Below are positions 1-51,679 of a DNA stretch of 51,679 nucleotides, in pieces. The stretch is taken from positions 1-51,679 of the forward strand of contig CAIQPK010000055.1 of assembly GCA_903873705.1 (NCBI GenBank), in the 5' to 3' direction. The position numbers and the translations under genes are program-made. Each line of letters opens with the position of its first letter. The first letter of the stretch is position 1. The DNA comes from an uncultured Acidobacteriota bacterium (GTDB taxonomy: Bacteria > Acidobacteriota > Terriglobia > Terriglobales > Acidobacteriaceae). The notes under the pieces were generated by a model, which saw only the letters and a list, made by a program, of their open reading frames with translations, was not told where the DNA came from and did not search any database.

Positions 1-8
1 CTCCCCGG

Positions 9-84
9 TCTGCCCAGACCTCGCCCAATCGAATCTGAGACTTTGCAGACCAGGTCTGGGGGGGCACACCCACCCATCAGGTAT
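9..84 (+). repeat. Dispersed ~75-bp upstream repeat, copy 1
   Basis: This block aligns end to end with 49628-49701. Shared blocks in the same order are TCTGCC(C)AGACCT, a GAATCTGAGA/GAAGACATA-like middle, YTTTGCA, then TCTGGGGGG, CACACCYACCC and TCAG-TAT. It ends about 50 nt before the purine permease, and copy 2 ends 14 nt before mnmE. Both copies therefore sit directly upstream of a plus-strand gene. A promoter or regulatory role is inferred from that position; TATCCT at 82-87 could be a -10 box. Confidence 0.7.
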
Positions 85-135
85 CCTAAGCACCATCAGC
101 CCTAAAACTCTGCACCCGGAAGGCGACCTGCCCGC

Positions 136-1470
136 ATGCGCACCCGTCTCGAAACCTACTTCCGCTTCGCCGAGCACCAAACCACCTGGCGCATCGAAAC
201 CCTCGCCGGCCTCACCACCTTCATCACGATGGCCTACATCATCTTCGTCAACCCGGCCATCCTCTCCGAAACCGGCATGAGCCTCGCCGCCGTCACCATC
301 GCCACCTGCCTCTGCGCCGCCATCGGCAGCATCCTGATGGGCATCCTCGCCAACTACCCCCTCGCCCTCGCACCAGGAATGGGCCTCAACGCCTACTTCA
401 CCTACACCGTCGTCAAGGGCATGGGCGTCCCCTGGCAGACCGCACTCGGCGCAGTCTTCATCTCCGGCATCATCTTCCTCCTGCTCACCTTCGGAGGCAT
501 CCGCCAGCGCCTCGTAGGAGCCATCCCCTACCAGCTCCACGCCGCCGTAGCCGGTGGCATCGGACTCTTCATCGCCTTCATCGGTCTCCGCAACGCCGGC
601 ATCATCGTCCCCAGCCCCGCCACCACCGTCACCCTCGGCAACATGCACTCCCCCACCGTGCTGCTCGCCATCTTCGGCATCCTGCTCATCGCCATCCTGC
701 AGGCTTACCAGGTCAAAGCCTCCATGCTCATCGGAGTCCTCGGCACCCTCATCGTCGGCATCCTCTTCCATCAGACAAAGTACACAGGAATTCTCAACGG
801 CGCCGTCCCCCTCTGGACCGCCATCAACCCCATGGCCATCAAGGCCACCGCCTTCCACCTCGACATCCGCGCCGCGCTCCACATGAACGCCTTCGAGATC
901 ATCTTCGTCTTCCTCTTCGTCGACCTCTTCGACAACATAGGAACCTTAGTCGCCGTAACCGAACGCGCCGGCCTCATCAACCCCGACCACACCATCCCCC
1001 GCCTCGACCGCATCTTCTTCGCAGACGCCACAGCGACGGTTCTCGGCTCTCTCGCCGGCACCTCCACCGTCACCAGCTACATCGAAAGCTCCGCCGGCGT
1101 CGCCGCAGGCGGACGCACCGGCGTCACCGCCATCGTCACCGGACTGCTCTTCTTCCTCGCCATATTCGTCGCCCCCCTCGTCGGGGCCATCCCCGCCTTC
1201 GCCACCGCCCCCGCCCTCATCCTGGTCGGCGCCCTTATGGTCGCCAGCGCCGCCCGCATCGACTGGGATGACCCCCGCGTCGCCATTCCCTCATTCCTCA
1301 CCATCATCACCATCCCACTCACCTACTCCATCGCCACCGGCCTCTCCTTCGGCATCATCAGCTTCGCCGTCATCGAGCTGGCCACAGGCCGCGGCCGCCG
1401 CCAGCACTGGATGCTCTACCTTCTCGCCACCCTCTTCCTCCTCCGCTTCGTCTACATCGCCCAAACCTGA
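136..1470 (+). CDS. NCS2 family purine permease (AzgA-like)
   Basis: A 444-residue polytopic inner-membrane protein of the NCS2 family, AzgA/COG2252 branch, expected to import adenine, guanine or hypoxanthine with protons. The family-typical N-terminal block LAGLTTFITMAYIIFVNP (residues 23-40), the GMGLNAYF helix (81-88), FVDLFDNIGT (about 260) and a TSYIESSAGVAAGGRTG segment (about 310) are all present, and the length is normal for AzgA. Hydrophobic segments run throughout to LFLLRFVYIAQT. The ATG has only a distant GGAAGG upstream. It is a single gene: a strong hairpin follows the stop, and a dispersed repeat precedes it. Adenine versus guanine/hypoxanthine preference cannot be told from sequence. 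Confidence 0.93.
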   Translation: MRTRLETYFRFAEHQTTWRIETLAGLTTFITMAYIIFVNPAILSETGMSLAAVTIATCLCAAIGSILMGILANYPLALAPGMGLNAYFTYTVVKGMGVPWQTALGAVFISGIIFLLLTFGGIRQRLVGAIPYQLHAAVAGGIGLFIAFIGLRNAGIIVPSPATTVTLGNMHSPTVLLAIFGILLIAILQAYQVKASMLIGVLGTLIVGILFHQTKYTGILNGAVPLWTAINPMAIKATAFHLDIRAALHMNAFEIIFVFLFVDLFDNIGTLVAVTERAGLINPDHTIPRLDRIFFADATATVLGSLAGTSTVTSYIESSAGVAAGGRTGVTAIVTGLLFFLAIFVAPLVGAIPAFATAPALILVGALMVASAARIDWDDPRVAIPSFLTIITIPLTYSIATGLSFGIISFAVIELATGRGRRQHWMLYLLATLFLLRFVYIAQT

Positions 1471-1487
1471 CCTTCGCAGCAAAAAAG

Positions 1488-1527
1488 ATGCGCCTCTCGC
1501 GAGCTACCAGCTCGCGAGAAAGCGCAT
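1488..1527. terminator. Hairpin terminator after the purine permease
   Basis: A perfect 11-bp stem (1495-1505 with 1509-1519, loop ACC) is extended by a second 6-bp stem (1488-1493 with 1522-1527) across a small internal loop. An A-run (1481-1486) precedes it and TTT follows, so it could stop transcription in either direction. It starts 18 nt after the permease stop codon. Confidence 0.75.
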
Positions 1528-1528
1528 T

Positions 1529-1849
1529 TGGGAAGAAGTTGCTGATGGACAGTTTCTTCGACCACGACAAACACATCAATACCCAAACCCGGGGCATAAC
1601 GGGACAGCGCCTCAGAAAAGTAACGGTCGTCGCTTCAGATTTGTCACAGCACATCGAACGCTTCATCTAGACTCACTCAAACCCCTCATCCGGCTCAGCC
1701 GACAGAAGAACTCAGTACCTTTCGTCTAAACCGTGCCCAATTAGAGATTTACCCGAGAAATGTCCTCTTATGCCCCGTTCTGCCTCTTGTACCAATCGGA
1801 GAGGGAACTCAGAATCGCGTTACACCAACAACCGAAGTAGAGGCCAGCT
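1529..1849. other. Intergenic spacer without recognisable gene
   Basis: This 321-bp stretch between the permease terminator and the next gene has mixed composition and no reading frame with a convincing start or codon bias. No repeat, tRNA-like or hairpin element was recognised. It presumably holds the promoter of the following gene, but no clear -35/-10 pair was identified. Confidence 0.5.
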
Positions 1850-2410
1850 GTGCATTTTCGCTTCTCTCTTACCCTGGCAGTCGTATTTGCCACGTTTGTC
1901 TTGTCCATCGTCTTCACCATCATTCAAAAGCGGGCACGACCCGCTGCGCTTCCGCTTTCCTACAACCCAAACGATCACCAGGCCGGTCAGCCCTTTCGCG
2001 ATCCTCTCGGCCGCTTCCACCTCACCATGCCTTCCGGCTGGGATCCGACACTCGCCGCCGACGGCCTCCCCACCTTCCACAACGGTGCAGCCTGGGCGGA
2101 AGTTTGTCTCCTCGGCGCAGCCGGCGCCCGCGACGCCGTCGACAAGGCCACGGAGCTCTTTCGTCCCCGCTTCACCACGTTCAACCCCATTAATCGCGGC
2201 AACACCACCATCGCCGGACGTAACTCCCACGGCCTCAACGCCGACGCCAACACCACCACCGGAAGGCGGGTTTCCGTCCTGATCACGGCTCAGCCCATCT
2301 CCCGGCACCAGTTTTTCGTCCTCATCTCCGCCAACCCCGTCAATCTTGCGCCGCAACTCAACGCCAGCGTCATGGCCCTGGCCAGCAGCCTGCATTTCGA
2401 GGGTCACTAG
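1850..2410 (+). CDS. Membrane-anchored hypothetical protein
   Basis: A 186-residue protein of unknown function. An N-terminal hydrophobic helix (about residues 4-25, LTLAVVFATFVLSIVFTII) is followed by basic KRAR, giving a signal-anchor with the rest outside the cytoplasm. The body reads as a compact domain starting with FRDPLGRFHLTMPSGW; this 'FxLTxPxGW' opening is frequent in small extracytoplasmic proteins that fit serum-opacity or PsbP-like folds, but the assignment is speculative. Translation starts at GTG, preceded by AGTAGAGG at about 1836-1843. It is a single gene facing the HTH-TPR gene downstream. Confidence 0.72.
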   Translation: MHFRFSLTLAVVFATFVLSIVFTIIQKRARPAALPLSYNPNDHQAGQPFRDPLGRFHLTMPSGWDPTLAADGLPTFHNGAAWAEVCLLGAAGARDAVDKATELFRPRFTTFNPINRGNTTIAGRNSHGLNADANTTTGRRVSVLITAQPISRHQFFVLISANPVNLAPQLNASVMALASSLHFEGH

Positions 2411-2484
2411 CCCTTGTCACTGCCCCTTCGTGTCTTTTTTTCATCACCGTCAGCACGACGCGCATCCCTGCACAGCGGCGCGCG

Positions 2485-2490
2485 TAGAAT
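2485..2490 (+). promoter_or_regulatory. -10-like hexamer TAGAAT
   Basis: TAGAAT lies 32 nt before the GTG start of the HTH-TPR gene. It matches 5 of 6 bases of TATAAT. No good -35 was identified. It belongs to the set of TANNNT hexamers seen before many plus-strand genes in this window. Confidence 0.4.
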
Positions 2491-2522
2491 AAGGGCAGAT
2501 CAGGACACGTTTCGAGGGCCCG

Positions 2523-3950
2523 GTGACCGCGGCGAAGAAAGACATTCTTCAGGGATGGAAGGACATTGCTGCCTACGTTTCGCGCGATGTTCGCACCGTC
2601 AAACGGTGGGAAAAGCAGCGTGGTCTACCCGTGCGGCGCATGCCAGGGATAGGTCGCGCCAACGTTTACGCCCTCATTCCCGAACTGGACCGCTGGCTCT
2701 CCGCTGACACTGATCTCAGTGAAGCCGCGCCCGTCCCCCCCGAGATCCCGGAAGACGCGCCCATCGAGCTCGCCGCCGAACAAGCCCCTCCGCCCGTCGC
2801 TCTGATACCCCACGCCCGGCCAGGACGCGCCTGGATCCTCGCTGTCATCGGCCTCGTCTTGATCGGGGCCATTACCGCCTTCGCCTTCGGCCTTCGTGCT
2901 CACCGCCGAAGCCTTGCTGCTGCAACGGTTCCGCCAAACCTCTCCCGCGCCGGCCACACGGTCAAGTACTCCTCCAAACAACCCGGCGTCGACGCCCTCT
3001 ACCTCCGCGGCATTTACTTCTACGAGCAGCGCACCCCCGAAGGCCTCAATCGCGCCCTGCAGTGCTTTCAGGACGCCATCGCCAAGGATCCCAGTTACGC
3101 TCCCGCCTATTCCGGCCTGGCCCAGACCTACAACCTGCTGCGTGAGTACTCCACCATGCCCGATGCCCAGGCGTACGAGAGTGCCAAAACGGCGGCCCGC
3201 CACGCCATCGCCATCGACCCCGACCTTCCCGAGCCACACGCGGCGCTCGCCTTCGCCGAGTTCTTCTGGGACTGGGACGCCGCCGGGGCCGAGCGTGAGT
3301 TCCAGACCTCCATCGCCCTCGACCCCAACTCCGCCCTCGTCCACCACTGGTACGGTTCCATGCTCACCCACGAAGGCCGCTTTCAGGAGTCGCTCGTTCA
3401 GCTCGACCTCGCCCAGCGCCTCCAGCCCACCTCTACTTCCATCATCAGCGATCACGCCTTCGCGCTCGGCCTCAGCGGCCACCGCGAGCAGGCCATCGAG
3501 ATGTTGCAGTCCGTCATCAGCCAGGATGCCAAGTCCCCCGCCCCCCACTACATTCTCGCCGGCCTCAGCATGAGTGAACCCCGTAACATCGGCCGTTTCC
3601 TCAGTGAAATGCGCCTCTTCGCCACCCTCCGCCACGACCCCGACACCCTGCGATCGCTCGACGAGCTCGACCGCGCCTTCCGCAGCGGTGGCGAACCCGC
3701 CTTCTGGCGAGTCAGTCTCCAGCAGGAAGAGCGCAACCACCCCAACAAGCGCACCGTTGGCATGGTCAACGCCGAAACCGTGCTGGGTCGTAAAGAGGAC
3801 GCGATCCGCGACCTCGCCCAGCTTGCCGCCGACCACGACCCCGGCATGATTGGTATCGCCATCAATAACATCATCAATCCCCTGCATGACGATCCCCGCT
3901 ACAAAGCCATCATCGAGAAGGTCGGCATCCCCCACCCAGGAGACCGCTGA
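2523..3950 (+). CDS. HTH-TPR membrane-spanning regulator-like protein
   Basis: A 475-residue protein with three parts. An N-terminal DNA-binding-like domain covers residues 8-60 (LQGWKDIAAYVSRDVRTVKRW, then RWLSAD), which is a winged or MerR-like helix-turn-helix. A Pro-rich linker leads to one transmembrane helix at about 103-123 (AWILAVIGLVLIGAITAFAFG). The extracytoplasmic part is a set of TPR repeats, with typical A-G-Y pattern residues such as SYAPAYSGLAQTYNLL and ALVHHWYGSMLTHEGR. The architecture parallels CadC-type one-component regulators, in which a periplasmic part senses and a cytoplasmic HTH binds DNA; the target is unknown. The start is GTG, with GAGGG four bases upstream. Confidence 0.85.
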   Translation: MTAAKKDILQGWKDIAAYVSRDVRTVKRWEKQRGLPVRRMPGIGRANVYALIPELDRWLSADTDLSEAAPVPPEIPEDAPIELAAEQAPPPVALIPHARPGRAWILAVIGLVLIGAITAFAFGLRAHRRSLAAATVPPNLSRAGHTVKYSSKQPGVDALYLRGIYFYEQRTPEGLNRALQCFQDAIAKDPSYAPAYSGLAQTYNLLREYSTMPDAQAYESAKTAARHAIAIDPDLPEPHAALAFAEFFWDWDAAGAEREFQTSIALDPNSALVHHWYGSMLTHEGRFQESLVQLDLAQRLQPTSTSIISDHAFALGLSGHREQAIEMLQSVISQDAKSPAPHYILAGLSMSEPRNIGRFLSEMRLFATLRHDPDTLRSLDELDRAFRSGGEPAFWRVSLQQEERNHPNKRTVGMVNAETVLGRKEDAIRDLAQLAADHDPGMIGIAINNIINPLHDDPRYKAIIEKVGIPHPGDR

Positions 3951-3994
3951 AGCTCCCGCGGGTGTGCTGCCCGGTGCATCGCGGTTCGCCTGAG

Positions 3995-4000
3995 TAGACT
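3995..4000 (+). promoter_or_regulatory. -10-like hexamer TAGACT close to start codon
   Basis: TAGACT ends 10 nt before the ATG at 4011 and 4 nt before an out-of-frame ATG at 4005. No Shine-Dalgarno lies in between, which fits a very short or absent 5' leader for the isoaspartyl peptidase gene. Confidence 0.4.
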
Positions 4001-4010
4001 CATACATGCC

Positions 4011-4946
4011 ATGAGCATCACTCGTACGCAGCCCGTCCTCCTCATCCACGGCGGCGCCTGGGCCATGCCCGACGACGCCATCGAAGCCCACCAGCACGGC
4101 ATAGCCAACGCCCTCCGCGCCGGCTGGTCCGCCCTCGAGCGCGGCGGCACCGCCGTCGACGCCGTAGAAGCCGCCGTTACCGTCATGGAGGACGACGATA
4201 CCTTCGACGCCGGCCGCGGCTCCTTCCTCACCCGCGACGGCCGTGTTCAGCTCGACGCCCTCCTCATGAACGGCGAAAACCTCCGCACCGGCGGCGTTGC
4301 CTGCGTCGAGCGCCTTCGCAACCCCATCCAGGCCGCCCGCCTCGTCCTCGACAAGTCACCCCACGTCTACTTCGTCGGCTCAGGCGCGGAGCAATTCGCC
4401 GCCGAACACGGCATGAACCTCATCGCCAACGCCGACCTCATCGTCCCCCGCGAACGCGACCGCCTGACCGCCTTCCTCGCCCACGAGGCCTCCGGCGGCA
4501 CAGACACCACCTTCAGCGGCGAACCCACGCTCCACTCCCACGACACCGTTGGCGCCGTAGCACTCGACCGCCACGGCAACGTCGCCGCCGCCACCTCCAC
4601 CGGCGGCACCCTCGCCAAGGCCCCCGGCCGCGTCGGCGACAGCTCCCTCATCGGCTGCGGATGCTACGCCGACAACCTCTCCGCCGCCGTCTCTCTCACC
4701 GGCTGGGGCGAGCCCATCATGAAGCTCGTCCTGGGCAAGTGGGCCGTCGACCGGATCGCCGCCGGCAGCTCCCCGCAACAAGCAGCGATCGACGCCATCG
4801 ACTACCTCTACACCCGCCTCGGCGGACACGGCGGCATCATCCTCCTCGCCCCCGATGGCTCCATCGGCCTCGCCCACAACACCCCCCGCATGGCCTGGGG
4901 GATCGCCAACCCACAGGGCCACCAGCTTGGCATCACCCGCAACTGA
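4011..4946 (+). CDS. iaaA: Isoaspartyl peptidase / plant-type L-asparaginase
   Basis: A 311-residue Ntn-hydrolase of the T2 family. The precursor cleaves itself before a threonine that then acts as nucleophile; the enzyme removes isoaspartyl residues from peptides and hydrolyses asparagine. The expected nucleophile is Thr179 in HDTVGAVALDRHGNVAAATS, at the same number as in E. coli IaaA. The GGTAVDAVEAAVTVMEDDDTFDAG stretch in the N-terminal half is also diagnostic; in it the key motif is FDAGRGS. The length (about 310) is normal. It is a single gene followed by a convergent terminator shared with the secreted protein on the other strand. Confidence 0.92.
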   Translation: MSITRTQPVLLIHGGAWAMPDDAIEAHQHGIANALRAGWSALERGGTAVDAVEAAVTVMEDDDTFDAGRGSFLTRDGRVQLDALLMNGENLRTGGVACVERLRNPIQAARLVLDKSPHVYFVGSGAEQFAAEHGMNLIANADLIVPRERDRLTAFLAHEASGGTDTTFSGEPTLHSHDTVGAVALDRHGNVAAATSTGGTLAKAPGRVGDSSLIGCGCYADNLSAAVSLTGWGEPIMKLVLGKWAVDRIAAGSSPQQAAIDAIDYLYTRLGGHGGIILLAPDGSIGLAHNTPRMAWGIANPQGHQLGITRN

Positions 4947-4961
4947 CCTTTGCCACCCGCA

Positions 4962-4995
4962 CAAACAAAAGTGCCCATCCATTGTGGATGGGCAC
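4962..4995 (-). terminator. Rho-independent terminator (convergent)
   Basis: A perfect 11-bp stem GTGCCCATCCA / TGGATGGGCAC (4971-4981 and 4985-4995) encloses a TTG loop. On the minus strand the stem is followed by TTTTGTTTG, a classical U-tract, so it terminates the secreted-protein gene ending at 5015. The same stem may also stop the plus-strand asparaginase. Confidence 0.85.
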
Positions 4996-5014
4996 TCGGT
5001 TTCAACCCAGGGCA

Positions 5015-6544
5015 CTACTTGAAGTTTGCCTGCACTTTCTGCGCAGCCGACATGGTCACCGTGCACGTGGTTGCTGTCCCCGTGCAGCTGCCTGACCAGC
5101 CCGTAAACTTCACTCCGGCCGCTGGCGTCTCCGTCAGCGTCACCACGGTGCCCTGCTGAAACACGGCCGAGCAGCTCGAGCCACAGCTGATGTACGTTGG
5201 CGACTCGCCATAAGGCGTACCCAGCACAGACCCATTGCGGCTCACCACCTGCAGCGTAAACGTCGGCACAAATGCCACCGACACATTCAGCGCATCGTTC
5301 ACCGCCACGGTGCATGTCGACTGCGTTCCGCTGCAGGCGCCGCCCCATCCCGTGAACACGTTGTCCTTCGGCACGACCACCGAAAGCGTCACCTGCGTGC
5401 CGGCGTTATAGGTCGAGAAGCACGTCTGCGGGCAGCGAATCTTGCCGTCCGTGCTGGTCACCGATCCACCCGCCTTGGTAAGCCCGGTCACCGTCACCGA
5501 CGGCACCACCAGGTTCGCCGCCGCGTTCTGCGCGCCGATAATCACGCCCAGCTCGCCGTCCAGAGGCGTCGTGCATAAGCCGTCTCCTCCGCACACCGCC
5601 TGGTGAGTAGCCGGATCATAGGCACCCGAGTACGCATAGTGCTCATACCGCCTCACTACCGCACGCGAGCCATTCCCAAGTGCCCCACCGCTGTGAAGGC
5701 CTTTCCGCTTGCTGTGGCTTCCGGGATCCGTCTGCAGCAGCGTCCACTCCGTCTCGGCCGGCATCGGTGCCTCGGGCACCTTCGCATTCCCGCCCATCAG
5801 CTCATCCAGATCAACCGGATTCGCCAGCTCCAGCTTGTACACCTTCACCCACACCGCATCCCCATACTGCGGAATAGGCTGAAACACCTGCGCCGGAGGC
5901 ACCGCGGGTGCATTGATGTCGAAGTTCAACACGGGTGCCGCACCAGCTACTGCAGGAGCCACCAGGTTGATAGCCGGCTGAGGAATTGGCACCGGTATCG
6001 GCGCCGGAGTGGGCATCCCCGGAACACTCGGTCCGGTGTAGTACGTCAGCGCACCAGGCGTTGCCGGATCTTCCACCAGCCAGTTGTAGACCACCCGCGT
6101 CGGATTCACCGTCGTCGAGATCCCGAAGTGCTCGCAACCTGCGGCCGAATACCGCGTTCCCAGTCCCAGCGTCCAGCAGCTCTCGCCCGTGGCCACGGTC
6201 CCATTAGGAATAGGTGTGCCCAGCGTAAACTGGCTCGTCGACGGATCGTACGGGCTCTCCCAACGGATCTTCACCCCACCCGGAATCGCCGTGACCGTGC
6301 CCGTGCAATAGCGGATATAGCAGTTTGCTCCCGACCCGCCAAATACCCGGGTCACCTGCGACGGGTTCACGCCATCAGCCTCAATCTCGAACCCATGCGT
6401 CGGTGCCCCGGTGTTGTTGTAGGCATCAAAGTTGGCCGGATAGCCAATAATTGTTGGTCCCTGCGCGGCCGCGATTCCAGTCGCACACAACCCCAGTGCC
6501 ATCACCAGGGTCTTTTTCCAATTGTTCAGTCCTGCCAGTGCCAT
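5015..6544 (-). CDS. Secreted protein with two C-terminal Cys-rich bacterial repeats
   Basis: A 509-residue exported protein of unknown function. A signal peptide (KKTLVMALGLCATGIAAAQ) ends at about residue 27. The C-terminal third holds two related repeats, each with the signature FTGW(G/S)G(A/S)C(S/T)GT..CTV and two cysteine pairs; this is the InlB-B/Flg_new-like 'bacterial repeat' fold found on adhesins and surface proteins. The N-terminal part carries CYIRYCTGT and other Cys pairs, so disulfides are likely. AGGAGG at 6552-6557 lies 7 nt from the ATG at 6544 and only 4 nt from the ATG at 6547, so the second ATG is preferred. A role at the cell surface is inferred. Confidence 0.82.
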   Translation of the reverse strand: MALAGLNNWKKTLVMALGLCATGIAAAQGPTIIGYPANFDAYNNTGAPTHGFEIEADGVNPSQVTRVFGGSGANCYIRYCTGTVTAIPGGVKIRWESPYDPSTSQFTLGTPIPNGTVATGESCWTLGLGTRYSAAGCEHFGISTTVNPTRVVYNWLVEDPATPGALTYYTGPSVPGMPTPAPIPVPIPQPAINLVAPAVAGAAPVLNFDINAPAVPPAQVFQPIPQYGDAVWVKVYKLELANPVDLDELMGGNAKVPEAPMPAETEWTLLQTDPGSHSKRKGLHSGGALGNGSRAVVRRYEHYAYSGAYDPATHQAVCGGDGLCTTPLDGELGVIIGAQNAAANLVVPSVTVTGLTKAGGSVTSTDGKIRCPQTCFSTYNAGTQVTLSVVVPKDNVFTGWGGACSGTQSTCTVAVNDALNVSVAFVPTFTLQVVSRNGSVLGTPYGESPTYISCGSSCSAVFQQGTVVTLTETPAAGVKFTGWSGSCTGTATTCTVTMSAAQKVQANFK

Positions 6545-6719
6545 CATGTGGCCTCCTCGGTTGCATGACCGCTAAACCATTGCTGTCATTGCGTTTCCGA
6601 GCTTAGCCGTCGCCTTTCGCCCAGTTGTCAGCCCTTTGTCTGCTCTCTGTCTTCGCTGCGTCCGGGTTTTGTCGAGATGTTTCAGAACCGTCTCGCTTTT
6701 GTCTTCGAGCGGCTACAAC

Positions 6720-6725
6720 TAGAAT
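6720..6725 (+). promoter_or_regulatory. -10-like hexamer TAGAAT
   Basis: TAGAAT lies 38 nt before the ATG at 6764. It would fall inside the coding region if the endonuclease gene began at the upstream ATG at 6677, so it argues for the downstream start. Confidence 0.4.
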
Positions 6726-6763
6726 CGGGTCAGGCCGCAGGCCGTCCGCATCCAACTATCGCC

Positions 6764-7570
6764 ATGGCCGAAGCCACCCCAGCCTCCAGCACGGTCCTCT
6801 TCCCCGAGCTCGCCCCCGAACCCGAAGCCCCACGCCCGCTCACTCCCGAGCAGGCCGACAAGCTGCCCCACATCCACCGCCTTCTGCTCGCCTATTACGA
6901 CAGGCCCGCCGCCCGTGAGCTCTGGGACCCCCTCACCCAGCTCATCTACTCCCTGCTCGCTTCCCGCACCAAGACCCCCGTCTCCCACCAGGTCATGCGC
7001 GACCTCGAGCGTCGCTTCACCGCCGGCCCCGGCCACTGGGAGTCGGTCCGCGACGCCACCACCACCGAGCTTGAGCACGCCATCGCCATCGTCACCTTCC
7101 CCGAGCAGAAAGCCCCGCACCTCAAGGCCACGCTCATGGGCATCACGGCCCGCTACGGCTCGCTCACACTCGACTTCCTCGCCAAGTACCGCACTGACAA
7201 GATCCGCGACTGGCTGGAGCAGTTCCCCGGCGTCGGCCCCAACACCTCGGCCGCCGTCGTCAACTTCTCCACCCTCCGCCGCCGCGCCCTGGTCGTCGAC
7301 GCCAACCACCTCCGCGTCATCCAGCGCCTCTGCGTCGTCCCCCGCGCCGACGCTGCCACCACCGAGCACCGCCTCATGCGCCTCGTTCCCGAAACCTGGG
7401 ACGCCGCCATGCTCGACGAGCACCACTCCCTCATCAAGCTCCACGCCCAGACCCTCTGCACCTTCACCGAACCCAAGTGCCAAGGCTGCCCTCTGCTGAA
7501 ACTCTGCCCCACCGGCCAGCGCAACACCGGCGAACTCCCCCTCGCCACCCCTTCCGAAGCGGTCCTCTAA
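6764..7570 (+). CDS. Endonuclease III family DNA glycosylase homologue lacking the catalytic lysine
   Basis: A 268-residue HhH-GPD protein related to endonuclease III, which removes oxidised pyrimidines in base excision repair. The C-terminal iron-sulfur loop is intact (C232-x6-C239-x2-C242-x5-C248). The helix-hairpin-helix reads FPGVGPNTSAAVVNFS, and the catalytic aspartate is D179 in VVDANHLRV. The lysine of the usual GVGRKTA motif (E. coli K120), needed for the Schiff-base lyase step, is Asn160 here. The protein may therefore be a monofunctional glycosylase or have another substrate, as in MIG/Pa-MIG-like branches. The ATG at 6677 is possible, but a -10-like TAGAAT at 6720 favours 6764. 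Confidence 0.85.
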   Translation: MAEATPASSTVLFPELAPEPEAPRPLTPEQADKLPHIHRLLLAYYDRPAARELWDPLTQLIYSLLASRTKTPVSHQVMRDLERRFTAGPGHWESVRDATTTELEHAIAIVTFPEQKAPHLKATLMGITARYGSLTLDFLAKYRTDKIRDWLEQFPGVGPNTSAAVVNFSTLRRRALVVDANHLRVIQRLCVVPRADAATTEHRLMRLVPETWDAAMLDEHHSLIKLHAQTLCTFTEPKCQGCPLLKLCPTGQRNTGELPLATPSEAVL

Positions 7571-7585
7571 ACCCCGCACCCTGCT

Positions 7586-8317
7586 TCAGCGCTTCTTCTC
7601 CGCGCAATCCACATCCCCATCCTTATCGATCGCGCAGGCACATCCCTTCCACTCCGGATGCTCCACTTTGCACGTCGCATCGGCCAGCTGCGGCTCCTTC
7701 ATCCGGTCATACACCACGATCAAAAACTCCCGGTCGGTCGACACCGACTCCTTCGCATCCTGCTTGGTATCGTCATCCGCATCCTTGTTCGTCAACCCCT
7801 TCGATGCATTCTCCACGGCCGCTTCAAACCCCGCCCGCGCCGTTGGCAGGTCTTTGCACTTCAACGCCGCCTGCGCCATGTTGTCCAGATAAGCCCATCC
7901 CCCGGTCGATAACACCGACGCCTTCCGGTACGCATCCACTGACGCACAGGTCTCGCCCAGCTTCTCCTGGGCCTCGCCAATATGGTTCTCATCGGTCGCA
8001 TTGTCGCTCAGTGCGACGGCTTTCCTGCAGTTGGCCAGCTCCGTCTTTGCATCCTTCGCCACGCCATCGCTGGAGCACAGACCGTCCCACCCCAGCGCGC
8101 TCTCAGGATCAAGCTTCACCGCGCGCGCAAACGTGGGCCGATCGTCCCACGCAGCCTGCTGCGTCACCACCTGCGCCACCATCTGACGCATACCCATCGG
8201 CATCCGCACCGTCGTCGCATCCAGCTTCGTCCACTTGGCCGCCGCCACCAGCCATCCCATAAACGCAAGCGGCACGCACAGCGCCACCGCACCCAACACC
8301 ATCAGCGTCCGCTTCAT
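7586..8317 (-). CDS. Membrane-anchored TPR-like protein
   Basis: A 243-residue protein with an N-terminal hydrophobic segment (TLMVLGAVALCVPLAFMGWLVAAA, about residues 4-27) and a helical body with TPR-like spacing (SALGWDGLCSSDG, TCASVDAYRKASVLSTGGWAYLDN, DLPTARAGFEAAVENASKG). The C-terminus is Cys- and Asp-rich (CACAIDKDGDVDC), possibly a small metal- or disulfide-stabilised end. The start MKRTLM is chosen because GAGG lies 8 nt upstream; an upstream in-frame ATG would add a 14-residue non-signal extension. Function is unknown. It is convergent with the endonuclease gene, only 15 nt away. Confidence 0.75.
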   Translation of the reverse strand: MKRTLMVLGAVALCVPLAFMGWLVAAAKWTKLDATTVRMPMGMRQMVAQVVTQQAAWDDRPTFARAVKLDPESALGWDGLCSSDGVAKDAKTELANCRKAVALSDNATDENHIGEAQEKLGETCASVDAYRKASVLSTGGWAYLDNMAQAALKCKDLPTARAGFEAAVENASKGLTNKDADDDTKQDAKESVSTDREFLIVVYDRMKEPQLADATCKVEHPEWKGCACAIDKDGDVDCAEKKR

Positions 8318-8478
8318 CCCGATACCTCGCCACAGGGTTTGCCCACAGTATACGAACAACTACCGCCGAACTACCCGCCCGTCCTGCCCGGACACAGCGG
8401 GTTGTTCGCAACTCCGAAGAAAGACCCTCGCCTGCCCCACGCGCCACGGCATTCGCAGCGTCTCGCACGGCGTTTGAT

Positions 8479-8484
8479 TATGAT
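8479..8484 (+). promoter_or_regulatory. -10-like hexamer TATGAT
   Basis: TATGAT (5 of 6 to TATAAT) ends 8 nt before the ATG at 8493. AGGAG lies between them but only 2-3 nt from the ATG, too close for a standard ribosome site, so a leaderless start is possible. Confidence 0.45.
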
Positions 8485-8492
8485 TAGGAGAA

Positions 8493-9605
8493 ATGCCCTC
8501 GTCACAAGCCACGGAAGCACCTAGAGCTGCACGTGCCAGCGCTGAAAAGCTGCCAAAAATCGACTTCCTCCGCGCCGTCAGCGCCGGCATCGTGGTGCTC
8601 TACCATTACGGCGTTCCCGGCATCCCCGCCAGCTTCGGCGTACTCACCTTCTTTGTCATCAGTGGCTTCCTCATCACTCACCTGCTGCTCCGCGAGCAGG
8701 AGCGCACCGGCAACATCTCTCTCGGCCGCTTCTACATCCGCCGTTCCCTGCGCATCTTCCCCGCCTTCTACGTTTACTGGCTGCTCGTCGTGGCAGACGC
8801 CATCTACCGCCATCGCCTCCACGCCTGGCTCGCGCCTCTCATCTGCTCCTTTTTCTACGTCAACAACTACTACCAGGGCCTCAACCACTACCCCTATAGC
8901 CTGGTCGCGCATAGCTGGTCGCTCGGTGTAGAAGAGCAGTTCTATCTCCTCTGGCCCGGCATCTTCCTGCTGTTGCGTCGTCGCCTCATTCCGCTCACCC
9001 GCTCGCTTGCCATCGCCATTCCCTGTTTCTGGGTCATGCGCGCCGCCATGCACTTTCACGGTGTAGACGAAGCCTACATTAATACCGCCTTCGAAACCCG
9101 CATCGACGCCATCCTTGCCGGCTGCCTGCTCGCCCTCGTCCTGCACACCGGCGTTGTCGCCCCGCTGATTGCCCGCCTCCGCCGGCCCCCTGCGATGTTT
9201 GTCGTCCTGGCTTTGCTCGGCCTTTCGCTCTTCAAGGGCGCGCACTACGGCATTCCCTATCGCAACGTAATTGGCTTCGCCGTCGAACCGGTCCTCGTGG
9301 CCCTCCTCATCCTGCAGCTCACCTCGCTCCGCGGCCTCACCTGGATGGACGCCAGGCCGCTCTCCTACCTCGGCCGCATCTCCTACTCCACCTATCTCTA
9401 CCAGGAGATCGTCATTCCCGCCCTCAAGGACCGCATCCCTCACCCCTTCAACCTCATCGGCTGCGTACTCGCCGTCTGGATCACCGCTGCGCTTTCCTTC
9501 GAGCTCATCGAAAAGCCCTTCCTCAAGCTCAAGCGCCGCTTCGAAACCGTCCACACCGACCGCCTCGAACCCACCCTGCCCAGGAACTTCCCCGTCGACG
9601 CCTGA
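8493..9605 (+). CDS. Acyltransferase 3 family membrane protein (OafA/YrhL-like)
   Basis: A 370-residue polytopic membrane acyltransferase. Members O-acylate surface sugars, peptidoglycan, lipopolysaccharide or macrolides using acyl-CoA. The family core is clear: IDFLRAVSAGIVVLYHYG near the N-terminus (with the conserved R and H of the usual 'R..A...V...H' pattern), FFVISGFLITHLLL, FYIRRSLRIFPAFY and HSWSLGVEEQFYLLWP. About ten membrane segments are visible. The C-terminus ends in a short soluble tail without an SGNH domain. The acceptor is unknown. It precedes a mutarotase and maf on the same strand with 70- and 5-bp gaps, but each looks functionally independent. Confidence 0.92.
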   Translation: MPSSQATEAPRAARASAEKLPKIDFLRAVSAGIVVLYHYGVPGIPASFGVLTFFVISGFLITHLLLREQERTGNISLGRFYIRRSLRIFPAFYVYWLLVVADAIYRHRLHAWLAPLICSFFYVNNYYQGLNHYPYSLVAHSWSLGVEEQFYLLWPGIFLLLRRRLIPLTRSLAIAIPCFWVMRAAMHFHGVDEAYINTAFETRIDAILAGCLLALVLHTGVVAPLIARLRRPPAMFVVLALLGLSLFKGAHYGIPYRNVIGFAVEPVLVALLILQLTSLRGLTWMDARPLSYLGRISYSTYLYQEIVIPALKDRIPHPFNLIGCVLAVWITAALSFELIEKPFLKLKRRFETVHTDRLEPTLPRNFPVDA

Positions 9606-9658
9606 CGCCCCGAACGCACCACCCCCGCCAAATTCGCTGCGGAAGTCCTTGGCGCATC

Positions 9659-9664
9659 TAAACT
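9659..9664 (+). promoter_or_regulatory. -10-like hexamer TAAACT close to start codon
   Basis: TAAACT ends 10 nt before the ATG at 9675, with no Shine-Dalgarno in between. The spacing is the same type as at 3995 and 33258. Confidence 0.45.
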
Positions 9665-9674
9665 GAAAGCCGCC

Positions 9675-10592
9675 ATGGATCTGCAAACCCTCACCGACCA
9701 CTTCGCTCTCCCCGGCGTCCTCGCCTTCCACGAAACCGAATCCGGCCTCATCCACGCCCACATCACCGCGCCCGCCTGCACCGCCGAGCTCTACCTCCAG
9801 GGCGCCCACCTCACCCACTGGCAGCCCATCGGCCACGGCCCGGTCCTCTTCCTCAGCGAAAAGTCCGTCTACGTCCCCGGCAAAGCCATCCGTGGCGGCA
9901 TCCCGGTCATCTTCCCCTGGTTCGGCCCCCGCACCGCCACCCTCACCGGCTCGCGCACCGACGGCCCCCAGCACGGCTTCGCCCGCACCCAAAACTGGGA
10001 GCTCGCCTTCGCCGCCCTCTCCGGCGACGACCTCCACCTCACCCTCACCCTCGCTCCCACCGAGCAGTCACAGGACCTCGGCTTCGACCACTTCCGTCTC
10101 GCCCTCCAGTTCATCTTCGGCGAAACCCTCACCGTGCGCCTCACCGTCGCCAACGAGGGCAGCGAACCCCTGCGCTTCGAAGAAGGCCTCCATACCTACC
10201 TCACCGTAGGCGACGCCACCCAGGTCCGCATCACCGGGCTCGCCGACACCGCCTACATCGACAAGCCCGACCACGCCACCCGCAAGATACAGACCGACCC
10301 CATCCTCATCTTCCACGGCGAAACCGACCGCCCCTACCTCAACACCAGCACTGCGGTCACGCTCGCAGACCCCACCCTCCGCCGCCGCATCGCTATCGCC
10401 AAGCAGGGCTCGGAAACCACCGTCATCTGGAACCCCGGCCCCATCCTCAGCGAAAAGATCGCCGACCTCGGCGAAGACGCCTGGCGCCGCATGGCCTGTA
10501 TAGAAACCGTCAACGCCGCCGACAACGCCATCACCCTCGCACCCAACGCCACCCACACTATGCAAGCCCGTATCTCGGTGGAGAGCCTCTAA
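9675..10592 (+). CDS. D-hexose-6-phosphate mutarotase (YeaD-like)
   Basis: A 305-residue galactose-mutarotase-fold enzyme of the YeaD branch, which interconverts alpha and beta anomers of hexose 6-phosphates in the cytoplasm. Supporting motifs are GGIPVIFPWFGPR (about residues 75-87), DGPQHGFARTQNWEL with the catalytic His (about 96-110), EEGLHTYLTVGD (about 172-183) and WNPGP near the C-terminus. The GxPxxFPWFGP motif separates this group from galM-type aldose 1-epimerases. The length is normal. maf follows 5 nt after the stop, so the two genes are probably cotranscribed. Confidence 0.9.
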   Translation: MDLQTLTDHFALPGVLAFHETESGLIHAHITAPACTAELYLQGAHLTHWQPIGHGPVLFLSEKSVYVPGKAIRGGIPVIFPWFGPRTATLTGSRTDGPQHGFARTQNWELAFAALSGDDLHLTLTLAPTEQSQDLGFDHFRLALQFIFGETLTVRLTVANEGSEPLRFEEGLHTYLTVGDATQVRITGLADTAYIDKPDHATRKIQTDPILIFHGETDRPYLNTSTAVTLADPTLRRRIAIAKQGSETTVIWNPGPILSEKIADLGEDAWRRMACIETVNAADNAITLAPNATHTMQARISVESL

Positions 10593-10597
10593 ACCCC

Positions 10598-11158
10598 ATG
10601 CTCATCCTGGCCTCATCCTCCCCCCGCCGCCGCGAGCTCCTCACCCAGGCCGGCCTCACCTTCAGCATCGAAGCCGCCAACATCGACGAAGCCCGTCACC
10701 CCAACGAGCCCGCCACCGAATACGTGCAGCGCCTCGCCCTGGAAAAAGCCCAGGCCATCCACCACCGCCATCCCCACGCCACCATCCTCGGCGCCGACAC
10801 CACCGTTGTCCTCAACGGCGAAATCATGAACAAGCCCACCAGCAGAGAAGACGCCACCCGCATGCTCCGCGCGCTCGCCGCCCGAACCCACCAGGTCTAC
10901 ACCGGCATCGCCGTCGTCACACCCACCGCGCAACGCACCCATCTCGAATCCACTGACGTCACCTTCTCCCCCATAGACGAAGCCGACCTCACCCAGTACG
11001 TCGCTTCAGGCGACCCTCTCGACAAAGCCGGCGCCTACGGCATCCAGGGCTACGCCGCCCGCTGGATCCCCCGCATCGCAGGCGACTACTTCAACGTAGT
11101 AGGTCTCCCCATAGCCGCCACCCTGCGCCTTCTACGCGAAGCCCGCCACAGTCTGTAA
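10598..11158 (+). CDS. maf: Maf family nucleotide pyrophosphatase (YhdE type)
   Basis: A 186-residue Maf/HAM1-fold house-cleaning enzyme that hydrolyses non-canonical or excess nucleoside triphosphates. The diagnostic ILASSSPRRRELL opens the protein (residues 2-14), GADTTVVLNG carries the acidic catalytic residues (about 67-76), and DKAGAYGIQG (about 143-152) places it with dTTP/UTP-preferring YhdE proteins rather than YceF. The start is fixed by the N-terminal motif. It probably shares a transcript with the mutarotase. Confidence 0.93.
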   Translation: MLILASSSPRRRELLTQAGLTFSIEAANIDEARHPNEPATEYVQRLALEKAQAIHHRHPHATILGADTTVVLNGEIMNKPTSREDATRMLRALAARTHQVYTGIAVVTPTAQRTHLESTDVTFSPIDEADLTQYVASGDPLDKAGAYGIQGYAARWIPRIAGDYFNVVGLPIAATLRLLREARHSL

Positions 11159-11174
11159 GCATCACCCTTGTGTT

Positions 11175-11199
11175 GTCATTCCCAAAGGGAATCTGCGTT
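11175..11199 (+). repeat. Short palindromic repeat, TCATTCCC family, copy 1
   Basis: GTCATTCCCAAAGGGAATC, then TGCGTT. The inverted arms ATTCCC/GGGAAT flank AAA. An almost identical copy with GAA in the loop lies at 40785-40812. It occupies the gap between convergent genes (maf and the minus-strand cluster). Confidence 0.65.
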
Positions 11200-11204
11200 G
11201 GCCG

Positions 11205-11657
11205 CTACTTCCGCATCTTCTCCAGCCACGTCATATCCCGCACAAAAAACACCAGCGTCCCCGGCTGCGGATAAAGCGTAATCCGCGGCTTGCACGCGTT
11301 CTCGCTCACCACGCCCGCCGCCCGAACCTTGCCCAGGTCGAACGTATGCTTCAGCGTCTTCGAGCAGGGTTTGTGCAACTCCACCGCAATGGCCAGCAGC
11401 GTCGCATCCGACCCCGGAATCGCCGCATAACCCTCGCCGTCGGTCACCGCCGCCGTCCCACCCTTTTTCCCATCGAGACCCATGCCATCCGGCCGCTCCA
11501 GCATCACTTTCTGATTCGCCACCGGCCGTCCCGTCTTGCCGCTCAGTAGCTGCAGCCGCATACCGGACCCATCGTTCTGCGCCGCCGCCACGCCGCACCA
11601 CAACACCAGCCCACCGATCAACCGCACAAAATTCTTCGTTCGCATCGTTCGAGTCAT
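11205..11657 (-). CDS. Small secreted protein, carboxypeptidase-regulatory-like
   Basis: A 150-residue exported protein. A signal peptide (NFVRLIGGLVLWCGVAAAQ) ends at about residue 26. The mature part starts MRLQLLSGKTGRPVANQKVML and continues with ...GGTAAVTDGEGYAAI, a pattern like the carboxypeptidase-regulatory/Ig-like beta-sandwich in which 'TGRPVAN..V' opens the fold and 'T(D)..G.' marks its middle. The C-terminal ITLYPQPGTLVFFVRDMTWLEK is conserved-looking but unrecognised. Two ATGs (11657 and 11645) are possible. It is the last gene of a minus-strand cluster with RNase T2. Confidence 0.7.
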   Translation of the reverse strand: MTRTMRTKNFVRLIGGLVLWCGVAAAQNDGSGMRLQLLSGKTGRPVANQKVMLERPDGMGLDGKKGGTAAVTDGEGYAAIPGSDATLLAIAVELHKPCSKTLKHTFDLGKVRAAGVVSENACKPRITLYPQPGTLVFFVRDMTWLEKMRK

Positions 11658-11697
11658 CCCGCCAATCCACCCGTTAGATGCACAATCCGCGCACGCG

Positions 11698-12330
11698 TCA
11701 GCGCGCAGCCGCTGCCGCCTGGATCTTCACCACATCCGCCGTGCAGCTCGGCAGCCCGCGACACACCATCGGCCTCAAATCCTTGGTGAAACACGCCTCC
11801 ACCGCCGTCAGCTGCTTCTCTTTATTGCAACTCAACAGGATGCTCCCCGCCGGAAATCCTGCGTTGATCTTCGCGAACAGCTCCACCACCGCCGCCGTCT
11901 TCATCTCCGCATCTTTGTCGAAATGCTTGAACGCCGCCGGCACCACCAGCGCCGTGTACGTCTTTCGCTCCGCCGCAAAAAACGCCTCAGGCTTCAGCGT
12001 GGTGCACGTCCCATGCTTGTCCCACTCGTGCTGCAGCAGAGGCAGATCGGGCGTCATATCCAGAAAGCGTTTCAAATTCTTCGGCCCCGGCAGCTCCGCG
12101 CAATTCACGGGATAGCTCCCGTCAAAATTCTGCGTCCACAACCCATGCAGCACAAATCCCGCCGGCATTTTGCAATCGGGTCCCGCTCCCGGCACCCCGC
12201 AGAACTGTGGCCCCCACGCTACGTTCATCACGTAAAAATCGAACTTCCCGGGCACACCCTTATCCTGCCCCAGCGCACCCACACCCGCAGCCATCACCAA
12301 CACCACACCCAGCGCCCACTTCAGCATCAT
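11698..12330 (-). CDS. Secreted ribonuclease T2 family protein
   Basis: A 210-residue exported endoribonuclease of the T2/RNase I family, which cuts RNA through a 2',3'-cyclic phosphate. Both active-site signatures are present: CAS I as FVLHGLWTQ (His62) and CAS II as HEWDKHGTC (His101, Glu102, Lys105, His106). Cys residues (44, 53, 77, 109, 174 and others) fit the disulfide-rich fold. A signal peptide (WALGVVLVMAAGVGALGQ) directs it to the periplasm or medium. The second ATG, at 12327, has better spacing from the upstream GAGGG. It lies 13 nt after the small membrane-protein gene, so cotranscription is likely. Confidence 0.9.
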   Translation of the reverse strand: MMLKWALGVVLVMAAGVGALGQDKGVPGKFDFYVMNVAWGPQFCGVPGAGPDCKMPAGFVLHGLWTQNFDGSYPVNCAELPGPKNLKRFLDMTPDLPLLQHEWDKHGTCTTLKPEAFFAAERKTYTALVVPAAFKHFDKDAEMKTAAVVELFAKINAGFPAGSILLSCNKEKQLTAVEACFTKDLRPMVCRGLPSCTADVVKIQAAAAAR

Positions 12331-12343
12331 CGCCCTCGCTCGC

Positions 12344-12724
12344 CTACCGCAGCGTTACCCGCTCCACATGCCCGGCCTTGTCCGTAAACTCCACCAGCTT
12401 GCTCGACATCTCATTCACGGTCACATCCATGGTCTGCACCAGTGGCGTCATATCAGCCTCACTCAGGCACGCCATCCAATGCACGCATTTCAACCGCACC
12501 GGCGTCCCCACATGCTGCCCATGCTGCACCACCAGCAGGTAAGCCGGATCGTTGTCATTCTCCACCAGCACATCGTTCGAGTAGTTGATGTACACCTGCG
12601 CGCCCGCTTCCTTCACGCCATCGCGCACCACGCCGCCCAGAGGATCGCGCACAAACAGCCGCTGCCGCCACACCACGATCAGCGCCACCATCACCACCGC
12701 AACCAGGATCACGAACTTCTTCAC
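12344..12724 (-). CDS. Small membrane-anchored hypothetical protein
   Basis: A 126-residue protein with an N-terminal transmembrane helix ([18 protein letters not shown]) and an outward soluble domain of about 100 residues. That domain contains two Cys (in [10 protein letters not shown]) and ends in a beta-like segment ([18 protein letters not shown]). No family was recognised. Its ATG overlaps the stop of the upstream FAD oxidoreductase by 4 nt (ATGA), a sign of translational coupling, and RNase T2 follows closely. Confidence 0.75.
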
Positions 12725-14412
12725 TTCTTCTCCTCGTGATACTCCTGCTCAGTATTGATGCTCCACAGCGCCGCCTTGTCTACCTTCCCCGCTGCAATCC
12801 CATCCACCACCGCCATCGCCGTCAACATGGAGTGGTCCTGGTTGTTGTACTTATGCATCCCGTTCCGCCCCACGAGAAACAAATTCTCAAACCCGTCCGT
12901 CCAGTCGCGCAACTCATCGAAGCGGTCGTAAGTCCCAAAGTATGCCGGATACGTCTTCGGCACCCGCACCACGTGCCCATCCAGCACATCGGCCGTCTTC
13001 AATATCCCGATCTTCTCCAACTCGGCCGCCGCAAACCTTTTCAACTCCTCATCCGGCATCGCCCACAGCGGGTCGGTCTCGTAACAGAAATACTCCAGCC
13101 CAATCCACACCTTCGACGCGTCCGCCACCATGTACGGGCTCCAGTTGTTGAACACCTGCAGCCGCCCGAGCAGCACATCCGGCTCCTGTATGTAGATCCA
13201 CGTGTCCTTAATCAACCCGCCGCCGTGTTCCGTCACGCTCAGCTTGTTCGCCAGTACGCCCACCGTAATAAAGTCGCGATACTCCAACCCCTCGCTCACC
13301 TCACTCACATTTGCCGGCACCGTGGTCTTCATCGCGCGCACCAGGTCACGCATCGGCATCGTCGACACGAAATAGTCGCCCTCAAATCGCCGCCGCTCGC
13401 CCTGCTCGTTCACGGCTTCCACCGCCACCACCCGGTCGCCCTCGCAAACAATCGCGTCGACCTTCCACCCCATATGAATCTCGCCGCCGCCCAGCACCAC
13501 CTTGTCGGCCACATGCTCCCACAACTGCCCCGGCCCAAACTTCGGATACAGAAACCGCTCAATCAGCGATGTGTCCGTCCCCTTCTGCGCAATATCCCCC
13601 GCGACCTTCGGCTTGCCCGCCAGCGTCTTCTTCACAAAATGTTTTACCGCCGTCGTCAGCGACAGACCCTTGATCCGCTGCGCTCCCCACTCCGCCGAAA
13701 TCTTGTCGCAAGGCGTCCCCCAGACCTTTTCCGTGTAGCTTTTGAAAAAAGTCAGATACAGCTCGCGCCCAAACCGGTTGATCAGAAAATCTTCCAGCGA
13801 CTTCTCCGGCTCAATCTGGTGAAACTTCGTCGCCACATAACTCACACCGACTTTTCCCATCCGCAACAGCCCCAGGTTTTTGATCGTGTTCCCGGTCAGC
13901 GTAATCGGGTAATCGAAAAACTTCCGCAGGTAGTAAATTCGGCTCTTCCGCGGCCGAATCAGCATCACCAGGTCAGGATTCTCCGGCGCCACGCGCACCT
14001 CGGTGTGCGTCACCACAGCGTCCAGAACATCGCCGTCCGCGTCCTCTTCAATCGTCTCTTCATCCAGTTCGACGTGCGGCCCCATGCCCCGCAACACCGG
14101 TTCATCCGACAGGTGCGCTGGCACCGCCACGGTCCGCGTCTTGCCCTGGTAGCTGATCTGCGCTTCAGGGCTAGCCGCTTCCTCCGGCGGCATCAGGTCA
14201 ACCCACCACTGCATCACGCGGTCGCTTTTGGAAAAAAAGCGGTGCCCGCCAATATCCATCCGATTGCCCTTGTAGCGGATCGTCCGCGAGATCCCGCCGA
14301 TCTCCTGCGACGCTTCCAGCACCACCGGTTGCACCCCGGTCTTCCGCAGCAACTCCAGCGCCGCGGTCAACCCGGCCGGCCCCGCTCCAATAATGATTGC
14401 CCGCTGGGCCAT
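12721..14412 (-). CDS. FAD-dependent oxidoreductase (amine-oxidase / Glf-like fold)
   Basis: A 563-residue flavoprotein. The N-terminal dinucleotide-binding motif is [18 protein letters not shown] (about residues 5-22), followed by the ribose-binding acid in VVLEAS and the GG.sRT motif of the protoporphyrinogen-oxidase/UDP-galactopyranose-mutase superfamily ([18 protein letters not shown]). The C-terminal FAD motif is [18 protein letters not shown]. Conserved aromatic stretches ([16 protein letters not shown]) match a group often annotated as NAD(P)/FAD-dependent oxidoreductase near cell-wall sugar genes. Upstream in-frame ATGs at 14475 and 14436 would add residues before the Rossmann motif. 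It is divergent from the UbiA-family gene. The substrate is unknown; a sugar-ring or polyprenyl-linked sugar is possible. Confidence 0.87.
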
Positions 14413-14493
14413 GCCTTCACTTGCTCCCGGCACCATGCCACGCGCCCCATCCAGCTTATCGCACGCTCCCGCCAACCTCTCTGCCTGCTTCGC

Positions 14494-14499
14494 TATACT
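14494..14499 (+). promoter_or_regulatory. -10-like hexamer TATACT
   Basis: TATACT (5 of 6 to TATAAT) lies 72 nt before the UbiA-family start at 14572, in the divergent spacer. No matching -35 was identified. Confidence 0.4.
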
Positions 14500-14571
14500 T
14501 GAACCTCAGGGCAAACCGCCAACGTTCAACAACATCACACCCAACCGGTTCTCCGAGGGCCAGTGTTTCCG

Positions 14572-15585
14572 ATGCCTGACTCCGCTGCAAAGAACGTGAC
14601 GCTCGCCCAGCGCCTCCGCGCCCACCTCGCCATCGCGCGCCTCGACCACTCCATCAAGAACCTCTTCGTCCTCCCCGGCGTCATCGTCCCGCTCAGCGTC
14701 TACCCCGAGCTCTTCAACACCGCGCTCGTCTACAAGCTCGCACTTGCGTTCGTCGCCATCACACTCGTCGCCTGCAGCAACTACGTCATCAACGAAGTCC
14801 TTGACGCGCCCTACGACCGTCTCCACCCCATCAAAAAGAATCGCCCCGCCGCCCTCGGCCTCGTCAGCGTTCCACTCGCCTACGTGCAGTGGCTCCTGAT
14901 GATGGCCGCCGGCCTGGCCATCGGCCTCACCATCTCGCGCATGTTCACACTCATGGCGCTCATCCTCTGGATCATGGGCTGCGTCTACAACTTCCCGCCC
15001 GTTCGCACCAAGGACGTCCCCTACCTCGACGTCCTCACCGAATCGGTCAACAACCCGCTCCGCATGCTGCTCGGCTGGTACGCCACCGTCGCCCTCATGC
15101 CTCAGCCGCTCGTCCCCCCGGTCTCGCTGCTCATCGCTTACTGGATGATCGGCTGCTACTTCATGGCCCTCAAGCGCTTCTCGGAACTCTCCCAGCTCCA
15201 GCGCGGAGGCGACCACGCCCTCGCCGGCGCCTATCGCGCCTCCTTCAAGCGCTACACACCCGAGTCGCTCCTCGTCTCCGTCCTTTTCTACGCCTCTTCG
15301 GCGATGCTTTTCCTCGGCGCCTTCATCATCCGTTACCGCATCGAACTCATCATCGGCTTCCCGTTCATCGCCTTCACCATGGCCATCTACCTCAAGCTCG
15401 CGTTCAAACACGAGAGCGCCGTCCAGAACCCCGAGAAGCTCTACCGCGAGCCGCTCCTGATGGCCTCCTTCATCGCCACCGTCATCGTCATGAGCCTCAT
15501 GCTCTTCATCCGCCTCCCCCGCCTCGAAAATCTCTTCGTCCCCACCCTTCCTTCCAGCGCTCCGCAATCGATGCGTTTACCCTGA
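14572..15585 (+). CDS. UbiA-family polyprenyl-phosphate phosphoribosyltransferase homologue
   Basis: A 337-residue membrane prenyltransferase-fold protein. The first Asp-rich motif is NEVLDAPYDRLHPIKKNRP (residues 74-92), close to the ND..D...DR.HP.K..RP signature of mycobacterial decaprenyl-phosphate phosphoribosyltransferase (Rv3806c type), but with Glu in place of the second-position Asp. The second motif, CYFMALKRFSEL (about 195-206), also matches that branch (usually GKRYAEL). Members move a phosphoribosyl group from PRPP to polyprenyl phosphate, giving a lipid-linked pentose donor for wall glycans. GAGGG at 14555-14559 gives better spacing to ATG 14572 than to GTG 14563. Three GT-C enzymes follow on the same strand. 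Confidence 0.88.
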   Translation: MPDSAAKNVTLAQRLRAHLAIARLDHSIKNLFVLPGVIVPLSVYPELFNTALVYKLALAFVAITLVACSNYVINEVLDAPYDRLHPIKKNRPAALGLVSVPLAYVQWLLMMAAGLAIGLTISRMFTLMALILWIMGCVYNFPPVRTKDVPYLDVLTESVNNPLRMLLGWYATVALMPQPLVPPVSLLIAYWMIGCYFMALKRFSELSQLQRGGDHALAGAYRASFKRYTPESLLVSVLFYASSAMLFLGAFIIRYRIELIIGFPFIAFTMAIYLKLAFKHESAVQNPEKLYREPLLMASFIATVIVMSLMLFIRLPRLENLFVPTLPSSAPQSMRLP

Positions 15586-15637
15586 CCCCCGGTCGCACGC
15601 CAACACCTCCTCCGCGCGAAAGGACCATCGCCCGTCC

Positions 15638-17247
15638 ATGACCACCCCAGCGGAAACCGAGCGCAGCGAACCTCGCCTCACCCTCTTCGGCCTCCCCCCG
15701 CTCGCGCTGCTGCTGCTCGCCCTTACCGCCGCGCTCTCGCTTCTCTGGTCGCATTACAAACTGCTCTGGCTCGACGAATTCCTCGTCCTCGATACCGACA
15801 GCGTGCCCACCCTCTCCGCCATCTGGACCATCCAGCGCCACTACCCCCTCGCGCTAGACCCCTTCTTCTACCACGCCCTCATCCACGCCGCTATCCGCCT
15901 GCTCGGCGCCTGCTCGGCGCCTCCGCGTTCGTCCTGCGCCTGCCCTCGCTCGCCGGATTCCTGCTCATGCAGTTCTGCCTCTTCCGCTTCGTTCGCCGCA
16001 TCGCCAGCCAATCCGCAGCCCTCTTCGCCATGACGCTCCCGGTCCTCACTGCCACCTTCTACTACGCCGCGGAAGCCCGCCCCTACGGCCTGCTCCTCGG
16101 CCTCTTCGGCGTCGCCATCCTTAGCTGGCAATCCGCTAACGAACCCCGGCACCGCGTCACCTCACTCATCACCCTCGCCCTCTCCCTTGCGCTCGCCATC
16201 AACACCCACTACTTCGGCCTCCTCATCCTCGCTCCGCTCTGCCTCGCCGAAGCCACCCGCTCCCTCCAGCGCCGCCGCCTCGACCCACCTCTCCTCGCCG
16301 CCATCCTATGCGGAGCCGCGTCCCTCGTCGCCACCCTCCCCTTCCAGCCCGCCGCAGCCGAGTTCCGCCAGCACTACTACACCCCGCCCGTCACCCTGTC
16401 CACGGTCCTCAGCACCTACCACTACCTCTTCATCGAGCACGACTTCACCACCCGCACCGGCCGTCTCCTGTTGCTCGCCGCCATCGTCATCGGCATCCTC
16501 GCGCTGGCCGCAGCGACCGTCTCTCTCCTCACCCGCCACGCCGACCGCATTCCCCGCCCCGACACCGTCCTGCTCGCCAGCCTCAGCTTCCTCCCCATCT
16601 TCGGCTTCCTTCTCGCGCGCTTCGTCACGCACTCTCTCTCCCCCCGTTTTCTCGTCGGAACCGTTCCCGGCGTCGCAGCGCTCACAGCACTCGCTCTCCC
16701 GAGCCTCTTCGCCACGCGCCGCCGCAGCCGCGCCGTCCTCACTCTGCTCGTCATCGCCATCGCTACCGTCAACCTCATCCGTATCCGCAACGAACGCCTC
16801 CACCAGCAGCAGCTCCTCGCGGGAATCACCCTCACCCCCGCCATCAAGGCCGACATCCTCTCCAGCCCAGCGCAACTCCTCTACATGGCGGACCCCGACA
16901 CCTTCCGCATCGCCAACTACTACGCACCCGACCCCGAACTTCGCCCACGCTTCACCCTCGTCTACTCCCGTGCGCATGAACTGCTCTCGAACCACACCGA
17001 CACCGTCTCCCTGCTCGCCGAGCACCACCGAAAAATCCTCCCGGCACCCTTCACCACGTACGAAGAGCTCCGCACCCGCCCCGGCCCGCAGATCTTCCTT
17101 CTCCCCCGCCCCGCCGGGGGCTGGATCGCCTCCGCCCTCGCCGTCGATCGCGCGCAGGTCACTCCCCTTGCCCCCGCCGGCCCCCGCGATGCCGCCGCCG
17201 TTCGTTTCCCCACTGACCTGCCCAGCCGGCCATCTGTGCAACCATAA
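15638..17247 (+). pseudogene. GT-C glycosyltransferase, frameshifted by an 11-bp tandem duplication
   Basis: First of three tandem paralogues. It starts in one frame at ATG 15638 (TM helix, then DE motif D46-E47 in WLDEFLVLDTDS) and reads correctly to RLLGA at about 15910. It then leaves frame; the rest (SAFVLRLPSLAGF, YYAAEARPYG, NTHYFGLL) is open in another frame from about 15913 to 17247. The junction is an exact duplication of GCTCGGCGCCT (15901-15911 and 15912-15922). Removing one copy restores a 532-residue protein, matching the 533-residue neighbour. GT-C enzymes use polyprenyl-phosphate sugars outside the inner membrane. The gene is probably inactive in this sequence, unless it is phase-variable or an assembly error. 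Confidence 0.87.
15898..15922 (+). repeat. 11-bp tandem duplication causing a frameshift
   Basis: CCTGCTCGGCG occurs twice in direct succession, followed by CCT, giving 25 bp of perfect period 11. Eleven is not a multiple of three, so the second copy shifts the reading frame of the glycosyltransferase gene. Confidence 0.95.
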
Positions 17248-17267
17248 CTCCGTCCACCCCAGCGTCC

Positions 17268-18869
17268 ATGACCCCCGAACACCACCCCAAACCCGGAGCC
17301 CCCACACCGTCCTCAACGGTGCCCCTCGCCGCCTGGCTCCTGCTCGCACTCACCGCCGCGCTGGCCCTCCTCTGGTCGCAGCAAAAACTCCTCGACCAGG
17401 ACGAGTTCCTCTCCTTCTACACCGACAGCGTCCCGACGCTCTCCGCGGTCCTCGGCGTTCAGCTCCACTCCCCCATCTCGCTCGACCCGCCAACCTACCA
17501 CCTCCTCTCCCACCTCGCCATGAACGCCTTCGGCTCCACGCCCGAAGCCCTCCGCCTTCCCTCGCTCCTCGGCTTCCTTCTCATGGAGCTAGCCCTCTAT
17601 CTCCTCGTCCGGAAACTAGCCAGCCAACGCGCCGCTCTCCTCGCCACCGCACTCCCACTCGCCACCGCCAGCTTCCGCTACGCCGTCGAAGGCCGCCCCT
17701 ACGGCCTGCTGCTCGGTCTCTACGCGTTGGCCCTCCTCTGCTGGTACACCGCCGCCCGCCACCGCGACAACACCACACCCAACTCCCGCCTCCTTCCCCT
17801 GATAGGCCTCACGCTCGCGATCATCGCCGCCATCACCAGCCACTACTTCGGCATCCTCATCCTCCTCCCCGTCTGCTGCGGAGAACTAGCCCGCACCGTC
17901 GAACGTCGCCACCTCGACAGTCCCATGCTCGCCGCCATCGCCGCAGGCTGCGCCGGCATTCTCCTCATCCTCCCGTTCAAAGCCGCGCTCGCTCCCTATC
18001 GGCAGCACTACTACATCACCACCGTCAGCCCCCGCGCCGTCTCCCAGGGCTACCGCGAACTCTTCGTCCGCTACAACGACTGGCCCCACCTCACCCAGAA
18101 CCTCATCGCCGTCCTCCTCGCCATCGCCGTCCTCGCCATCATCTTCGCGTCCCTCCGGCGCTTCCGCGCTCGCCCCGCAACCGAGCCCGCTTACCTCTGG
18201 ATCACCCTCCTCGCCTTCGCCGCGCTCCCCTTCTTCAGCTTCCTCTTCGGTCGCTTCGTCACCCACACCATGGAGGTCCGCTACGTCATTGCGACCCTCA
18301 TCCCCTTCGCCATCCTCATCGCCTTAGCGCTCGAACAGCGCCTCCACTCCCGCGCCTTCTTTATCTCCGCCCTCGGCGCCGTTCTCCTCATCGCTTTCAT
18401 TGCCACCGCCATCCAGCTCAACAGCGCCCGCCACGAACGCACCGACCTCCTCGCCACCATGACCATTCCTCCATCGGTCCGCCGCCCGCTCCTGCGCAAC
18501 CCCAACCAGCGCCTCTACACCCAAAGCCTCAACCAGTTCTTCCTCAACAGCTACTACCTCACCGACCCCGCCCTCCGCGCCCGCCTCACCCTTATCTACG
18601 ACGAACCGCGAGAAGTCGCCTGGCTCGGCCACAACACCAACGCCGTCACCGCCCTCTACCTCACCCGCTTCACGTCCCTCAACGTCGCCCCCTACTGCGG
18701 CTTCCTCTCCCAGCCCAGCGCACTCCTCCTCGACTACGAAACCGACTGGGAATGGATCGGCAACGACCTCCGCGCCCAGCACACCCCCATCACGCCGCAG
18801 TCCCCCATCCTCCGCAGCCAGACCCTGCAACTCACCTCGGCTCAACCCTGCCCCACGGGCGCCCCATGA
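17268..18869 (+). CDS. GT-C family glycosyltransferase (GT39/ArnT-like), paralogue 2
   Basis: A 533-residue polytopic membrane protein, intact, 20 nt after the broken paralogue. The first helix (AAWLLLALTAALALLW) leads into a periplasmic loop with the acidic DE pair D45-E46 (LLDQDEFLSFYTDS), the position of the catalytic Asp in ArnT/PMT enzymes. LRLPSLLGFLLMELALYLLVRKLAS, read in segments, and YAVEGRPYGLLLGL are shared with both neighbours. It is expected to transfer a sugar from a polyprenyl-phosphate donor to a surface glycan or lipid. The C-terminal 100 residues (YDEPREVAW, LLLDYETDWEW) form a soluble tail. Donor and acceptor are unknown. Confidence 0.87.
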   Translation: MTPEHHPKPGAPTPSSTVPLAAWLLLALTAALALLWSQQKLLDQDEFLSFYTDSVPTLSAVLGVQLHSPISLDPPTYHLLSHLAMNAFGSTPEALRLPSLLGFLLMELALYLLVRKLASQRAALLATALPLATASFRYAVEGRPYGLLLGLYALALLCWYTAARHRDNTTPNSRLLPLIGLTLAIIAAITSHYFGILILLPVCCGELARTVERRHLDSPMLAAIAAGCAGILLILPFKAALAPYRQHYYITTVSPRAVSQGYRELFVRYNDWPHLTQNLIAVLLAIAVLAIIFASLRRFRARPATEPAYLWITLLAFAALPFFSFLFGRFVTHTMEVRYVIATLIPFAILIALALEQRLHSRAFFISALGAVLLIAFIATAIQLNSARHERTDLLATMTIPPSVRRPLLRNPNQRLYTQSLNQFFLNSYYLTDPALRARLTLIYDEPREVAWLGHNTNAVTALYLTRFTSLNVAPYCGFLSQPSALLLDYETDWEWIGNDLRAQHTPITPQSPILRSQTLQLTSAQPCPTGAP

Positions 18870-18886
18870 GCCACGCATCCCTGCGC

Positions 18887-18892
18887 TATCCT
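18887..18892 (+). promoter_or_regulatory. -10-like hexamer TATCCT
   Basis: TATCCT lies 19 nt before the ATG at 18912, inside the 42-bp gap after paralogue 2. The intervening AAAGAGA could serve as a ribosome site. Confidence 0.35.
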
Positions 18893-18911
18893 CGGTTGAA
18901 AGAGATAGCCC

Positions 18912-20546
18912 ATGCCTGACCGCGACCGCCAACCGCACTCCTCACCCAACACCCTCCTCGCTGCCGCGTTCCTGCTCCTCACCGCCGCCATCGCTCTCAT
19001 CTGGTCGCATAACAAACTCATGTGGGTAGACGAGCTCTCCGTCCTCCAGACCGCCAGCTCCCCCACCCTCGCCCAACTCATCCACATCCAGCGCTTCTTC
19101 CCCACCGCGCTCGACCCCCTCGTCTACCAGGCCCTCGCCCACGTCAGCACGCTTATTTTCGGCGTCTCCGCCTTCGCCATCCGGCTGCCATCCCTGCTCG
19201 GCTTCCTCGCCATGCAGCTCTGCCTCTATCTCTTCGTTCGCAGAATCGCCGGCTCCCGCGCCGCCCTCGTCGCGCTCATCCTCCCCGCCCTCTCCGGCAC
19301 CCTCTACTACGCCGCCGAAGCCCGCCCCTACGGCGCCCTCCTCGGCATCTTCGGCCTGGTCCTCATCGCCTACCAATCCGCCACCCGCCCCGAAATGATG
19401 AGTTCGTCATTCCGCAGCGCAGCGGAGGAATCTGCTTCTCTTCCCCTAGCCACGAAAACCAGTCCCCCCACAAGCCGAACAACAGCCCTCATTGCTCTAG
19501 CCCTCGGCCTGGCCCTCGCACCCAACACCCACTACTTCGCCATCCTCATATTCATCCCCATCGCTCTAGCCGAACTCACCCGCGCTGTCCAGCGCCGCAA
19601 GCTCGACTGGCCCCTCATCGCCGCGATCGCCACCGGCTTCATAGCCCTCGCCGGCATCCTCCCCTTCCAACCCGCCGTCGCCCGCTTCCGCCTCCACTAC
19701 TACAACGACGCCCCCACCCGCCCCAGCATCATCTCCTCCAGCTACCGCTACCTGCTCATCAACTATCCCCTCGACGGCTGGGCCCGCCGCCTGCTCCTGC
19801 TCCTGCTCTCAGCCACCATCCTTCTGGCCGTGTGCGCCTGCATCCGCCGCTCCCGCCGCAATCCAGACACCTTCCCCACCCAAGAGCTCGTCCTGATCCT
19901 CTCGCTCACACTCCTTCCCGCCTTCGGCTACATCCTCGCCGTCTTCGTCACCCACGGCATGGAGGTCCGCTACGTCCTCGGCGCCATCATCGGCATAGCA
20001 GCCCTGCTCGCCATCGCCATCGCTCCCAGCCTGCATCAGCCGCGATCCGCCATCATCACGCTCGCCACCATCACCCTCGCTCTCCTCATCATCGCCACCG
20101 CCCGCATCCGCGCCGAGCAGCGCACCTCCGCCGCCATCCGCGCCAGCCTCGTCGTCCCCGCCACTCTCAAGCAGCAACTCCTCACCAGCCCCGACCCCAA
20201 CCTCTACTTCAACGAGAACGGCACCTTCCTCGTCGCCGCCTGGTACGAACCCGACCCCGAGGTCCGCAGCCACTTCGCCCTCTTCTACTCTTTCGACGAA
20301 GAAATCCGTTATCGCCGCCGCGACACCTCATCCCTCGGCTCCGAGCACATGACCCACTTCACCGGCTTCCCCATCCTCACCTACGACCAGCTCCGCGCCC
20401 TCCCCGGCCCCCACACCATCGTCCAGTTCACCGACCCCTGGGACTGGACCACCGACGCCCTGCCCCACGACACCACTTCCCTCACCCCGCTCGGCCCCGC
20501 TCTCGGCGGCAACATCGTCTCCGCGACCTTCTCTTCCAAAAAGTAA
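18912..20546 (+). CDS. GT-C family glycosyltransferase (GT39/ArnT-like), paralogue 3
   Basis: A 544-residue polytopic membrane glycosyltransferase, third of the tandem set. The DE motif is D40-E41 (WVDELSVLQTASS); LDPLVYQALAHVSTLIFG, AIRLPSLLGFLAMQ and YYAAEARPYGALLG align with the neighbours. Between YQSA and NTHYF it carries about 26 more residues than paralogue 1 (PEMMSSSFRSAAEESASLP and following). That insert is encoded by a copy of an intergenic palindromic repeat (19406-19440) read in frame. It falls in a cytoplasmic or periplasmic loop, so function may survive. A hairpin terminator follows the stop codon directly. Confidence 0.87.
   Translation: MPDRDRQPHSSPNTLLAAAFLLLTAAIALIWSHNKLMWVDELSVLQTASSPTLAQLIHIQRFFPTALDPLVYQALAHVSTLIFGVSAFAIRLPSLLGFLAMQLCLYLFVRRIAGSRAALVALILPALSGTLYYAAEARPYGALLGIFGLVLIAYQSATRPEMMSSSFRSAAEESASLPLATKTSPPTSRTTALIALALGLALAPNTHYFAILIFIPIALAELTRAVQRRKLDWPLIAAIATGFIALAGILPFQPAVARFRLHYYNDAPTRPSIISSSYRYLLINYPLDGWARRLLLLLLSATILLAVCACIRRSRRNPDTFPTQELVLILSLTLLPAFGYILAVFVTHGMEVRYVLGAIIGIAALLAIAIAPSLHQPRSAIITLATITLALLIIATARIRAEQRTSAAIRASLVVPATLKQQLLTSPDPNLYFNENGTFLVAAWYEPDPEVRSHFALFYSFDEEIRYRRRDTSSLGSEHMTHFTGFPILTYDQLRALPGPHTIVQFTDPWDWTTDALPHDTTSLTPLGPALGGNIVSATFSSKK
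19406..19440 (+). repeat. CCGCAGCG-type palindromic repeat inside a CDS
   Basis: GTCATTCCGCAGCG, CAGCGGAGGAAT, CTGCTTCTC. The same core (GTCATTCCGCAGCG-A-AGCGGAGGAATCTGCT) is intergenic at 32725-32757. Here it is in frame within glycosyltransferase paralogue 3. Confidence 0.85.
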
Positions 20547-20582
20547 AAGGGCCGGAGAGTTGCACCTGGCTCTCCAGCCCTT
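20547..20582 (+). terminator. Hairpin terminator after the glycosyltransferase cluster
   Basis: A 13-position stem (AAGGGCCGGAGAG at 20547-20559 with CTCTCCAGCCCTT at 20570-20582) has one mismatch and a 10-nt loop. It starts at the base after the stop codon. No U-tract follows, so efficiency is uncertain. Confidence 0.6.
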
Positions 20583-20587
20583 CACTG

Positions 20588-20632
20588 CAACACGACGCGC
20601 ATCGTGTTGCCACTCGGCGTTTCGCCGAATCT
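20588..20632 (-). terminator. Double hairpin after the PEP-CTERM gene
   Basis: CAACACGA/TCGTGTTG (loop CGCGCA, 20588-20609) and TCGGCG/CGCCGA (loop TTT, 20614-20628) lie between the convergent glycosyltransferase and PEP-CTERM genes. They fit termination of the minus-strand gene, whose stop codon is at 20633. Confidence 0.5.
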
Positions 20633-21301
20633 TTATGAAGCCTTGATCGCATCCAGCTTTTTCCGCTGCATCAATCCCGCGCAAGCCAGCAGCCCCGTCC
20701 CCATCAAAGCAATGCTCGAAGGCTCAGGAACCGGTGGCGGCGCGCCGCTGGTAATCAGCTTTCCATCGGCGCCAATGTTTCCCGTCTTGCCGACGCCTGC
20801 CGCCACATCAAGACCCTTAACATCCACACCAAAGAAAAACGACCCATTAGACACAAAACTTGTCTCGGTAAGACCCGCCGCCTTCAGGTCAAAGCTGAAC
20901 GTCTGGACGGAGCCGTCGTTACCGATCTTGTCTTCAAACGCGTAGCTGAAGTTCGAGCCAAGGCCCGCATCCTTGTAGCTTCCTGCGCCGCTGAACGTGA
21001 AGAGCGCGTTGCTGATGTTGGCGGCCGTCACCGTCCCGCTTACGTCGCTCAAGTCAAAGGCAAGCGCGTGATGATTGTCGTCCGGCGCTTTGCGAAACGA
21101 GTAATCCGAAGTCAGGGTCACGGTCACCAGGACGTCGTCCTTGCCATTCTGCTTCAGGTCTACGGTGCCTGCCGGCAGTACCAGGCAGCCGCTTGAACAG
21201 GCGCTGGTGTCGAGGGAATAAACCGTGTCTGCATGCGCGACCGATGCTACTCCAAGAAGGGAAATTGCCAACAAACTAAATACCGAGTTCCTTACGTACA
21301 T
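20633..21301 (-). CDS. PEP-CTERM sorting-signal protein
   Basis: A 222-residue exported protein. A signal peptide (SLLAISLLGVASVAHA) precedes a beta-rich body. The C-terminus is the PEP-CTERM tripartite signal: VPEPSSIALMGTGLLACAGL followed by basic QRKK, recognised by an exosortase (EpsH/XrtA-type) that cleaves and anchors or releases the protein at the envelope during exopolysaccharide export. The exosortase itself is not in this window. GAGGAACG lies 3 nt before the ATG. The extra 10 residues after RKK are slightly longer than usual. Function of the body is unknown. Confidence 0.9.
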   Translation of the reverse strand: MYVRNSVFSLLAISLLGVASVAHADTVYSLDTSACSSGCLVLPAGTVDLKQNGKDDVLVTVTLTSDYSFRKAPDDNHHALAFDLSDVSGTVTAANISNALFTFSGAGSYKDAGLGSNFSYAFEDKIGNDGSVQTFSFDLKAAGLTETSFVSNGSFFFGVDVKGLDVAAGVGKTGNIGADGKLITSGAPPPVPEPSSIALMGTGLLACAGLMQRKKLDAIKAS

Positions 21302-21483
21302 GATCGTTCCTCATTGAGTTCTTGAGGCAACTCTAAGTCGCCCCATGAAGCCCAACAATCACAACTCCGTAATGAATACGCGGGTTATTGGTTCGACCCG
21401 AAGGGTCATACCCAAACTACAACTTAGGAAATCCTCCATCGTAACTATCCCAACAGTTACTAATGTCCCATCGACACCAAGGT

Positions 21484-21531
21484 ATTAAAAAGCTATAGCC
21501 GCCGACTGCAATCACCCTGCAATCGACGGCT
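21484..21531 (-). terminator. Rho-independent terminator of clpB
   Basis: On the minus strand, an imperfect 14-bp stem (AGCCGTCGATTGCA pairing with TGCAGTCGGCGGCT, two G-U pairs) is followed by TATAGCTTTTTAAT, which contains a U-tract. It lies 16 nt after the clpB stop. Confidence 0.8.
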
Positions 21532-21547
21532 GCCATCTCACAACAAC

Positions 21548-24193
<2,646 letters not shown>

Positions 24194-24251
24194 CTCGTCA
24201 CTCCTTACCCAAACTCACACTGCTTTTGATTCCCGACTAACATCTTCGTTC

Positions 24252-24257
24252 TAGAAT
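24252..24257 (+). promoter_or_regulatory. -10-like hexamer TAGAAT, leaderless spacing
   Basis: TAGAAT ends exactly 6 nt before the ATG at 24264, the usual distance from a -10 box to a transcription start. No Shine-Dalgarno is present. The same spacing occurs at 29113. Confidence 0.5.
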
Positions 24258-24263
24258 TCCCGC

Positions 24264-24761
24264 ATGCTCCGCGCCCTCTTCATTCCCGCATTCGTGCTCG
24301 CCGCCCTGGCCGGAGCACCCGCTCCCAGCCCCTTCGCCCCACCCGAAATCTACAACGGCACATGGACCGTCAGGGCCCAGCACTCCTTCTCCGGCAACCC
24401 CGGCCCGGACACCCTCACCAACCACTGCCACGTCGGCGAAGCCTTCTACACCTGCGAGCAGATCGTCAACGGCAAACCCGCCGCGCTGCTCATCTTCACG
24501 CTCTCCAGCGAGCCCGGCAAGTTCGACGTCGACAGCATCATGCCCAACGGCCACGCCTCCTCCGACACCGACCTGCTCATCTCCGGCCCGCACAACGAGC
24601 ACTGGACCTTCGTCACCAACTCCGCTCCTAAAACCCCCAGCTTCCGCGTAGAAAACACCTTCTCCGGACCCAATGCCATCCACTTCGAAATGTTCTCCAC
24701 TACCGACGCCGGCAAAACCTGGACCAAGGTCAACGAAGGCGACGACACCCGCAATCCTTAG
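24264..24761 (+). CDS. Small secreted hypothetical protein
   Basis: A 165-residue exported protein. A signal peptide (ALFIPAFVLAALAGAPAP) precedes a beta-rich domain beginning IYNGTWTVRAQHSF and ending FEMFSTTDAGKTWTKVNEGD. The order 'G.W.v......G.....D.l.n.C......f..CeQ.vnG' resembles DUF1579-type or lipocalin-like small proteins, but no firm family was recognised. Two Cys (HCHVG and TCEQ) may pair. Transcription probably starts at or near the ATG. The clpB promoter lies in the same 70-bp divergent spacer. Confidence 0.75.
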   Translation: MLRALFIPAFVLAALAGAPAPSPFAPPEIYNGTWTVRAQHSFSGNPGPDTLTNHCHVGEAFYTCEQIVNGKPAALLIFTLSSEPGKFDVDSIMPNGHASSDTDLLISGPHNEHWTFVTNSAPKTPSFRVENTFSGPNAIHFEMFSTTDAGKTWTKVNEGDDTRNP

Positions 24762-24832
24762 CCCCCACAACCAGTCTCACCACTCCTCCCCTGCATCGCC
24801 GTGACGGCAGACACGACCCAGCAAGACAACAA

Positions 24833-24861
24833 GGGGCGAAACGGAATCTCCGCCTCGCCCC
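24833..24861. terminator. GC-rich hairpin in a convergent gap
   Basis: GGGGCGA (24833-24839) pairs with TCGCCCC (24855-24861), with inner CGG/CCG pairing. It lies between the convergent small secreted-protein gene and hsp20. No clear U-tract was seen. Confidence 0.4.
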
Positions 24862-24905
24862 CGTTCGGCACTTGCCCGTTCTCCCGGCCTCGAACGCCCG
24901 GGTGG

Positions 24906-24939
24906 CCCATTCATCGCGCGCCTTTCCGCGATGAGTGGG
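24906..24939. repeat. Palindromic repeat / terminator-like hairpin after hsp20
   Basis: CCCATTCATCGCG (24906-24918) pairs with CGCGATGAGTGGG (24927-24939) with one mismatch and a CGCCTTTC loop. It lies 12 nt after the hsp20 stop on the minus strand. A related half-motif (GGGTGCCCCATTCATG) occurs at about 42168-42184, so it is probably a dispersed element also serving as a terminator. Confidence 0.6.
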
Positions 24940-24951
24940 GAACTCGACCGC

Positions 24952-25452
24952 TTACGCCGCCTTGGCTTCCGCCTCAACCTGCTTCACCACCGCAGCCGCA
25001 GCCTTCACCTCAATCTGCTTCGGCTTGGCCTCGGCCTTCTTCGCCAGCGAGATGCTCAGCACCCCATCAGCCGCCTGCGCCTCCACGTTCTCCACGTCCA
25101 CCGTCCCCGGCAGCGTAAAGCTCCGCGCAAAGCTCCCGTACCGGCGCTCAATGCGGTAGAAGTTCTCTTCCTTCTCTTCAGCCTCGAACTTGCGCTCACC
25201 CTTCACGGTCAGCGTGCGGCCTTCGACCCGGATGTCCAGGTCTTCCTTGCGGATCCCCGGGACTTCGAGTTTCAACACCAGTTTCTGTGCGTCCTCATAC
25301 ACGTCCACGGCCGGGACGAAGTTTCCCGCCGCCAACGACTCCCCCGCCTGGTTGGGCTGGTGAAAGTCACTGAAAATCGAGTTCAAGCGGTTCTGCAACA
25401 CCGCAAAATCGTTAACGCCACTACGAAAGGGAGTAAAGCGAGTCATCGTCAT
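24952..25452 (-). CDS. Hsp20/alpha-crystallin family small heat-shock protein
   Basis: A 166-residue ATP-independent holdase. The N-terminal arm (FTPFRSGVNDFAVLQNRLNSIF) leads to the alpha-crystallin domain: PAVDVYEDAQKLVLKLEVPG, RKEDLDIRVEGRTLTVKGER, YGSFARSFTLPGTVD, and the conserved A.GVL.I motif (ADGVLSISLAKK). An Ala/Lys-rich tail (KPKQIEVKAAAAVV) ends it. The start is decided by AAGGAG (25462-25467), which is 9 nt from the ATG at 25452 but touches the ATG at 25461. A 9-8-9 inverted repeat lies in its leader and may control it. Confidence 0.93.
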   Translation of the reverse strand: MTMTRFTPFRSGVNDFAVLQNRLNSIFSDFHQPNQAGESLAAGNFVPAVDVYEDAQKLVLKLEVPGIRKEDLDIRVEGRTLTVKGERKFEAEEKEENFYRIERRYGSFARSFTLPGTVDVENVEAQAADGVLSISLAKKAEAKPKQIEVKAAAAVVKQVEAEAKAA

Positions 25453-25489
25453 CGTTTCCATCTCCTTGATTCCATTAGCTCTAAGAAGT

Positions 25490-25515
25490 GTGAACCGGAG
25501 TCCACGCCGGTTCAC
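25490..25515 (-). promoter_or_regulatory. 9-8-9 inverted repeat upstream of hsp20
   Basis: GTGAACCGG (25490-25498) and CCGGTTCAC (25507-25515) are perfect inverted arms with an 8-nt spacer, 37 nt before the hsp20 ATG. The geometry is like the CIRCE operator (9-9-9), but the sequence is different and it is not an HspR HAIR site. It could be a repressor operator or a leader hairpin. Confidence 0.5.
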
Positions 25516-25579
25516 GTATATCTTAGACACAATCATATAGAAATAGTTGCAGAAAAAATGATGAAAAGTGACTCATATT

Positions 25580-26671
25580 CTAGGTTGCACTCCGCGGCGA
25601 CCCGTCGCCTTCGTCGTCAGCCCCCACTCCACCCACCGTCATCCCCTCCAGCTGTTCCCGAAACCCCGCCATCTCCCCGCTCAACAGAGCCGCTTTCACC
25701 GCCTCCAGCGTGACGTAACGCACCGCCGCAATCGCCCGTAAATGTAACAAATCATTGGAATCCGCCTCCGCAATCAGCGCTCCGCCGATCGGCAGATCTT
25801 CCGCAATCATCTCCGCCTGCCCCACCGACGCCGCATAGGCCATGTACAGCCCAGCGTGCTCATCCATCGCCTCATCCCGCTCTCCAACCGACACCTTCCG
25901 ATCAATCAGCTCATTATTCAGTCGGACCAGGTACGCTCTCGCAGGTTCAGCTTCGGCATCGATCTCCAGCTCACTCCGCAGAAACGCCTCGCTCTCCTTC
26001 GTGTTTGCCGGAGCGAGAGCCGTTTTCAGAATCTCGGAGTGCGCAGCCGCTGCCGTACGCAGACTGGGCAACACGTAATCGCGCAGCACAGTCCACGACA
26101 GCACCCGCACACTCTCCATCTGCAGCAGCACTCTTCCGGTCTGCTCCTGGCTCCATGAGCCCGGCGGCGACGCCATCAGGTCACGCAGCGCCAGCGGCAA
26201 CTCCTCCCACACACCCTCCTCCCGCAGTCGCCGGATCAGCCACGCCCTCGCATCGCCCTCTGGCCTGGCATCGGCTGGCGAAGCCGCCCAGTGCGCTTCG
26301 AACGCCGCCCGATTCACCAGCGCCGCCACCATCGTCCGCTGCCGGATCAGCTTATCCCGCAGGCTGGGCGAAGGCGCGCTGTTGAGGTTCAACATCAGCA
26401 TGTTGCCGCGTCGCTTCAAGGACCGCCGCACAGTAAATGCCAGCGCATACATCACCACAATCCAAAGAACGCCCCACCATCCTCCGGCGAACCGGTACTC
26501 AAAGTAGAGGAAAGGCCCGGCAAACGCCGCCAGCACCAGCCCTGCCAGCAGCATCGAGAGGAAAACCAGCAGCACCCGCTTCCGCGACTCGGCATGGCTA
26601 CCGATCCGCGGCAGGTCAAACGCCAACTGCCGCCACCACTGCCCGATAAGGTTGTTCCTGTCCGCTGCCAT
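25580..26671 (-). CDS. Membrane protein with DUF4272-like cytoplasmic domain
   Basis: A 363-residue protein with two N-terminal transmembrane helices (about 34-58, LLVFLSMLLAGLVLAAFAGPF, and about 65-80, WGVLWIVVMYALAF), then basic RRSLKRRG and a long helical cytoplasmic domain. Segments such as LIRQRTMVAALVNRAAFE and GRVLLQMESVRVLSWTVLRDY recall the DUF4272 pattern (an L.WaL core after W..E), but this is a weak resemblance. The start ATG has no strong ribosome site. It is upstream of hsp20 on the same strand with 127 bp between, and divergent from the catalase-like gene. Function is unknown. Confidence 0.72.
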   Translation of the reverse strand: MAADRNNLIGQWWRQLAFDLPRIGSHAESRKRVLLVFLSMLLAGLVLAAFAGPFLYFEYRFAGGWWGVLWIVVMYALAFTVRRSLKRRGNMLMLNLNSAPSPSLRDKLIRQRTMVAALVNRAAFEAHWAASPADARPEGDARAWLIRRLREEGVWEELPLALRDLMASPPGSWSQEQTGRVLLQMESVRVLSWTVLRDYVLPSLRTAAAAHSEILKTALAPANTKESEAFLRSELEIDAEAEPARAYLVRLNNELIDRKVSVGERDEAMDEHAGLYMAYAASVGQAEMIAEDLPIGGALIAEADSNDLLHLRAIAAVRYVTLEAVKAALLSGEMAGFREQLEGMTVGGVGADDEGDGSPRSAT

Positions 26672-26929
26672 CGTTGGCAGATTCTATCCAATCGCCTGAC
26701 CCGCATCTCATCTGTAACGAAACAAACGACCGCGTTTGCCGATAAGTAAGAGCGGCTGCCGCCTCCGTCAATATTCCGAGAATCCCCAACCCGAACCGAT
26801 AACGTCCACAGCCCACCCTGCATCCAATCACCAGTAGCCGTAACCGCCCCACGTAACGCCGCCGCCAGACCGCACCGCGTTTCACCTCCCCGCACCAACA
26901 GCCACAAAGAATCAAGGAAACACCGCAAC

Positions 26930-27496
26930 ATGACCAACTTCAGCTCCCTCCCCTCTGAGGTACGGCGTCCTCTCCAGGCCCGCTTGTCCATCGACCGTAA
27001 TCTCCCCACCGAACTCGCTCACGGCATCTTCGCCAAACCCGGCACCCACGAGGCCGTCGTCCGCGTCGCCGCGCTGCCCTACCCTGGCATGACCATCCGC
27101 TTCACCTCGGCCCCGGCAGAAAAGATTGACCTCTACGCTCCCCACCAGCACCACCCCATGGACCAGGAGTACACCTCGCGCCTCCCCGTCCGCTTCGGTA
27201 ACGGCATCGCCAAGTTCGCTCTCGTGCCTTCCAGCCCCGCCCTCCTCGCCGTCAAGAGCCACCCCTTCAGCGCCGGCGACTCCAGCGCCCTCCGCGAAGC
27301 CGTCCGCGCCTTCTTCGAGTACAACCCCGCCGAGTTCGACCTCCGCATCCAGCTCTACTCAGACGCTGACGCAGACCCCAGGACCGCAGCCTGGCTACAG
27401 GACGAGCCCCCCTACCAGACCATCGGCCGCCTCATCATCCCGGCCATCGCCTGCAACCCCGCCATCACCGGCCTCCACACCTACGCCGCCGCTTAG
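26930..27496 (+). CDS. Catalase-like mini-protein
   Basis: A 188-residue protein that resembles part of the catalase beta-barrel. AHGIFAKPGTHEAVVRVA parallels the catalase 'aHG..fakPGTY...vRfs' segment, and RTAAWLQDEPPYQTIGRLIIPA parallels the 'ws....pf..vgrl.i' end of short SrpA-type catalase-like proteins. It is far shorter than SrpA (about 340), and no candidate proximal heme Tyr in an R..S/Y motif was found, so heme binding is doubtful. It could be a lipid- or lyase-type relative. AAGGAA lies 12 nt before the ATG. It is probably a single gene. Confidence 0.6.
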   Translation: MTNFSSLPSEVRRPLQARLSIDRNLPTELAHGIFAKPGTHEAVVRVAALPYPGMTIRFTSAPAEKIDLYAPHQHHPMDQEYTSRLPVRFGNGIAKFALVPSSPALLAVKSHPFSAGDSSALREAVRAFFEYNPAEFDLRIQLYSDADADPRTAAWLQDEPPYQTIGRLIIPAIACNPAITGLHTYAAA

Positions 27497-27523
27497 CCCA
27501 GTACCCGCAATCCCACTAAACCC

Positions 27524-27562
27524 GTCATCCTGAGCGAAGCGCAGCGGAGTCGAAGGACCTGC
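27524..27562 (+). repeat. CCTGAGCG-type palindromic repeat, copy 1
   Basis: GTCATCCTGAGCGAAGCGCA, then GCGGAGTCGAAGGACCTGC. A shorter copy (GTCATCCTGAGC...AGCGAAGGACCGGC) is at 42103-42132. It lies 28 nt after the catalase-like gene. Confidence 0.75.
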
Positions 27563-27788
27563 ACAACGGCCTGCGCCCTGCAATCACGTCGAACCCTTTC
27601 AACCACCGCGTCGCATTGGCTTTTGCTGGTTCCTGCGTAGCGACTCGCTTGCTACCTCTTGCTCTTCCAACTTCCGCAACACTCCGCTGCAAAATCCTCA
27701 GCACTGCACCACCGGTTTTATTCACTATTCACTCCCCCTCCAGCTATCATTGCTCCCAACTACGAACTAAACCGGATACAGGAGCCAC

Positions 27789-29093
27789 ATGCCACCCCTC
27801 ACCCGCCGCAGCTTCATCGCCCTCTCCGCCGCTGCCGCCGCCACTTCCCGCCAACTCCTCGCAGCACCACATCACACCGACGCCTTCACCCTCGTAGCCA
27901 CCCAGGACCGCACCCGCATCCTCCGCCAGGCCGCCCTCTACCTCCACGAACCTCCGCAAACCCTAACCGACTTCCCCGCCCCACCCAGTCCCAACCGCCC
28001 TCCCAGCCCGCACGACTTCTTCTCTGAATCCGACTACTTCTGGCCCAACCCCGCCAACCCCACCGGCCCCTACAAAGAGATCGACGGCAAGTCCAACCCT
28101 GACAACTTCAACGGCCACCGCCGCGCCATGATCCGCCTCTCCCAGGCCTGCCCCGCGCTCACCGCCGCCTTCGTCCTCACCCGCAACAAACCATACGCCC
28201 AGGCCGCCGCCGCCCACCTCCGCGCCTGGTTCATCACCCCCGCCACCCGCATGAATCCCAACCTCGAGTACGCGCAAGGCGTCCGCAACGGCGTCCACGG
28301 CCGCTCCTACGGCATCATCGACACCCTCCACCTCGTCGAAGTAGCCCGCGCCGCCACCTTCCTCGCTGCCTTCTTCACCCCCACTGAGCTCACCACCCTC
28401 CACCAATGGTTCCGCGACTACCTCCTCTGGCTAACCACCAGCCCCAACGGCATCAAAGAGCGCGATGCCACCAACAACCACAGCATCTGCTGGTCCCTCC
28501 AGGCCGCCGAGTTCGCCCGCCTCATCAACGACACAGCCACCCTAGCCGACCTCCGCACCCGCTTCACCACCATCCAACTCCCCGTCCAGATGGCCCCCAA
28601 CGGCAGCTTCCCCCGCGAACTAGCCCGCACCAAGCCCTATGGCTACTCCATCTTCAACTTCGACTGCATGGCCACCCTCTGCTGGAGCCTCTCGTCTTCC
28701 CTACCCTCAAACAACGTCATCTCGACCGGAGCGCGCAGCGCGCAGCGGAGAGATCCCCGCATTTCGGACCCGCACACTGCGCCATCTGAACCCTGGGCCC
28801 TGAACCCTGGACCCTCGTCGCTGACGCACTTCACTCTCCCCGACGGCCGCAGCATCTGCCGCGCCGCCGACTTCCTCTACCCCTACCTGGCCGACAAATC
28901 CACCTGGCCCTACCCCCACGACATCCAGCACTGGGAATCCTGGCCCGTCCGCTCCCCCGGCCTGCTCTTTTGCGGCCTCGCCTGCGCGCACCCCGACTAC
29001 CTCACCCTCTGGCGCAACCTAAACCCCGACCCCACCGACCCCGAAGTCATCCGCAACTTCCCCATCCGCCAACCGATCCTTTGGGTTGCGTAG
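27789..29093 (+). CDS. Secreted alginate-lyase-like polysaccharide lyase (PL5 type)
   Basis: A 434-residue protein. A Tat-type signal (RRSFIALSAAAAATS) exports it folded. The (alpha/alpha)n barrel of AlgL-like lyases is supported by QGVRNGVHGRSYGIID, the catalytic Asn-His in ATNNHSICW (N230, H231) and the Arg/Tyr segment RELARTKPYGYSIFNF. Such enzymes cleave uronate polysaccharides by beta-elimination. Residues about 310-344 (VISTGARSAQRR through EPWALNPGPSS) look foreign to the fold: they are translated from a palindromic repeat plus four heptamers. AGGAG lies 5 nt before the ATG. Substrate specificity is unknown. Confidence 0.85.
   Translation: MPPLTRRSFIALSAAAAATSRQLLAAPHHTDAFTLVATQDRTRILRQAALYLHEPPQTLTDFPAPPSPNRPPSPHDFFSESDYFWPNPANPTGPYKEIDGKSNPDNFNGHRRAMIRLSQACPALTAAFVLTRNKPYAQAAAAHLRAWFITPATRMNPNLEYAQGVRNGVHGRSYGIIDTLHLVEVARAATFLAAFFTPTELTTLHQWFRDYLLWLTTSPNGIKERDATNNHSICWSLQAAEFARLINDTATLADLRTRFTTIQLPVQMAPNGSFPRELARTKPYGYSIFNFDCMATLCWSLSSSLPSNNVISTGARSAQRRDPRISDPHTAPSEPWALNPGPSSLTHFTLPDGRSICRAADFLYPYLADKSTWPYPHDIQHWESWPVRSPGLLFCGLACAHPDYLTLWRNLNPDPTDPEVIRNFPIRQPILWVA
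28716..28764 (+). repeat. CGACCGGAGC-type palindromic repeat inside a CDS
   Basis: Starts GTCATCTCGACCGGAGCG and ends GCGGAGAGATCCCCGCATTT. A related copy with a different centre is at 40577-40635. Here it is in frame inside the alginate-lyase-like gene and is followed within 25 bp by CCCTGRR heptamers. Confidence 0.85.
28787..28818 (+). repeat. Heptamer array (four units) inside the alginate-lyase-like gene
   Basis: CTGAA, then CCCTGGG, CCCTGAA, CCCTGGA, CCCTCGT. On the minus strand this gives four GGG tracts with 4-nt spacers. It shares its left flank (TCTGAACCCTGGGCCCTG) with the larger array at 30295-30371. Confidence 0.85.
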
Positions 29094-29112
29094 ACTCGAG
29101 AAGAGCGCGCGA

Positions 29113-29118
29113 TAGAAT
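29113..29118 (+). promoter_or_regulatory. -10-like hexamer TAGAAT, leaderless spacing
   Basis: TAGAAT ends 6 nt before the ATG at 29125. No Shine-Dalgarno is present. The hexamer and spacing are identical to the site at 24252. Confidence 0.5.
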
Positions 29119-29124
29119 CCCGGC

Positions 29125-29691
29125 ATGAGCTCCCAGCCCCCGTGGATTCCGTTTGCGCTCGTACCGATCGTCGCGGTACTGCTACGAGTGTCCCTTCGCT
29201 GGATCTTCTCGCTTGACGAGGACCCCAGCAAAAAGCCCGGCGTCTTCATGATCCCGCTGCGACCCTTAGCGCGCGTCACAGAATGGATACTCATGACCGG
29301 CGCTGCTCTAGCGATCGTTAGCAGCGTCGAATCGTACTCTGACCCAGTAAAGGACAGCTGGCTCTGGTCGTTACTCTTCGGAATCGGTTTCGCCATGTTG
29401 ACAGGGTTCATCGTCAACACCCACCTCTGGCTCGATGACGAAGCCATGCACTATCGCTCCGGTCTGGGCCGCATCCATACGATCCCTTGGTCGCGCCTCG
29501 ACCACTACGAAATACACCATGACAGCGGTCCTAACTCCGGCACAACCTATTACTACGACTTCCGCTCCACCGACGGAGAAATGATCTCAGTCTCAAAATC
29601 TACATACGACATCAACGACCTTCTTCTAAGGATCAGTGCCCACCACGAGGTACGCGAGCAACCTTATCGCCCGCGCGATTGGCTCTCTTAA
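29125..29691 (+). CDS. Membrane protein with PH-like C-terminal domain
   Basis: A 188-residue protein with three likely transmembrane segments (about 8-27, 50-67 and 78-98), followed by a soluble beta-rich domain (LWLDDEAMHYRSGLGRIHTI, PWSRLDHYEIHHD, TYYYDFRSTDGEMISVSKS). Its order resembles bacterial PH (bPH2/YdbT-like) domains, in which 'l.....i......ipW..i..y......' recurs; this is suggestive only. It lies 31 nt after the lyase, but a -10-like TAGAAT sits 6 nt before its ATG. Function is unknown. Confidence 0.72.
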   Translation: MSSQPPWIPFALVPIVAVLLRVSLRWIFSLDEDPSKKPGVFMIPLRPLARVTEWILMTGAALAIVSSVESYSDPVKDSWLWSLLFGIGFAMLTGFIVNTHLWLDDEAMHYRSGLGRIHTIPWSRLDHYEIHHDSGPNSGTTYYYDFRSTDGEMISVSKSTYDINDLLLRISAHHEVREQPYRPRDWLS

Positions 29692-29739
29692 ATTTTCGAT
29701 CTGCCAATCTACAAGCGCCAACGGCGCGCTCTATACCAG

Positions 29740-29794
29740 CCCAGGGCGAAGCCCTGGGTCCACCACCGAAAGAAGTTCAGAGGGCTGAAAGCCC
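29740..29794 (+). repeat. Double-hairpin repeat element, copy 1
   Basis: First hairpin CCCAGGGC-GAA-GCCCTGGG (29740-29758); second GGGCT-GAA-AGCCC (29782-29794). The layout, two short stems with 3-4-nt loops separated by about 20 nt, is like 42406-42470. It lies between a plus-strand gene end and the folK end, so it may also terminate both. Confidence 0.6.
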
Positions 29795-29810
29795 GACCTA
29801 TCCCCGCCCG

Positions 29811-30278
29811 CTAACCCAACCCCGCCAGCATCTCCCCCACCGTCGACCCCAACCCCGGATGCCGCCACTCCCCCGCAATCTCCGCCAGCGGCTCCAGCAC
29901 AAACCGCCGCTCCGCCATCGCCGGATGCGGCACCACCAGCTCCGCCGTCTCCATCACCACGTCCCCAAACAGCAGCAAATCCAGGTCAATCACCCGAGGC
30001 CCCTTAGCCGCCACCGCCGCCCGGTCCCGCCCCATCTCACGCTCAATCCCCAGCAACCGGCGCAGCAGCTCCACCGGCTCCAGCGTCGTCTCCACCACCG
30101 CCGCCGCATTCAAAAACCGAGGCTGCTCCAAATACCCTACCGGCTCCGTATCGTAGAACCCCGAAACGGCCACCACCCGTCCCACCGCCACCAACCGCCG
30201 CAGCGCCTCCCCCAAATTCTCTTCCCGCCCCCCAAACACCGACGGCAAATTCGACCCCAACGCCACCGCCGCCCGCAC
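29811..30278 (-). CDS. folK: 2-amino-4-hydroxy-6-hydroxymethyldihydropteridine pyrophosphokinase
   Basis: A 155-residue HPPK, which pyrophosphorylates hydroxymethyl-dihydropterin in folate synthesis. VALGSNLPS opens the fold; FYDTEPVGYLEQPRFLNAAA is the pterin-binding region, and GPRVIDLDLLLFGD carries the Mg/ATP aspartates. GTG 30278 gives normal length (about 159 in E. coli). A second GTG at 30371 overlaps the lpxC stop (GTGA) in the same frame; starting there would add 31 residues (LRAQGSGPRAQG-like) encoded by heptamer repeats. Coupling to lpxC favours the upstream start, and family length favours the downstream one. In either case the G-rich array lies in the mRNA. Confidence 0.9.
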   Translation of the reverse strand: MRAAVALGSNLPSVFGGREENLGEALRRLVAVGRVVAVSGFYDTEPVGYLEQPRFLNAAAVVETTLEPVELLRRLLGIEREMGRDRAAVAAKGPRVIDLDLLLFGDVVMETAELVVPHPAMAERRFVLEPLAEIAGEWRHPGLGSTVGEMLAGLG

Positions 30279-30294
30279 TCTTCCGCCTTCTGAA

Positions 30295-30371
30295 CCCTGG
30301 GCCCTGGGCCCTGGGCCCTGAGCCCTCGGCCCTGAACCCTGGGCCCTGAGCCCTGAACCCTCGCCCCTCAC
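30295..30371 (-). repeat. Eleven-unit GGGNNNA heptamer array between lpxC and folK
   Basis: On the plus strand: CCCTGGG x3, CCCTGAG, CCCTCGG, CCCTGAA, CCCTGGG, CCCTGAG, CCCTGAA, CCCTCGC, CCCTCAC. On the sense (minus) strand this is eleven GGG tracts, each separated by 4 nt, starting at the lpxC stop codon. It fits the G3N1-7 G-quadruplex rule many times over. Confidence 0.95.
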
Positions 30372-31315
30372 GCCTGCGAAGCCACCAGCGCCCGCATCCC
30401 ACTCGCCTTCTCCACCACCGGCTCCTCTTCATACCGATGCGCCAGCACCCACGCCGACCTATCTGCCATCAGCCGCTGCACCAGCGCCGTATGCATCGCA
30501 TGTCCGGCCCGCTCAGCCACCACGCGTCCCCATATCCGCCGCCCCGCCAGCGCCAGGTCGCCAATCAAATCCAGCACCTTGTGCCGCACAAACTCATCCG
30601 GAAACCGCAGCTCCCCGTTCTGCACTTCACCCTTGCCAATAATGATGGCGCACTGATCGCTCGCCCCGCGGATCAGCCCCATATCCCGCAGCATCGGCTC
30701 ATCCTCGCGAAACCCGAACGTCCGCGCCGGCGCAATCAGCTCCGCATACGCCCCCGTCTCCAGGTCGCCAATAAACGTCTCATGCCCAATCGGGTCCGGA
30801 AAGTCGATCGTGTAGTGAATCCCATAACCTTCCCCCGGATACACCCCGATAAACTTCGTCCCCTCCCGCACTTCCACTTCTTTCAGAATCTTGATGTACT
30901 CCCGCTTGCGCCGCTGCACCTTCATCCCCGCGCCCACAATCGCGTCCACGTAAGGCTTTGCGCTGCCATCCAGGATCGGCACCTCCAGGTTGTCCACCTC
31001 GACGATGACGTTATCCACGCCCAGCCCAATCAAGGCCGAGAGCAGGTGCTCGGTCGTCGAAATCAGCACACCCTGCCGCATCAGGCTCGTCGCATAGCTC
31101 ACCTTCGCGACGTTCCGCCCGATCGCCGGAATCTCAAAGTTGTCCAGGTCCACCCGCCGAAAAACAATCCCCGACCCCGCCGGCGCCGGCACCAGCCGCA
31201 GCGTTACCCCGGCACCGGAGTGCAGCCCAATGCCATGAAAGCCGAGTGGCGAAGCGATCGTGCGTTCAAACTGCGGCTCAGCGCCCAAGCGGCTCCTCAA
31301 AAAATGGCGTGACAC
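30368..31315 (-). CDS. lpxC: UDP-3-O-acyl-N-acetylglucosamine deacetylase
   Basis: A 315-residue zinc deacetylase, the committed step of lipid A synthesis. FERTIASPLGFHGIGLHSG opens domain 1; STTEHLLSAL carries the general base E89 and zinc ligand H90; FVRHKVLDLIGDLAL gives H245 and D249; GHAMHTALV gives H272 (E. coli H265). GTG 31315 is the outermost start. A TTG at 31288 with GAGGAG 4 nt upstream would make a 306-residue protein nearer the family length and is a real alternative. folK follows with a GTGA overlap if its outer start is used. Confidence 0.95.
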   Translation of the reverse strand: MSRHFLRSRLGAEPQFERTIASPLGFHGIGLHSGAGVTLRLVPAPAGSGIVFRRVDLDNFEIPAIGRNVAKVSYATSLMRQGVLISTTEHLLSALIGLGVDNVIVEVDNLEVPILDGSAKPYVDAIVGAGMKVQRRKREYIKILKEVEVREGTKFIGVYPGEGYGIHYTIDFPDPIGHETFIGDLETGAYAELIAPARTFGFREDEPMLRDMGLIRGASDQCAIIIGKGEVQNGELRFPDEFVRHKVLDLIGDLALAGRRIWGRVVAERAGHAMHTALVQRLMADRSAWVLAHRYEEEPVVEKASGMRALVASQA

Positions 31316-31568
31316 GAGATAAAAATCAGCCTACACGCACCCACCCAAACTCCAAGTGTGGCTTTTTTACCACATTCTTTCTCAAAAGACTTGTAAACAA
31401 AAGTGCCGTACCCCGCATCGCCAGAAAACACATCACTTAGCCCGGAGCAGCCTACAGAAGCCTTCGCGCCCTTGGCGTGTCTCTGCCTTTCTTTGCGCCC
31501 TTCGCGTGAAACGCCTTTGCCGTCGCTGTCCCTGTCGCCAGGCCTCATCTTCCGCTACCCTAACCTCC
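31316..31568. other. lpxC / M20 peptidase divergent spacer with repeat-like tract
   Basis: This spacer holds the lpxC promoter region. From about 31465 to 31545 there is a tract reading CCTTGGCGTGTC...TTCGCGTGAAACGCC-TTTGCC. Similar TTCGCGAAA...GCGTCAA...TTTGC words occur at about 42211-42260 and 43528-43590, suggesting a degenerate dispersed element. An in-frame extension of the M20 gene through here is Cys/Arg-rich and not protein-like. Confidence 0.45.
31556..31561 (+). promoter_or_regulatory. -10-like hexamer TACCCT close to start codon
   Basis: TACCCT ends 7 nt before the ATG at 31569, with no Shine-Dalgarno in between. The match to TATAAT is weak, but the position fits the leaderless pattern. 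Confidence 0.3.
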
Positions 31569-32699
31569 ATGCAGATGCAGACCATCCAGCAGGCCGTCGA
31601 AGCCGGCCAGCCCACCTTCCTCGCCCGCCTCCGTCAGCTCGTTGAAGTCGAATCCCCCTCCGACAACAAAGCCGCCGTCGACCGCGCCAACGACCTCGTC
31701 GCCTCCTGGGTCCCCGCCCTCGGCGGCACCATCAAGCGCCACAAGCAAAAAGCCTTCGGCGACGTCCTCGAGCTCCGCTTCGGCCCCACCCGCTCCAAAC
31801 GCCCCCGCGTCCTCCTCCTCGGTCACCTCGACACGGTCTGGCCCCTCGGCACCCTCGCCCACATGCCCTGGCGAGAAGCCGCCGGCAAAATCCACGGCCC
31901 CGGCGTCCTCGACATGAAAGTCGGCGTCATGATGGCCCTCGAAGCCATCCGCATCCTCAACGAACATGACGCCACCCGCCCCGTCACCCTGCTCCTCAAC
32001 TCCGACGAGGAAGTAGGCAGCACCGTCTCCCGCCCCATAACTGAAAAGCTCGCCCAGACCGCCGCCGCCGTATTCGTTCTCGAACCCGCCCAGGGCCTCG
32101 CCTACAAGACCGCCCGCAAAGGCGTCGGCCACTTCCACCTCCGCGTCACCGGCATCGGCGCCCACGCCGGCGTCGACTTCACCAGCGGCCACTCCGCCAT
32201 CCTGGAAATGGCCCGCCTCACCCAGACCATCTCCACCTTCACCGACCTCGCAAAAGGCCGCACCGTCAACGTCGGCGTCATCAACGGCGGCACCCGCTCC
32301 AACGTCATCGCTTCCGAGTGCATTGCTGAAGTAGACGTCCGCATCGCCAAATCATCCGACGCCGCCACCATCACCCGCCTCATGCACTCTCTCCGCGTTA
32401 GCGACAAGGCCTGCAAACTCGAAATCACCGGCGGCATCAACCGCCCCCCCATGGAGCGCAAGCCCGGCACCGTAGCCCTCTACAAACAAGCCCGCAAACT
32501 AGCCGCCGAACTAGGGCTCCACCTCGAAGAAGCTGCCACCGGAGGCGGCTCCGACGGTAACTTCACCGCCCCCTTCGCCCCCACTCTAGACGGCATGGGA
32601 GCCGTAGGCGCCGGCGCCCACGCGTCCCACGAGCACATAGAACGCGCCCACCTGACCCAACGCACCGCCCTCCTCACCGCCATGCTGGCAACGGTTTAG
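31569..32699 (+). CDS. M20 family metallopeptidase (glutamate carboxypeptidase-like)
   Basis: A 376-residue di-zinc peptidase of the M20A/ArgE-DapE-CPG2 group, hydrolysing C-terminal residues or N-acyl amino acids. Metal and catalytic motifs are GHLDTVWPLG (His, Asp), GPGVLDMKVG (bridging Asp), NSDEEVGS (general base Glu and ligand Glu) and HASHEHIERA (C-terminal His). The dimerisation insert is present (GVGHFHLRVTGIGAHAG). The closest known pattern is carboxypeptidase G2. ATG 31569 is preferred over an upstream in-frame start because the extension is encoded by repeat sequence. The substrate is unknown. Confidence 0.9.
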   Translation: MQMQTIQQAVEAGQPTFLARLRQLVEVESPSDNKAAVDRANDLVASWVPALGGTIKRHKQKAFGDVLELRFGPTRSKRPRVLLLGHLDTVWPLGTLAHMPWREAAGKIHGPGVLDMKVGVMMALEAIRILNEHDATRPVTLLLNSDEEVGSTVSRPITEKLAQTAAAVFVLEPAQGLAYKTARKGVGHFHLRVTGIGAHAGVDFTSGHSAILEMARLTQTISTFTDLAKGRTVNVGVINGGTRSNVIASECIAEVDVRIAKSSDAATITRLMHSLRVSDKACKLEITGGINRPPMERKPGTVALYKQARKLAAELGLHLEEAATGGGSDGNFTAPFAPTLDGMGAVGAGAHASHEHIERAHLTQRTALLTAMLATV

Positions 32700-32724
32700 C
32701 GGGAACCAGTAATCCCCTTCAACA

Positions 32725-32757
32725 TTGTCATTCCGCAGCGAAGCGGAGGAATCTGCT
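32725..32757 (+). repeat. CCGCAGCG-type palindromic repeat, intergenic copy
   Basis: TTGTCATTCCGCAGCGAAGC, then GGAGGAATCTGCT. It shares the core of 19406-19440. It lies 25 nt after the M20 peptidase stop. Confidence 0.85.
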
Positions 32758-32924
32758 GTTCGCCTGCGTCTCCTAATAATTCCGATTCGGGAAAGAAGTG
32801 CCACCAGCTACTCGGGTCGCCGCCGCAATCCCCCGCCACCCGTGCAATCCTTCCCCAGTCTCCCTTCTGGTTGCAACGCGCAGAGCAAAATCCGGCACGT
32901 CCAAGGTTCGCTCACGCGAACAGA

Positions 32925-32956
32925 GAACGCCCCGGAGTAGTCGCTCCGGGGCGTTC
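32925..32956 (+). promoter_or_regulatory. Perfect 13-bp hairpin before the small membrane peptide gene
   Basis: GAACGCCCCGGAG (32925-32937) pairs perfectly with CTCCGGGGCGTTC (32944-32956), loop TAGTCG. It ends 7 nt before the Shine-Dalgarno of the 39-residue gene. With no U-tract it is more likely an mRNA leader structure than a terminator, though it could also end the M20 transcript. Confidence 0.6.
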
Positions 32957-32978
32957 CGTATGAAAGGAGACTAGTGCC

Positions 32979-33098
32979 ATGGCCAAACTGGGAAATGCCA
33001 AGGCTCAGGGCTCGATCTCAATAACGGGTAACTTGTTACTCGCTATCGTTATCGTGACCCTGCTTGCTGCGGTAATCACAATAAAGCTGTTGCTCTAA
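32979..33098 (+). CDS. 39-residue single-span membrane peptide
   Basis: A very small gene with an unusually good ribosome site (AAGGAG at 32964-32969, 9 nt before the ATG). The peptide has a basic, polar N-terminus (MAKLGNAKAQGSISITGN) and one hydrophobic helix, about residues 19-35 (LLLAIVIVTLLAAVITI), then KLLL. Codon use (TTA, TTG, ATA, GTT) is less G/C-rich than in neighbours. Flanking hairpins at 32925-32956 and 33106-33137 make a free-standing unit. No family was recognised. Type I toxin-like peptides and small regulatory membrane proteins share this plan, but nothing here proves either. Confidence 0.72.
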   Translation: MAKLGNAKAQGSISITGNLLLAIVIVTLLAAVITIKLLL

Positions 33099-33105
33099 CA
33101 ACAAC

Positions 33106-33137
33106 CCTCCAGGCCACGGTGTGCAACCACCTGGAGG
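33106..33137 (+). terminator. Hairpin after the small membrane peptide gene
   Basis: CCTCCAGG (33106-33113) pairs with CCTGGAGG (33130-33137), starting 8 nt after the stop. CTTATTC follows, a weak U-rich tail. Confidence 0.6.
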
Positions 33138-33176
33138 CTTATTCACATTGGATGCCTCCCAACCCGACCTGTCAAT

Positions 33177-33213
33177 CAAGAACGTTCTTCAATAATTCCG
33201 ACGAACGTTCTTG
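33177..33213 (+). promoter_or_regulatory. Inverted repeat of GAACGTTC upstream of asnS
   Basis: CAAGAACGTTC (33177-33187) and GAACGTTCTTG (33203-33213) form perfect 11-bp inverted arms with a 15-nt spacer. Each arm contains the self-complementary GAACGTTC. It lies 59 nt before asnS. It may be a paired operator; a hairpin role is also possible. Confidence 0.5.
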
Positions 33214-33257
33214 GGTTGCAGTTTGGAACCCGCTGTCTGCGGCCCACCTCCCCGGCG

Positions 33258-33263
33258 TAAACT
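33258..33263 (+). promoter_or_regulatory. -10-like hexamer TAAACT close to start codon
   Basis: TAAACT ends 9 nt before the asnS ATG at 33273, with no Shine-Dalgarno in between. The same hexamer precedes the mutarotase gene. Confidence 0.45.
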
Positions 33264-33272
33264 GAACATCCC

Positions 33273-34643
33273 ATGCCGACCACCAACACCACCCCCGAAA
33301 CCCTCACCACCATCGCCTCCATCGGCCAGCACGTAGGCCAAACCGTCACCCTCCGCGGCTGGCTCTACAACCTCCGCAGCTCCGGCAAGCTCCTCTTCCC
33401 CACCTTCCGCGACGGCACCGGAACCATCCAGGGCATCGTCCCCAAAGCCGCCGTCTCCGAAGAGCTCTTCGAGACGCTGAAAAACCTCACCCTCGAGTCC
33501 TCCCTCATCGTCTCCGGCACGGTCAGCGCGCACCCCAAAGACCCCGCCATCTTCGAGCTCCAGGTCACCGCACTCACCGTCACCCAGCGCATCCCCGACG
33601 CCACACCCTTCCCCATCCAGCTCAAGGAAAACGGCCCCGACTTCCTCATGGAGCACCGCCACCTCTGGCTCCGCACCCCGCGCCAGTCGGCCATCCTCCG
33701 CGTCCGCGCCACCATCATGCGCGCCGCAGCCGAGTACTTCGACACCAACGGCTTCTTCCGCACCGACCCACCCATCTTGACGCCGAATGCGTGTGAGGGA
33801 ACTTCAGAACTCTTCGAGATGGATTACTTCGGCGACGACAAAGCCTTCCTCACCCAGTCCGGCCAGCTCTACGTCGAAGCCACCGCCATGGCCCTCGGCA
33901 AGGTCTACAGCTTCGGCCCCACCTTCCGCGCCGAAAAATCCAAGACCCGCCGCCACCTCACCGAGTTCTGGATGATCGAGCCCGAAGTCACCTACCTCGA
34001 CCTCGAAGGCCTCATGCAGTTAGCCGACGACTTCCTCTCGCACATCGTCACGCGCGTCCTCGAATCCCATCAGGCCGACCTCAAGGTCATCGGCAAGGAC
34101 ATCACCAAGCTGGAAGCCGTCATCGCCCCCGGCCCCGACGGCGAACGCGTCCCCTTCCCCAAGCTCTCCTACGACGAAGCCCACCAAATGCTCCTCGACG
34201 CCCACGCCAAGGGCCTCCTCGAAAACGCCCACACCTACGGCGACGACTTCGGCTCCCCCGACGAAACCTACATCTCCAATCAATTCTCGAAACCCGTCAT
34301 GGTCCACCGCTACCCCGCCGCCGTGAAAGCCTTCTACATGCAACCCGACCCCGCCGACCCCACCAAGGCCCTCTGCGTCGACGTCCTCGCCCCCGAAGGC
34401 TACGGCGAAATCATCGGCGGCTCCCAGCGCGTAGACGACTACGACCTACTCCACTCCCGCATCGTAGCCCACAACCTCCCCCTCGACGCCTTCCAGTGGT
34501 ACTTGGACCTCCGCAAATACGGCAGCGTCCCCCACAGCGGCTTCGGCATGGGCATAGAACGCTGCGTAGCCTGGATCTGCGGCCTGGACCACGTCCGCGA
34601 AACCATCCCCTTCGCCAGAACCCTCAACCGCATTTATCCATAA
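33273..34643 (+). CDS. asnS: Asparagine--tRNA ligase
   Basis: A 456-residue class II aminoacyl-tRNA synthetase that charges tRNA-Asn. The N-terminal OB-fold anticodon-binding domain covers about 14-115 ([20 protein letters not shown]). Class II motif 2 is [20 protein letters not shown], and motif 3 is [20 protein letters not shown] with the ATP-binding Arg. The ending [11 protein letters not shown] is typical. AsnRS rather than AspRS is indicated by the FxMxEPE region (EFWMIEPE) and length. A -10-like TAAACT sits 9 nt upstream. The AT-rich foreign-looking gene starts 2 nt after its stop. Confidence 0.96.
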
Positions 34644-34645
34644 TT

Positions 34646-35287
34646 ATGCGAAAACAATGGTTCGGTGATTCACGTGACTACGCGAAATGGAATTTTGTCT
34701 TTGGCAAGTCCCAAGGACATGACTCTGTTTGCTATATTGCGATGTCTCGACCAGATGAACTTCCAGAGCATATCCATCCAACCGTTAAGGCTTTTTTTGA
34801 TGAATACAAAAATTTAGACCTTGTTCGCAAGATGTTCTCGGGTCGCTACACTTCAGTGCTTTCTGACTATCACGTCGGAACTGCTCGAGCTTATTTTGCG
34901 GAAGCGGTCGATCGTATAACTGAGCTGCAAACTAAGGGCTCCGTCTTAATATTCATCGATCCAGACACGGGTATCCAACCTGTAAAGAGACCGAGCAGTA
35001 AGCACGTTCTTTACTCCGATCTTCACAGAGTTTGCCGTGCCCTCCAAAAAAGAGATGAACTCATCGTCTACCAGCACGCTCCAAGAATGAAAAGAGCTTC
35101 TTGGATCGATGACTGTTCGATTAGACTTTCCAATCAGCCTTGGTTCGAGCCTTTCGATTTAGAGACCCATTACGACCCAAAATGTGCATCAGACGCTTGC
35201 TTTCTTGTGATCCAAAAGCGACCAGATGACTTAGTTAGCACCCCACCAGATGCGGCGCCACCAACCCCACCAACTCCCGCGCCGTAA
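34646..35287 (+). CDS. AT-rich hypothetical gene, probably acquired
   Basis: A 213-residue protein unlike its neighbours in base use: codons such as TTT, GAT, AAA and ATT dominate. It opens MRKQWFGDSRDYAKWNFVFG and contains VLIFIDPDTGIQP, then a DELIVYQH strand; this 'FGD..D..K ... F.DPDTG' order suggests a conserved but unrecognised family, perhaps nuclease- or methyltransferase-like. The AT-rich composition stops near 35230 (FLVIQKRPDD). The last 18 or so residues (PPDAAPPTPPTPAP) are read from the antisense of the PIN gene, so the native C-terminus may be lost. It starts 2 nt after asnS. Confidence 0.75.
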   Translation: MRKQWFGDSRDYAKWNFVFGKSQGHDSVCYIAMSRPDELPEHIHPTVKAFFDEYKNLDLVRKMFSGRYTSVLSDYHVGTARAYFAEAVDRITELQTKGSVLIFIDPDTGIQPVKRPSSKHVLYSDLHRVCRALQKRDELIVYQHAPRMKRASWIDDCSIRLSNQPWFEPFDLETHYDPKCASDACFLVIQKRPDDLVSTPPDAAPPTPPTPAP

Positions 35288-35660
35288 TCACCTTCGTGCT
35301 CTTCCAGAACGCAGGAAAGTGCTTCACATTCCCCGTAATTAAATAGTCCGCCCGAGCCGCATCAGCGCACTCCAGAAACACATCGTCATCCGGATCACTG
35401 CACACCGCAATCCTTCGCTTCGGCACCACCAGGTGGCTTCGATTCTCGATGAGCTGCAGCAACTGCAGCCGCGCTCCCTTTGCAATCCTGAACTTCGGCC
35501 GCGCCAGCACCTCGGCATACTCTTCCAATATCTCAGCCGACACATACAGCCTCGCCGGCTTCGTCATCGCCAACAGCAGCGCAGTGCGCTGCAACCCCAG
35601 CGGCGTCAGCGCCGCCGACACAATCCCATTCGTGTCGAACACCAGCCGTAGCGGCAGCAT
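35235..35660 (-). CDS. PIN-domain toxin of a type II toxin-antitoxin pair
   Basis: A 141-residue PIN-domain protein of the COG1569 'putative toxin, PIN family' group. RLVFDTNGIVSAAL supplies the first acidic residue (VFDTN), EILEEYAEVL the second, and SDPDDDVFLECADAARADYL the C-terminal acids that hold Mg2+ for RNA cleavage. Its ATG shares one base with the antitoxin stop (TAATG), so the two are translationally coupled. Its 3' end overlaps the convergent AT-rich gene by 53 nt. The RNA target is unknown. Confidence 0.88.
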   Translation of the reverse strand: MLPLRLVFDTNGIVSAALTPLGLQRTALLLAMTKPARLYVSAEILEEYAEVLARPKFRIAKGARLQLLQLIENRSHLVVPKRRIAVCSDPDDDVFLECADAARADYLITGNVKHFPAFWKSTKVITARELVGLVAPHLVGC

Positions 35661-35968
35661 TACCGCTTCTTAGCCCGCTTCGCCGCCCTCGCCGCCTTGA
35701 TCTCCGCGTCAATCTGTCGCGAAGTCATACGACTGGTCCCATTACGCTGCGACGCTTCCCCAATCAGCCGCAGCACCTCCGGTTCCGGGGCCGCCATCTT
35801 CACGTAGTCGCGAAGGCTCAACAGCACGGCCTTCGGCGCACCGCGCTTTTCGATAACCAGCGACCGCTGCTCTTCATCCACCTGCTCCAGCAGCTTTCCA
35901 AAATGCGATCGCGCATGAAGCATCGAAACCACACCAGCATCGCGCTTCTCAATCGTCTGCGTCGCCAT
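35660..35968 (-). CDS. Phd/YefM-family antitoxin
   Basis: A 102-residue antitoxin that should bind and block the PIN toxin and repress the operon. The N-terminal Phd/YefM DNA-binding pattern is MLHARSHFGKLLEQVDEEQR, followed by SLVIEKRGAPKAVLLSLRDY. The C-terminus is Lys/Arg-rich (RAAKRAKKR), which is unusual for the toxin-binding arm. The toxin ATG overlaps its stop by one base. Confidence 0.87.
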   Translation of the reverse strand: MATQTIEKRDAGVVSMLHARSHFGKLLEQVDEEQRSLVIEKRGAPKAVLLSLRDYVKMAAPEPEVLRLIGEASQRNGTSRMTSRQIDAEIKAARAAKRAKKR

Positions 35969-36096
35969 AAACTCTTCACTTCACCTGTTTGAAATGTACA
36001 GTTCGTCCATGGGAGCGTCAAACGTCATCCCTTAAATCCAACGGGCGAGACCAGAACCCCAGCCTCGCCCGCCTAAACAATAAGCACTACCCATCC

Positions 36097-36774
36097 CTAC
36101 TTCTTAATATGCGGATTCACATACCCCGCCGGCAGAAACCGTTCCGGATCAGGCCGCACCGTCATGTACTCGATATGCTCCGGCACCTCCAGCCAGCCAT
36201 GCGGCACATCCGGCGGAATAATCACTACATCCCCCGGCTTCACCTCCCGAATCGAGCCATCCCCAGCCTTCACCCTGCCATTAAGCGACGGCCCGTTGTA
36301 GGTCGTCTTGGCGGCACTGTCGTTGGTCAACTCCACCCCGTCATAAACCGTCCCTCCGGTCACCAGAAAGCCCGACCCCGACACAATCAGGTACGTCTCC
36401 GTCTGTCCGTGGTGCACAATCACGTTGGTCGAGCCATCCGCATTCTTCTTGCGCTGCCCGTAAGCCACCACCCCCACCGACAAATTCTCCTTGCCGATAT
36501 CGACGCTCTTCAAACAGTGGTCGCCCTGAGGAATCGCCTTCAGCACATCCTCAACATCGCCGCGCTCGATAAACGTAGCTCCATTCGGCTTGGGCGTGGG
36601 ACGCTTCGGATCGGCCTTCGGCTGGTCCCATCCATCCGGCCAGCCTGCCGGACGTCCAGCCGCATTCTTCTGCGTTTCGGAGGGGAAAAACGGTGCCTTG
36701 GGTTTGGCGTCCTGGGCATAGCCCATCGTTTGCGACAAGGCGAATAGGGCTAACGTCAAAATGGTTTTTTGCAT
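36097..36774 (-). CDS. Secreted cupin-domain protein, paralogue A
   Basis: A 225-residue exported cupin. A signal peptide (KTILTLALFALSQTMGYAQ) is followed by a Pro/Lys-rich spacer and one cupin barrel: VIVHHGQTETYLIVSGSG gives the metal-ligand His-His-Glu motif 1, and PGDVVIIPPDVPHGWLEV gives motif 2 (P.G..H). It ends DPERFLPAGYVNPHIKK. GGAGAATC lies a few bases before ATG 36774, deciding the start over an upstream in-frame ATG. It is a tandem duplicate of the gene at 36943-37650 (nearly the same C-terminus), each with its own copy of the upstream promoter. The reaction is unknown. Confidence 0.87.
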   Translation of the reverse strand: MQKTILTLALFALSQTMGYAQDAKPKAPFFPSETQKNAAGRPAGWPDGWDQPKADPKRPTPKPNGATFIERGDVEDVLKAIPQGDHCLKSVDIGKENLSVGVVAYGQRKKNADGSTNVIVHHGQTETYLIVSGSGFLVTGGTVYDGVELTNDSAAKTTYNGPSLNGRVKAGDGSIREVKPGDVVIIPPDVPHGWLEVPEHIEYMTVRPDPERFLPAGYVNPHIKK

Positions 36775-36885
36775 TACGATTCTCCGTCTCCTGAATTGCT
36801 GACTAAATATCAAGCATTGCCATTCGGCCCATACCTATCTCGGGGACGATTAATGAGTTTGGCGCGCAAAACTACGCAGCTTCAA

Positions 36886-36926
36886 TCGGAGGCAACAGTA
36901 TGCCCGACCGCGCCAGCGACTGTACA
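36886..36926 (-). promoter_or_regulatory. Duplicated promoter of cupin paralogue A
   Basis: On the minus strand, TGTACA (36921-36926; 4 of 6 to TTGACA), an 18-bp spacer and CATACT (36897-36902; 4 of 6 to TATAAT). The whole 41-bp block matches 37763-37803, with spacing conserved to the base, and ends 122 nt before its ATG, as in paralogue B (123 nt). Confidence 0.65.
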
Positions 36927-36942
36927 CACCCGGACGCCTGCT

Positions 36943-37650
36943 CTACTTCTTAATGTGCGGGTTCACATACCCGATAGGCAGTGACCGCTCAGGGTCAGGC
37001 CGCACCGTCAGGTACACAACGCTTTCCGGAACATCCGCCCAGCCATGGCATACTTCCGGCGGAATAATCACCACGTCGCCCACATGAACCACGTGCCGTT
37101 CACCGGTCTTGATCCGCGCATGAGTAGACGGCCCGTTGTACGTCGTGTAGACGGTGCTGGTTTTCTCCGCTTCCGCGGCGTCGTAAATCTCGGTCGAGGT
37201 CACCAGCGTCCCCGATCCCTCGATCACCACATAAGCCTCTGTCTGGCCGTGATGCAAGATGCACCCCGCCGAGCCATCGGCGCTCGGTGCCTCCTTATGG
37301 TGCGAGACCACGCCAACCGACAAGTTCAGCTTGCCAATGTCGACACTCTTCAAATCATGATCGCCCGTGGGCTGGTCCTTCAGCACATCCTGCACATCGG
37401 TCGCCCAGATGTACGTCGGCCCATTGGGCTGGGGCTTGCCCTTGGCATCGCCAGCCGGCGCACTCGCGGCCACGGCCGAAAACGCACTCGCCAAAGGTGA
37501 GACAGGCGCACTCGGCGCAACTGCCGGCGCCTTATTCGCTGCCGTGGGAGCAGGGGCCATCGCAGCATGGGTGGTGGGCATACTCATTTGCGAGTACGCA
37601 ACGCTTGACGACAAGGTGAAAAGGGCACAGCTCAGAAGTGCTCGTTGCAT
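36943..37650 (-). CDS. Secreted cupin-domain protein, paralogue B
   Basis: A 235-residue exported cupin. A signal peptide (LLSCALFTLSSSVAYSQ) is followed by a long Ala/Pro/Thr-rich spacer (about residues 22-70) that paralogue A lacks in this form. The cupin motifs are CILHHGQTEAYVVIEGSG and VGDVVIIPPEVCHGWADV; the last 20 residues (DPERSLPIGYVNPHIKK) nearly equal those of paralogue A. Both share DHxLKSVDIGK-NLSVGVV before the barrel. GGAG lies 8 nt before the ATG. The spacer between the two genes holds the promoter of A, so they are separate transcription units that arose together with their promoter. Confidence 0.87.
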   Translation of the reverse strand: MQRALLSCALFTLSSSVAYSQMSMPTTHAAMAPAPTAANKAPAVAPSAPVSPLASAFSAVAASAPAGDAKGKPQPNGPTYIWATDVQDVLKDQPTGDHDLKSVDIGKLNLSVGVVSHHKEAPSADGSAGCILHHGQTEAYVVIEGSGTLVTSTEIYDAAEAEKTSTVYTTYNGPSTHARIKTGERHVVHVGDVVIIPPEVCHGWADVPESVVYLTVRPDPERSLPIGYVNPHIKK

Positions 37651-37762
37651 CGCATTTCTCCATCTTCCAAAAGGTGCTGATTACTGATCGAACCAGACGC
37701 ATTCGTCCCCGTTGAGGTCATGGGAGCAATAAGTTCTGGGCGCGGTACGGGAGCAGGCAGGA

Positions 37763-37803
37763 TCGGAGCCAACAGTATGCCCGACCGTGCCTTTTGCTGT
37801 ACA
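37763..37803 (-). promoter_or_regulatory. Duplicated promoter of cupin paralogue B
   Basis: On the minus strand, TGTACA (37798-37803), an 18-bp spacer and CATACT (37774-37779), in a 41-bp block shared with 36886-36926 (CGGTCGGGCATACTGTTG in common). Confidence 0.65.
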
Positions 37804-37909
37804 GAGCATTCTCTGCGCTTAGTGGGACGAGAAATGCAAGCTGCTTGCCACGCAGCACTTACCTCTGCCTCCCCCATAAGAAATCTCCGCCGGCCCCAGC
37901 CCATCTGCG

Positions 37910-37915
37910 TAAAAT
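37910..37915 (+). promoter_or_regulatory. -10-like hexamer TAAAAT
   Basis: TAAAAT (5 of 6 to TATAAT) lies 25 nt before the ATG at 37941, with AGAGG between as the ribosome site. It argues against the upstream start at 37914, which overlaps it. Confidence 0.45.
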
Positions 37916-37940
37916 GGAGATACTCCCTCCAGAGGCAGCC

Positions 37941-39548
37941 ATGCCCGTTCTCCAGGCCGCACCATCGACCGAAGCACCCCCAACCGCGCCTGCCTCCTCG
38001 CGCCCACTCACCTTCCCCGTCACCCTCGCCGCGCTCACCCTCGGCCTCCTCGGCACCATCGCCTACCGCGTCCTCGACGCCCCCTACTGGGAGTTCAACG
38101 CCCAGCGCCTGCTGCCCTCCCTCATGCTGGCCCGCGGCCTCACGCTCTTCCCTGAGCCCCGCGGCGGCGTCCTGCTCAGCACCATGTACGGCCCCGTCAC
38201 CGCCCTCACCTACCTCCCGGCCACGCTCGCACATACGCCCGTAGCCGCCGTCCTCATCGGCTCCGCGCTCACCGCCCTGCTCTCCTTCGCCGCTATCTTC
38301 CTGCTCCACTTCCGCCAGACACCGCGCCGCCCTTCGCTCGTCCTGCTCGCCTTCCTCACCACCGCATTCCTCGTCTGCCTCATCGACTCCACCCAGTACG
38401 CCTGCCTCCGCGTCCACGCCGACGGCCCCGCACTCTTCTATGCCATGATCGCCGTCACCTCCACCTCACTCCGAACCCGAAGGCCCTACGTCGGCATGGC
38501 ACTTTCCGCCCTCTTCTCCGCGCTCGCCGTCTGGGCCAAGCAGCCGTTAGTCGGCGTAGCACTCGGCCTCGGCCTTTACTACCTCATCGCAGAAGGCCCC
38601 CGAGCCTTCGCCCGCTTCAGCGTCTACGCCGCATCGGTCACCGCGCTCATGGGAGCGGCCTTCAGCCTCATGTGGGGCTGGCGGTCCATCGCCATCAACC
38701 TGCTCGACATCCCCAGCCACCACCCCTGGAAGCACCCCTCCAAACTCGTCGAACTCTTCTACTCCTACCGCACCTTCGCCCGCGACGACCTCGCCCTCAT
38801 CCTCCCCCTCGCCGCCTACATCCTCTTCCACGCCACCACCCGCCGCCCCTCGCTCGCCGCCCTCCGCGCAGCCGTCCGCGGCCAGCTCTGGATCGCTTCT
38901 CTCCTCGTCGGACTCTGCCTCATCCCCCTCTCCCTCATCAGCTACTCCAAGGTAGGCGGCGATACCAACAACCTCAGCTTCTGCACCCTCTTCCTGCTCC
39001 TCGCCCTCACCCTGCTCCTGCAGAAACTCGCTACCGAGCCCGATCCGCACTTCGCGCGCTTCGTAAAATCCCTCCTTCTCGTCGCCGCCATCGCCTGCGC
39101 CACCATCGAAGCCCCGCTCGCCGCCGCCATCCCCGGCCGCCTCCGCGGCCTCGCCAACACCGACCAGAACGTCGCCTTCAACTACATCCGCCAACACCCC
39201 GGCCAGGGCTACTTCCCCTGGTTCCCCACCGCCCAGCTGCTCGCCGACGACAACATCTACAACGGCGTCTACGGCCTCTGGAACCACGCCGCCGGCGGCT
39301 ACCCACCCACTGACGCCGCCTTCCGCGCCCACGTCCCGGCCAACGCGCACTTCGTCGCCTTCGCTCCCGGAGGAAGCCCCTGGGTCAACAACACCAATTT
39401 CCTCTGGCATCTACCCGAGTACACCTGCGCCACCACCGACCCGGCACTCCCCGGTTTCAAGCTCTACTACTCCCGCCCCGCCGCCCACTCCCTTAACATC
39501 CCCTGCATCCTCAACCCACCACCCGACCCCGACCTTCCCGTCAACTAG
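37941..39548 (+). CDS. Polytopic membrane protein, possible GT-C glycosyltransferase
   Basis: A 535-residue protein with about ten hydrophobic segments. STQYACLRVHADGPALFYAM carries an acidic motif in a loop, a pattern seen in some GT-C and DUF2029-like mannosyltransferases; no DE pair like that of the 15.6-20.5 kb paralogues was found near the N-terminus (RVLDAPYWEFNAQRLLPS has D and E in that place, but the context differs). The C-terminal 150 residues (NTDQNVAFNYIRQHPGQG, WNHAAGGYPPTDAAFR) form a soluble domain. The start is supported by AGAGG 5 nt upstream and a -10-like hexamer. Function is unknown. Confidence 0.75.
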   Translation: MPVLQAAPSTEAPPTAPASSRPLTFPVTLAALTLGLLGTIAYRVLDAPYWEFNAQRLLPSLMLARGLTLFPEPRGGVLLSTMYGPVTALTYLPATLAHTPVAAVLIGSALTALLSFAAIFLLHFRQTPRRPSLVLLAFLTTAFLVCLIDSTQYACLRVHADGPALFYAMIAVTSTSLRTRRPYVGMALSALFSALAVWAKQPLVGVALGLGLYYLIAEGPRAFARFSVYAASVTALMGAAFSLMWGWRSIAINLLDIPSHHPWKHPSKLVELFYSYRTFARDDLALILPLAAYILFHATTRRPSLAALRAAVRGQLWIASLLVGLCLIPLSLISYSKVGGDTNNLSFCTLFLLLALTLLLQKLATEPDPHFARFVKSLLLVAAIACATIEAPLAAAIPGRLRGLANTDQNVAFNYIRQHPGQGYFPWFPTAQLLADDNIYNGVYGLWNHAAGGYPPTDAAFRAHVPANAHFVAFAPGGSPWVNNTNFLWHLPEYTCATTDPALPGFKLYYSRPAAHSLNIPCILNPPPDPDLPVN

Positions 39549-39555
39549 AAAGCCC

Positions 39556-39723
39556 TCACCGCCGCCGCCTCAGCAGCAACACCACAAAAAGTATCGCCAG
39601 CACCACCCCCAACCCCCGCGGCCACACAAACCACCCGCCACTATTCGAGTACCCCACCACCACGCACCCCATCAGCATCGCCGAACACACCAGGCTTACC
39701 GCCGCCAACGCCAGCCTCATCAT
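39556..39723 (-). CDS. Small two-helix membrane protein
   Basis: A 55-residue hydrophobic protein. Helix 1 (LALAAVSLVCSAMLMGCVVVGY) is separated by a short loop with Gly and Trp (SNSGGWFVWPRG) from helix 2 (LGVVLAILFVVLLL), ending RRRR. AAGG lies 8 nt before ATG 39723; a second ATG follows directly. Its small size and clean hairpin topology support a real gene. It is convergent with the 535-residue membrane protein (7-nt gap) and divergent from the next gene. Function is unknown. Confidence 0.68.
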   Translation of the reverse strand: MMRLALAAVSLVCSAMLMGCVVVGYSNSGGWFVWPRGLGVVLAILFVVLLLRRRR

Positions 39724-39755
39724 CCCTACACCTTCGCACATCCGCGCTCATGCGA

Positions 39756-39761
39756 TACAGT
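39756..39761 (+). promoter_or_regulatory. -10-like hexamer TACAGT close to start codon
   Basis: TACAGT ends 7 nt before the ATG at 39769. No Shine-Dalgarno lies in between. Confidence 0.4.
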
Positions 39762-39768
39762 GGCAGCC

Positions 39769-40542
39769 ATGCCCTCCCCGCACAGCAAGGCCACCATCAT
39801 CGCCATGGCCGTCATCGCCTCGGCCTCGGCCACCCTGCTCCACGAAGGCGTCGGCCACGGTGTCACCGCCTGGCTCCGCGGAGACATCCCCACCGAGCTC
39901 ACCAGCAACCACCTCTCCTCGATCACGCCCGACCGCCTCGTCGATGCCGGCGGCACCCTGGTCAACCTCACCGTAGGCGCCGCCGCGCTCCTCGCCACCC
40001 GCATTCCGGCCATGCGCACGGCTCGCCACGCCAACCTCCATTACTTCCTCTGGATCTTTGCCGCGCTCAACCTCCTCCCCGGTGCCGGCTACTTCCTCTT
40101 CTCCGGCATCATTGGCTTCGGCGACTGGGAAGCCGTCATTCACGGCCTCCCGCACTACATCGCCCTGCGCATCGCCATGGTCCTCTTCGGCATCGCGCTT
40201 TACCGCTTCACCGCCGGCCTGCTCGCCATCGCCGTCCGTCCCTTCACCCCCGGCCGCGCCGACTACAACACCACCAGCCGCCTCCCCTACTACGCCGCCG
40301 GCATCTTCAGCTGCATCGCCGGCGCATTCGACCCCCTCGGCATCAAGCTCCTCCTCATCTCCACTATCCCCGCAGCCTTCGGCGGCTCCTCCGGCCTCAT
40401 GTGGGCCGACTCCCTCATGCCCCCCACACCCCCCACCAACCCCTTAACGGTAAAGCGGCAACCCCTTTGGTGGGTTGCCGCAATCATCCTCGGCGGAGCC
40501 TACATCGCCATCCTCGGCCCCGGCATTCACTTCAACCACTGA
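39769..40542 (+). CDS. Membrane protein with HEGVGH motif (M50-like fold?)
   Basis: A 257-residue protein with about six hydrophobic segments. The first helix ends ATLLHEGVGHG (H25, E26, H30), which resembles the HExxH zinc motif of site-2-protease (M50) membrane peptidases but has one extra residue (HExxxH). LNLLPGAGYFLFSGIIGFGD near residue 108 resembles the N.LPG/DG motif region of M50 proteins, where the third zinc ligand lies. It could be a divergent or inactive M50 relative. The ATG lies 7 nt after a -10-like hexamer. The hexamer/heptamer repeat region begins about 35 nt after the stop. Confidence 0.7.
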   Translation: MPSPHSKATIIAMAVIASASATLLHEGVGHGVTAWLRGDIPTELTSNHLSSITPDRLVDAGGTLVNLTVGAAALLATRIPAMRTARHANLHYFLWIFAALNLLPGAGYFLFSGIIGFGDWEAVIHGLPHYIALRIAMVLFGIALYRFTAGLLAIAVRPFTPGRADYNTTSRLPYYAAGIFSCIAGAFDPLGIKLLLISTIPAAFGGSSGLMWADSLMPPTPPTNPLTVKRQPLWWVAAIILGGAYIAILGPGIHFNH

Positions 40543-40576
40543 TCGCTCCAGTACACCGCTCAAAAAACCCGCAACC

Positions 40577-40635
40577 GTCATCGCGACCGAAGCATCGCGC
40601 ACATTGCGATGCGCAGTGGAGAGATCCCCGCATTC
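40577..40635 (+). repeat. CGACCGGAGC-type palindromic repeat, intergenic copy
   Basis: GTCATCGCGACCGAAGCATC ... GCGCAGTGGAGAGATCCCCG. Its ends match 28716-28764; the centre differs. It runs straight into the hexamer array. Confidence 0.75.
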
Positions 40636-40784
40636 GCACTTGCCGTTGCCTTTGCACTTGCCTTTGCACTTACCGTTGCATTTGCACTTGCCGTTGCCGT
40701 TGCCGTTGCCTTTGCCGTTGCCTTTGCCTTTGCCTTCGCCTTTGCCTTTACCTTTACCTTTACCTTTACCTTTACCTTTCTTTC
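40636..40784 (+). repeat. Hexamer array, TGCCTT/TGCCGT/TGCACT type
   Basis: About 24 consecutive six-base units: TGCCGT, TGCCTT and TGCACT mixed at first, then TGCCTT runs, then five TACCTT. Divergence falls from left to right, suggesting expansion at the right end. A minus-strand frame through it gives a KGKGKG/KGNGN peptide with no ribosome site and is not called as a gene. Confidence 0.95.
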
Positions 40785-40812
40785 TGTCATTCCCGAAGGG
40801 AATCTGCTTCTG
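40785..40812 (+). repeat. Short palindromic repeat, TCATTCCC family, copy 2
   Basis: TGTCATTCCCGAAGGGAATC, then TGCTTCTG; inverted arms ATTCCC/GGGAAT. Copy 1 is at 11175-11199. It separates the hexamer array from the heptamer array. Confidence 0.7.
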
Positions 40813-40832
40813 TTGTTGCTTAGCCTTTGCTT

Positions 40833-40903
40833 TATTCACTATTCACTATTCACTATTCACTCTCTACGCTCTACGCTCTACCCTCTACCCTCTACCCTCT
40901 ACC
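40833..40903 (+). repeat. Heptamer array TATTCAC x4, CTCTACG x2, CTCTACC x4
   Basis: Ten heptamers with one extra T at 40861. On the minus strand it begins 2 nt after the DinB stop and reads GGGTAGA four times (four GGG tracts spaced by 4 nt), then GCGTAGA, then GTGAATA. TATTCAC twice also occurs at about 27719-27733. Confidence 0.95.
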
Positions 40904-40905
40904 CA

Positions 40906-41457
40906 CTACTTCTCACTGCTCGGCGGCGTAATCCCCTTCAACCGCAGATAAAGCGCCAACTGCGCATACTGCTCGCTATCGTGCGAGGTATTCCCCCACA
41001 CGACGCTGATCCGCGACCGCTTTGACTTGAAGATCGTCATCACGTCAGCCAGGTTCGCATCGGTCAACGCGCCATAAGCCTTATCGCACGCGTCAAACGA
41101 CGCCTTCAGCGCCGCCACGATCGTCGCCTTGTCATCCGTATCCGCAGGCGGCTTGCCCGGAGCATCGCCGTTCATCACATTGCAGCTGGTCAACTGTGCT
41201 TCCGTCACATGGTTCAGAATCCGGGCATACGTCCGCACATCCGGCAGCGGTTTTGACGTGAATGCGTCCGCCGGCATCAATTCAGCCGACTTCAGCACAT
41301 TCACCTTGACCGCTTCATAGCTCCGCCTAGCCTCCGCCGCTGGCCCTGCCGCCGGTGCAGGAGTCGCCGCCGGCATCGCCATTCCCGCCATCTGCGCCAT
41401 CGCCACACCGCTCGACAACACCATCGCCGCCGCCACCATCAAACTCATTCGCCGCAT
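40906..41457 (-). CDS. Exported DinB-family protein
   Basis: A 183-residue protein. A signal peptide (LMVAAAMVLSSGVAMAQ) and a Met/Ala/Pro spacer precede a four-helix DinB/YfiT fold: YARILNHVTEAQLTSCNVMN carries the first His, and VVWGNTSHDSEQYAQLALYL the second with the helix-4 pattern. DinB proteins of this kind bind a divalent metal or act as thiol-dependent transferases (bacillithiol or mycothiol S-transferases). Periplasmic DinB proteins are a recurrent group in this phylum. GAGG lies 6 nt before ATG 41457. A GGGTAGA heptamer array begins right after the stop. Confidence 0.87.
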   Translation of the reverse strand: MRRMSLMVAAAMVLSSGVAMAQMAGMAMPAATPAPAAGPAAEARRSYEAVKVNVLKSAELMPADAFTSKPLPDVRTYARILNHVTEAQLTSCNVMNGDAPGKPPADTDDKATIVAALKASFDACDKAYGALTDANLADVMTIFKSKRSRISVVWGNTSHDSEQYAQLALYLRLKGITPPSSEK

Positions 41458-41572
41458 CCTTCACCTCGTTCTTTCCCACCCAGCCTACCCGTCACCCACC
41501 GCATCCACAAGTCTTCATTGACGAATGACATCCGACACGCGTATTTCCTTTCATGGGACAAGGAGGACCGCT

Positions 41573-42067
41573 ATGAACGAACTCGAAGAAGCCCTCATCC
41601 GCGACAGCTACGCCGTCTCCCCGGAACACATCATCGAAGGCCTGTCCGACGAACTGGCACACCACGTCATTGCCCAGGCCCCCCGCTCCATCTACGCCGA
41701 GCTATGGCACATCTGCTACTGGCAGGAGGTCTCCCTCGACTGGATCAGAGGCACCCAGACGCCCTTCCCCGCCAACATGACGCTCCCCTTCCCCGGACCC
41801 GAGCAGACCGCCGCCGAAACCTGGCATCAGCTCTGCAAGCGCTTCCGCAGCTGCAGCGCCGAAGCCGCCTCCCACGCCCGCGACCTCACCTCGCTCGACG
41901 ATCCCATCCTCTGCACCTCCCGCCCCGGCGAGCCGCTCCGTTCCATGACCATCCGCGACCAACTCATCTCCCTCGCCGCCCACAACGCCTATCACTTCGG
42001 CCGCATCGTCCTCATGCGCCAAATGCTAAACACCTGGCCCCCACCCTCCGGCGGCTTCACCTGGTAG
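41573..42067 (+). CDS. Cytoplasmic DinB-family protein
   Basis: A 164-residue four-helix DinB protein without a signal peptide. Metal ligands are suggested by SIYAELWHICYWQEVSLDWI (first His) and SLAAHNAYHFGRIVLMRQM (two His in helix 4), the typical H...H.xxH arrangement. AAGGAGG (41560-41566) lies 6 nt before ATG 41573 and decides the start over an upstream in-frame ATG. It is divergent from the exported DinB gene, about 115 bp apart, so two DinB genes share one promoter region. Function is unknown, possibly detoxification by thiol transfer. Confidence 0.88.
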   Translation: MNELEEALIRDSYAVSPEHIIEGLSDELAHHVIAQAPRSIYAELWHICYWQEVSLDWIRGTQTPFPANMTLPFPGPEQTAAETWHQLCKRFRSCSAEAASHARDLTSLDDPILCTSRPGEPLRSMTIRDQLISLAAHNAYHFGRIVLMRQMLNTWPPPSGGFTW

Positions 42068-42080
42068 GTTGGCTTTTTTA

Positions 42081-42105
42081 GACAATTTCTCAAAGAGAAA
42101 TTGTC
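42081..42105. terminator. Perfect 10-bp hairpin after dinB
   Basis: GACAATTTCT (42081-42090) and AGAAATTGTC (42096-42105) with a CAAAG loop, 14 nt after the DinB stop. A T-run precedes it, but no U-tract follows, so termination strength is uncertain. Its right arm runs into the next palindromic repeat. Confidence 0.5.
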
Positions 42106-42132
42106 ATCCTGAGCCCCAGCGAAGGACCGGCT
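42103..42132 (+). repeat. CCTGAGCG-type palindromic repeat, copy 2
   Basis: GTCATCCTGAGCCCCAGCG, then AAGGACCGGCT. A truncated relative of 27524-27562. Confidence 0.65.
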
Positions 42133-42253
42133 TTTCTCCCGTTCTTAGCAAGCACCGCCACAACCGCCGGGTGCCCCATTCATGCCGCGCCCTTGTCGTT
42201 CCGTGTTCTACTTCGCGAAACTTCGCCAACTTCGCGAACATTGCGTCAAAGCG

Positions 42254-42400
42254 GTTGCCGTTGTTCTTGCCCTTGCCGTCGCCGGTGCCGGTGCCGGTGG
42301 CCCTTGCCCTTGCCCTTGTCTTTGTCTTTGTCTTTGTCTTTGTCTTTGTCTTTGTCTTTGTCTTTATCTTTGTCTTTGTCTTTGCCTTTGCCCTTGCTTC
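42254..42400 (+). repeat. Hexamer array, TTGCCG / CCGGTG / CCCTTG / TCTTTG type
   Basis: Begins with mixed TTGCCG and CCGGTG units, continues as CCCTTG x3, then about a dozen TCTTTG units with one TCTTTA, and ends TTTGCC-TTTGCCC. The rest of the 42.1-42.5 kb gap holds palindromic repeats and no gene. Confidence 0.93.
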
Positions 42401-42405
42401 TGAGG

Positions 42406-42470
42406 TACCCCAAGGCTTCAGCCTTGGGTCTCATACGCCCGCCACGAAAGGGGCTTCAGCCCCTGGGGTA
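42406..42470 (+). repeat. Double-hairpin repeat element, copy 2
   Basis: Terminal inverted ends TACCCCA ... TGGGGTA enclose two hairpins with TTCA loops, CCAAGGC/GCCTTGG and AGGGGC/GCCCCT. The plan matches 29740-29794. It lies 19 nt from the luciferase-like gene end. Confidence 0.7.
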
Positions 42471-42489
42471 TGCCCTCCCCGACCCGGAA

Positions 42490-43509
42490 CTACACCATCC
42501 CCTTCACCCGCGTCCCCATCAACTCAATCGCTTTCAGCATCTTCGCGTGCGCCAGCGACCCGCCACTCATCATCAGCGTCACCCGCTCCACGCCCCCCAG
42601 CGCCTCGCTTATCCGCCGCATCTTCGCCCCCACGGTCTCCGGCGACCCCACCACAAACGCCCCCGTCGGCCCCCGCTGCGCATCAAAAGCCGCCCGCGTC
42701 GTTGGCGCCCATCCTCTCTCCCGACCGATCCGCGAAAACGTCTCAAAATGCGAAGGCCACAAATCCTCCGCCGCCTCCTCGTCCGTCTCCCCCACAAACC
42801 CCAGCGCATGAACCGCCACCGTCAGCGATGAAGCCGCATGCCCCGCCTGCTCCCCCGCCTTCCGGTAAAGATCAATCAGCGGCCGAAACCGATGCGGCTC
42901 GCCGCCAATAATCGCCACCGTCAACGGCAGCCCCAGCAATCCCGCCCGCGCAAACGACTGCGGCGTCCCACCCACCCCCAGCCGTATCGGCAGCCGCGCC
43001 TGCAGCGGCCGAGGCCAGACCCCCTGCCCGCTCAGCGACGAACGATGCTTCCCCGCCCACGTCACCCGCGTCTCTTCCCGCAGCTTCAGCAGCAGGTCCA
43101 GCTTCTCCGCAAACAGCTCATCGTAATGCTGCATGTCGAACCCGAACAGCGGATACGACTCCACAAACGATCCCCGCCCCACAATGATCTCCGCCCGCCC
43201 CTGTGAAATCAGGTCCAGCGTCGCAAAATCCTGAAACACCCTCACCGGATCATCCGAGCTCAGCACCGTCACCGCGCTCGCCAGCTTGATCCGCCTGGTC
43301 CGCGCCGCTCCCGCCGCCAGCAACACCGCCGGCGACGAAGCAATGTACTCCTCGCGATGATGCTCCCCAATCCCGAACACATCCAGCCCCACGCGATCCG
43401 CCAGCTCCATCTCCTCCATCAACTGCGCCACTCGCACCGCACCACGCGCCGGAGCCTCAGCCTCCGACCCCACCACGGTAGCCACAAAACTATCAATCCC
43501 AATCTCCAT
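42490..43509 (-). CDS. LLM-class flavin-dependent monooxygenase
   Basis: A 339-residue bacterial-luciferase-like TIM-barrel oxidoreductase that uses reduced FMN or F420. The opening MEIGIDSF, then ADRVGLDVFGIGEHHREEYI (the LxxG...EHH motif), ASAVTVLSSDDPVRVFQDFATLDLIS and GRAEIIVGRGSF are characteristic of the 'alkanal monooxygenase-like' group with a conserved G.GS.... GGAGG lies 7 nt before ATG 43509. Substrate is unknown. It is a single gene, with repeats after it and a TTCGCGAAA...GCGTCAAGG tract before it. Confidence 0.9.
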   Translation of the reverse strand: MEIGIDSFVATVVGSEAEAPARGAVRVAQLMEEMELADRVGLDVFGIGEHHREEYIASSPAVLLAAGAARTRRIKLASAVTVLSSDDPVRVFQDFATLDLISQGRAEIIVGRGSFVESYPLFGFDMQHYDELFAEKLDLLLKLREETRVTWAGKHRSSLSGQGVWPRPLQARLPIRLGVGGTPQSFARAGLLGLPLTVAIIGGEPHRFRPLIDLYRKAGEQAGHAASSLTVAVHALGFVGETDEEAAEDLWPSHFETFSRIGRERGWAPTTRAAFDAQRGPTGAFVVGSPETVGAKMRRISEALGGVERVTLMMSGGSLAHAKMLKAIELMGTRVKGMV

Positions 43510-43675
43510 CACACCCTCCTCCGCCACCTTCGCGAAAACTAGCGCCTAAACTTAGCGCACCTTGCGTCAAGGCCTTTGCATTTGTCATTGCTCTCTCTAG
43601 ATGCGCCCATCCCACCCAAAGAACCAAACCCCGCCCCATGTTCAAATAGGACAGACCGTTTAAGGAACCAAAAGC

Positions 43676-44776
43676 ATGCCATTGAACTGCGGAATCGTCG
43701 GCCTCCCCAACGTGGGAAAATCCACCATCTTCAACGCCCTCACCTCATCCAAGGCCGCGGCAGCGAACTACCCCTTCTGCACCATAGACCCCAACGTCGG
43801 CATCGTCCCCGTCCCCGACACCCGCATGGACCGCATCGTCACCATGGTCAAACCCAACTCCATCGTCCCCACCACCATGGAGTTCGTCGACATCGCCGGC
43901 ATCGTCGCAGGCGCCAGCAAAGGTGAAGGCCTCGGCAACCAGTTCCTCTCCCACATCCGCCAAACCGACGCCATCCTCCACGTCGTCCGCTGCTTCACCG
44001 ACCCCGAAGTCATCCACGTCGCCGGCCAGGTCAACCCCCTCTCCGACATCGACGTCATCAACACCGAGCTCCTCCTCGCCGACCTCGACACCGTAGAAAA
44101 GCGCCTCAACAAAGCCGAAAAGGCCGCGAAATCCAACGCCGCCACCGCCGCTGCCAAGACCGAGCTCTCCACCATCCAGAAACTCCTCGAAGTCCTCAAC
44201 GCCGGCAAGCCCGCCCGCACCGCCGACCTCGACGAGCCGGAAAAACTCGTCGCCCGCGACCTCTTCCTCATCACCATGAAGCCCCAGCTCTACGTCGCCA
44301 ACGTCGACGAAGCCGGCATTTCGGAGGGCAACGCATTTACAGCGTTAGTAGCCCAGCGCGCCGCCGAAGAGGGCTCTGAAGTCGTCCGCATCTGCGGCGC
44401 CATGGAAGCCGAAATCGCCCAACTCGAACCCGCCGAGCGCACCGAGTTCCTCGAAGCCGCCGGCCTGGAAGAGCCCGGCCTCAACCGCCTCATCCACGCC
44501 GCCTACCGCCTCCTCGGCCTCATCACCTACTTCACCAGCGGAGTCCAGGAAGTCCGCGCCTGGACCATCAAACGAGGCACCAAAGCCCCCGGCGCCGCCG
44601 GCGTCATCCACTCCGACTTCGAACGCGGTTTCATCAAAGCCGACTGCTACGCCTGCGCCGACCTCTTCCTCTACGGCAGCGAACAAGCCGTAAAAGAAAA
44701 AGGCCTCCTCCGCAGCGAAGGCAAAGAATACGTAGTCAAAGACGGCGACATTCTCTTCTTCAAATTCAACGTCTAG
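43676..44776 (+). CDS. ychF: Redox-regulated ribosome-associated ATPase YchF
   Basis: A 366-residue Obg-family P-loop ATPase (OLA1/YchF) that binds the ribosome and affects stress responses. G1 is GIVGLPNVGKST (residues 5-16), G3 is DIAGIVAGAS, and the G4 motif is NVDE in YVANVDEAG, the NxxE form that gives ATP rather than GTP preference. The coiled-coil insert (about 130-200) and C-terminal TGS domain (about 280-363, VQEVRAWTIKRGTKAPGAAG) are complete. AAGGAACC lies about 7 nt upstream of the ATG. Its last 11 nt overlap the convergent DUF3857 gene. Confidence 0.96.
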   Translation: MPLNCGIVGLPNVGKSTIFNALTSSKAAAANYPFCTIDPNVGIVPVPDTRMDRIVTMVKPNSIVPTTMEFVDIAGIVAGASKGEGLGNQFLSHIRQTDAILHVVRCFTDPEVIHVAGQVNPLSDIDVINTELLLADLDTVEKRLNKAEKAAKSNAATAAAKTELSTIQKLLEVLNAGKPARTADLDEPEKLVARDLFLITMKPQLYVANVDEAGISEGNAFTALVAQRAAEEGSEVVRICGAMEAEIAQLEPAERTEFLEAAGLEEPGLNRLIHAAYRLLGLITYFTSGVQEVRAWTIKRGTKAPGAAGVIHSDFERGFIKADCYACADLFLYGSEQAVKEKGLLRSEGKEYVVKDGDILFFKFNV

Positions 44777-47700
44777 CCGCGCTCCCCTGTGGCTGCATCC
44801 CTCCGCCCAGCCGGGCCACGCCCTTCTGCGCGAGCAGATACGTCGACCCCGCGTCCACAAAAGTGTGGTCATCGAACTCATGCGCCTTCACACGCCCATA
44901 AGCCGCCAGCGCCGCATCCCGCAAGCCGTAGTTCTCATACAACAGCCCCAGCGCGTACCACACCGCGGAGTTTGGCTGGCTCAGGTTCGCCGCCTTGATC
45001 GCCTGCGCCAGCACCTGCTGCGCTTCCGTCACTCTGCCCTGCGCCGCATACACGCACGCCATCGTATGCAGATCGGCAAAGCTGCTGTTTTTCGACGCCA
45101 TATTCGCATGCTGCGCAGCATCGGTAATATCCGGTCCCAGCTGATCGTCGAAAAGCCCCAGCCACGCATAAAGGTTGTAGTCGGAGCTCGTGACGTGACC
45201 CGAATCGAACACTGGCTTCAGCGCCGCACGTGCCCCCGCAAAATCGTGCTGCGCGATCAGCATCCGTGTCCGCGCCCGCAGCAGGTCTGGGTCCCCCGGC
45301 TTCTTCGCCAGCAGCGGAGCCAGCATAGCCTGCCACCCCTTGAAGTCCCCGCTCTGCGCGTAAGCCTGCCCGGCAAGCGACTGCGCCGTCACGGAGTCCG
45401 GCTCCGCATCCAGCAGGTGCGCAATATAGGGCAGCGCCGCCGCTGGTTGTTCCACTCCCAGGTACCCTTCCGCCAGCAGCAGGTCCAGGTCAGTCTGCCG
45501 AGCACCCGCAGCCTTATCCCGCAGCGGCGCCAACCCATCCAGCAGCGGCTTGATCCCCATTGACCCCATTAGCAATGAAGCCGCCGCAACCCGCATCGCC
45601 TCCGGCGAATCCGCTCCCTCGCGCGTGCTCCCCACCGTCCAGAACCGCGGCAGAAGCGGCCCCGAAAGCGCATCATCGCCTCCGCCTTTGTGCATCAGGT
45701 CGCGCCGCCAATCCAGTATCGACTTCGCCACACCCGCCTCGTTATGGTCCAGCGCATAAAGTACAAACGCCCCCACCTGCGCCGTATCGTGATCGCCATC
45801 CGCCACCACGCGGAACGCGCCATCCTCGCGCACCACAAAAATATTGGAGTTCTGTCCGCCGATAAACTGCGTCAGCACGCGATACCCCGCAGCATCATCT
45901 CCTGTTGCTTTGATAGTCATTCCGCCCAGGATGATGTCCCGCAACACCACCTCTGACATCCCCGAGTTCGCCGCCACCCCATGCAGCATCCCCGCGCTTT
46001 GCATCCCCTTGTCCAGGTCTCGCTCAAACGCACCTGGCGTCAGATAAGCATGCGGCGTCACCACCGCCGCCATCGCCTTGCGATCGCCTCCCGTGATCGC
46101 CAGGTTCAGCGAGTTGAACACCATCGCCTCCGCTGATGTCGCCGGCGGCGACGCCACAGGAACGCGATGCAGATTCTTGAACAGCTCAACCTGCTGCGCA
46201 ATCGTCGGCGCATCCTTTTGCCCCTGCAATCCCGCAGCCAGCATCGCCGATGCCTGCGGATATAGCCCCAGCTGCGCCAGGTAGTTCCCCGCTGAAACCA
46301 GTCCCTTGTTCCGGTCATCGACGCTCACATTGAGATGATCGGCCGCAGCAATTCCCGCGGTCGCATCTTTCTGCGCCACTGCCGAAGCAATCGCCAGCGT
46401 CGAGTGATTGATGCCGACTGGAATGTCCTGTAGCAGCGCATCCAGCTCTTTGTAGTCGTGGTGGAACAGCAGCGAGTAAGCCAGGTTCAAGCGATACTGC
46501 GGTACCTGGTTCGAGTTCTTCTTCAACTCCGTCTCAATCAGGTTGCGGTACAGTGCCAGGGCATCGGCCAGGTTCGGCGATCCCACGTAGCGCCCGCCTT
46601 GGTTAGTGAACTCGTAAAGAATCGCCAGATCAAGGCGCGGGTCGAAGTCCTCCGAGTTCAGTGGCACCGCCTTCTTGAACGCCGCAATAGCGCCCGCCCG
46701 GTCATAGCCCAGGCCGAACCGCTCGCCCAGAAGGTCATGCTCCAGCACCCATCCTTGCGTCAGCAGCGCCGCGGCAGACTTGGGCTCCAACTCTACAGCC
46801 CGCGCCGCCTCCGTGCGCGCCATGTCGCCCACTCCCACGGCCAGCAGCGCCCGCGCCAGCCGCACGTGCGCCAGCGCGGAGTTGGGATTAGCGGCAATCG
46901 CCGCCTGGTCGGCCACCAGCGCCTCCTTGATCTTGCCATCAGAAAGCAGCTTGGCACCAGTCTGGTCGAATCCGATCAGGATAGTCTCGCGCCGCGAAGC
47001 CTCGGCCACCGCCTGCCGCATCGCCAGCGCTTCCTGCGTCGTCACGACGGCCTTGCCCGTCGTGAAACGCAGCGTCGCCGTCACCAGCGTAGGCGACTCC
47101 AACGCGTAATGCTCGGTCAGCGTCCCCGGTCCGATCGCCGTCGTACGGTCCGGCGGAAGGCCGCGCACTGTGAACCCGGCCGGTGCGTGGATCCGGTACC
47201 GCTGTTCCGTAATGAACGGGCTGATCTCGTACGTCGGGCTGCGCTGCGCTTCGGCCAACGCGCGGTCCTGCTTCTGCTCTGCGGTCGCGTTATCGGGCAA
47301 CGGCACCGGCGCCGTGCGAATCCACTTCGGCAGCCCATTTAGCGTGTTCGTAGGAAAAATCGCCACCGCGGCGTCGGTCAGTGACGTCGATCCACGCCGC
47401 GCGCCGTCCACCGTCAACGTCAGCTTGAAAGGCTGGGACAGGTCCGTACTCTCGCCATGCGTCATGCCGGCCAGCGAGTCCGCCGTGTAAGCCGTCTGCA
47501 CATACTGCTCCAGGTTGTCCTTCACCTTTTTGTTCGCCGCACCGCCATACTCCGAACGGTACGACGCGTCCATATGCCCCGTGGTCTCCGACGTCTCCAC
47601 CACATGCGCCGGGCCTATTTCGCCCAGCGTGAACTCGCGCGTTTCAACCACCATTGAGTCTTCCGGCACCGCTGCCGGAATCATGGTAAGTGCCGACGTG

Positions 47701-48977
47701 TCTGGCGCAATGATCAGCGCCAGACGTCCGGCGTCAGCTTCCGGTAGCGTGCCCACCGCATTGAACTCCGCCGTCGCATCGATCCACAGCGCCGGCTCGC
47801 TTCCCGCCGCAGGAACGTACACAATCGCATGGTTGAAGCGGTTCATCCCGGGCAGGTCCGGGTTCACGTCGCTGCTGAAGCCCGAAGCCAGCAGTGCCAG
47901 GTCCGCCGGAATATGAGCCGCGCGCAGCAGCGTCACCAGCAGCGTCGCCTTGTCCTTGCAGTCGCCGTAGTGGCGCTTCAGCACTTCCGCTGGCGACTGC
48001 GGCGTCAACTGCGCTTCATTGAACTCGATGCCCGTATAGCGGACTTCCTTATGCAGCCGCTTTACCAGTTGTTGAATCGTAGCCAGCCGCGAACTCGGCG
48101 GTGTGGCTGGCAGCAATCCTGTCACCTGCTCCAGCACGATGTGCGCGTCAGACAGCGCCCCATAGCTTTGGGCAACGGCAGCCCACGAGGCGCCCGTAGA
48201 AAACTCCACCGTCGGTTCCGGCGTGGTCGTGCTGGCAAGATCAATGTCACCGTCGACCGTTGCCGCATGGTGCGACAGTTCGTAAACGATGCGCCGCATA
48301 CCTCCGGCTTCCGTACGCGTCACCGCAAGCTCCGCCAGGTTGGCAACGTGGTCCTTGAATGGCACGTTAGCCGGAACGTCAACCACCACCTTCTCGCGCT
48401 CGGTTGGTGCGCCGTCCGTGAACGCATAGCGATACACCGATCCACCCGCAAAGTAAGGCCGCGTTTCGTCCTCCGAAACCACCTCTTCCACAATCGAGCC
48501 CACAGCGAGCCCAGGAAGCGGCGCCTTCCTCACCCGCTGCGTCGTATACGTTCCGTCCTCTTGGTTCGTGTTCAGCGGTGCATCGGTGATTGTCTTTTGG
48601 TCCAGTTCTACGAACGCGCCGCTGCTGCTCAGCACACGTGCGTGAAGTTGCGAAGGAGTTTGATACCACGGATCCCAGTCCAGCGAAATCTCCGCCCAGT
48701 TCTCAACGCTCCGCGGCGTCTCCAGCCGATAGATCAGCCGATGGCTGTAGCTCAGCGTCCCCGCTGGTGCAATGCGGTAGTCCGCTTCCTCATAAAGGAT
48801 CGTCACGTCCGAAAGTTTGTCGTAAGCAACAGCCGCACTGGCCGTACGTATAGCGGCAGCCGAAAGCGAAAACGCCGGACCATCGAGCGGCGAAGGCGGT
48901 AACGGAGTTGACGTCTGGGCGATCAGGAAGGAAGGAGTGGAAACGGCGAACAAAAACAGGGCGGAGCGTGAAAGCAT
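44766..48977 (-). CDS. DUF3857 / transglutaminase-like / TPR giant exported protein
   Basis: A 1403-residue exported protein. After a signal peptide (ALFLFAVSTPSFLIAQ), a DUF3857 domain (about 60-250) leads to a transglutaminase-like domain with an apparently complete triad: C340 (HYGDCKDKATLL), H383 (RFNHAIVYVP) and D400 (LWIDATAEF). A TPR superhelix follows (about 690-1400; SALAHVRLARALLAVG, GWVLEHDLLGERFGLGYDRA, SAVWYALGLLYENYGLRDA). Such proteins are frequent in Acidobacteriota and Bacteroidota and are thought to act in the periplasm on proteins or peptides; the substrate is unknown. The start has weak GCAGG upstream. It overlaps ychF by 11 nt tail to tail. Confidence 0.9.
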   Translation of the reverse strand: MLSRSALFLFAVSTPSFLIAQTSTPLPPSPLDGPAFSLSAAAIRTASAAVAYDKLSDVTILYEEADYRIAPAGTLSYSHRLIYRLETPRSVENWAEISLDWDPWYQTPSQLHARVLSSSGAFVELDQKTITDAPLNTNQEDGTYTTQRVRKAPLPGLAVGSIVEEVVSEDETRPYFAGGSVYRYAFTDGAPTEREKVVVDVPANVPFKDHVANLAELAVTRTEAGGMRRIVYELSHHAATVDGDIDLASTTTPEPTVEFSTGASWAAVAQSYGALSDAHIVLEQVTGLLPATPPSSRLATIQQLVKRLHKEVRYTGIEFNEAQLTPQSPAEVLKRHYGDCKDKATLLVTLLRAAHIPADLALLASGFSSDVNPDLPGMNRFNHAIVYVPAAGSEPALWIDATAEFNAVGTLPEADAGRLALIIAPDTSALTMIPAAVPEDSMVVETREFTLGEIGPAHVVETSETTGHMDASYRSEYGGAANKKVKDNLEQYVQTAYTADSLAGMTHGESTDLSQPFKLTLTVDGARRGSTSLTDAAVAIFPTNTLNGLPKWIRTAPVPLPDNATAEQKQDRALAEAQRSPTYEISPFITEQRYRIHAPAGFTVRGLPPDRTTAIGPGTLTEHYALESPTLVTATLRFTTGKAVVTTQEALAMRQAVAEASRRETILIGFDQTGAKLLSDGKIKEALVADQAAIAANPNSALAHVRLARALLAVGVGDMARTEAARAVELEPKSAAALLTQGWVLEHDLLGERFGLGYDRAGAIAAFKKAVPLNSEDFDPRLDLAILYEFTNQGGRYVGSPNLADALALYRNLIETELKKNSNQVPQYRLNLAYSLLFHHDYKELDALLQDIPVGINHSTLAIASAVAQKDATAGIAAADHLNVSVDDRNKGLVSAGNYLAQLGLYPQASAMLAAGLQGQKDAPTIAQQVELFKNLHRVPVASPPATSAEAMVFNSLNLAITGGDRKAMAAVVTPHAYLTPGAFERDLDKGMQSAGMLHGVAANSGMSEVVLRDIILGGMTIKATGDDAAGYRVLTQFIGGQNSNIFVVREDGAFRVVADGDHDTAQVGAFVLYALDHNEAGVAKSILDWRRDLMHKGGGDDALSGPLLPRFWTVGSTREGADSPEAMRVAAASLLMGSMGIKPLLDGLAPLRDKAAGARQTDLDLLLAEGYLGVEQPAAALPYIAHLLDAEPDSVTAQSLAGQAYAQSGDFKGWQAMLAPLLAKKPGDPDLLRARTRMLIAQHDFAGARAALKPVFDSGHVTSSDYNLYAWLGLFDDQLGPDITDAAQHANMASKNSSFADLHTMACVYAAQGRVTEAQQVLAQAIKAANLSQPNSAVWYALGLLYENYGLRDAALAAYGRVKAHEFDDHTFVDAGSTYLLAQKGVARLGGGMQPQGSAARR

Positions 48978-49627
48978 GATGAGACCTGCGCTTCAAGAGA
49001 TGTGGGCTTGAAGTTAGCAGGTGCAGCCCCATCGCGCAATCAAGTCGGCATCCGCGCCAGAGCGCCCGGCGTAAGCCTAATAAATCCTTCACCAACCTGC
49101 TCCAGCTTACCGGGCCACTATAAGAAGGTCCCCTCCACTTATGGGATCCCATCCATGACACTCGGGCCGTCACGGATGGGTCGCCACAAAATCAACCAAC
49201 CACTTCCGACCGACCCGACTTCTTCCCCGAAAGGACAGCCCTGGTCCGAAAATGGGCCCTCTTACGTTAAGAGCCGCCCACCAACCGCTTCGAGCCCAGT
49301 TACCGTCCACGCTGCCGCAGGCCGGAGCGCGGGCGGAGCCGAAGCCACAAGATTGCCTTCTGTCGCCGCCTCCACGGCCCCGTGTCCACCCACGCGGCGA
49401 CTCGCAAAATTCCTGTCAACCCCCTCCACCTCTGCAAAACCCCCAAAAACCGTGCCACCACTGCCGATTCCTCTCCAAAATACTTGGCGTACTTATTCCC
49501 CCCACCCGCTATCCTGTTAACAGGGCTCGAACCAGGCCACCACCCCGGCATCTGCAAGACCAGCCAGCTACCCCCAGAGATTCCCCCCCTTACCCGTAAC
49601 CCCTTTAGAAGGGATATCTTAGCCTGA
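48978..49627. other. Long spacer between the DUF3857 gene and mnmE
   Basis: About 650 bp without a convincing gene. It holds a 12-bp hairpin with one mismatch (CCCATCCATGAC at 49148-49159 with GTCACGGATGGG at 49169-49180) and the 12-bp palindrome CCTGTTAACAGG (49513-49524). Two copies of TAACCCCTTTAGAAG follow at its right edge. Open frames across it lack codon bias and ribosome sites. The promoter of the DUF3857 gene must lie at its left end. Confidence 0.55.
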
Positions 49628-49653
49628 TCTGCCAGACCTAACCCCTTTAGAAG
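49597..49653 (+). repeat. 15-bp direct repeat TAACCCCTTTAGAAG, spaced 42 bp
   Basis: Identical copies at 49597-49611 and 49639-49653. The 42-bp period equals four helical turns. The second copy lies inside the ~75-bp repeat upstream of mnmE. Confidence 0.9.
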
Positions 49654-49701
49654 ACATATTTTGCATATCCGAATCTGGGGGGCACACCTACCCGTCAGTA
49701 T
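49628..49701 (+). repeat. Dispersed ~75-bp upstream repeat, copy 2
   Basis: Aligns with 9-84 (see copy 1). It ends 14 nt before the mnmE GTG. Confidence 0.7.
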
Positions 49702-49715
49702 GTAACCCTGAAGAC

Positions 49716-51065
49716 GTGTACCAGCCCGACACCATCGTCGCCATCTCCACCCCCCCCGGCCGCGGCGGCATCGGCATCGTCCGCCTCTCCGGCCCCCAAG
49801 CCCTCACCATCTCCCGGCAACTCCTCACCCTGGCCACCCCCCTCGAACACACCCGGGCCCGCTTCACCAAAATCCTCGACGAAGACGGCACGACGATCGA
49901 CGAAGCCATCGCAACCGCCTTCCTCGCCCCCAACTCCTACACCGGCGAGCACCTCGTAGAAATCGCCGCCCACGGCTCACCCGTCGTCCTCGACCACATC
50001 GTCCACCGCGCACTATCGCTCGGCGCCCGGCTGGCAGAACCCGGCGAGTTCTCCCGCCGAGCCTTCCTCGCCGGCCGCCTCGACCTCACCCAGGCCGAAG
50101 CCATCCACGACCTCATCGCCGCCCAGACCCTCGCGCAGGCCCGCACCGCAGCCCAGCAACTCGGCGGCGCACTTTCCCGCCGCATCGCTCCCATCAAGCA
50201 GCAGCTCCTCCACCTCATCGCCATGCTCGAAGCCGGCATGGACTTCGCAACCGGCGAGCTCGACGACGTAGACACCATGCCCACCGAGCGCATCGCCACC
50301 GCCCTAACCGCCATCACCACACCACTCCAGCAGCTAGCCGACACCTTCCGCTACGGCAGCATCCAGCGCAACGGCATCCGCCTCGCCCTCGTCGGCCGCC
50401 CCAACGCCGGCAAGAGCTCCCTCTTCAACCGCCTCCTCGACCGCGACCGGGCCATCGTCACCGCCACCCCCGGCACCACCCGCGACACCATAGAAGAAAT
50501 ATTCTCCCTCAACGGAATCCCGATCCATCTCATCGACACCGCAGGCCTAAACACCGCGCCAACCATCGACGAAGCCGAAGCCCTTGGCATAACCCGCTCC
50601 CGAGAAGCCCTGGCCGAAGCCGACCTCATCCTCTTAGTCCGCGACGCCACCGACAACACGCCGCTAGCCGACCTCGACCCACTACTTCACACCCGCCCAA
50701 CCATCCGCATAGCCAACAAGGTCGACCTGCTCGCCGCAACACCCCCATCCCCAGACGAGCTCCCAACCTCCGCCCTCACCGGCGCCGGCCTGGACCACCT
50801 CCGCTCCGCGATCCTCGCTCACCTCCGCAGCGGTTCCGCCTCCACCGATGAAGCCGCTCTCAACAACCGCCGCCAGCACCAGGCCGTCACCGCCTCGCTA
50901 GTCGCACTCGCCGCCGCGGTCACCGCCAACCATGCACAACTCCCCCACGAACTTCTGCTACTTGACTTGCACGCCGCCCTCAACGCTCTCGACACCCTCA
51001 CCGGTACCACCACCACCGACGATATCCTGAGCCTCATCTTCTCCACCTTCTGCATCGGGAAGTAG
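49716..51065 (+). CDS. mnmE: tRNA uridine-5-carboxymethylaminomethyl(34) synthesis GTPase MnmE
   Basis: A 449-residue GTPase that, with MnmG, modifies U34 in the wobble position of several tRNAs. The N-terminal tetrahydrofolate-binding domain opens DTIVAISTPPGRGGIGIVRL. The embedded G domain has G1 GRPNAGKSS, G2/K-loop TATPGTTRDTIEE, G3 DTAG and G4 NKVD. The C-terminal Cys motif is complete (FSTFCIGK). The start is GTG, in the normal position relative to the N-terminal motif. The second copy of the ~75-bp repeat ends 14 nt before it. A hairpin about 80 nt after the stop may terminate it. Confidence 0.96.
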   Translation: MYQPDTIVAISTPPGRGGIGIVRLSGPQALTISRQLLTLATPLEHTRARFTKILDEDGTTIDEAIATAFLAPNSYTGEHLVEIAAHGSPVVLDHIVHRALSLGARLAEPGEFSRRAFLAGRLDLTQAEAIHDLIAAQTLAQARTAAQQLGGALSRRIAPIKQQLLHLIAMLEAGMDFATGELDDVDTMPTERIATALTAITTPLQQLADTFRYGSIQRNGIRLALVGRPNAGKSSLFNRLLDRDRAIVTATPGTTRDTIEEIFSLNGIPIHLIDTAGLNTAPTIDEAEALGITRSREALAEADLILLVRDATDNTPLADLDPLLHTRPTIRIANKVDLLAATPPSPDELPTSALTGAGLDHLRSAILAHLRSGSASTDEAALNNRRQHQAVTASLVALAAAVTANHAQLPHELLLLDLHAALNALDTLTGTTTTDDILSLIFSTFCIGK

Positions 51066-51144
51066 ACAGACTTCCGATGCTGACCAAGCTTTCACGCAAA
51101 AGGGAAGAAACCAAGGCCTCTCATCCGTCCCGTTGTTAAAAAGA

Positions 51145-51169
51145 CCGGCCAGGATATTTTCCTGGCCGG
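51145..51169 (+). terminator. 10-bp hairpin downstream of mnmE
   Basis: CCGGCCAGGA (51145-51154) pairs perfectly with TCCTGGCCGG (51160-51169), loop TATTT. TTAAAAAG precedes it, so on the minus strand it is followed by TCTTTTTAA, a U-tract; it may therefore act for the convergent strand too. Confidence 0.65.
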
Positions 51170-51384
51170 GGCGGTGAAACAACTGGTTCGATCCTGGGGA
51201 GGGACCACTTTGCGCCAAAGTTGCGGTCGGCGGACGCACGTTCCCGCTTGACCGAAGCTCTCGCCTCGCCCAACTTCTGGTCTAGCCCGCCAGGATAGAG
51301 CGGAAGCATCAATCTTGAGACGGGGAAACCCGCTCCTGTCGCACTAGAAAGGGGGATTTGTAGATAGGGATGTTTGCTGGATGA

Positions 51385-51412
51385 ACGGCGGCATGAAGGA
51401 TCATGCCGCCGT
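51385..51412 (-). terminator. 12-bp hairpin after the TonB receptor gene
   Basis: ACGGCGGCATGA (51385-51396) pairs perfectly with TCATGCCGCCGT (51401-51412), loop AGGA, 11 nt after the receptor stop on the minus strand. No U-tract is obvious. Confidence 0.6.
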
Positions 51413-51423
51413 CCGTGAGCGGG

Positions 51424-51679
51424 TTAGAAGGCCACCTTCAGCGACAGCTGTACCTGACGCGGATTGCCGACGATGGTGGTGATCTGCCCGGCCGTCCCTA
51501 CTGGGGCTTCCGAGTACATACCAACATCCGTATACGTTCCGGCAAATGACTTATAGCCGGTGGGGATACCGAGGTTCGTGTGATTGAAAACGTTGAAGAC
51601 CTCCATACGGAATTGCAGCATGCCCTTTTCGCCGAGGAACGGGAGTGCTGTGTCTTTGTTGACCGCGAGGTCAACGTCC
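51424..51679 (-). CDS. TonB-dependent receptor, Oar-like, C-terminal fragment (cut by window edge)
   Basis: Only the last 84 residues or so are in the window; the gene continues beyond base 51679. The visible end (LPFLGEKGMLQFRMEVFNVF, NHTNLGIP, ... VQLSLKVAF) is the last beta-strands of the outer-membrane barrel of the large carboxypeptidase-regulatory/plug/barrel receptors abundant in Acidobacteriota. The terminal Phe is the usual outer-membrane insertion signal. The FRMEVFNVFNHTN motif is the group's hallmark. Ligand cannot be inferred. Confidence 0.9.
   Translation of the reverse strand, partial: DVDLAVNKDTALPFLGEKGMLQFRMEVFNVFNHTNLGIPTGYKSFAGTYTDVGMYSEAPVGTAGQITTIVGNPRQVQLSLKVAF

Follow-up and report, generated by a model that had tools for sequence, protein, structure and literature searches.

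A heptamer array at the lpxC-folK junction of an uncultured Acidobacteriota bacterium is probably a half copy of a palindromic repeat dispersed between genes and, with the frame kept, within protein genes

The array of G-rich heptamers between lpxC and folK in the window (the whole stretch of DNA analysed, 51,679 nucleotides) is best explained as a half copy of a dispersed palindromic repeat. The complete element consists of a GCGA edge, about four GGGNNCA units, the inner motif GARRGC, a loop and a mirrored arm, and the family occupies intergenic gaps as well as, in frame, loops of many proteins; we put the probability of this explanation as a whole, architecture and distribution together, at roughly 0.78. 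The element would be tolerated DNA, probably selfish.

On the minus strand the array (30291-30367) directly abuts the lpxC stop codon (30370-30368; lpxC, 30368-31315, minus strand) and is composed of GGGGCGA followed by ten GGGNNNA units, which would form the left arm of the element; GGGGCGA may itself be read as the GCGA edge. The initial annotation of eleven heptamers starting at the lpxC stop with an exact period of 7 was borne out, but the description of the heptamers as perfect holds for the period and not for the unit sequence, which differs in the three N positions. With its 11 units the array is the longest in the sample from its own genome. It is followed by GAAGGC (30285-30290, minus strand), a form of the inner motif often found 3' of arrays in this genome, which supplies AAGG 7 nt upstream of the inner folK start GTG (30276-30278, minus strand) at the conserved FolK N-terminus. 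The gap between the last unit and this GTG (GAAGGCGGAAGA) measures 12 nt and not the 17 nt given initially. The array also folds as hairpins (z -3.15, with 1 of 200 shuffles equally good). A search of Rfam revealed no family covering the array; a mir-769 match, with 23 bits against a cut-off of 57, fell far short and was discarded.

The folK gene (HPPK; 29811-30371, minus strand) can be read from the outer GTG (30369-30371, minus strand) as a protein of 186 aa or from the inner GTG as one of 155 aa. The outer GTG overlaps the lpxC stop (GTGA); as had been noticed, it shares the FolK reading frame and precedes the inner GTG by 31 codons, so that 31 residues would be added. In the longer reading of 186 aa the Pfam HPPK match starts with residue 36, and an alignment of FolK with 18 relatives starts at the inner start or a few residues before it. 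Pairing with the anti-Shine-Dalgarno sequence was about equal for both codons (-6.7 kcal/mol for the outer and -5.5 kcal/mol for the inner GTG). Among 21 relatives, 5 have their nearest folK start overlapping the end of lpxC, so the outer GTG may be an older, coupled start. The repeat-coded N-terminal extension proposed earlier is possible, the frame being open and its peptide type (EGSGPRAQGP...) being found also inside other G000 proteins, but the inner GTG is equally in frame. We consider two readings equally likely: translation of FolK from the outer GTG, which would give it a repeat-coded tail, or from the inner GTG, for which GAAGG of the element would be the ribosome site. In either case, one repeat copy would have landed at or just after the lpxC/folK start, would then have grown beyond the usual four units, and would now be the folK leader or N-terminal tail.

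The heptamer pattern recurs throughout the 4.18-Mb genome. Four-unit GGGNNNA gave 96 matches and its reversed form 12; for three GGGNNCA units followed by GGG, the corresponding counts were 52 and 0 (overlapping matches counted in both cases), indicating that the array is not due to chance. The LpxC matches, of which the best reached 69%, place this genome near Acidobacteriaceae. Matches to the GGGNNCA pattern occur in 21 of 61 genomes and to the broader GGGNNNA pattern in 35 of 61, the reversed control of the latter also matching in several, while AGGGNNCAGGGNNCAGAANGC gave 61 whole-genome matches in 11 of 61 genomes and none for its reversed control. On the other hand, no array of three or more G-tracts was found in the lpxC-folK gap at any of the 22 congener loci with both genes readable, where the gap ranges from 2 to 1,099 bases; these counts omit G024, G006 and one of the two contigs of G026, in which folK was not found, as well as three loci from other genera. 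By eye, the G021 gap has a different heptamer, CCCATCA. The tie of the array to folK that was initially assumed is thus unsupported, since the repeat is dispersed and the readable congeners lack it at this junction.

A common anatomy is shared by the copies. The hexamer GARNRC directly follows the array in 26 of 48 arrays of the own-genome sample and in 26 of 41 from relatives, against a background of 0.0057 per position, and never directly precedes it in the same 48 and 41 arrays; the exact inner motif is absent directly after the last unit in 22 of 48 and 15 of 41, respectively. Among 34 arrays with a terminal CCA or TCA unit, 97% have an A just 5', often as GCGA, and GARRGC-like hexamers on the 3' side. 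Pairs of arrays no more than 150 bp apart face each other, G-rich then C-rich, in 9 of 11 cases in the own genome and 10 of 12 in relatives, and the opposite orientation was not found in either set. A loose pattern detected a mirrored arm within 130 nt for 18 of 34 arrays, and four full copies chosen by hand gave z -5.6 to -6.9 when folded as long hairpins. Half elements are common among the copies. They may come from full ones, since one locus shared by the near-sisters G022 and G002 holds the full palindrome in one species and the left arm alone in the other.

In a period scan of the fetched stretches, which had been preselected by a period-7 pattern, period 7 reached 87 and period 14 reached 12, while the remaining periods from 4 to 15 lay at 0-4. 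Four units were the commonest array length, most sampled stretches having been picked for a four-unit match. Adjacent units were identical in 51 of 188 cases in the own-genome sample, twice as often as expected from composition (0.136), indicating that some tandem duplication occurs; in relatives the count was 27 of 156 (expected 0.128). One array (L078, 10195-10236) has GGGTTTA units, the heptamer of the plant telomere repeat, which we take as a coincidence.

Sampled stretches were chosen for holding arrays regardless of their position relative to genes, and genes were called by a purpose-written codon-score script (coding fraction 0.83). Within predicted genes lie 36 of 60 arrays of the own genome, with 4 more overlapping gene ends, and 18 of 49 arrays of the relatives. 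A Pfam or PDB match was found for 18 of 22 host genes, and 4 of the 22 had no Pfam match; the hosts include DNA polymerase I, ValS, Tgt, TsaD, MnmG, UvrA, TrpE, an RNB ribonuclease and a ribonucleotide reductase. The window itself has a second copy, 1.5 kb from the folK array: a four-unit array (28787-28814, minus strand) in frame in a gene with an alginate lyase domain (PF05426; 27789-29093, plus strand), where the C-rich strand reads SEPWALNPGP. The adjoining stretch NNVISTGARSAQRRDPRISDPHTAP (28710-28786, plus strand; left edge uncertain) resembles another repeat that stands beside other arrays.

Copies can remain readable because GGGNNCA units never give a stop codon on the G-rich strand, whichever frame is used, and interrupt the C-rich strand only where the in-phase unit reads TGA (TGG is often found instead). 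Three successive heptamers traverse all frames, and GGGNNTA units bring TAG or TAA. Arrays with a GGGNNTA unit accounted for 5 of 36 genic arrays against 15 of 24 not wholly in genes in the own genome (P 0.0002), and for 4 of 18 genic against 20 of 31 other arrays in relatives (P 0.007), a scarcity to be expected if copies persist in genes only when readable. G033 belongs to another genus; its returned loci contain 12 distinct arrays, of which 1 lies within a predicted gene, the genes being scored there mainly with the codon table of the relatives, and all 12 hold a GGGNNTA unit.

Formation of a G-quadruplex by the folK array is plausible by analogy: as initially stated, the sense strand carries a G3N4 series that conforms to the usual quadruplex rule, and the heptamers GGGAATC and GGGGAYT form quadruplexes in vitro (PMC4692102). 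That an RNA or DNA quadruplex in the folK leader would damp translation is nevertheless rather unlikely, given that no readable congener has an array at this junction, that the C-rich strand is the sense strand in 27 of the 36 in-gene arrays of the own genome, and that the folK array has the hairpin as an alternative.

The half-copy explanation places the repeat beside several known systems. The heptamers GGGAATC and GGGGA(C/T)T described from Xanthomonas and Nostoc (Rehm et al. 2015, PMC4692102) are, as presented there, likewise dispersed and G-rich, with four units preferred, facing inverted pairs and G3N4 spacing, but are 89-93% intergenic in Xanthomonas; here the unit is GGGNNCA, the inner motif is GARRGC and more than half of the sampled own-genome arrays are genic and thus not mostly intergenic, the count of genic arrays in relatives being 18 of 49. 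REP elements, described as short, palindromic, present in many copies and seldom overlapping protein-coding regions (PMC12306157), share the first three features but not the extragenic location. The coding palindromes of Nematomorpha mitochondria (PMC6649704) are also inverted repeats in translated genes, but both of their arms are described as encoding conserved protein regions, whereas the heptamer repeats are inserted into variable loops. Rickettsia is, according to PMC10969869, the best-known case of frequent palindromic inserts that keep the frame; by that account its palindromic elements (RPE; Ogata et al. 2000/2002) measure about 150 bp and encode a conserved peptide. Like RPE, the heptamer elements are short palindromic repeats, dispersed, and in many cases in frame in unrelated protein genes: the dispersed copies share the palindrome, and in-frame inserts absent from homologues were found in the four proteins aligned. 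Unlike RPE, to which we liken them by description only, they occur in Acidobacteriota, and their arms are G-rich with a period of 7 and variable letters, and are read in either direction. The genomes of the genus range from 2.2 to 6.5 Mb, and their owners are therefore probably not endosymbionts. No paper on such elements in Acidobacteriota was among the matches listed by a literature search, outside which subscription journals mostly lie.

Alignments showed that conserved enzymes carry in-frame inserts where the arrays lie. In ValS, at a full palindrome, 32 residues take the place of two in the ValRS of 1gax (+30 aa), and TsaD has 8 aa more than 8iey at its array. Compared with 10fb, Tgt has an insert at each of its two arrays; the first aligned segment is short and weak, but an alignment with congeners shows the same first insert site. 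An AlphaFold2 model of Tgt (18 sequences) had a mean pLDDT of 61, with both inserts below 50 as is much else, and is not used as evidence because the low values extend well beyond the inserts.

The same loops hold different occupants in different species. In the 26-row Tgt alignment, where site 1 was unreadable in two rows (G026, G023) and site 2 in one (G023), loop 1 is bare in 10 of 24 readable rows, with NAEIIL right after the helix, and holds varied peptides in others, such as repeated PTSQNRDVGHP in G021. The loops of MnmG, aligned with the exclusion of two matches read as paralogues (G019, G020), contain C-type heptamers in G000 and G024, GGGATTA and GGGAACA types in G027, and elsewhere either peptides of other repeats (RPERSAVERP and LRSAQDDN types, labelled by reading) or little. 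Heptamers at MnmG site C require at least five changes on the tree with 26 rows, or only 2 once the 15 rows that carry other inserts have been dropped; the count is rough because 9 of 23 inner tree branches are open and the site labels were set by reading the alignment. By eye, two PolA sites of G002 and G022 match two PolA sites of G000. A separate coding repeat of the PTSQNRDVGHP type is present in three tandem copies in one loop of G021 Tgt (L143), and also at L138 and L141.

The flanks of G022 and G002 are 92-95% identical, and the two species differ in their arrays. Some arrays are present in just one of them, and above mnmG a palindrome of G022 corresponds to other sequence in G002. Four orthologous arrays all keep four units while their letters change. 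In their left arms, differences affected 2 of 64 framework positions against 15 of 48 N positions (P 7e-5); the two right arms that were counted gave 8 of 32 and 6 of 24, with no contrast, and both arms pooled gave 10 of 96 against 21 of 72 (P 0.002). Exchange of units between copies is thus only hinted at, because the right arms lack the contrast seen in the left arms. Because the copies differ, they do not fit a simple scenario in which one sequence was recently transposed. A cellular activity might spread and rewrite the repeats, keeping arm length and heptad framework while changing the N letters; the family would then be adapted to coding, and the loops of conserved proteins would be shared landing sites across the genus for several competing repeat families. 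We regard this proposal as unlikely.

What counts against the preferred explanation, a dispersed palindromic family, is that no copy was seen moving and no target duplication was shown for the heptamer family. REP elements are tied to RAYT genes, and a REP-like element moved by a transposase of this type (Y1) could account for short palindromes in many copies. Genes matching PF01797 occur in 52 of 61 genomes, and two of them lie 0.5-0.6 kb from arrays (C34 of the own genome and C3 of G024). Within the genus, all genomes rich in GGGNNCA have Y1 genes, and the two genomes without them (G009 and G011, both incomplete) have no GGGNNCA match. Across the own genome and the 60 relatives searched, however, Y1 counts do not clearly follow the repeat: G037 (27 GGGNNCA matches, control 1) and G043 (7 matches, control 0), which are of another family, lack a PF01797 match, whereas G058 combines 10 Y1 genes with the absence of arrays, and G014 has four Y1 genes but no GGGNNCA match. 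In addition, the Y1 gene of C34 seems from the ORF list to have a different flanking repeat, and many copies of the array are not extragenic. The picture is mixed, and we regard mobilization by Y1 transposases as improbable. At L072 (8996-9436, minus strand), translated ORFs point to a Y1 (RAYT-type) gene apparently flanked by its own, different repeat.

It is similarly improbable that linkers rich in Pro, Gly and Ser expanded in place by slippage, with no dispersal. Several host sites do look like linkers by eye (the C-terminal part of ribonucleotide reductase, PolA) and some units are duplicated, but this would not explain why palindromic arms face each other, nor why GARRGC recurs across unrelated genes and gaps and across ten further genomes. 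Least probable of all is a phase-variable microsatellite in which slippage toggles a coupled folK start in and out of frame: a period of 7 does shift the frame, and the folK array is long and adjacent identical units are in excess in the own-genome sample, but the switching by copy number suggested in the initial annotation is unsupported, and slippage unlikely to cause it, because the units are mixed, unit number is kept in all four G022/G002 orthologues (a species-level comparison) and most sampled own-genome arrays are in genes, among them tgt and also polA, valS and uvrA, where a 7-nt change shifts the frame; the inner GTG, moreover, could start FolK whatever the unit number.

With several kinds of repeat at the same Tgt and MnmG loops, and by eye in PolA, insertion into conserved proteins has been replicated naturally. 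Comparing these cases can address the spread of such repeats and the tolerance of individual protein loops for new peptides. Annotation of these genomes should take into account that leaders, N-termini and linkers may derive from repeats.

Some further repeats and motifs were observed. TilS of G022 (L131) has, at alignment columns of about 540-610, an in-frame insert absent from G002, with a gene stretch of about 20 bp repeated at its flanks and palindromic ends, as judged by eye. Just past the 3' end of folK, Rfam matched Acido-Lenti-1 (RF01687) at 29714-29758 of the window (minus strand; 41 bits, cut-off 37). Simple sequence repeat arrays are located at 40640-40909 and 42255-42390 of the window, with TTGCCT x23, TATTCAC x4, CTCTACC x7 and TTGTCT x12.5.
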